This document shows positions 1 through 34,290 of a stretch of DNA of 34,290 nt, in pieces. The notes under the pieces are model-generated. The model made no database searches. It saw only the letters and a list, made by a program, of their open reading frames with translations, and was not told where the DNA came from. A program made the position numbers and the translations under genes. Origin of the DNA: Thermoplasmata archaeon (GTDB lineage Archaea > Thermoplasmatota > E2 > DHVEG-1 > B18-G2); NCBI GenBank assembly GCA_021161865.1, contig JAGGZU010000121.1, positions 1 through 34,290 of the forward strand, in the 5' to 3' direction. How positions within the stretch are numbered: position 1 is the first letter of the stretch; each line of letters opens with the position of its first letter.

Positions 1-3000
1 CTCCCGGCACATCACCAGCTCTTCAAACTAACGCTCATTTTGATGTAAAGATACAGGGTATACCCTCTGGTGGATCTGACGTCACCTCCTCAAGCATAGA
101 GATCACATCAAAAAGAGACAATCAGGCTCCAACAACACCAACCAATGTGCAATGTAGACCAGACTCATACACCGACACAGGGGAGTATGATGATGACACA
201 ACCATCTATCTCACATGGACCAATGCTAACGACGGAAGCGGAAGCGGAATAGCGACACATTACGCGGAAATAGGTGATTCAACACCTGATGAGGATGCAG
301 GTAACGACGGCCAAGATACAGACACTGGTACGGAGGGATTGAATATATATTATGTGAGAGCGAAAGACAATGTTGGAAACTATGGGAGTGTAGCTAGTGA
401 TACCATAACAATTGATTTAACTGACCCATCATCATCTGTGGATACTATAACTCCTTACGAACAAACTTCGTCTCCATTAACGATAACAGCGTCAGCAGAT
501 GATTCACTAAGCGGAGTAAAGAATGTCACCCTCTACTACAGGTATTCTACTGATAACAGCAGTTGGGGTGATTCAAACTGGTGGGACAGCAACTGGCAGT
601 ATTATAAGGTCTGCAACATCAACAACCCTGCCGATAGTTATCAGATTTTCATAAATGTTAGCTACAGTAGCGGTGGCGATGTTAGCTGCGAAGGACATTG
701 TCAATCCGACTTTGATGACATTAGGTTTGTGGATGTTGATAACACAACTGTTTTGGATTACTGGATTGAGAAGAAAGTGGATGGTAGCTATGCTTGGATA
801 TGGGTTGAAACATCAAGTGATACAGCAACAGATGGAAAAATACTCATGTATTATGGAAACCCCTCCGCATCTTCAGCAAGCAATGCTGCTAACACATGGA
901 TCCATGCAGAGGTTTGGACAAGTGATTTAACAGGCGGATACACTCTGAAAAGCGCATCTGATGGTAAAAGAGATACATATATAAAGAGTGTTTCAGTGTC
1001 GCCACCATTTAGGCTGATAACAAACTACAAAATCCTAGTCTGGGACTATGGAACCTACGGAAGTCTTGCAAACATCGGTTTCACAGAAGACAACGATGAT
1101 TTTTGTGACAGTAACAACATGTGGAGGTTAAGAGTCGACTGTGATACCGATTGGGGTGCAGATGCTACACACATGGGAATTAGAACTGGTAGTAGAAGTG
1201 GGGGAACTGATGATGAAAGTGGGAACTCTGCTGTACTCTTCTCAACTAATACTTGGTACAAATGGATTATAAATTATACAACAAGTTCGATAAACTTCCG
1301 TATGTTTACGGATGATTATCAAACACAGATATATACTGATACAAGAAGCACAAACATACCCTCCGACGTAGATTATTTGGGGTTTGAAAGGGAATGGGTT
1401 TCATCAGCAACTGCAAAATACTGGAGTTACAACGCAGTAGATCATCAGATAGAATGGGGCTGCCAAAGACAGGGTGGGATATCTGAAATTAAAGCAGCCA
1501 GCCAATGGCAGCTGGTTGGGAAGTACGCATCACCACAGCCGAAATGGAGTAGTTTCAGCAGTGAACATGTTTACTCTGGGGGTGGATGGACAAGCTTTGA
1601 TACAGACACAGCATCGCCATGGTCATGGAGCTTCAACTTCCCACAAGGTGAGGGATACTATGAGTTCTACAGTATAGCATGTGACAATGCTGGCAACACT
1701 GAGTCAGCTCCAGCGAGTAAGGATGCGATGTGTCATTATCAGACAAACAACGCGCCAACCGCATCATACAATTCTGGTGCAGACCCTGTTCATTATGGTG
1801 GTAAACAGTACTCGTTTGAAACACACCATGGAGACCCTGATAATGCACATGACATTGCTTACGCTTACGCAGCGATAGGTAGTTCAAATACTGAGATTCA
1901 ATTTAGATGCGATCCAAATGAAGGAGAAAACCCAACGGTAACAGTCATGTACGGCTCCAATTACTTGATCGGTACCCCAACCGCCACCCGTACACTCATT
2001 GATGATGACACCTGGGCTATAACATGGACTTACACCATCGACTGGGATTGGACACACGATGACACGAATGATATAGATTATTGGGCGTACACAGAAGACG
2101 AACAGGGTGAAAACTCTGGATGGGATCACTATGATTACAATGGAGACTACGAAAACGAGGTTATCCTGAAAAGTGTGAGTTTCACACTAAGCGACTCTGC
2201 TTACTCAGAGGATGGAAACACGGATCTCACAGAGGGGGAATGGTTCCGTGGGGGAGTCGATGTCAAAGCAACCGGTGTGATATGTTATGAGGGTGCAACA
2301 ACTGTTTATCCGCCAAGTGATGCATGTGACGTGCAACTCTGGGCAGATGGTGTTGACTTAGGTGAAACCTATGATGACGATACACTGGGAAGCAACGGAG
2401 AATTCGATACCGGGTTTTACCAAACACCCTCCACTAGTGGATTAGACAACGACTATGATTTCAAGGTCACACTCACAGACTTTGTATCAGGAGCAAGCGA
2501 AGGGTCAGGTGGAGCAGACCCTGACATAAACTCTGCAAGGGACAACGAACCTCCAACCATTAGCTCACCTTTTGTCTCAGAATCAAGCGACTACATATAC
2601 GCTTCTGGTACAACAATCTACTATGGAGATGACATGGGATCAGCTCAAAGTTTCACCCTTCAAGGAAGCTCAAGTGACGGCAGCGGCGTTGGACTTGATA
2701 AAGCAACGTTCCCCAGTAACGAACTAGGTTCACCAGGTGACGACACAACCCCAGCGAGTTGGTCAGGAGTTTACGATAATGTTGAAAATACAGACACATG
2801 GACTGGAACCATAACCGTAACCGTTTACGACAAGGTTGGGAACACTAACACCCAAGAGTTCACGGTGAACAGGGACACAACAAATCCTGTTTTCGGTTCA
2901 TTTGCTTTGGATGCTGATACAGACTCAGATGGAGGAAACGACATCGACCCAGATACCAGTTGGTACGACGACCTAACCATCCAGGGTGATTTCTCAGGAT

Positions 3001-6000
3001 GCAGCGACACAGGCTCAGGTATCAGAGGATATCAGATCAGAACCGACACGCACACCTGGGGAAGCGAAGACACAGATGGAGTCAACACAGGGTGTACAGC
3101 AGGAGGAGAAGGAACCTGGGACATCAACTACCGGATCTACGATAACGTGGGAAACAGCATAACCGGTGACACAACAGTTGACGTATCCATCGACACCACA
3201 CCACCAACGTTGGATGACGCGATGAGTGGGTATTCAGAGAGTGGAGACACGGATGAGATGTACGGTGACATTGGAACAAACACGTTTTACTTCAGCAACT
3301 CCTTTGACAGCGATGGTACCGCTACCTTCACCTGCACCTTTACGGATACAAACAAGTGGAAAGCAGACTTTGGAAACTGGGGAAGCGATGATCCATCTGA
3401 AGACACCAGTTCACCTTACCAAGGAAGTTACACGGTGAACAACCTAGACAGTAGTGGAACCATTAATGTTCTTGTTTACGACAAAGCAGGTAACTCTGCA
3501 TCAGGAACCATCACCTGCACTGAAGACACTACTCTCCCTGATACAACAGTGAACGATGTTCCCAATGGAGCAGATGGCCCAGACTCCATCTACGGTGGCT
3601 CTAGTGACAACATCATGGTTTCAGGTGTAACTCTTTACATAAAAAACACTACTGACAGTACCTACTGGACAGGAAGCGGGTGGAGTGCAAGCGAGACTTG
3701 GTTAAACGCGAATGCAAACGACAGCAGTTTCGACTCCAGCAGCGAAAACTGGAACTATGATACATCCTCTATTTTGTGGTCACCCGATAAAAGCTTTGAA
3801 ATAAAAGCGAAGGCATCGGATGAAGTGGGTAACGAAGACTCCACGCCCGCTACCGATACCTTTTCAACAACAGGATCTCCATCTGTTACAACCAATGACG
3901 CAACAGGTGTTGAAGAAACCAATGCTACCTTACATGGTACTCTATATGATGACGGAGGGGAAGCTTGCACTGTTAGGTTTGAGTATGGTACAGATATAAG
4001 CTACGGAACAAATACTACCAATCAGACAAAAACCTCTGGACAAACCTTCAGTGCTGCGATTTCTGGGCTAACATCTGGTGACCTCTATTATTTCCGGGCA
4101 TACGCTAACAACACCATTGGGTCAGACACAGGTGTTGATAAAACCTTCTTCACAAAACCACAACCACCAACCGGTTTAGTTGAAACAAGCTCGACAGCTA
4201 ACTCACTTACTTACAGTTGGACAAAAGCAACCGTTGGTAGTGATGCAACCGCGTACACCAGAATCCAGTACAAGACAGGAGGTTACCCGACTTCGATCAA
4301 CGATGGAACCAACACATACAACAGTACAGGAGCAACTGATGACACCCAAAGTCTTACACCAGGTACACACTACTACTTCAGTGCATGGACGTGGGGTACC
4401 GAAGATGGTTTAGGAGCATGGAGTGATAATTATGGTACCATGGATGCTTGGACAAACCCAGGAGACCCAACAAGTGTTGGTAGTACAGAAGGCACGAGTT
4501 GGATCAACATAACCTTTAATCACGGAACCAATGGTGAGTACACGATGGTTAGGAGAAACGCAACAGACTCTGCTGGCTACCCCGCGGATCGTTCCTCTGG
4601 TGTTCTAGTAGCGAACACAACCAATGGTTACGTCAATGACACTGGTCTTGCCCGAGCCACCACATACTACTACTCGTTGTGGACGTGGGATTCAGATGGT
4701 GGTAAATGGTGCGTTAACCGGGTTACCTACTCTACTGCTACTTTAGCTGAGACTCCTACAGTTACAACTAATGATGCAACAGGCATTGAGGAAACCAATG
4801 CCACATTACATGGTACGTTGACTGATGACGGTGGCGAAACCTGCATCGTTAGGTTTGAGTATGGTACAACAACAAGCTATGGAACCAACACTGGTAATCA
4901 AACAAAAACCAGTGGGCAATCCTTCGCTGCCAACGTTTCTGGATTGACCAGAGCAGAGCTTTACCATTACCGTGCCTACGCGAACAACACCGCTGACTCA
5001 GATACAGGTGTTGACAAAACATTTGTTACTAAACCCTGGCCTCCAGAAAACAGCAGTTTTGATGACACAAGTCATACGAACAGTAGCATAACACTTGGTT
5101 GGACAAAAGAAACAGGACACGGTGGTACAGTTTACACTTACGTTAGATATCAACAAGGTTCCACTCCACCGTCGAGCAGAACAGAGGGAACATTGCTGTG
5201 TAACACCACAGAGGTAACAAATGTTTCAACTGGTTTGAACCCTGGTACAAAATACGTGTTCTCAGCATGGACATACTACACTGAAGGAGGCCTTGGCCGG
5301 TGGAGTGACAACCATTCAACATGCACAGCCTACACCTCTCCAGGAAACCCAACAGGGTTAACCTCAGCCGGTAGAGGAAACACTTGGATCAACCTTACCT
5401 ACTCTCATGGTGCCGGTGGAACCGTTACAATGATAGTGAGAAACGAAACAGGTTACGCCAACTACCCAAGCAGTAGAACAAATGGAACACAAGTATACAA
5501 TGGGACAAACACATGGGCAAACGATACAGGGTTAGCAACAGGAGTCACATACTACTACTCGGCATGGACCTATGATCTAGAAAGTGGTTACTGGAGCGAC
5601 GGATACGATACATACTCGACGTCAACAGGTAACGCACCACCCTATGTTACCAACGTCATAATTACTGCTGATCACAACTTCACCCTTGACGATCTCACAG
5701 GGAGCGGGACGTATCATGATGACGATGGAGACCCAGAGTCTGGTTCACTCTACCAATGGTGGACTAACGAATCCGGTAGCTGGCAAAAGATAAATGGGGC
5801 AACCTCAACAACACTTGACGCCAACCTCACCAAAGAAGGTTGTTGGTACAAGTTTGAGTACACACCCTGCGATGGAATAAACTATGGCAACCCAGTTAAC
5901 TCAACACCACTAAAAATACAGCCACTTGCTGAGACGGCGACCTACTCAAACGTCTTCAACATCTCAGGAAACCTTACTGTCGCTGGAGGTGGTACCCTCA

Positions 6001-8513
6001 GTCTTGGAACAACTACGCTTACACTAAGCGGTACTTTGAAGGTTCAAAATGGTGGTACATTAAACGGAGGAACAGGTACACACACAATAGGTGCATTAAA
6101 GGTGGAATCTGGTGGAGCGTACACTGCCACCAGTGGAACTACTTATATCACAAGCGAAGATACTACGGGTTATGCGATAGATCTCGATGGCACCTTTACC
6201 AATAATCCTGGAACGATTGAGATAAATACCAACGGTGACACATACATCGACATTACCCCCTCATCTGGAGGTATTCATGATATGGTTATTAATTTAGGTT
6301 CTCAGAGTTATCGTGTTAATCTGCAGGATTCCTGCAATTTTAGTGGTGACCTCACCGTTGACGACGGTATATTCGATACCAACAATCATGCAATAAACGT
6401 TGATGGAAAACTATACATTCTATCCGGCGGAACATTCGACAGCTCAGGTGACACAGTTGACCACACGGCAGGTGCACTCGACATGGACACATACAGTGCC
6501 TTCCTTGGTTCACCTCAAAGCAAACTCATAATCACCTCTCAATCCAACGGACTTGCAATCAACATACTAGGAAACCTCACTGCAAACAATGGTACAATAG
6601 AAGTAAAAACCCCTGTAACCGCTCACATCAACATCCAACCCTCCTACGGTGACATCTATAACCTGATAATCAACTCTACCTCAATAATCGAATGGGAAGG
6701 AAACACAGAGATCTCCAACAACCTCATCATACAAGCTGGGACCTTCAGACCAAACACCGCTGGAGACGCTCTCACAGTCACCGGGGATGTCATAGTATCA
6801 GGTGGCACCCTCGGTGGAAGTGCTTCAGGTACATGGAGTTTTGGCTCACTAACTGTTTCCTCTGGAACAGTATCCTCAACATCTGGAACCATCACTGTAA
6901 CCGGTGAATCAAACACTGGTTACGCTGTTGACTTAGATGGCGCTTTTACTAATAACAGTGGCACGATTAAAATCACCACAAACAGCGACACCTACATTGA
7001 TATAGCCCCTTCATCTGGAAAACTTTACAACCTTATTGTTGACACGAACGGGTACACTATCACAAGCACAGCAGCTGCGACACTGGGTAATGATCTAACT
7101 GTTCAAACAGGAACAATGGTGATATCAAATGATCTCACAGTGGATGCTATGAGTATTAACTCAGGAGGAGTTTTCAACATAAGCAGCAGTGCCACCTTTA
7201 CTATGAAAAATGTTTTAACACTTAACGGCGAGTTTAACGTTATCAAAGGTAACGCGATTTATATTAACCTGAGCAACACAAGATTCAACCTGACCAATGC
7301 TGTAAATGTTTCGCTACATACTATTCCAAGCACACCCTCTGATCCACCAAACCACAAAAGCATAGGTAAATATGTGAATCTGACAAGCTGCGGAGCATCA
7401 TCAACAGTGGATTTAAACATCACTTACCTTGACTCTGACCTTGGAGATGTAACCGAAAGCACACTGGTTATTTACGAGTACAACGAAGGAACATCAACAT
7501 GGACACAAGCATCAAACACTGGGGTAAACACTGTTACAAACCATGTCTGGGCCAATGGTTTAACCAGTTTCAGCATCTACGCACCCCTTGGCGAATCGCC
7601 TAATCAACCACCAGTTATCAACAGCGTAGATTTGAGGAACAACAGCGGGTCGAAACTCAACAGCAACAGTTTGTTGGATGTCAACAAGGAGTACTATTTC
7701 CTGGTAAACATCACTGATCCAGATGGATGGGAGGATATAAACTGCATAAACATCACAGTGTGGTACGACAATGGGAACGACTCCTCAGCTTATAACCAAA
7801 CAAAGGGTGGAAACCTAAACATGTTTCTACAATACCAAAACACAACAGGTAACGCTGTTTACAACATGCTTTGGCCACACAACGAAGCGAGTAAAGGATC
7901 ACTTGTTGAAACAATCATCAACACCACTACACGTGAGATAAAACTATACTTCACACCTCAGAGTCAGGTGAGGTACGCGCCAGGGGATGGAGTGTGGAGT
8001 ACAACCAGCAATACAACCGATGATCCTTACTCATGGAATGTTAACGTCTCTGTTGCAGACAACAGCAGCATCTCCTGGGTTAAAACCGAGTACGGTGTTT
8101 ACAGGTACACGAGTATTCAAGCATCCCATGACTGGGTGGATGTTTTTGCTAAACCAGGTGAAAACGACAACTCCAGCATAGTCACTCTAACATACTCCTC
8201 CAACTACGACTACAACATCTCCATCTGGTTCACGGAAAATCTTACCAACCAAACAAGTGGGGATGTTATCCCGATAACTGGTAACGTTTATCTTCTTGCT
8301 TCTGCTGACGTAGATGATGATATAACGAATGATAAAACCTTTGCGGGCATAGGAGAAAACAATGCGGTGGATATCATAAACACCTCTGGTGTGTTCCAAC
8401 CAAATGGAACTAGCGGAAACGTTAACGTACAGTTCAGAGTTTATATTCCCTATGGCATCATGCATGGTTTCTACCGTGCCAGGGTTGGCATAAAAATAGA
8501 GCAGAAGAGTTGA
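1..8513 (+). CDS. Giant secreted/cell-surface protein, 5' truncated by window edge (Ig-like, DUF2341/LamG-like insert, FN3 repeats, beta-helix repeats, C-terminal A-module)
   Basis: The frame starting at nt 3 is open upstream of the track's ATG at 147 (PGTSPALQTNAHFDVKIQGIPSGGSDVTSSSIEITSKRDNQAPTTPTNVQC...). Composition is Ser/Thr/Asp/Asn-rich with many N-X-S/T sequons. FN3-like repeats, a DUF2341-like 'WWDSNWQYYKVCNINNP...FDDIRFVD...' segment and beta-helix repeats are visible. Confidence 0.9.
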   Translation, partial: PGTSPALQTNAHFDVKIQGIPSGGSDVTSSSIEITSKRDNQAPTTPTNVQCRPDSYTDTGEYDDDTTIYLTWTNANDGSGSGIATHYAEIGDSTPDEDAGNDGQDTDTGTEGLNIYYVRAKDNVGNYGSVASDTITIDLTDPSSSVDTITPYEQTSSPLTITASADDSLSGVKNVTLYYRYSTDNSSWGDSNWWDSNWQYYKVCNINNPADSYQIFINVSYSSGGDVSCEGHCQSDFDDIRFVDVDNTTVLDYWIEKKVDGSYAWIWVETSSDTATDGKILMYYGNPSASSASNAANTWIHAEVWTSDLTGGYTLKSASDGKRDTYIKSVSVSPPFRLITNYKILVWDYGTYGSLANIGFTEDNDDFCDSNNMWRLRVDCDTDWGADATHMGIRTGSRSGGTDDESGNSAVLFSTNTWYKWIINYTTSSINFRMFTDDYQTQIYTDTRSTNIPSDVDYLGFEREWVSSATAKYWSYNAVDHQIEWGCQRQGGISEIKAASQWQLVGKYASPQPKWSSFSSEHVYSGGGWTSFDTDTASPWSWSFNFPQGEGYYEFYSIACDNAGNTESAPASKDAMCHYQTNNAPTASYNSGADPVHYGGKQYSFETHHGDPDNAHDIAYAYAAIGSSNTEIQFRCDPNEGENPTVTVMYGSNYLIGTPTATRTLIDDDTWAITWTYTIDWDWTHDDTNDIDYWAYTEDEQGENSGWDHYDYNGDYENEVILKSVSFTLSDSAYSEDGNTDLTEGEWFRGGVDVKATGVICYEGATTVYPPSDACDVQLWADGVDLGETYDDDTLGSNGEFDTGFYQTPSTSGLDNDYDFKVTLTDFVSGASEGSGGADPDINSARDNEPPTISSPFVSESSDYIYASGTTIYYGDDMGSAQSFTLQGSSSDGSGVGLDKATFPSNELGSPGDDTTPASWSGVYDNVENTDTWTGTITVTVYDKVGNTNTQEFTVNRDTTNPVFGSFALDADTDSDGGNDIDPDTSWYDDLTIQGDFSGCSDTGSGIRGYQIRTDTHTWGSEDTDGVNTGCTAGGEGTWDINYRIYDNVGNSITGDTTVDVSIDTTPPTLDDAMSGYSESGDTDEMYGDIGTNTFYFSNSFDSDGTATFTCTFTDTNKWKADFGNWGSDDPSEDTSSPYQGSYTVNNLDSSGTINVLVYDKAGNSASGTITCTEDTTLPDTTVNDVPNGADGPDSIYGGSSDNIMVSGVTLYIKNTTDSTYWTGSGWSASETWLNANANDSSFDSSSENWNYDTSSILWSPDKSFEIKAKASDEVGNEDSTPATDTFSTTGSPSVTTNDATGVEETNATLHGTLYDDGGEACTVRFEYGTDISYGTNTTNQTKTSGQTFSAAISGLTSGDLYYFRAYANNTIGSDTGVDKTFFTKPQPPTGLVETSSTANSLTYSWTKATVGSDATAYTRIQYKTGGYPTSINDGTNTYNSTGATDDTQSLTPGTHYYFSAWTWGTEDGLGAWSDNYGTMDAWTNPGDPTSVGSTEGTSWINITFNHGTNGEYTMVRRNATDSAGYPADRSSGVLVANTTNGYVNDTGLARATTYYYSLWTWDSDGGKWCVNRVTYSTATLAETPTVTTNDATGIEETNATLHGTLTDDGGETCIVRFEYGTTTSYGTNTGNQTKTSGQSFAANVSGLTRAELYHYRAYANNTADSDTGVDKTFVTKPWPPENSSFDDTSHTNSSITLGWTKETGHGGTVYTYVRYQQGSTPPSSRTEGTLLCNTTEVTNVSTGLNPGTKYVFSAWTYYTEGGLGRWSDNHSTCTAYTSPGNPTGLTSAGRGNTWINLTYSHGAGGTVTMIVRNETGYANYPSSRTNGTQVYNGTNTWANDTGLATGVTYYYSAWTYDLESGYWSDGYDTYSTSTGNAPPYVTNVIITADHNFTLDDLTGSGTYHDDDGDPESGSLYQWWTNESGSWQKINGATSTTLDANLTKEGCWYKFEYTPCDGINYGNPVNSTPLKIQPLAETATYSNVFNISGNLTVAGGGTLSLGTTTLTLSGTLKVQNGGTLNGGTGTHTIGALKVESGGAYTATSGTTYITSEDTTGYAIDLDGTFTNNPGTIEINTNGDTYIDITPSSGGIHDMVINLGSQSYRVNLQDSCNFSGDLTVDDGIFDTNNHAINVDGKLYILSGGTFDSSGDTVDHTAGALDMDTYSAFLGSPQSKLIITSQSNGLAINILGNLTANNGTIEVKTPVTAHINIQPSYGDIYNLIINSTSIIEWEGNTEISNNLIIQAGTFRPNTAGDALTVTGDVIVSGGTLGGSASGTWSFGSLTVSSGTVSSTSGTITVTGESNTGYAVDLDGAFTNNSGTIKITTNSDTYIDIAPSSGKLYNLIVDTNGYTITSTAAATLGNDLTVQTGTMVISNDLTVDAMSINSGGVFNISSSATFTMKNVLTLNGEFNVIKGNAIYINLSNTRFNLTNAVNVSLHTIPSTPSDPPNHKSIGKYVNLTSCGASSTVDLNITYLDSDLGDVTESTLVIYEYNEGTSTWTQASNTGVNTVTNHVWANGLTSFSIYAPLGESPNQPPVINSVDLRNNSGSKLNSNSLLDVNKEYYFLVNITDPDGWEDINCINITVWYDNGNDSSAYNQTKGGNLNMFLQYQNTTGNAVYNMLWPHNEASKGSLVETIINTTTREIKLYFTPQSQVRYAPGDGVWSTTSNTTDDPYSWNVNVSVADNSSISWVKTEYGVYRYTSIQASHDWVDVFAKPGENDNSSIVTLTYSSNYDYNISIWFTENLTNQTSGDVIPITGNVYLLASADVDDDITNDKTFAGIGENNAVDIINTSGVFQPNGTSGNVNVQFRVYIPYGIMHGFYRARVGIKIEQKS
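3885..5636 (+). repeat. Tandem duplication of a ~292-codon (876 bp) FN3-like module inside the giant gene (unit 1 about 3885-4760, unit 2 about 4761-5636)
   Basis: VTTNDATGVEETNATLHGTLYDDGGEACTVRFEYGTDISYGTNTTNQTKTSGQTF at the start of unit 1 and VTTNDATGIEETNATLHGTLTDDGGETCIVRFEYGTTTSYGTNTGNQTKTSGQSF at the start of unit 2, followed by two further parallel FN3-like segments in each. Confidence 0.9.
6150..7041 (+). repeat. Two copies of a ~48-aa segment within a parallel beta-helix-like region (about 6150-6292 and 6900-7041)
   Basis: TSEDTTGYAIDLDGTFTNNPGTIEINTNGDTYIDITPSSGGIHDMVIN versus TGESNTGYAVDLDGAFTNNSGTIKITTNSDTYIDIAPSSGKLYNLIVD, in a region of GNLTV..GGTL..G-type repeats. Confidence 0.8.
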
Positions 8514-8546
8514 AAAAACAAAACTTTTTGGAAAACCTGCCAAAAC

Positions 8547-8554
8547 CTTATAAA
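8547..8554 (+). promoter_or_regulatory. TATA box-like element for A1
   Basis: CTTATAAA upstream of A1, about 80 nt before the proposed GTG start. Confidence 0.5.
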
Positions 8555-8633
8555 TGGCGAGATGCATTTCCTTGATGTTCAAAAAACTGGGATGCACAAG
8601 AAACTGGTTAAGCCTTATAGGAGGGGCAAGGAC

Positions 8634-9701
8634 GTGAAAAAAGAAAAAGGCATGGCCGCCATTGTGGTGATGCTGCTGATTCTGTCACTCTTCACAAATG
8701 GTTTATTTGTTCTCATAACTCAAGTTGAAGCTAACCCTGGTGACATATCTGAGGCATGGCACAACACAAGCATCTTAACTATAACGATTTATCATGCACC
8801 CGCGGTCATAAACTGGTTTGACTTCAGAGATGCAACAAATACATCTAAAATGGATCAACAGGTTGACGTCAATCAGCAGTACAATTTCGCTGTAAACGTT
8901 ACTGCACCAAACAACTGGACTGAAATAGAGTACATCAACATAACAGCATGGTATGATGATGGAAGCGAAAGCAGCACATACAACCACACCCTTGGAGGAA
9001 ACAGAAACCTGTTTCTGCAATACAAAAACCTTACCAGTGGTGGCACAGGAGGAACAGCTGAGTACAACATGCTGTGGCCACATAACGAGGTAACCAAAGG
9101 AACATGGTATGAACAGGTTGTTAACGAAACCTGCCACAACATCTCCTTGTGGTTCACACCAGGTTACCAGTTCAGGTACGCCCCAGGTGATGGGTCGTGG
9201 AGTAACGTGAACAACGTAACCGATGACAAGAGATCATGGAACTTCAGGATAGAAGTGGTTACAGAGGGTGGAAATACCACTTGGGTTATTGGAGAGTTTG
9301 GTGTCTACCACTATTGTGCAATACTAAGCGCTGGTGACCCAAGTGCAGCTGCTTTACCCGCATATAACGCAACTGCTGATCCGATAACGCTTGTTCACAG
9401 AGCAAACGCGAACTTCTCAATATCCGTTAACGTGGATGACCTGCAGGAGGAACATGGTTATGATACCATACCAAACACGTCAGTAGGTCTCAAAGGAGGA
9501 GACAAAACAGGTGCATCAAACTTTGACGGCAGCAACCCCATCTACATTTACGGTGGACCATCGAGTTATCATGCGCATGATTTAAACGGTACACAGCACA
9601 CCACAAACGACATCATATTCCACTGCAACATACCGTATGGTACACTCGCAGGAACCTACACCACCAATGTTTATTATCACCTTAGACTTGATTCATCGTA
9701 A
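8634..9701 (+). CDS. Secreted surface protein A1 (paralog of the giant protein's C-terminus and of A2)
   Basis: N-terminal hydrophobic signal (VKKEKGMAAIVVMLLILSLFTNGLFVLITQVEA), then an A-module (APAVINWFDF...INITAWYDDGSESSTYNHTLGGN...MLWPHNEVTKG). GTG start at 8634 chosen because ATAGGAGGGG lies upstream and the TATA-like CTTATAAA at 8547 places the track start (8562) before the expected TSS. Confidence 0.8.
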   Translation: MKKEKGMAAIVVMLLILSLFTNGLFVLITQVEANPGDISEAWHNTSILTITIYHAPAVINWFDFRDATNTSKMDQQVDVNQQYNFAVNVTAPNNWTEIEYINITAWYDDGSESSTYNHTLGGNRNLFLQYKNLTSGGTGGTAEYNMLWPHNEVTKGTWYEQVVNETCHNISLWFTPGYQFRYAPGDGSWSNVNNVTDDKRSWNFRIEVVTEGGNTTWVIGEFGVYHYCAILSAGDPSAAALPAYNATADPITLVHRANANFSISVNVDDLQEEHGYDTIPNTSVGLKGGDKTGASNFDGSNPIYIYGGPSSYHAHDLNGTQHTTNDIIFHCNIPYGTLAGTYTTNVYYHLRLDSS

Positions 9702-9736
9702 CGAAAAGCATAACATCACTTTTCTTTTAAGAAAGA

Positions 9737-9743
9737 TTTATAC
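9737..9743 (+). promoter_or_regulatory. TATA box-like element for B1
   Basis: AGAAAGATTTATACAATA resembles AGAAAGTTTTATACCATA upstream of B2. It sits about 28 nt before ATG 9768, consistent with a leaderless or near-leaderless mRNA. Confidence 0.55.
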
Positions 9744-9767
9744 AATATCCTATAATACTGTCCTCTT

Positions 9768-11084
9768 ATGAGGAGAGGCAGAATTATAATAATGTTTTCC
9801 CTTCTAATCATCTCTGTTTTACTTCCAACAGTTGATGGAACACAGCTGAGTAAACAACTCAAAATATCTTTCCCAGATGATGTAGAACAAACCCGGTTTA
9901 ATCTCCCAGTTTTTGTTGCAGGACGATGGCAGTGCATAAACATAACACTCAACGAAACCGTTGATGAACTCACAGTTTCACTTTACAAAGGCGAAATCTC
10001 TCCCCCATCTTATGTTAGAGACGAAACCAACTACTACTCCTGGCGTTACGAGGCATCAAGTGGTTGGTCTGCATTACACAACTATGGTGCAGACAGTTAC
10101 TTAAACAAATCCTTGTGCAGCCAACATGATGGAGTTTACTGTTTTTGTGTAGGAGTTAACCAAAACGTTATTCCAACGGGTAAAGAATGGATTAACTGGA
10201 CACTGCAGATTACAAGCAGAGGTGAAGAGGTTTTTTCACAAAAAATTGTTATAGAGAAACCTGAAACAGGGATAGAACCAAAAACAGGTACCCTTGTTTT
10301 TCAGGTTGAACCATTCACCATAGCGAACCTCTCCTCAAGTTTTGGTATACACAACATAGGAAACACTCCTGTTAAAATAAAACAGGTATCCTACAACAAA
10401 CTCATTGACCGTATAGCAACCTCCAATCAAGGTGCCATCTTACCAGTGGATGGTGCCAGCACACACAACGTCACTATTGTTACAAAAAAATGGCCACCTG
10501 GAAGAATCATAATAGAAGGAACAACAACGGCTTCACCACTCTACTGGTTCCCCTACGGTGGTATAACATACACATCAAGCGTTCAAATACCTGTACCCCA
10601 AATATACATTTATGTTGGACACAGCGACTATGAGTTAGAGGAGATAAAAAAAGGTGACATCACCTTTCAATATAAGAGAAACATAAAAATGGTTTATGGG
10701 GAAACCAAAAACGTCACCTCCTACATTTGCGGTAACGGGAACATTTCATTCTCTCTTTCCTCAACCAACCTCACACTTCTTGGGGTATGGTATGATGGAA
10801 AAAAAATAGGAGACCCAACATCTTTCATTGTTCGTTCAACAAACACATCTGAACATCCATTGGTTGCTAAGATAGCTGCACAGAAACCGAATATCACAGG
10901 TTACATACACTACAGACTAAACTTCAACGGTCAGACAAACTCATATACGACAACAGTGCAGGTAGAAGAAACGTTTTCAGAAAAAAAACAGGGCGGTAGC
11001 AACGTAGCAACATATCTAGTGTTTGCCGGTATAATCTTAGTTACATCTTATATAATCTATACAAGAATAAAATACAATAAATAG
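9768..11084 (+). CDS. Membrane-anchored surface protein B1 (paralog of B2)
   Basis: Signal-like N-terminus (IIIMFSLLIISVLLPTVDG), C-terminal TM (VATYLVFAGIILVTSYIIYTRIKYNK), colinear with B2 (HSDYELEEI...FQYKRNIKM.YGETKNVT.Y.CGNGNI). Confidence 0.85.
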   Translation: MRRGRIIIMFSLLIISVLLPTVDGTQLSKQLKISFPDDVEQTRFNLPVFVAGRWQCINITLNETVDELTVSLYKGEISPPSYVRDETNYYSWRYEASSGWSALHNYGADSYLNKSLCSQHDGVYCFCVGVNQNVIPTGKEWINWTLQITSRGEEVFSQKIVIEKPETGIEPKTGTLVFQVEPFTIANLSSSFGIHNIGNTPVKIKQVSYNKLIDRIATSNQGAILPVDGASTHNVTIVTKKWPPGRIIIEGTTTASPLYWFPYGGITYTSSVQIPVPQIYIYVGHSDYELEEIKKGDITFQYKRNIKMVYGETKNVTSYICGNGNISFSLSSTNLTLLGVWYDGKKIGDPTSFIVRSTNTSEHPLVAKIAAQKPNITGYIHYRLNFNGQTNSYTTTVQVEETFSEKKQGGSNVATYLVFAGIILVTSYIIYTRIKYNK

Positions 11085-11156
11085 AAACCTATATTAATGG
11101 TAAATACTTTCTTTTTCCTGCTTGGGATGCAAGGTATTTCCTTTAGGAGGGGAAAG

Positions 11157-12221
11157 ATGAAGGAGAAAAAAACACTAGGCTGCCTTATTATCCTAATGCT
11201 GATTTTATCAACACTGATAGCAGGCTCACCGGTTTCTATACGTTTTATTCAGCTCGCTGGGGCAGGTCACGTTGACACACAGTATGACAATGACACATAT
11301 CTTAACGTAACTGTTGTATCTGCTCCTGCTGTCATAAACTCCTATGATATTCAGGTTGCATCAACAGGTGCTTCCCGGAGAAACGCGATGATTGATGTTA
11401 ACACAGAGTACATGTTTGTGGTTAACGTCACCTGTCCAACAACATGGCAGGAGATAGATTACATAAACATAACGGCATGGTATGACGCTGGGAGTGAATC
11501 ATCCACGTACAATGGCACAGCTGGTGGAAACCTAAACATGTTTCTACAATACCAAAACACAACAGGTAACGCTGTTTACAACATGCTTTGGCCAGACAAC
11601 GAGGTTACAAAAGGTGATCTTGTTGAAACCGTTTACAACGAGTCATGCCATGTGGTTAAACTAGAGTTTACACCCCTTAATCAGGTGAGAAGCGCCGTTG
11701 GTAATGGAGGATGGGATAATACCACAAATGCTACAAACGATGCGAAATCATGGAACTTCAAAATAGAGGTTACAACAAGCGGTGGCAACTCAACATGGGT
11801 TAAGGATGAGTACGGTGTGTACAGATACTGTGAGGTCTCAAGTTCCGCAAGCGTTAGTGCATCGGCTCTCCCAGGACATAGAGCAAGTACCTCCCCAGGT
11901 GATTTCACAATAACCTACAAGGCAAACACGCCTTATAAGCTGACGGTTACAACCAACGCCACGTTGAACAGGGTTGGGGGTGGTGACTCAATAAGTAGAG
12001 CATACATCAACGTGAGCGGCGGGGACATAACAGGCTATGATTCACTCTCTGATGGAATCGCTTACATACTCGGCTCCTCAGGCAGCTACCATGCTCAGGA
12101 AACCGATGATCCTCAGGAGACCATTAACGATGTAGCCTACCACTGCGATATACCATATGGTACGCTCTCTGGAACCTACAGTTCAAAACTGTACTACACA
12201 CTATCGCTTGACACCACATAA
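11157..12221 (+). CDS. Secreted surface protein A2 (paralog of A1 and of the giant protein's C-terminus)
   Basis: Signal peptide MKEKKTLGCLIILMLILSTLIAG. Start moved from 11097 to ATG 11157, preceded by TTTAGGAGGGGAAAG. Length (354 aa) then matches A1 (355 aa). A-module APAVINSYDIQ...INITAWYDAGSESSTYNGTAGGNLNMFLQYQNTTGNAVYNMLWP. Confidence 0.85.
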   Translation: MKEKKTLGCLIILMLILSTLIAGSPVSIRFIQLAGAGHVDTQYDNDTYLNVTVVSAPAVINSYDIQVASTGASRRNAMIDVNTEYMFVVNVTCPTTWQEIDYINITAWYDAGSESSTYNGTAGGNLNMFLQYQNTTGNAVYNMLWPDNEVTKGDLVETVYNESCHVVKLEFTPLNQVRSAVGNGGWDNTTNATNDAKSWNFKIEVTTSGGNSTWVKDEYGVYRYCEVSSSASVSASALPGHRASTSPGDFTITYKANTPYKLTVTTNATLNRVGGGDSISRAYINVSGGDITGYDSLSDGIAYILGSSGSYHAQETDDPQETINDVAYHCDIPYGTLSGTYSSKLYYTLSLDTT

Positions 12222-12263
12222 TAACAACCTTTTCATCATCTTTCTTTATACTTTAACAGAAAG

Positions 12264-12272
12264 TTTTATACC
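12264..12272 (+). promoter_or_regulatory. TATA box-like element for B2
   Basis: AGAAAGTTTTATACCATA, matching the B1 promoter context. Confidence 0.5.
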
Positions 12273-12317
12273 ATACAATATGATAAAAGATTTGAGGGTG
12301 GTGTCTGGAGTGATGGG

Positions 12318-13676
12318 ATGAAAAACCATGGATACTCTTTGCTTTTAATTAGCTTCATTACGCTTATGTTATTTGCTACAGTGTTTCAGGGCTTAGGTGA
12401 GGGGAATGGAGAAAACCAAGTTTCTGTCTCAATCCATATTCCCAGCGAGAATGAAAGAGAGCTTTTCAACAGCAGTGTTATGGTGACAGGGTTATGGCAT
12501 TACGTCAACATCACCTTTGACGAGACAATAAACCCTAATGTGGTTAATTTAATCCTTTACAAGGGTGAAAACACTGCCCCTCTTCAGAAAAATGAGGCTA
12601 CATATTACTCATGGGAATATGATGGCATAGACTGGAAGGACAACATGAACTATGGTGGAGGTTCATACACCTACATCGACCAAACACGGTGTAAAAAAAC
12701 CGGGAAAACCTATGCATTCTGTATTGCCACTGATGACTTTGTTGCCAATAATAATCCTAACGCTATAGAATATGAAAACTGGACGATGGTTGTCAAAGCG
12801 GATGGAACTGAAGTCTTCTCCACACCACTGGTTATGGAGGAACCTGTTGCAAGTGTTGCTGTAACCAGGGCAGACTATAACCTAAGAGTTGAACCCTTCA
12901 CTGAAACCGTGCTTAAACCGGTACAGGAGTTCATAACAATAAACACAGGGAATGTTCCGCTTCACATCAAAGTTTTTTACAATAAACTAAACGAATCCAT
13001 AGTCACATCAAACGTTAACACCATAATTCATCCTGGTGAGACACTGAATCACAGTGTTGCAGTGGCAACAAAAAGATGGCAGCCAGGTTACGTCTCTATT
13101 TCAGGTACACTGTATGCAGATGCCCTTTATGTTGTCCCCACAGGTTTTATCTCACTGGACACCTCATATGTTTTCAACGGTGTTCCACGTATAGTTATAC
13201 AGGTTGGTCACAGCAACTATGAGCTTGAGGAGATACCGAACAATGATGTGACATTTCAGTACAAGAAAAATATTGAGATGAATTATGGAGAAACAAAAAA
13301 TGTAACCGCTTACTTATGTGGAAATGGTAATATTACAATATCTATAGCCAACAGCAACATCACCTTGTTGAATGTGTGGAGTGATGGTGTAATTGTTGAC
13401 AACATTCAGAATTTCACGATGCATTCAACAAACTCGTCGGAACATCAGATTGTGGTTCAGCTTCAAGCGTTAAAACCCAATGCCACCGCATATCTATTTT
13501 ATACTCTAAAACTCAGCGGTTCAAGCCATGTTTACACCAGCACAATACGGGTTGGGCCAGAAATCCCTGGAAAAAGGGAGTATGCTGAGAACACGCTTGC
13601 GTACATAGTTGTTGGTGTAGCGATTGCAGGAGTAGTGATTTACATGATCTACAATCAGTTGAGGTACAGGAGGTGA
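12318..13676 (+). CDS. Membrane-anchored surface protein B2 (paralog of B1)
   Basis: Signal-like N-terminus, C-terminal TM (LAYIVVGVAIAGVVIYMIYNQLRYRR), colinear similarity to B1. Confidence 0.85.
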   Translation: MKNHGYSLLLISFITLMLFATVFQGLGEGNGENQVSVSIHIPSENERELFNSSVMVTGLWHYVNITFDETINPNVVNLILYKGENTAPLQKNEATYYSWEYDGIDWKDNMNYGGGSYTYIDQTRCKKTGKTYAFCIATDDFVANNNPNAIEYENWTMVVKADGTEVFSTPLVMEEPVASVAVTRADYNLRVEPFTETVLKPVQEFITINTGNVPLHIKVFYNKLNESIVTSNVNTIIHPGETLNHSVAVATKRWQPGYVSISGTLYADALYVVPTGFISLDTSYVFNGVPRIVIQVGHSNYELEEIPNNDVTFQYKKNIEMNYGETKNVTAYLCGNGNITISIANSNITLLNVWSDGVIVDNIQNFTMHSTNSSEHQIVVQLQALKPNATAYLFYTLKLSGSSHVYTSTIRVGPEIPGKREYAENTLAYIVVGVAIAGVVIYMIYNQLRYRR

Positions 13677-13683
13677 AGAAGTC

Positions 13684-14331
13684 ATGAGATTAACTCCGAT
13701 TACATTTGCATGTTTAGTCATTCTCTCAATTGTTTTATTCTCTCAGCCTGTTTTTGCTGGTAAGGCAGGGGTTGGTGTACTCAATGTCCCCCCAGAATAC
13801 CGTGCCACAAGAATAATACAGGCAGAAAACCTCATCAAGGTTTACCTTGTAATCTCGGACTACAACTCTTGGCGTGACATATACCAAGTGGACCTTCTTT
13901 TGAAAAACAATGATGCTGTAGTGGCTCAATTTCGTTTTAAACAGTATGAAAGTACAATCTCATATGATGAGATAGACCTGTTTAGAGAGATTAAGGGCGA
14001 TGGTTACCTCATACCTGAGAGTTGCAGTGTTTCACATTCACCGTCAAAGGAGACAGTCGATGATAGATGTCTACTTTACATTACCTTTGCCTTCACACCT
14101 ATACCATATTGTACAAGGATGGAGGTTTCCACATATGATAGAGGAGGGCTTTCTGCCACTACATCAATAGATTACCCAGTTGAGGGTTCCGCACGGAATG
14201 AAAAATTGATAGTACCCTTCTGGACAGGTTCGCCTGTTGAGGTTTCGCCTGACCTAATCAATGTTATAGCCGTCTCTGTTGCATTTACAACTACAGCGGT
14301 TTTAATTGTGAAAAGGAGGGAGGTTACATGA
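13684..14331 (+). CDS. Small secreted/membrane protein with signal peptide and C-terminal TM
   Basis: N-terminal hydrophobic segment (FACLVILSIVLFSQPVFA), C-terminal hydrophobic segment (LINVIAVSVAFTTTAVLIVKRREVT). Stop overlaps the next start (ATGA at 14328-14331). Confidence 0.8.
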   Translation: MRLTPITFACLVILSIVLFSQPVFAGKAGVGVLNVPPEYRATRIIQAENLIKVYLVISDYNSWRDIYQVDLLLKNNDAVVAQFRFKQYESTISYDEIDLFREIKGDGYLIPESCSVSHSPSKETVDDRCLLYITFAFTPIPYCTRMEVSTYDRGGLSATTSIDYPVEGSARNEKLIVPFWTGSPVEVSPDLINVIAVSVAFTTTAVLIVKRREVT

Positions 14332-15230
14332 ACAAAAACAACTCGTGGATGTTTTCCTTCATATTTTTTGTTTTTCTTTCAAGTTTCGTTGCAGCGAAAG
14401 CTGTGTTCATTCTTTTCTTCCAAGCCTCCTTTGATCCCCCGTTTATACTTCAGTTGACACCCTTATACCTGTTACCTGCTGTAAACAACCTGCAGCTTTT
14501 TCTTTTTTCACTAATAGTGGTTGTCTTTGATGCCTATCTTCACATAAAAGATACTAGAAGAAATCTTCTTTACTCTCTTATTCCAACGTTGATTATGTTA
14601 TCTGGTGTATCGTCGGTTATCATAACGAACGAGTTTTCTGTTGAATATACTGTACATTACCTAGTTTTCCTTTTTCTACTGGCCATACTGGTTGTTGACC
14701 ATAGAAGAACCTTACCAGCGATCACAGAAAAGGTTAAACCCATGCCTTCTAAAGCTTTTAAGCACAGTGGAACAAGGGTGTCTCATCTCCCATCTTTTGC
14801 CTTTGTGCAGCCATCTTCATCTAAACTAATAAGTTTAGGTTTCATATCCAACAAACCACTTAAACCATCTAAAAGAGAGCAGGAGATTGAAGATGCGTTG
14901 AAGGAAAGGATAAAGGATAGAAGCTACAGTAAAAAGGAGAAAAAAACCCTTCTCTCTGAGGTGGAGATGATAAGTGATTTATGCAGGTTGGATGACCTAA
15001 CACCATCCCATGCTGATGTTCTGATAGATGCGGGTTTTAGGTCTTTAAAGGAGCTTTCAGAGGGTGACCCCAGTACTATATTTAAGGTGTTTTCTGATAA
15101 GGAGAGGCTGCCAAATATTGGTGTCACAATGGAACGTGTGGAGGGATGGGTTGATTCAGCTAAAACACTTATTGAGCAAGAAAAGAGTCAATATTGGGTA
15201 GATTCTCCAAAATACTTAAATAGGGAATAA
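14328..15230 (+). CDS. Multi-pass membrane protein with C-terminal helix-hairpin-helix/SAM-like domain
   Basis: Several hydrophobic segments in residues 1-130. Basic/charged linker, then LDDLTPSHADVLIDAGFRSLKELSEGDPSTIFKVFSDKERLPNIGVTMERVEGWVDSAKTLIEQ, which has an HhH-like pattern. Confidence 0.75.
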   Translation: MNKNNSWMFSFIFFVFLSSFVAAKAVFILFFQASFDPPFILQLTPLYLLPAVNNLQLFLFSLIVVVFDAYLHIKDTRRNLLYSLIPTLIMLSGVSSVIITNEFSVEYTVHYLVFLFLLAILVVDHRRTLPAITEKVKPMPSKAFKHSGTRVSHLPSFAFVQPSSSKLISLGFISNKPLKPSKREQEIEDALKERIKDRSYSKKEKKTLLSEVEMISDLCRLDDLTPSHADVLIDAGFRSLKELSEGDPSTIFKVFSDKERLPNIGVTMERVEGWVDSAKTLIEQEKSQYWVDSPKYLNRE

Positions 15231-15277
15231 CGGTAATATTTGTGGAATAATATATAAAAATAGGGAGATGTTTAGGT

Positions 15278-18028
15278 ATGTTGGCGAAAAACCTAACGAA
15301 AATATTGTCCTTAATGATTTTTGTTACCGTGACCATAATAGGAGGTTTAACCCTTTTATCATCCGCTCAGATGTATGAACATGATGGAGTATTCATTGAC
15401 ACTTTAACCAACCAGAGCTACATAGCCTCATCTGAAAACTGTCAGTTTGTAAATAGGTCAGTAAGGATACTACAAACACCGGGGAATTTCACCTACGATT
15501 TTTCAAACAGCAACATGTCTGAGGCACGGTACAGAAACAATGCACCAGAAATGTTTCTGCCGATAATCGGTCCAAAAATACTGCTTGAACAGCAGTTCAA
15601 ACCATCTGCCTTGGAAAACATTTCATACTTCGGAGATGGTAAGAAACTAAAAAACTATTCAACATCCAGCTGGCTAGTACCAATCCACCATTTTCGCATC
15701 AAAATAAATGTTTCCAGGCAGGCTGTTGATGAAATCCATTTCCTATGGAATGGCTCTTTCAACTCCGATGATGGTGTGAGAGTATTTGCATGGCGGTATG
15801 TTTCAACATCAAGCACAGCTGGATGGTGGACGTTATTAACAGCGACAAACGAGACACCGGTTGAAAAGGTAGTATACACAGAGCCACAGAGATACATCAG
15901 CAAAGAAGGCTATATAGACTTCATCGTTACACCATACAGGAGTTACACATATGAGAGGACATGTCTATCAACGGATTATGTTTCCGTAAAAGTATCGACA
16001 ACCGGAAAAAACATGGTTGCAAGGTTTGACACAAAACCAATAAACCCAGAGCATCTATGGCTTTGGGAGTACGTCACGTGGAATGCGATCACACCCTCTG
16101 GAACAAATATAAGGTGTCAAATACTGAATGAAAGCGGTGAAATAGTCAGCGACAACATACTAAATGGGAACGAAGAAGGTTTCACAAAACCCTTCTGGCT
16201 TTTCTCTCTGACCGGGGGAGGCTACACAAACATAAGTCTTAGATTTCAACTCGAAACAAATGATCCAGATTTTTCACCGGTTTTAGATGAGTACAGGGTG
16301 CTATGGCAACCCACGATAAATAAATGGCAGGTTAACTTCCCGGATATAAACAATTCAAGGACAGACAAAAAAACAAGAGATTACATTATCTCAATACCTA
16401 TTCACCTGCCGAAGGGTTACTGGTGGAACAAATTCTATGCGACCACCAACCTATCACAGGGTGGAAACATCACTTTCAGCGTACTAGATTTTTACAAAAA
16501 ACCCCTTCTCTCAAACATAACATCAGGCGACAGTATATCCTCAGTGTGCACAAGAATCATTAGACTGAGAGCAGACTTTATAAGAGAAAACGATACACAA
16601 AACCCTGTTTTAAAACAATGGAACATCACTTTTAAACCTGACACAGAAAAACCAGAGTTCAGAGACTTTTCACCAATATCCGTCGGTCAATCGACAGAGG
16701 ATTTCAGCATACAGGCAAGAGATTTGAACTCAGGGTTGTACATAGGTTCTGCACATTACATGTTGATCTACAATGTAAATGGAACCATGAAAAACACAAC
16801 ATGGTTACCTGCCTCATGTTCATCAGAAAACTGCACAGACTGCAGCAGGAGTTGGCAGACCCTTATTGCGTATGATGTACCGGTTTTTTACTCATCCAAA
16901 ATCCCTCAATTGATAGATACAGGAGGCGAAACAAACGTTACGCTGTATGGCGTTCAGTTCTCCATAGACGACATGGCTGGGAACCAGAAAAAAAGTAATG
17001 TGTATGAAATAAACATAGATGTTTCTCCACCAAGCTCAGAGGTCACTGAGGTATTAAAGGAGGCGGAGGGAACAATAACCGTCGAGGCTAATGCAACCGA
17101 TGACACACATCAAGTTGAACTTTACTACCAGTACTCAGCTGACAACAAAACCTTTTCACCGCCTAAACTGGTTGACGTAGATGAAACCATGCCATGGGAG
17201 TGGAGTTTTCTACCACAGGAAAGTGGCTACTACAGGTTTTACACCATAGCCGTGGATGAGTTTAAAAACAGAGAAAAACCACCAACCGTTGGTGACATAA
17301 CAGTATTCATAGACAACAACCCCCCAGATAAACCAAGGTTCAACGAAACCATACATTGGATAGCCTCACCGACAATATGTTGCGTGAACTTCACAGACGA
17401 TTTCATGTTGTCCACCATAGAGTATAGTTTAAACGGTGAACAAAACCTTTGGCGTGAGATAGCGACAAACCTCAACAGTAGATACTACAACACATCATTT
17501 AGTTTAACACAGTATGATTGGGATAGAATAGACGAAGGAGAAGATGCCTACATCTACTTCCGAGTAACAGATAAGGCTGGGAACGTTTACGAGACGGCAG
17601 ACAAAGGGGATGCCCTACATATAGCTAAGGATATAACACCACCGAGGGCTGAGATAGACAAAATAACCACATGGCAATGGAACAACCCATTCCACATAAC
17701 ATGTTACGTTGTAGATGATGAAAGCAACATTACAAACGTAACTCTACTTTACCGTCACTCCTTTGACAACGAAAGCTGGGGGAACTGGACTGTTTATGGA
17801 AGCACAATCACAAACGGTACATACACATGGACGTTCAACGCGCCAGATGAGGGATACTACCAGTTCAGGGTTGTAGCTACCAATAATGCAGGTGAACAGG
17901 GTGAATCAGAGGTTGTAGCTACAGGGGTTACAGTGTTTCCAGTAGCACATGTGCTGGTTTTCATAGCAGCATTCATAGCGTTAATACTAACAACCATTGT
18001 CGTCGTACATAAATGGAGAACAGCCTAA
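15278..18028 (+). CDS. Large Ig-like-domain cell-surface protein with C-terminal TM anchor
   Basis: Signal (ILSLMIFVTVTIIGGLTLLSSAQ). Repeated Ig-like motif VELYYQYSADNKTF...WEWSFLPQESGYYRFYTIAVD and VTLLYRHSFDNESW...YTWTFNAPDEGYYQFRVVATNNAG. C-terminal TM VLVFIAAFIALILTTIVVVHKWRTA. Confidence 0.85.
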   Translation: MLAKNLTKILSLMIFVTVTIIGGLTLLSSAQMYEHDGVFIDTLTNQSYIASSENCQFVNRSVRILQTPGNFTYDFSNSNMSEARYRNNAPEMFLPIIGPKILLEQQFKPSALENISYFGDGKKLKNYSTSSWLVPIHHFRIKINVSRQAVDEIHFLWNGSFNSDDGVRVFAWRYVSTSSTAGWWTLLTATNETPVEKVVYTEPQRYISKEGYIDFIVTPYRSYTYERTCLSTDYVSVKVSTTGKNMVARFDTKPINPEHLWLWEYVTWNAITPSGTNIRCQILNESGEIVSDNILNGNEEGFTKPFWLFSLTGGGYTNISLRFQLETNDPDFSPVLDEYRVLWQPTINKWQVNFPDINNSRTDKKTRDYIISIPIHLPKGYWWNKFYATTNLSQGGNITFSVLDFYKKPLLSNITSGDSISSVCTRIIRLRADFIRENDTQNPVLKQWNITFKPDTEKPEFRDFSPISVGQSTEDFSIQARDLNSGLYIGSAHYMLIYNVNGTMKNTTWLPASCSSENCTDCSRSWQTLIAYDVPVFYSSKIPQLIDTGGETNVTLYGVQFSIDDMAGNQKKSNVYEINIDVSPPSSEVTEVLKEAEGTITVEANATDDTHQVELYYQYSADNKTFSPPKLVDVDETMPWEWSFLPQESGYYRFYTIAVDEFKNREKPPTVGDITVFIDNNPPDKPRFNETIHWIASPTICCVNFTDDFMLSTIEYSLNGEQNLWREIATNLNSRYYNTSFSLTQYDWDRIDEGEDAYIYFRVTDKAGNVYETADKGDALHIAKDITPPRAEIDKITTWQWNNPFHITCYVVDDESNITNVTLLYRHSFDNESWGNWTVYGSTITNGTYTWTFNAPDEGYYQFRVVATNNAGEQGESEVVATGVTVFPVAHVLVFIAAFIALILTTIVVVHKWRTA

Positions 18029-18036
18029 CAACCAGT

Positions 18037-18056
18037 GGGTGGTTTTGGGTGGTTTT
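18037..18056 (+). repeat. G-rich tandem repeat (GGGTGGTTTT)x2 between convergent genes
   Basis: GGGTGGTTTTGGGTGGTTTTGG directly visible. Confidence 0.9.
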
Positions 18057-18068
18057 GGTTACATTAAA

Positions 18069-18833
18069 TTAGCCGATGTATTGAAGATCCTCAGGTTTCT
18101 CCTTAGCCATCTGCTCGAGGTCTCTCAACTGCTGAGCAATACTTTCTATCTCCTTAGCTTTTATCTCCAACTCCGATAGATCAATCTTCATTTTAAGTAT
18201 ATTTGAAAGAACCTTCAAAACAGCCTTTGCACTTGTAGGGTCGACAAGGTAACCGGGGGTTTCACCCATTAAACATACCCCCTCCATTCCATACAGCTTA
18301 CCGATACCTAAAAGAAGACCACTTGCACCTATTATACCACCACCTGGCTCATTTTCCTTAAACAATACGCCAGCCTTTTTCATCCTAGTTACAAGCTTCT
18401 TAGAGGTTGCAGCCCCTAAAACCTTCGGTTCTTTTATCTCCTTACCAAGGCCGTATCCCCCTAAAGTGAAGATTTGAGTAACCTTGAACCTCTCAGCTAT
18501 CTTAAGGATGGCGTCTGTTAACTCATACTGTCCACTTGACGACAGCCCCTGATAGTCGCCTGTCAAGAGGATAAGATCCCTGTTTTTCTTATTCTTTGCC
18601 TTCCAATAAAACAACTCGTTACTAACCAGTTTTATGGTGCCATCGGTGTTTATAAAAACCTGAGGAGGAAAATCCTTACTGTAAATCTCTGCAAACTTCT
18701 TAGCCTCTATACTCTCTATAAGATGCTCAACAGCAAGTTTACCAACGTTCCCTATACCCGGCAACCCCTCTATCAATATGGTATTCTTCAAAGTCGGTTT
18801 CCTTCCAATGTATTTAACCACAACATCCTTCAT
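18069..18833 (-). CDS. PAC2 family protein (proteasome assembly chaperone 2-like, archaeal)
   Basis: ILIEGLPGIGNVGKLAVEHLIESIEAKKFAEIYSKDFPPQVFINTDGTIKLVSNELFYWK and GGYGLGKEIKEPKVLGAATSKKL are typical of the archaeal PAC2 family. It lies next to nop10, as is common. Confidence 0.9.
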   Translation of the reverse strand: MKDVVVKYIGRKPTLKNTILIEGLPGIGNVGKLAVEHLIESIEAKKFAEIYSKDFPPQVFINTDGTIKLVSNELFYWKAKNKKNRDLILLTGDYQGLSSSGQYELTDAILKIAERFKVTQIFTLGGYGLGKEIKEPKVLGAATSKKLVTRMKKAGVLFKENEPGGGIIGASGLLLGIGKLYGMEGVCLMGETPGYLVDPTSAKAVLKVLSNILKMKIDLSELEIKAKEIESIAQQLRDLEQMAKEKPEDLQYIG

Positions 18834-19003
18834 GTTCCTTCACTTCTCTCCATTCTTTTTAAAGACACACGGTATGATCCATATCTGTCTTCAGGGGAGA
18901 AACGTGCAGGTTTTTTTACAACCGTGTTCCCCCCGCATACTCTGCATTTCTCTTCAAGTGTGTACTCTTTACACACAGGGCAGTACCTTATGGAAGACAT
19001 CAT
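18830..19003 (-). CDS. nop10: H/ACA RNA-protein complex component Nop10 (57 aa; absent from ORF track)
   Basis: Translated by hand from the minus strand: MMSSIRYCPVCKEYTLEEKCRVCGGNTVVKKPARFSPEDRYGSYRVSLKRMERSEGT*. Zinc ribbon plus PARFSPEDRYGSYR signature. ATGA overlaps with both neighbours. Confidence 0.97.
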   Translation of the reverse strand: MMSSIRYCPVCKEYTLEEKCRVCGGNTVVKKPARFSPEDRYGSYRVSLKRMERSEGT

Positions 19004-19791
19004 TTCTCCACATGTCTGCTGAACTCACAGGTTCCATACTCACCTTTAAGATAGTTACTTGCTCGTTCCACTGCCTTCTTCATCTCTTCCTCAGCAATCT
19101 TGTAATCTGGGGCTTTAACCGTTATAAGATAACTTGGAGCACCCTTATATGTTACCTCAACGGTTACATCCTCAAACTCTGTCGCCTCAACTAACTGCAG
19201 AGCCTTCCTGACATAGTTTACACCATCTGGTCTAAGTGATGTTACCTTTAACTCTCCCCTTATTGTCACAAATGGTATCTGAATATTCTCCTTTGCAATT
19301 CTTTCGAAATGTTTGAACCATTCTCCAGAGAAACCATCCTTTTTGAGCGTCTCTGGATCGTAGGCGCATTCCTCAAAGGCTGCATACAGTGTTCCATAGT
19401 TTTCCGCCAGTTTACGACCAAACTCCTCATAACATTCATCAACGTCTTTACCCAGTTTTTCTGCAACCATCTCAAAAAGCTTCTGAGCCTTCTGTTCGTT
19501 CTTCCACTCCTGAATCTTATCCCTACGTTGATGTTCATTAACCCTTTTCAAAGACAAATCTATATGCCCTTTCGTCTCGTCAACATGCATTACCTTACAA
19601 ACAACCCTCTGACTTTCCCTCACATGGTCTCTAATCCGTTTAATCCAGCCAGGAGCAACCTCAGCTATATGAATAAAACCCTCTTTGCCAGGATACTCTT
19701 CAAGAGTAACAAAAGCACCAAAACCCTGTACGTTCTTTACAGTACCTACAACAAGCTCTCCTTCCTCAGGGTATCCTGTTTTTTTAACCAT
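19000..19791 (-). CDS. eif2a: Translation initiation factor aIF2 subunit alpha
   Basis: S1 domain (YPEEGELVVGTVKNVQGFGAFVTLEEYPGKEGFIHIAEVAPGWIKRIRDHVRE.Q.VVCKVMHVDETKGHIDLSLKRV) and an alpha-specific C-terminal domain. Confidence 0.97.
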   Translation of the reverse strand: MVKKTGYPEEGELVVGTVKNVQGFGAFVTLEEYPGKEGFIHIAEVAPGWIKRIRDHVRESQRVVCKVMHVDETKGHIDLSLKRVNEHQRRDKIQEWKNEQKAQKLFEMVAEKLGKDVDECYEEFGRKLAENYGTLYAAFEECAYDPETLKKDGFSGEWFKHFERIAKENIQIPFVTIRGELKVTSLRPDGVNYVRKALQLVEATEFEDVTVEVTYKGAPSYLITVKAPDYKIAEEEMKKAVERASNYLKGEYGTCEFSRHVEK

Positions 19792-19809
19792 ACTCTCGTA
19801 TCCCTAACC

Positions 19810-19983
19810 TTACTCAATCTCTTCCAGTATCTCAGCCTTTATAAAAGCTTTTCCACCCCTGGGTTCAGCAAGGGTGGCACCGCAGATATGACAGGATACT
19901 ACCGTTGATGCCCTATTGAATATAACCTGCTCGTTACCGCAATCCTCACATCTAACCCTGATAAACCTGCTTTTTGTCTCCAT
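19810..19983 (-). CDS. rps27e: 30S ribosomal protein S27e (57 aa; absent from ORF track)
   Basis: Translated by hand from the minus strand: [58 protein letters not shown]-x2-C...C-x2-C zinc ribbon of S27e, in the conserved position between L44e and aIF2-alpha. Confidence 0.97.
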
Positions 19984-19986
19984 ACT

Positions 19987-20268
19987 CTAACCCTCCCCTA
20001 TCTCAAGACGTTTAGTTCTGATGGTTGGAGCATGATGCCTCTTACCACACACAGTGCATCTGTACCTTATAGCCATACGTCTACTGGTTTTCTCCCTGCC
20101 AGAGGGTTTAGGTCTCGGAAACCCACCATATCCTCTCGTTACTCTTCTGAATCTCCGCTGTCCCTGTTTCAGTTCGCTCGCCTTTTTTTTCTTAACCCTC
20201 TCAATCTCATGCACAGTATGTTTCCCGCAGTATGGGCAATACCGTTTTACCTTCTTTGGAAGCAACAT
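19987..20268 (-). CDS. rpl44e: 50S ribosomal protein L44e
   Basis: MLLPKKVKRYCPYCGKHTVHEIERVKKKKASELKQGQRRFRRVTRGYGGFPRPKPSGREKTSRRMAIRYRCTVCGKRHHAP. Start set at 20268 (SD-like AAAGGAG upstream) rather than the track's 20361. Confidence 0.96.
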   Translation of the reverse strand: MLLPKKVKRYCPYCGKHTVHEIERVKKKKASELKQGQRRFRRVTRGYGGFPRPKPSGREKTSRRMAIRYRCTVCGKRHHAPTIRTKRLEIGEG

Positions 20269-20338
20269 GGATACTCCTTTGCCATTTAATTGGTTGTAAG
20301 GGTAAATATAGATGTTATATAAAAAGATGCAGGTAAGC

Positions 20339-20971
20339 TCACCGTACTTTTTCGGCGGCACCCCTTTTTTCCAACGTTTCTCCCATGTTCAGCGGCATTG
20401 AGATCACATCGTTCTCTCTGAGAGTATACCTTTTCATGTTGATGCCGACAAAGGTTGGCAAATCCTTTTTCATCAAAACAACTGTTCTCTCCTCATTATC
20501 CTCCTTTTTAACCTCCTCATGATGATTCGCTTCTTTTTCATCCACCTTTTTATTTATCGGCTCAGTCTCATAGGTTTGAGGAGAAGAATCCTCTGTTTTT
20601 TTATCAGTCAACGTGTTGTCTCTAGCGTTTTTTAGGACATCCACAAGCATCTCAAAAAGTACAGTCTCCTCATGGATGAGGTTTCTGAGGTCAGGGTTAC
20701 CCCCTCTTACCTTTGAAAGAGCTGCTAAAACAATCTTTTTCTCCCTAAGCTCATATATCTCCCTAAACGCCTGCCTTGCATTCTTCAACTCATCCTCTAT
20801 AAGTTTACGTTTCTGAGGAGAGTCTGCATTATCCAGAATCTGCTCAAGCTCCTTAATATAATCCATAACTTTAATATAAAAATCGTTTCTCAACTGGGTT
20901 ATAGCTGAAGATCGCTTCTCCAGCTGATGCAGCCTTCTTAAATCCTTATACGAGAGATCATCATCGTTCAT
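20339..20971 (-). CDS. gins51: GINS complex subunit, Gins51-type
   Basis: N-terminal helical A-domain and C-terminal B-domain (VVLMKKDLPTFVGINMKRYTLRENDVISMPLNMGETLEKRGAAEKV). It is adjacent to priS, as in many euryarchaea. Confidence 0.85.
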   Translation of the reverse strand: MNDDDLSYKDLRRLHQLEKRSSAITQLRNDFYIKVMDYIKELEQILDNADSPQKRKLIEDELKNARQAFREIYELREKKIVLAALSKVRGGNPDLRNLIHEETVLFEMLVDVLKNARDNTLTDKKTEDSSPQTYETEPINKKVDEKEANHHEEVKKEDNEERTVVLMKKDLPTFVGINMKRYTLRENDVISMPLNMGETLEKRGAAEKVR

Positions 20972-20997
20972 TTCCCCAAAAAAGGAAGATGCTCATG

Positions 20998-22176
20998 TTA
21001 AATAACCTTTGCCATACGCCGTGCAACCAAAAACACTGCAAGATACTCCGGAACCCTCTGTTTGCCTTTCCTTAGGTTAAAACTCTCTTCCATCATCCTG
21101 ATTTTCAAGGGTGCAGCAACATCAACCTCCACCTTCTCATCACTAAAAACAATCGCATCGCGGAGCGGCTCAAAACCCTCCAACTCATCTATCTTTATCC
21201 TACAAACCTTAAACCCTGTTTTCCCGTGAAGCGACGAAGGGAGACGTATCAACCTTTTTATATCACAGGTCACCGGTTCATCCGTTTCCCCAGCCATACT
21301 GGAGATAGCTGCCTTTTGTATCGCAGCTTTAAGAAAAAACCTTCTAATAAAGGGCGATTGATCGATTACACCATCCTCAGCAATCCTAAGCATCCTCTCC
21401 TTAGTCAACTCCTTTTTCAACCGCTCAATGTCCTTCCTATTGATACCGTATCTTTTAAGATGCTCAATGTTGTTTCCCTCAGATGTCACCTCCTTCAACA
21501 AAGCGATTAAACCCCTTCCAACTCTTCCACGCCAACCAGGTTCGCTGGGTCTTGGTATCTCAAGACGTGAAACACTTGGTAACATCCTGCCTTTAACCTT
21601 TGTTTTCTCAACAACTCTTTTCCTGAAAAGTGTTTCCTCATCAAGATCCGCACCTGTTATGTAATCGACGATTTCTCTTCTCTCGCTGCTGCTCAACTTA
21701 AACACCTTCGGGTCAACCACATGGCAGTGGTATCCTCGTCCACCGCTGAAATAAAGAAGCAGTTTGTTTTTACTGAAGCCAAAATCATCAAGCAAGAACT
21801 CCTCGACCAGTTTCCTAAACTCCTCTTTAACAAGCTTCAACCCCTCCTCATAACTTATCCCCTCCGCACCTTTCAGATGATCAAGATCCAGATCAAAGAT
21901 AAGCTCTGCACCCATCCACTCCTTCTCATCCATGGTTGGCGCATCAGGTTTCTGATAAAAGGCTGAAGAGTAATAGGCATGTGCTGGCGTCATACGCTGA
22001 ATAAACGATATAAAACTGGAACGTTTTGAAAAAGCAAGGTGACGTCGCATCATTTTAGCGCCGAAGGGCATAAAAGCAAACTCTCGTTTACCAAACCTCT
22101 CCGGTAGCTCTATTTTCTCATTTCGGTAGTACCTGGCAAACCTTTTTTTTAGAAACAAGATGGAATTATCCTCCAT
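20998..22176 (-). CDS. priS: DNA primase small (catalytic) subunit PriS
   Basis: REFAFMPFG, ELIFDLDLDHL, LLLYFSGGRGYHCHV and SSLHGKTGFKV match archaeal/eukaryotic primase motifs. Confidence 0.97.
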   Translation of the reverse strand: MEDNSILFLKKRFARYYRNEKIELPERFGKREFAFMPFGAKMMRRHLAFSKRSSFISFIQRMTPAHAYYSSAFYQKPDAPTMDEKEWMGAELIFDLDLDHLKGAEGISYEEGLKLVKEEFRKLVEEFLLDDFGFSKNKLLLYFSGGRGYHCHVVDPKVFKLSSSERREIVDYITGADLDEETLFRKRVVEKTKVKGRMLPSVSRLEIPRPSEPGWRGRVGRGLIALLKEVTSEGNNIEHLKRYGINRKDIERLKKELTKERMLRIAEDGVIDQSPFIRRFFLKAAIQKAAISSMAGETDEPVTCDIKRLIRLPSSLHGKTGFKVCRIKIDELEGFEPLRDAIVFSDEKVEVDVAAPLKIRMMEESFNLRKGKQRVPEYLAVFLVARRMAKVI

Positions 22177-22272
22177 ACCTCATTTGATAGTATGCTCAAC
22201 CAGGTAATTAACTTTAATCAAAGATTTTATAAGCATTGATTGGATAAACCGCCTAAAAAGAGGAGATGGAAT

Positions 22273-22689
22273 ATGGCGGAACAAGGAAATGCAGCGGAGT
22301 ACATGGCGTTACTTGAAGCATATAAAGGCCAGTTGGAATCACTTGAGCAGCAATCAAACTATTTGCAAGCTCTTATCAACGAGTACACAAAGGCAAGGAT
22401 AACAATTGAGGAGCTTAACAAAAGAGAAAATAACGCTGAAATCCTCGTTCCAATAGGTGGTGGAGCCTTTGTTCCAGCAGCATCACAGGACACCTCTAAG
22501 GTAATACTTGCAGAGGGTGCAGACATCTTTATCGAAAGATCTGTTGATGAGGCCATAGAGGTTTTAAACAAAAGAATAGAGGATTTACAGAACAGCTTAG
22601 GTAAACTCGATGACATGGCTCGGCAAATACAGGAGAGATCCCAGGAGATCTCAGATACTCTCCAAAACATGTTCAAAGGAAACGAGTAG
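22273..22689 (+). CDS. pfdA: Prefoldin subunit alpha
   Basis: Coiled coil with IGGGAFVPAASQDTSKVILAEGADIFIERSVDEAIEVLNKRIEDL. ATG 22273 preferred (GAGGAGATGGAAT upstream; TATA-like TTTTATAAG at 22225 puts the TSS after the track start 22240). Confidence 0.92.
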   Translation: MAEQGNAAEYMALLEAYKGQLESLEQQSNYLQALINEYTKARITIEELNKRENNAEILVPIGGGAFVPAASQDTSKVILAEGADIFIERSVDEAIEVLNKRIEDLQNSLGKLDDMARQIQERSQEISDTLQNMFKGNE

Positions 22690-22698
22690 GGTTTTTAC

Positions 22699-23790
22699 AT
22701 GTTTAAATTCTTAAAAAAAAGCATCAAAAAATTTGAGGATGAGCTTGAGGCTGAGATACAGGAGGCCTTAGAGAAAGAGATTAAAGAGGAAAAACCTGAG
22801 GAAAAAAAGCCTTCTAAGAAAAAGACGGTTGAGGAACGTATAGAGCGCAGCATAGAGCAGGAGCTTCAAAAAAGCGTAGAGGCACGTAAAGAGATAGAGA
22901 AGGTTGTAGAGAAAAAACCTGAAAAAACACGTAGAAAAATACCGATAGATGAAAAGAAACTTGATGACCTTCTATGGGATTTAGAGGTTAGTCTACTTGA
23001 AGCCGATGTGGCATTATCTGTGATAGAATCAATCAAAACGGACGTAAAAGAGGAGCTTAAGTACATATCTGGTAGCCGCTCAGAGATCAGCAAAACAGTG
23101 AATGAGGTGCTGAAAAAAGCTGTGTCAAGGATTCTAAAGTCCAACACCCAAGATTTCCTTGAAATGGTTGAAAAAGGAAAAAAACCGTTTATCATACTCT
23201 TCGTAGGGGTTAACGGGTCAGGTAAAACAACAGCGATAGCAAAACTTGCTCATTACCTGCAAAAAAACGGTAAAACCGTTGTTGTAGCGGCAGCAGATAC
23301 ATTCAGAGCAGGAGCCATCGAGCAGCTTGAGGAACATGCAAAAAAAATAGGGTTTAAACTGATAAAACACGATTTTGGTGCAGACCCAGCAGCTGTTGCT
23401 TACGATGCTGTAGAGCACGCAAAGGCGAAACATAAGGATGTTGTTATGATAGACACCGCTGGTAGGATGCAAACCAACATCAATCTCATGGAGGAAATGG
23501 AGAAGATAAACAGGGTAGCCAACCCTGACCTTGTGCTTTTTGTTGGAGATGCACTATCTGGTAACGACGCGGTTGAACAGGCAAGGAGGTTCAACGAGGT
23601 AGTAGATTTAGATGGAGTCATATTAACAAAGGTTGATGCTGATGCAAAGGGTGGAGCAGCGTTATCAATAGCATACACTATAGGTAAACCATTGTTTTTC
23701 ATAGGCGTTGGTCAGGGTTACGATGACCAGATACCATTCGACCCAGATTGGATGATAAAAAGCATATTCGGAGAAAAAGAAGGTTCTTAA
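22699..23790 (+). CDS. ftsY: Signal recognition particle receptor FtsY
   Basis: SRP GTPase NG domain: GVNGSGKTTAIAKLA, DTFRAGAIEQLEEHA, DTAGRMQTN, TKVDADAKGGAALSIAY, with a charged N-terminal A domain. Confidence 0.97.
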   Translation: MFKFLKKSIKKFEDELEAEIQEALEKEIKEEKPEEKKPSKKKTVEERIERSIEQELQKSVEARKEIEKVVEKKPEKTRRKIPIDEKKLDDLLWDLEVSLLEADVALSVIESIKTDVKEELKYISGSRSEISKTVNEVLKKAVSRILKSNTQDFLEMVEKGKKPFIILFVGVNGSGKTTAIAKLAHYLQKNGKTVVVAAADTFRAGAIEQLEEHAKKIGFKLIKHDFGADPAAVAYDAVEHAKAKHKDVVMIDTAGRMQTNINLMEEMEKINRVANPDLVLFVGDALSGNDAVEQARRFNEVVDLDGVILTKVDADAKGGAALSIAYTIGKPLFFIGVGQGYDDQIPFDPDWMIKSIFGEKEGS

Positions 23791-24188
23791 CGGTGAGACA
23801 AAACCAGTCTTTTGTTTTCCCTTAAAAACAGTACAGGTACATGCTCTTCTCTAAGTCTTCTAATAAGCTCTTTATCGTTTGTTGCCACCAAACACCCAAG
23901 TTTCTTAGCCAAAACAAAAACAACATCATCAGTTTCGCCCTCAAAACCTTCTTCAACCCTGAAACCCTTTTGTTTAACATACTTTAACGCTGCCTTAGCC
24001 CACCGTTTAGCTGAACCCTTGCCGTGATCTGAAAGAGTCACAAGTTCATCCATAACAACCCTTGGCACTACGACACTACATTTCCCAACAACCCTACATA
24101 GTTCATCCTCAAGATCAAACGGGTGCTCAAAAACAGATAAAAGCATGTTTGTATCCAAAACAACGCATCTACTTTTGTACGATACCAT
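23787..24188 (-). CDS. PIN-domain nuclease-like protein (archaeal, aIF2-gamma-associated)
   Basis: [46 protein letters not shown] show PIN acidic motifs. Located directly downstream of aIF2-gamma. Confidence 0.88.
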
Positions 24189-25404
24189 AACCTATGAGTC
24201 TCCAACGACCCTCCACCTTTCTGCTGATAGCCACCTTCTGTTCAGGGAGGGTACAAACCGGTATCTTAAGGTTTACAGAGACGGTGTCGCTGTAAGCCTC
24301 ACTGGTAACGCCAACGGTTGTTGCAGTACCAACAGTGAGCATAAGAGGCTCCTGCGCCTTTATGGGTTCAACCTTCTTCTCATCCACGGTACCAACGGCT
24401 TTTTCCAGGAGATGAACATTGAGATGGAGTTTACTCTGCGGTTCAGGTAGTTTACCAGGTTTACCAACCAATTTACCAACAAACGCATCAGCCTTCGTCA
24501 ACGCAGGGTCAAGGAGTGTACCAATAGCTAAAAGACCACCAGGTCCTGCTTCCTTCACCGACTGCCCACCTGTTATAATGGATGAAACCGTTGTCACTAT
24601 CTCCTCCCAGTGCTGCCGTCCCTCCTTCTCCACTATCCTCCCAGGTGCTATCTCGATTTCATCTCCAACCCTCAGCTTGCCTTGAAGAAGGGAGCCACCG
24701 ATTACACCCCCTCTAAGTTTCTCTGGCCTAGAACCGGGTTTATTCACATCAAAGCTTCTTGCAACATACATCAAAGGATCTTTACCCTCATCCCTTTTAG
24801 GTGTTGGTATCTTTTCCTCAATAGCCTGAATCAAAACATCTATGTTTATATCATGATGAGCACTTACCGGTATGATGGGTGCATCCTCAGCTGCGGTTCC
24901 TTTTATGAAGTTACGTATCTCATTGTAGTTTTTCTCAGCGGCCTTCTCAGAAACCAGATCTATCTTGTTCTGAACAATCACAATGTTTTTAATCCCCGCT
25001 ATCTCCATAGCCGTTAAATGCTCCCTTGTCTGCGGTTGAGGACAGGACTCATTTGCAGCTATAAGAAGTAAGGCGCCATCCATCAGTGATGCACCAGAAA
25101 GCATAACAGCCATAAGGGTTTCATGACCCGGTGCGTCTATAAAGGAGACAACCCTTAGCAGCTTCGTTTTTTCCCCGCAAATTGGACAAACCTCCTTGTT
25201 GGTGTAACACTGAGGCTCCGGGCATTTGGGGCACTTGTAGAACGCTGCATCAGCATAACCCAACCTAATGGAAATACCGCGTTTAAGCTCCTCAGAGTGT
25301 TCATCGGTCCATTTACCCGTCAACCTTTGAGTTAAAGTGGTTTTACCATGGTCGACATGACCAATCATACCAATGTTTACCTCAGGTTGACGGGGCAGTT
25401 TCAT
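24169..25404 (-). CDS. eif2g: Translation initiation factor aIF2 subunit gamma
   Basis: GTPase motifs [20 protein letters not shown]. Zinc knuckle [20 protein letters not shown]. eIF2-gamma-like domains II/III. Confidence 0.98.
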
Positions 25405-25820
25405 TTTTCACTCTCTTCCTTTTTTTCCTCATTTTTTTCTTCAGGTTTAATTAACTCAGAAACAGGTTTTGCACCATACTTTGTTATCCTCATATTTATC
25501 TGCACAATATCCTGATTAATAGTGTTTCCACGTACGGATTTCTTTTTACGTTTACCTTTCTCATCCGGTCTAAAACCTACGCCACCGCTGAGTAGCAACC
25601 TTCTTTTCACTGAACCAGGTAGATCAGGTCTCATTGGGAAACCGCTTTTGTCGGTTCCACCGGTGATCTGTAGTTTGTATCCTGGTAGGGAGACAAATAT
25701 ACCGTCCACTTCTTCGCCAATCTTCTTTCCAACCAACGAGTTTGCATGATGCCCGGTCACAGGTATAGTGTAGGATTTTCCCTGTTTGCTGTCGTTTACC
25801 ACAACCTTGAACTCTACCAT
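25401..25820 (-). CDS. rps6e: 30S ribosomal protein S6e
   Basis: [65 protein letters not shown]. Confidence 0.97.
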
Positions 25821-25974
25821 ACTTTTACCTCTTTCTTTTAGGTTTTTAGGGGGTAATAGGGTTCTATTTTAATAATCTATTGATAAACCATGAGGGTTGG
25901 ATGAAAACGCTGAGTTAAAAAGAAAAGTATTTAAAAAAGGTTTTATTCACCTTATTATCCCCTGGGGTGAGGCA

Positions 25975-26121
25975 ATGTCTGAGTTTATTTGGTGCTGGAC
26001 AAAAGGCTCTACAAAGGTTTATACGAGGAACGTGAAGATCGCTGAGCAGGCGATGAAAAAGGGTTTACTTGTTATGGGTATAAAAGCGCCATCTAGGGTG
26101 ATGAAGGGCAGGATGGTGTAA
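25975..26121 (+). CDS. 48-aa hypothetical small protein
   Basis: MSEFIWCWTKGSTKVYTRNVKIAEQAMKKGLLVMGIKAPSRVMKGRMV. GGTGAGG-like SD upstream and TATA-like TATTTAAAAA near 25927. Lies immediately upstream of aIF2-beta. Confidence 0.6.
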   Translation: MSEFIWCWTKGSTKVYTRNVKIAEQAMKKGLLVMGIKAPSRVMKGRMV

Positions 26122-26162
26122 ACGGAAGTTTTTTACCCTAGTCTCCTATTATACCTCGTTCT

Positions 26163-26786
26163 ATGGGCGTATACGATTACAAAACATTGCTTAAACGTGT
26201 TCATGAAAACCCTTCTATAAGAACCAAGGAAGTTGAGGAAAGGTTCACGGTTCCGATTGCTGATGTTTTTTATGAGGGGAGAACAACCATAATACGTAAC
26301 TTTGAAAGACTCTCTTCTGATTTAAACAGGGAGCCGGAGCATATACTCAAGTTTCTTCTTGGCGAACTTGGTACAGCTGGTGAAAAGGACGGTCCAAGGG
26401 CTGTTTTTCAGGGGAAGATATCTGCTCAGCAGATACAAAACAAGATTCAGGAGTACGTTGAAACCTATGTTTTATGTCAGGAGTGTGGCAGACCTGACAC
26501 GCATATTGTGAAAAAGGATAGAATGGTGTTTCTGCGTTGCGATGCATGCGGTGCGTTTAGAAGCATAAGTACTAGAAAAAAGAGAGTTGTTCAGAAAACT
26601 GAGGAGAGGATTGAGCAGGGTAAGGTTTATGAGGTTACGATAAGCGACATAGGTAGGAAGGGTGATGGTCTCGCTCATCTTGGGAAGTATACCATATATA
26701 TACCCTCTGCTGTGAAGGGTTCTACCGTTAAGGTTAAGATAGAAAAGGTGTCTGGTACGGTTGCATTCGGGAGAATAGTTTCTTAG
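26163..26786 (+). CDS. eif2b: Translation initiation factor aIF2 subunit beta with C-terminal TRAM domain
   Basis: eIF2-beta/eIF5 core (YDYKTLLKRVHENPS...LLGELGTAG, zinc finger CQECGRPDTHIVKKDRMVFLRCDACGA) followed by TRAM-like VYEVTISDIGRKGDGLAHLGKYTIYIPSAVKGSTVKVKIEKVSGTVAFGRIV. Confidence 0.95.
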   Translation: MGVYDYKTLLKRVHENPSIRTKEVEERFTVPIADVFYEGRTTIIRNFERLSSDLNREPEHILKFLLGELGTAGEKDGPRAVFQGKISAQQIQNKIQEYVETYVLCQECGRPDTHIVKKDRMVFLRCDACGAFRSISTRKKRVVQKTEERIEQGKVYEVTISDIGRKGDGLAHLGKYTIYIPSAVKGSTVKVKIEKVSGTVAFGRIVS

Positions 26787-26820
26787 CTAAGTTTGTGCTG
26801 TGAAACCACAAATCGAAAGA

Positions 26821-26828
26821 TATTTAAA
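26821..26828 (+). promoter_or_regulatory. TATA box-like element (with purine-rich BRE-like CGAAAGA) for the cdrS-like gene
   Basis: CGAAAGATATTTAAACT; expected TSS near 26850. Confidence 0.55.
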
Positions 26829-26850
26829 CTAAAATACCTATTCAAGTCTG

Positions 26851-26925
26851 CATTTGTCAGACAAATGATGTCGTCTGTCATTGGCTGTATGTCAATGCGA
26901 CTCTTTGATGACATCGGTCTGACAA
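26851..26925. promoter_or_regulatory. Nested inverted repeat, candidate operator or 5'-UTR structure upstream of the cdrS-like gene
   Basis: CATTTGTC-A-GACAAATG palindrome at 26851-26867. Nested arms TTGTCAGAC/GTCTGACAA (26854-26862/26917-26925), GATGTC/GACATC (26867-26872/26910-26915), CATTG/CAATG (26879-26883/26893-26897). Confidence 0.75.
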
Positions 26926-26944
26926 CTGTGTGAGGAGAAAAGAT

Positions 26945-27172
26945 ATGGAAACAGGCCGTTTAACAGTCCGCCTTCCCCTGCACGATCTTCGAGCCATCGA
27001 CCTTTTTATTAGAGTAGGGGAGTTTACCACCCGCTCTGAGGTGATAAGACACGCTGTAAACGAGTTCATAAAAAGATACTCGGACGAGGTGGTCGAAAAG
27101 GCAGAGAAGATTAAAAAAGTGCAGGAACTCGAGGCCACTGTTTCCGTACTCGAATCCTACGCTAAAAAGTAG
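26945..27172 (+). CDS. cdrS: CopG/ribbon-helix-helix transcriptional regulator, CdrS-like (ftsZ-linked)
   Basis: METGRLTVRLPLHDLRAIDLFIRVGEFTTRSEVIRHAVNEFIKRY is a classic RHH pattern. ATG 26945 preceded by GTGAGGAGAAAAG. Directly upstream of ftsZ. Confidence 0.85.
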   Translation: METGRLTVRLPLHDLRAIDLFIRVGEFTTRSEVIRHAVNEFIKRYSDEVVEKAEKIKKVQELEATVSVLESYAKK

Positions 27173-27206
27173 AATAACTGGATAGGAGGGAATGGGATGC
27201 CCTTCC

Positions 27207-27228
27207 GAAGGGTGCTTCGGCACCCTTC
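27207..27228 (+). promoter_or_regulatory. Strong RNA hairpin GAAGGGTGC-TTCG-GCACCCTTC between cdrS-like gene and ftsZ
   Basis: Perfect 9-bp stem capped by C(UUCG)G tetraloop, read directly from the sequence. Confidence 0.85.
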
Positions 27229-27251
27229 ACAACTACCAGGAGGAAAAAGGG

Positions 27252-28352
27252 ATGCAAGAAGGAGGAATGAGCCAAACCTTAATTGCTAATGCAATAGAAA
27301 ATAAGAAGCAGGAGGAAATGAAACTTAAGAATAACGAGGATCTCTTCGGAGAACCTCAAATCGTCATCGTTGGTTGTGGTGGGGCAGGAGGGAACACCAT
27401 AACCCGTCTACATAAACTTGGTGTAAAAGGTGCAAGAACCATAGCGATAAACACAGACAAACAAGCGCTTGATCTGGTAGATGCTGACGAAAAACTTCTC
27501 ATAGGTGGAAACGTAACAAGGGGACTTGGAGCCGGAGGTTTCCCAGAGGTTGCCGAACGATGCGCCAGAGAATCAAGCAGGGAGATAGAAGAGGTGTTAA
27601 AGGGTGCGGACATGGTTTTCATCACCGCGGGTATGGGTGGTGGAACCGGAACAGGAGCTGCCCCTGTTGTTGCTGAGATAGCAAAGAAACAGAACGCTGT
27701 TGTAACATCAATGGTTTCAACACCATTCAACGTAGAACGTGCACGGCTGGTAAAAGCGGATGAAGGATTGGATAAACTCAGGAAAAAAGCGGATAGTGTC
27801 GTTGTTTTAGACAACAACAGGTTACTTGAGTTTGTACCTAACCTACCAATAAACCAGGCCTTCTCAGTGATGGATCAACTCATAGCTGAGACCGTAAAGG
27901 GGATAGCTGAAACCATAACGTTACCGTCTCTCATAAACCTCGATTACGCAGATATGAAAACCATAATGAACTCGGGTGGACTCTCTGTGATGCTATGGGG
28001 AGAAGCAGATATAGATGAAGGGGTAGAGAAGGTAGTGAAAGAGGCGTTGAATCATCCTCTGCTCAACGTTGACTACCGTGGTGCAACAGGTGCGCTTGTT
28101 CACATAACAGGTGGTCCAAATATGACACTAAAATACGTTCAGGATGTCTCCCAGGAGCTCACTAAAGACCTTGACAGCTACGCCAACGTTATACTTGGTG
28201 CACGTGTTATACCAGAGTTTGAAAACAAATGCAGGGTAATGGCGATAATGACGGGTGTACAATCACCGAACCTTCTTGGACCAAACACTTCATCTCAACT
28301 GCTAAACAAAACCCTTACCAACCCAAAACTAAACATAGATTTCGTTAGATAA
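27252..28352 (+). CDS. ftsZ: Cell division protein FtsZ
   Basis: [36 protein letters not shown]. Start at 27252 preferred over track 27192 because CCAGGAGGAAAAAGGG precedes it and the 20 extra residues would be encoded by the hairpin. Confidence 0.95.
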
Positions 28353-28367
28353 AACACTCTTTTAACT

Positions 28368-29042
28368 CTACTTTTTCTTTATTTTTGTTCCAACAAAACC
28401 TTTACCGTAAAGAGTGTTCTCCAGATTCCCTAGATTTCTTCCATTTACAACAAAAACATCACAGTTTAAACCCTTTATAATACTAAGGGCGGGACCATCT
28501 ACAACCACATTCTCCCCCGCCTTACCCCATTTGGAACCGCACATCCTCTCAAGCTCTTCAATGGTTACCTCATCAAACAACTTTGCATCATCATGTTTCT
28601 TTGGATCCCTATCATAAACACCATCGACATCCGTTGCTATCACAAACCTCTCTGGTGAAACTTTTGCTGCAAGCTCCGCTGCAACGGCATCAGTACTATG
28701 TCCAGGTGTAGTTCCACCCATAACAACAACAGGTTTATCGACAGCAGCAGCCTCAGATGTTGTTGAGGGGATAACATTGTTTACCTCCTCCATTAAGCTG
28801 GCTACAAGCAGCGCATTAAGACGAGTGACAGATATACCAAGCTCATCCAACCGTTTCTCGTCAACACCAAGCTGTCTTCCAAAACCGATGTACTTCCTCG
28901 CGGTTTTTCCTCCGCCAACCACTACATACAGACGATAAACCTTACTAACATTTTGAAAAAGACTAACAAGGTTTTTTAGGAAACCAGTATCATCCTCTAA
29001 ATCTATCAGCGAACCACCGAGAGCCAACACAACAGACTGCAT
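28368..29042 (-). CDS. pyrH: UMP kinase (archaeal type)
   Basis: LALGGSLI, VVVGGGKTARKYI, GGTTPGHSTDAVAAELA, ATDVDGVYDRDPK. Confidence 0.93.
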   Translation of the reverse strand: MQSVVLALGGSLIDLEDDTGFLKNLVSLFQNVSKVYRLYVVVGGGKTARKYIGFGRQLGVDEKRLDELGISVTRLNALLVASLMEEVNNVIPSTTSEAAAVDKPVVVMGGTTPGHSTDAVAAELAAKVSPERFVIATDVDGVYDRDPKKHDDAKLFDEVTIEELERMCGSKWGKAGENVVVDGPALSIIKGLNCDVFVVNGRNLGNLENTLYGKGFVGTKIKKK

Positions 29043-29051
29043 AACTCCTCA

Positions 29052-29480
29052 CTAAGCTACCTCGGGTCCAGCTGATGGAGCAGGTTTAGTACCCTTACCT
29101 ATATTCACCTGAGGAAGCGGAATAGGTGGTGGAAGCGCTAAATCCTTTGCAATAAATACAGCCTCAGGTACACAGGCATGCATTATCGCAGTATGAATCT
29201 CACTGGCTACTTTATCAGGCATCTTCTTTGTTTTACCCCACATGTCAGCCGCCTTCCTTGCCTCCTTATCCTCATAGACGAGGGAGCCTTCCATACGGAT
29301 AACACCCACTGGCCCATAACTTGTTGTGTACTGAAACTCAACGGTAGCATTGTTTGCACCTGATGCAATAAACTGGGTCACAGTGCTGTTGTGGTCTATC
29401 CGAATCTGTCTAGGTCTATTCTTAAGATCAACGTAACGTCTCGCTTCAATCGCTTTCAACCTGATGGTTTTAACTGGCAT
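29052..29480 (-). CDS. Conserved-looking hypothetical protein (beta-rich N-terminus, Pro-rich tail)
   Basis: Intact 142-aa ORF directly upstream of pyrH. VEFQYTTSYGPVGVIRMEGSLVYEDKEARK...PPPIPLPQVNIGKG. Confidence 0.75.
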   Translation of the reverse strand: MPVKTIRLKAIEARRYVDLKNRPRQIRIDHNSTVTQFIASGANNATVEFQYTTSYGPVGVIRMEGSLVYEDKEARKAADMWGKTKKMPDKVASEIHTAIMHACVPEAVFIAKDLALPPPIPLPQVNIGKGTKPAPSAGPEVA

Positions 29481-29567
29481 ACAATTAAGATAATCAACAA
29501 CATGCTTTTAACACTTACCTACGAAAATTAGATAAACAAGTAAGAAATGAAGGATGATGAGGAAAAC

Positions 29568-30329
29568 ATGAGACACAGATGGTTATATGTGGCAGCTGCG
29601 ATGTTAATACTTTACTCGGTACTGTCTGCAACTGCAGGGGCTTCAACAATCAAAGACCACAATATAAAGGTGACATCAAAGGACACAGGTTTCTCAACAA
29701 CTGAGTCTTTTTCTGTAACCATTGGTGAGAACGAGACGATACTTCAACTATGGATACAGGATGATGCATCCAACGTCTCCATAACCTTAAATGGAGAACA
29801 GGTTATAGTCAGCAGGGTTGACAACACATACATCTGCAACATCTCATCTCTAAACACAACTCAAGCAAACATCACAGTAACCTACAGGTTACCTAAATCA
29901 ACTGAAATGTTTGAGAAACAGATTCTCTACAACACCGATTCACTGACCATAACATATAATGAACAAAAACTGTTCTCAGGTAAAAACCTCAAAAAGGGTA
30001 CACAGGTATCTGCATCACTCACAAAACAGGTTGTTAAACAGGTTGAAACAACAGGTGGATACCTCATTTACCTGGTAGCGGTTTTAGTTCTCATCATACT
30101 TACCCTGATTTACTATGCAGTAAAAGGAAAAGAAGCTGCAAAACCTCAGGTCTATGAGTCTAAGGAGATTCTATCCACAAAAAAAGAGATTTTGATGAAT
30201 GCACTCAAAGATATAGAGAAAAAACACAGGGCGAAGGAGATATCAGATGAAAGTTACAGTCGACTCAAAGAGGAATACAAGAGAGATGCTGTTGAGGTCA
30301 TGAGGAAACTGGAAAAAGAAAAGGATTAA
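29568..30329 (+). CDS. Single-pass membrane protein: signal peptide, small beta-rich ectodomain, TM, charged helical cytoplasmic tail
   Basis: Signal MRHRWLYVAAAMLILYSVLSATAGA; TM YLIYLVAVLVLIILTLIYYAV; tail ILMNALKDIEKKHRAKEISDESYSRLKEEYKRDAVEVMRKLEKEKD. Confidence 0.8.
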   Translation: MRHRWLYVAAAMLILYSVLSATAGASTIKDHNIKVTSKDTGFSTTESFSVTIGENETILQLWIQDDASNVSITLNGEQVIVSRVDNTYICNISSLNTTQANITVTYRLPKSTEMFEKQILYNTDSLTITYNEQKLFSGKNLKKGTQVSASLTKQVVKQVETTGGYLIYLVAVLVLIILTLIYYAVKGKEAAKPQVYESKEILSTKKEILMNALKDIEKKHRAKEISDESYSRLKEEYKRDAVEVMRKLEKEKD

Positions 30330-31738
30330 AAAAGTGTTAACTGCTCAGTCTGCTCCTTCTTCTCTGTTTCATCATGGGATACATCGTACTCCTCTATAAC
30401 ATCCTCCTTTTTGGAGACACCCGTTGGTTTATACTTATACTTGTCACCAAGTAGATACTTCATTTCATCCTCAGTTAAACCCAACATCTCTTTGAAGGTT
30501 AAAGCAAACTCAGGATTACTTTGAAAGATCATTTGAAGCTCGTTGAACATCTGGTTAGCCTTTTTTGAAGAAACATGGCAGTAGCAACCGATTTTACCCG
30601 CTATACTGCTTCTGATGTCCCTCAGACTCTTACTGGTTTTCATCTCCTTAAGCCATGATGGAAACTGATACCTGCTGGTAGAGATGTAAACCCTTTTCTT
30701 AGCTGAGGCAACACCGCCGCCCATGAGGTCAACAGCGTACCTCCAAAGCACGTATGCACGGTACCTTGATGCTCTACCAAGAAAAACATCTGCGGATGCG
30801 AGGATTTCATAGGCTTTTGCAAGATCAACAACATCAAGGTATGCACGTGGCAGGTTTTCATCAACCCATTGAATAAGGCTTTTTGGATCTTCCCCGCTTT
30901 GACTCAACAACCTTGATATATACTGGGTGTTTTTTGTTTTAAACACGGTGTTAAGTACATCAAAGATTGTTTGCTCTCTGTCTCTATAGCTGAGCAAAGG
31001 CAACACCGAACGATCCACTCTTTTCCTACCCAAACAAACCGCCTGTAAATCTCTAACCGCCGACCTTACATCACCTTTACAGCGTTCAGCCAATGTTACG
31101 AGAACCTCGTTCTCCACATACACTCCCTCTGAACCACATATCCTCCTCAACAGTGCTACGATATCGTTTGTTGACACAAGTTTCTCGTTGAACCTTATCG
31201 TTAGACAGAGGTCGCGTAGTGTTTCACCTCCACCCCTTGTCAGCTCATAGAGATCATTGACTATCAAAATAATGGGTTGTTTAGTCTCCTTAACAGTATC
31301 TACTATAGCCTTTTTTCCGCCTCTATCAAGCATCCCATTCACATCGGATGAATCAGTGGAGGATCTGCGTTCATAAAGGTTGTCCGCTTCATCAAGGATA
31401 ATAAGTTTTCTCCCACCTTTTTTTGCTGGAGCAAACCTTCCATCATCTGTGAATGTTTCGTTTAAGGCACCGAAGGTAGCGACTTTTTTTATCTTATCAG
31501 CGCTTCTCACATCGCTTGCGTTAAGCTCTATAACCGTCCAGTTGTACTCATTTGCTAGAGCAAGGGCGCTGCTTGTTTTACCTACACCAGGTTTACCTGC
31601 AAGTATAACTGCACGTTTCTTTGGAGGAGTACCGAGATTCCACTGAGAGGCCCAGCTCCTCAACAAAGTTTTTGCTTCTCTGTTGCCTACAACCTCCTCG
31701 AGAGTCCTTGGACGGTACTTCTCAGTCCAATCTTCCAT
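30326..31738 (-). CDS. rfcL: Replication factor C large subunit
   Basis: MEDWTEKYRPRTLEEVVGN, LAGKPGVGKTSSALALA, LIILDEADN, C-terminal DQTTLF-like EQTEQLTLF (candidate PIP box). Start corrected from 31843, which would run into the tRNA. Confidence 0.96.
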   Translation of the reverse strand: MEDWTEKYRPRTLEEVVGNREAKTLLRSWASQWNLGTPPKKRAVILAGKPGVGKTSSALALANEYNWTVIELNASDVRSADKIKKVATFGALNETFTDDGRFAPAKKGGRKLIILDEADNLYERRSSTDSSDVNGMLDRGGKKAIVDTVKETKQPIILIVNDLYELTRGGGETLRDLCLTIRFNEKLVSTNDIVALLRRICGSEGVYVENEVLVTLAERCKGDVRSAVRDLQAVCLGRKRVDRSVLPLLSYRDREQTIFDVLNTVFKTKNTQYISRLLSQSGEDPKSLIQWVDENLPRAYLDVVDLAKAYEILASADVFLGRASRYRAYVLWRYAVDLMGGGVASAKKRVYISTSRYQFPSWLKEMKTSKSLRDIRSSIAGKIGCYCHVSSKKANQMFNELQMIFQSNPEFALTFKEMLGLTEDEMKYLLGDKYKYKPTGVSKKEDVIEEYDVSHDETEKKEQTEQLTLF

Positions 31739-31820
31739 TTGATAAAGGAAGGGTTTTGATATTTTTAACGTTTGCTCAAGCATAAGATTTTTAACAGCCT
31801 TTTTATTCTGTTTCAGTACA

Positions 31821-31903
31821 GCGGGGATGGCCCAGCCCGGCACGGCGATGGATTGCTAATCCATTGGTCTTATGACCTCGGGAGTTCGAATCTCCCTCCC
31901 CGC
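31821..31903 (+). tRNA. tRNA-Ser (anticodon GCT), long variable arm, no encoded CCA
   Basis: GCGGGGA...TCCCCGC acceptor stem, anticodon stem-loop ATGGATTGCTAATCCAT, variable arm TGGTCTTATGACC, T-arm GGGAGTTCGAATCTCCC. Confidence 0.95.
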
Positions 31904-32004
31904 GTCTTTTGTAGCATCTGTTTAATAGGAGAAGTTAAAATATAGAAAGTATTAAATAATAACAATTATATTATCATGTAAATTATTATCCTGAGGGAAT
32001 CCAA

Positions 32005-32277
32005 ATGGTTGTTAACACCAGAAGGTGTGAAATTGAGATTATCAAGGATATTTTATCACTCGCTGTTAAAGGAGCTAAAAAAACACAAATCCTCTATAAA
32101 ACAAACCTAAGCTACACACAACTACAGGAGTACCTAAAATTTCTTTTAAACTCCAACAGTTTAGAGATAGAGGAGAAGGGTAACACAAAGATATACAAGA
32201 CAACATCCAAGGGATTAGAAACCCTGAAAGACATCAACAAAATCCTTAGCGATTTACAAGCCAAAACGGTTTATTAA
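32005..32277 (+). CDS. Small winged-helix DNA-binding protein
   Basis: MVVNTRRCEIEIIKDILSLAVKGAKKTQILYKTNLSYTQLQEYLKFLLNSNSLEIEEKGNTKIYKTTSKGLETLKDI matches the common archaeal single-domain wHTH pattern. Confidence 0.85.
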   Translation: MVVNTRRCEIEIIKDILSLAVKGAKKTQILYKTNLSYTQLQEYLKFLLNSNSLEIEEKGNTKIYKTTSKGLETLKDINKILSDLQAKTVY

Positions 32278-32339
32278 TCTTCTCTATGATTCCTTCACAA
32301 ATCAGTTAAAATAACTTTTGTTTCCACTTACTGATTGAA

Positions 32340-32582
32340 ATGGGGGCAAAGAGCAGCGGGAAAGAGATACATACGGAGGAGTTTCCGTATAGGGAGGACA
32401 TGGAGAGGTTGGTCAATCTTCTTCTGAAGATGATCTTTATCGGTTTTGATGAACTCGAGATGCAAGAGAGAGTGGAGGCCATAGAATTGTTTGGTGAAAA
32501 ACTCAGGTATGGTGTCTCAGAGGTATACAACCGTTTGGCATCTTTGGAGGAAAGGGTTGAGATGCTGGAAAAAAACCTGTAG
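32340..32582 (+). CDS. Hypothetical small helical/coiled-coil protein
   Basis: Intact 80-aa ORF with amphipathic helices (EDMERLVNLLLKMIFIGFDELEMQERVEAIELFGEKLRYGVSEVYNRLASLEERVEMLEKNL). Confidence 0.6.
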   Translation: MGAKSSGKEIHTEEFPYREDMERLVNLLLKMIFIGFDELEMQERVEAIELFGEKLRYGVSEVYNRLASLEERVEMLEKNL

Positions 32583-32819
32583 ATAAAAATGCATCAACAA
32601 CGCGCCACCCTCCCGCCTTTTCTTCTTTATCACCCTATTGTATATTTCTTCTGTATTATGTATATATTTTTATATTATTTTTGAGAAGGTGTTTTCTCCT
32701 TTTAAAGATGTGTTTATAGACAACATGTCACAGTATGTAGTTAACCTCTATACAACAAATCTATATTAAAATTTCTCATTATTTAATAAAATAGACTGAA
32801 TATTATGGTTTGGTAAAAA

Positions 32820-32951
32820 ATGAGAGACACTGTAGATGAGGCAGGAGGTGTTGCTAAGACAGCAGCACACAATGGATCCTACGATTTAAATGTTTCTAGG
32901 TTTGCGAACGAGGTCCACGGACCAACAATAAATAGGGAGGTAAAACTATGA
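32820..32951 (+). CDS. Possible 43-aa small ORF overlapping the downstream surface-protein start (ATGA)
   Basis: MRDTVDEAGGVAKTAAHNGSYDLNVSRFANEVHGPTINREVKL*. Its stop TGA (32949-32951) overlaps ATG 32948. TATA-like TTTAATAA near 32782. Confidence 0.4.
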   Translation: MRDTVDEAGGVAKTAAHNGSYDLNVSRFANEVHGPTINREVKL

Positions 32952-34225
32952 AAAAAGCGTTAGTAATAAGTGTTGTGGCAATAATGGCTTTAGCAGCAGT
33001 GTTGCCAGCGGTTTCAGCAACAACTTCTCAAAAATCAATAGCTGATCCACCTTATGAGGGTGGAGCAACTCCTGGGCCAGCGACAGTCCATGGTACCTTG
33101 ACGCATGCTCTTGATCCTCCTAGTGGTGGCGGTGCTACCAATAATCCTGTGAAGATCGCTGCGATTTGGGAGACATCCGGTGATCCCTTGGATGATGATC
33201 TCAGTAAAGATGGGACACAGGTTGATCCACCAATGGAGTATCAGGGTGAGACAGAGGTGTGTTTCTTCGTAGCAGTATTCGATCTAGATAATTTCTATGG
33301 ACAGGGTATCAATGACATTAACACTGTGAAGATAGATCTCTATCACCCTGAGAACAATGGTGACGACAACTGCGTCGAACCTGGTGACGGGTCTTTGAAG
33401 GTTGATCTTGTGTTGGATCCCATGGGTAACACGGAAGGGAGAGATGCTTTCATTGCAGCACATGGTGTAGAGAACGCCAATAACCATATTATCTGCTACT
33501 ACAACGGATTCGACTACAGTTCACTCTACCACGAGTGGAATGAGAGTCACCTAATCATCTACAAGATATGCTACGACATGTATTATCATCAGCCTGCTGG
33601 TTGGTATCATGCTGTTGCTACAGCAGCAGACAATGGTGCAACCTCTGATACTCAAGAGAACTGGTGGGAATACGTTGAAGGACTCGGCTACGAGTTGGAT
33701 TTCGACACCATCGATTGGGAGACGCTCACAAACGTCAACCAGTGGTACTGGAAGGATGGAAACTGGGAGTTCAGTCCAGGTGACGGTTACCCGACCATTC
33801 GTAACATCGGAAACTGGGATGTAAAGATAGGTGTAGCATTTGACAACTGGAACTTCGGAACAAGCACATATTCAAGTGGTACACATCCTGATGCAATGTT
33901 CGATGTGAGAATCGGAGACAAAAACCCAGATGCTACAAAATACAACCAATCATGGTACGAACGTAATCGCAATCAGCCGATGTGGCCAGATGGAACAATA
34001 TACTCACCTATCCCAGTAGACAACAAGGTATGCTGCGATGGCAGTAACCCATATCGTGGTCCACGTGACAACGTGCTGCTACTCTGCAACACCACCAAGA
34101 TAAACTTCGGTATATACATCTACAAGTTCACACACGGAGAAGGAACCTACAGCGGAGATATACTGATGTACGCGTTGGATCCAGGATACTACCCCGATGA
34201 TCACACTCCATGTGGTAACTCATAA
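32948..34225 (+). CDS. Secreted cell-surface (possible S-layer-type) protein
   Basis: Clear signal peptide MKKALVISVVAIMALAAVLPAVSA, strong SD AGGGAGGT, Asp/Tyr/Trp-rich secreted body, no TM anchor. Confidence 0.85.
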   Translation: MKKALVISVVAIMALAAVLPAVSATTSQKSIADPPYEGGATPGPATVHGTLTHALDPPSGGGATNNPVKIAAIWETSGDPLDDDLSKDGTQVDPPMEYQGETEVCFFVAVFDLDNFYGQGINDINTVKIDLYHPENNGDDNCVEPGDGSLKVDLVLDPMGNTEGRDAFIAAHGVENANNHIICYYNGFDYSSLYHEWNESHLIIYKICYDMYYHQPAGWYHAVATAADNGATSDTQENWWEYVEGLGYELDFDTIDWETLTNVNQWYWKDGNWEFSPGDGYPTIRNIGNWDVKIGVAFDNWNFGTSTYSSGTHPDAMFDVRIGDKNPDATKYNQSWYERNRNQPMWPDGTIYSPIPVDNKVCCDGSNPYRGPRDNVLLLCNTTKINFGIYIYKFTHGEGTYSGDILMYALDPGYYPDDHTPCGNS

Positions 34226-34290
34226 GGCGGAACAAAGTACTGAGTGGAACTCAAAGAATAAAAGATGAAACAATAAAAGATGTATAGAGA

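Follow-up and report, generated by a model that had tools for sequence, protein, structure and literature searches.

A conserved palindromic site and an 11-bp array form a probable autoregulatory operator upstream of a cdrS-like gene and ftsZ in Thermoplasmatota

We analyzed a stretch of 34,290 nucleotides of archaeal DNA (contig C78 of a 1.44-Mb assembly), the whole of which is called the window here. On it, the gene for aIF2-beta is followed by a gene for a 75-aa ribbon-helix-helix (RHH) protein and then by ftsZ. The features of the RHH-ftsZ unit are as follows.

26814 to 26828, + strand: BRE/TATA-like core promoter of the cdrS-like-ftsZ unit, CGAAAGATATTTAAA, exact match
26851 to 26867, no strand: core palindrome CATTTGTC-A-GACAAATG, with GTC at 26856 and GAC at 26860
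26867 to 26879, no strand: left block GATGTC..TGTC, with GTC half-sites at 26870 and 26877
26888 to 26931, + strand: 11-bp array, with units starting at 26888, 26899, 26910 and 26921
26912 to 26928, no strand: second, degenerate palindrome copy, CATCGGTCTGACAACTG (GTC, 26917; GAC, 26921)
26931 to 26938, + strand: Shine-Dalgarno sequence TGAGGAGA of the RHH gene
26945 to 27172, + strand: cdrS-like gene encoding the 75-aa RHH protein (Pfam RHH_1), the presumed ligand
27180 to 27239, + strand: conserved intercistronic RNA element, separate from the putative operator and complementary to a free-standing small RNA (sRNA)
27252 to 28352, + strand: ftsZ (Pfam Tubulin and FtsZ_C; NCBIfam ftsZ, 381 bits)

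The 75-aa protein matches Pfam RHH_1 with 25.7 bits (cut-off, 20.5), and its predicted structure is a two-helix, RHH-like model (pLDDT 90) for which RHH antitoxins and NikR were the top PDB hits, none of them reaching an E value of ≤0.001. It consists of a single RHH domain plus one long helix, with no ParR-type extra domain. Residues T7 and R9 of the RHH beta-strand do not vary, but they are also present in RHH paralogs whose genes lack the site described below; thus, T7 and R9 alone do not explain specificity. In haloarchaea, CdrS is an RHH regulator encoded beside ftsZ2 (PMC7439475, PMC8406309). The protein in the window resembles haloarchaeal CdrS in being a small RHH protein encoded directly before ftsZ and in having a weak but real match to the CdrS profile (NCBIfam CdrSHalo, NF058555; 31.3 bits); unlike haloarchaeal CdrS, it scores below the equivalog cut-off of 100 of this haloarchaeal model. 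The RHH gene directly precedes ftsZ not only in the window but also in almost all relatives of the order and class with complete loci. The ATG at 27252, which follows the Shine-Dalgarno sequence AGGAGG, is probably the ftsZ start; the longest FtsZ open reading frame opens at 27192, inside the conserved RNA element and in frame with this ATG.

Transcription of the unit is predicted to start near 26850. An earlier note on this DNA had placed a TATA-like box upstream of this point and a perfect odd palindrome at it, and both are present, the box as an exact match at 26814 to 26828 and the palindrome at 26851 to 26867. The GTC half-sites of the left block sit 14 and 21 nt past the first GTC (26856). 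Three pairs make up a larger dyad: TTGTCAGAC at 26854 to 26862 with GTCTGACAA at 26917 to 26925 (axis, 26889.5), GATGTC at 26867 to 26872 with GACATC at 26910 to 26915 (axis, 26891), and CATTG at 26879 to 26883 with CAATG at 26893 to 26897 (axis, 26888). The earlier note had put all axes near 26888 to 26891, which is right for these pairs but not for the odd palindrome, whose own axis is 26859. The outer arms, 26851 to 26867 and 26912 to 26928, are complementary at 14 of 17 positions, and the second of them, the degenerate palindrome copy, overlaps units 3 and 4 of the 11-bp array. Closer to the gene, GTGAGGAG before the ATG is conserved in most genomes of the order.

Judged on rarity alone, the palindrome and the dyad stand out only mildly: a second perfect palindrome with 8-bp arms and a 1-nt spacer (26419 to 26435) and five further arm pairs with 14 of 17 complementary positions lie in the 34-kb window. 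Across the whole assembly, the exact palindrome is confined to this locus; the next-best matches carry three mismatches and are no more numerous than in the control. As symmetry of such quality is no great rarity in the window, the argument depends on comparison, and we regard the palindrome as functional because it is conserved in relatives, not because it is rare.

Regions upstream of RHH genes were gathered at three levels, order, class and phylum (Thermoplasmatota); relatives found to have the RHH protein include the Thermoplasmata/Thermoplasmatota MAGs SG8-52-3 and SM1-50. The earlier note had proposed aligning the upstream regions of relatives as a check, and this alignment finds the palindrome core conserved: all 83 of 83 RHH leaders across Thermoplasmatota have GTCNGAC at the predicted transcription start, 55 of them as the exact TTGTCNGACAA, and a TATA-like box lies 20 to 39 nt ahead of it in most relatives (mostly 34 to 36 nt in the order). 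The chance expectation of GTCNGAC at a near-fixed distance from the TATA box is about 0.05 per leader. The 83 leaders exclude RHH paralogs without ftsZ (L048 to L051) and three loci that were truncated at a contig end or had an ambiguous start (L052, L054 and L103); two of the 83 (L089 and L119) have an additional, earlier GTCNGAC match. Between genera, the 31-nt left/core block has a mean pairwise identity of 79%, and in most genomes of the order GTC recurs at 0, 14 and 21 nt from the first GTC of the core, sometimes also at 28. In other families, a second GTCNGAC stands in tandem 10 or 11 bp away (L045, L106, L108, L110 and L122). For the RHH matches in Methanosuratincola (L083 to L085), a comparable leader was not found.

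The earlier note overlooked that GAC recurs with an 11-bp period at 26899, 26910 and 26921. The units of this array read TATGTCAATGC (at 26888; degenerate), GACTCTTTGAT (26899), GACATCGGTCT (26910) and GACAACTGTGT (26921). Counted from the first GTC of the core, leaders of the order have GAC at 4 and then at 32, 43, 54, 65, 76 and 87, and 23 genera within the order have the exact 11-bp lattice. When each genus contributes a single genome, 38 of the 59 GAC pairs downstream of the core are separated by a multiple of 11 versus 5.4 expected (binomial p = 2e-25, relatedness ignored), and none of the other periods tried, 5 to 16, shows enrichment among the GAC pairs. Dinucleotide shuffles produced at most 7 matches versus 36 of 51 observed, and the upstream regions of the same genomes, used as a control, gave no 11-bp signal; these comparisons rule out chance or a genome-wide periodicity as the source of the lattice. 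The lattice-averaged unit, GACRTMNAWNT, carries 4.3 bits versus at most 1.1 with randomised phase. The array comprises three to six units and is confined to the order; its sequence has diverged to 41% pairwise identity, well below that of the core block, while the lattice has been retained. Spacing by one helical turn points to proteins lying side by side on DNA.

We also asked to which gene the site belongs. Where the RHH gene is found apart from ftsZ (L111 to L121 and others), the RHH leader retains GTCNGAC, and in 13 such unlinked genomes the motif is upstream of none of 41 ftsZ-like matches (overlapping loci, with some genes counted twice). Thus, the signal belongs to the RHH gene, and the unlinked genomes rule out an operator belonging to ftsZ instead. 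The paralogous RHH genes L048 to L051, which occur in a few genomes of the order, are 38 to 41% identical and have no ftsZ nearby, lack the operator-like site. Elsewhere in 10 genomes, the exact TTGTCNGACAA is at chance level, with 24 matches, of which 9 are this leader, versus 14 in the control. A regulon of exact sites is therefore rejected, the remaining matches equaling the reversed control, and the lack of an excess fits a mainly local circuit.

We conclude that the dyad is quite probably a compound DNA operator of the downstream RHH protein, through which the cdrS-ftsZ unit would be autoregulated. Five observations support this reading: phylum-wide conservation, a near-fixed position relative to the promoter, association with the RHH gene, the 11-bp lattice, and the lack of a strand-specific RNA signal. 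The palindromic and tandem subsites overlap the promoter or predicted start site of the RHH gene, and the site follows the regulator gene rather than its neighbor. The proposal of the earlier note, cooperative binding of the RHH protein to an autoregulatory operator, is thus strengthened by the 83 of 83 leaders, the RHH-gene association and the array. Counting against it, some leaders, namely those of f1 and f3 and some of the class, can fold into long perfect hairpins, and an RNA function would explain these as well.

In such an operator, the strong palindromic site TTGTCNGACAA would cover the predicted start site, and the left GTC half-sites together with the 11-bp array would take up the larger part of the leader between it and the Shine-Dalgarno sequence. 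Occupation by RHH dimers would begin at the palindrome and extend from there dimer by dimer, each covering 11 bp next to its neighbor. This would block the start site, so that the protein would repress its own gene and the co-transcribed ftsZ. The outcome would be a steep, self-limiting control of FtsZ supply. We infer the RHH protein as the ligand, one dimer per unit and cooperativity, and likewise repression rather than activation, the position of the start site and the co-transcription of ftsZ. We know of no operator described for the cdrS-ftsZ unit outside haloarchaea. A phylum-wide operator with an exact 11-bp register would give the CdrS-like protein a concrete DNA target and would make it possible to recognise sites of this regulator in archaea that have not been cultured; it also suggests that feedback on cell-division genes is steep and cooperative.

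It is common for RHH proteins to repress their own genes, with dimers sitting next to each other on short repeated subsites; MetJ, Arc and CopG are autoregulatory repressors of this kind in bacteria. Another is omega (PMC5016525). The arrangement in the window would resemble these four in its short tandem operator subsites, in their binding by neighboring dimers, and in a repressor acting on its own or an adjacent gene; unlike theirs, it has a different subsite sequence and spacing, an archaeal promoter and a cell-division operon. In Sulfolobales, aCcr1 is an RHH repressor of cdvA. Like aCcr1, the present protein is linked to archaeal cell division, but aCcr1 acts in trans, on cdvA and on other genes too. 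The aCcr1 model has a weak match (22.6 bits; cut-off, 60) in an f7 member of the present RHH family.

A symmetric DNA motif has been reported for Haloferax CdrS. Its 18 reported ChIP sites do not include its own promoter, and most are 41 to 110 nt ahead of a start site, the placement expected of an activator (PMC8406309); in contrast, the present site sits on the RHH gene's own predicted start site and extends into an 11-bp array. The cdrS-ftsZ2 promoter of Halobacterium is reportedly bound by CdrL rather than by CdrS (PMC7439475). Thus, the present circuit may be wired differently. The Halobacterium case also gives a precedent for a different protein at this promoter, and the site could be the operator of some regulator other than the RHH protein, such as a global cell-cycle factor; a few of the genomes do have paralogous RHH proteins with similar beta-strands. 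We find this improbable, as the exact site is not enriched elsewhere in the 10 genomes, the site travels with the RHH gene through changes of neighborhood, and CdrL is reported to be absent outside Halobacteria (PMC7439475).

The other main alternative is a structured 5' UTR, in which a leader hairpin by the Shine-Dalgarno sequence would control RHH translation via a ligand, a protein or temperature. The window leader folds at -34.9 kcal/mol (z, -4.1), those of f1 and f3 relatives at z of -5.7 to -9.3, and several class genomes have hairpins of differing stem sequence that end near the start codon. Such folding is not decisive, because a DNA dyad gives the same. Selection for RNA pairing predicts two things: better folding of the sense strand than of the antisense strand, each measured against shuffles, and stem mismatches of the G.U rather than the A.C type. 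The leaders do not show the first and show no clear sign of the second: sense and antisense leaders scored -2.18 versus -1.80 in the order (p = 0.26) and -3.98 versus -4.53 in the rest of the class, which leans opposite to the RNA expectation, and G.U and A.C mismatches numbered 22 versus 23 in the class and 65 versus 34 in f2, for which a ratio of about 57:43 would follow from base composition alone. Among the f1 and f3 leaders, sense folded better in five of six, a set of only six sequences. In addition, a hairpin can form without an 11-nt lattice of direct repeats that places GAC on one strand, and the leader matches no known RNA family in Rfam at an E value of ≤1. The absence of a sense/antisense difference and of a clear G.U excess favors DNA over RNA and leaves an RNA hairpin as the main function without support. 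The structured 5' UTR, which the earlier note had offered as its alternative, is therefore disfavored and on balance unlikely; an RNA function is a minor possibility, strongest in f1 and f3.

A third comparison is with ParR/parC of plasmid R1, where a minimum of two 11-bp repeats is needed by ParR (PMC9426499), each ParR dimer binds a single iteron, and the par promoter/operon is autorepressed (PMC5016525). Here too, an RHH gene and a filament gene are accompanied by tandem direct repeats of about 11 bp at the operon promoter. Unlike in ParR/parC, the filament protein is the chromosomal FtsZ rather than ParM, the C-terminal filament-contacting domain of ParR is missing, the array is degenerate and opens with a palindromic block, and there is no evidence of partition. 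A parC-like nucleoprotein hub with a role beyond regulation, for example, tethering the locus to FtsZ or marking a chromosomal position, seems to us highly improbable, given an array that is short (three to six units) and order-confined, a protein of 75 aa without the extra domain, and no pointer to DNA segregation. We consider it very doubtful that an RHH-DNA filament is a chromosomal, tubulin-linked counterpart of parC that would serve both as a switch and as a platform sensing or nucleating FtsZ.

Apart from the putative operator, the unit carries the intercistronic RNA element. Between the RHH stop codon and ftsZ, it consists of GGGATGGGATGC, a sequence-variable stem, and AACTACCAG directly before the ftsZ Shine-Dalgarno sequence. 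Its sRNA-complementary segments are GGAGGGRATGGGATGC and ACAACTACCAG (27184 to 27200 and 27229 to 27239), the latter beside the ftsZ Shine-Dalgarno sequence. The stem, GAAGGGTGC-TTCG-GCACCCTTC (27199 to 27239), shows compensatory changes in relatives (GAAGGCCGTC/GACGGCCTTC and GAAGGACGCC/GGCGTCCTTC) and would bring the two segments together. GGGATGGGATGC occurs 48 times in 12 genomes versus 0 times for the reversed control, and many free-standing copies sit in ∼70-nt genes on the opposite strand. CGAAA lies upstream of 30 of the 34 free-standing copies, and a run of five T's lies downstream of 28. The putative ∼70-nt sRNA gene has its own BRE/TATA and T-run, and the sRNA loop is antisense to both conserved segments of the mRNA (27184 to 27239); the gene was recognised by neither Rfam nor ARAGORN. 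Of 80 class genomes, 75 contain the sRNA pattern (control, 0), with the proviso that in some f7 genomes one match is the mRNA itself read backwards. In the genome of the window, the core of the sRNA is located as follows.

G000:C23:7533-7564, + strand: sRNA core (L206)

Across 12 class genomes, duplexes of cognate sRNA and mRNA averaged -49.1 kcal/mol versus -45.4 for noncognate ones, a mean that none of 5,000 permutations equaled or undercut. Cognate spacers match in G066, G068 and G073, and the sRNAs of 4 of the 12 genomes rank their own mRNA eighth or lower. This looks like a candidate conserved trans-acting sRNA controlling ftsZ translation, and it suggests a second, RNA-based control of ftsZ besides the operator; the operon thus appears to carry two independent control layers. 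Bacteria are known to have sRNAs with a link to ftsZ or cell division, such as DicF (PMC5069750) and a Klebsiella sRNA (PMC10907235). In most phylum loci where the RHH gene is unlinked to ftsZ (L111 to L121), GGGATGGGATGCAC follows the RHH stop codon, and in G204, G210, G234 and G299 another copy of GGGATGGGATGCAC lies roughly 90 to 130 nt before an FtsZ-family match.
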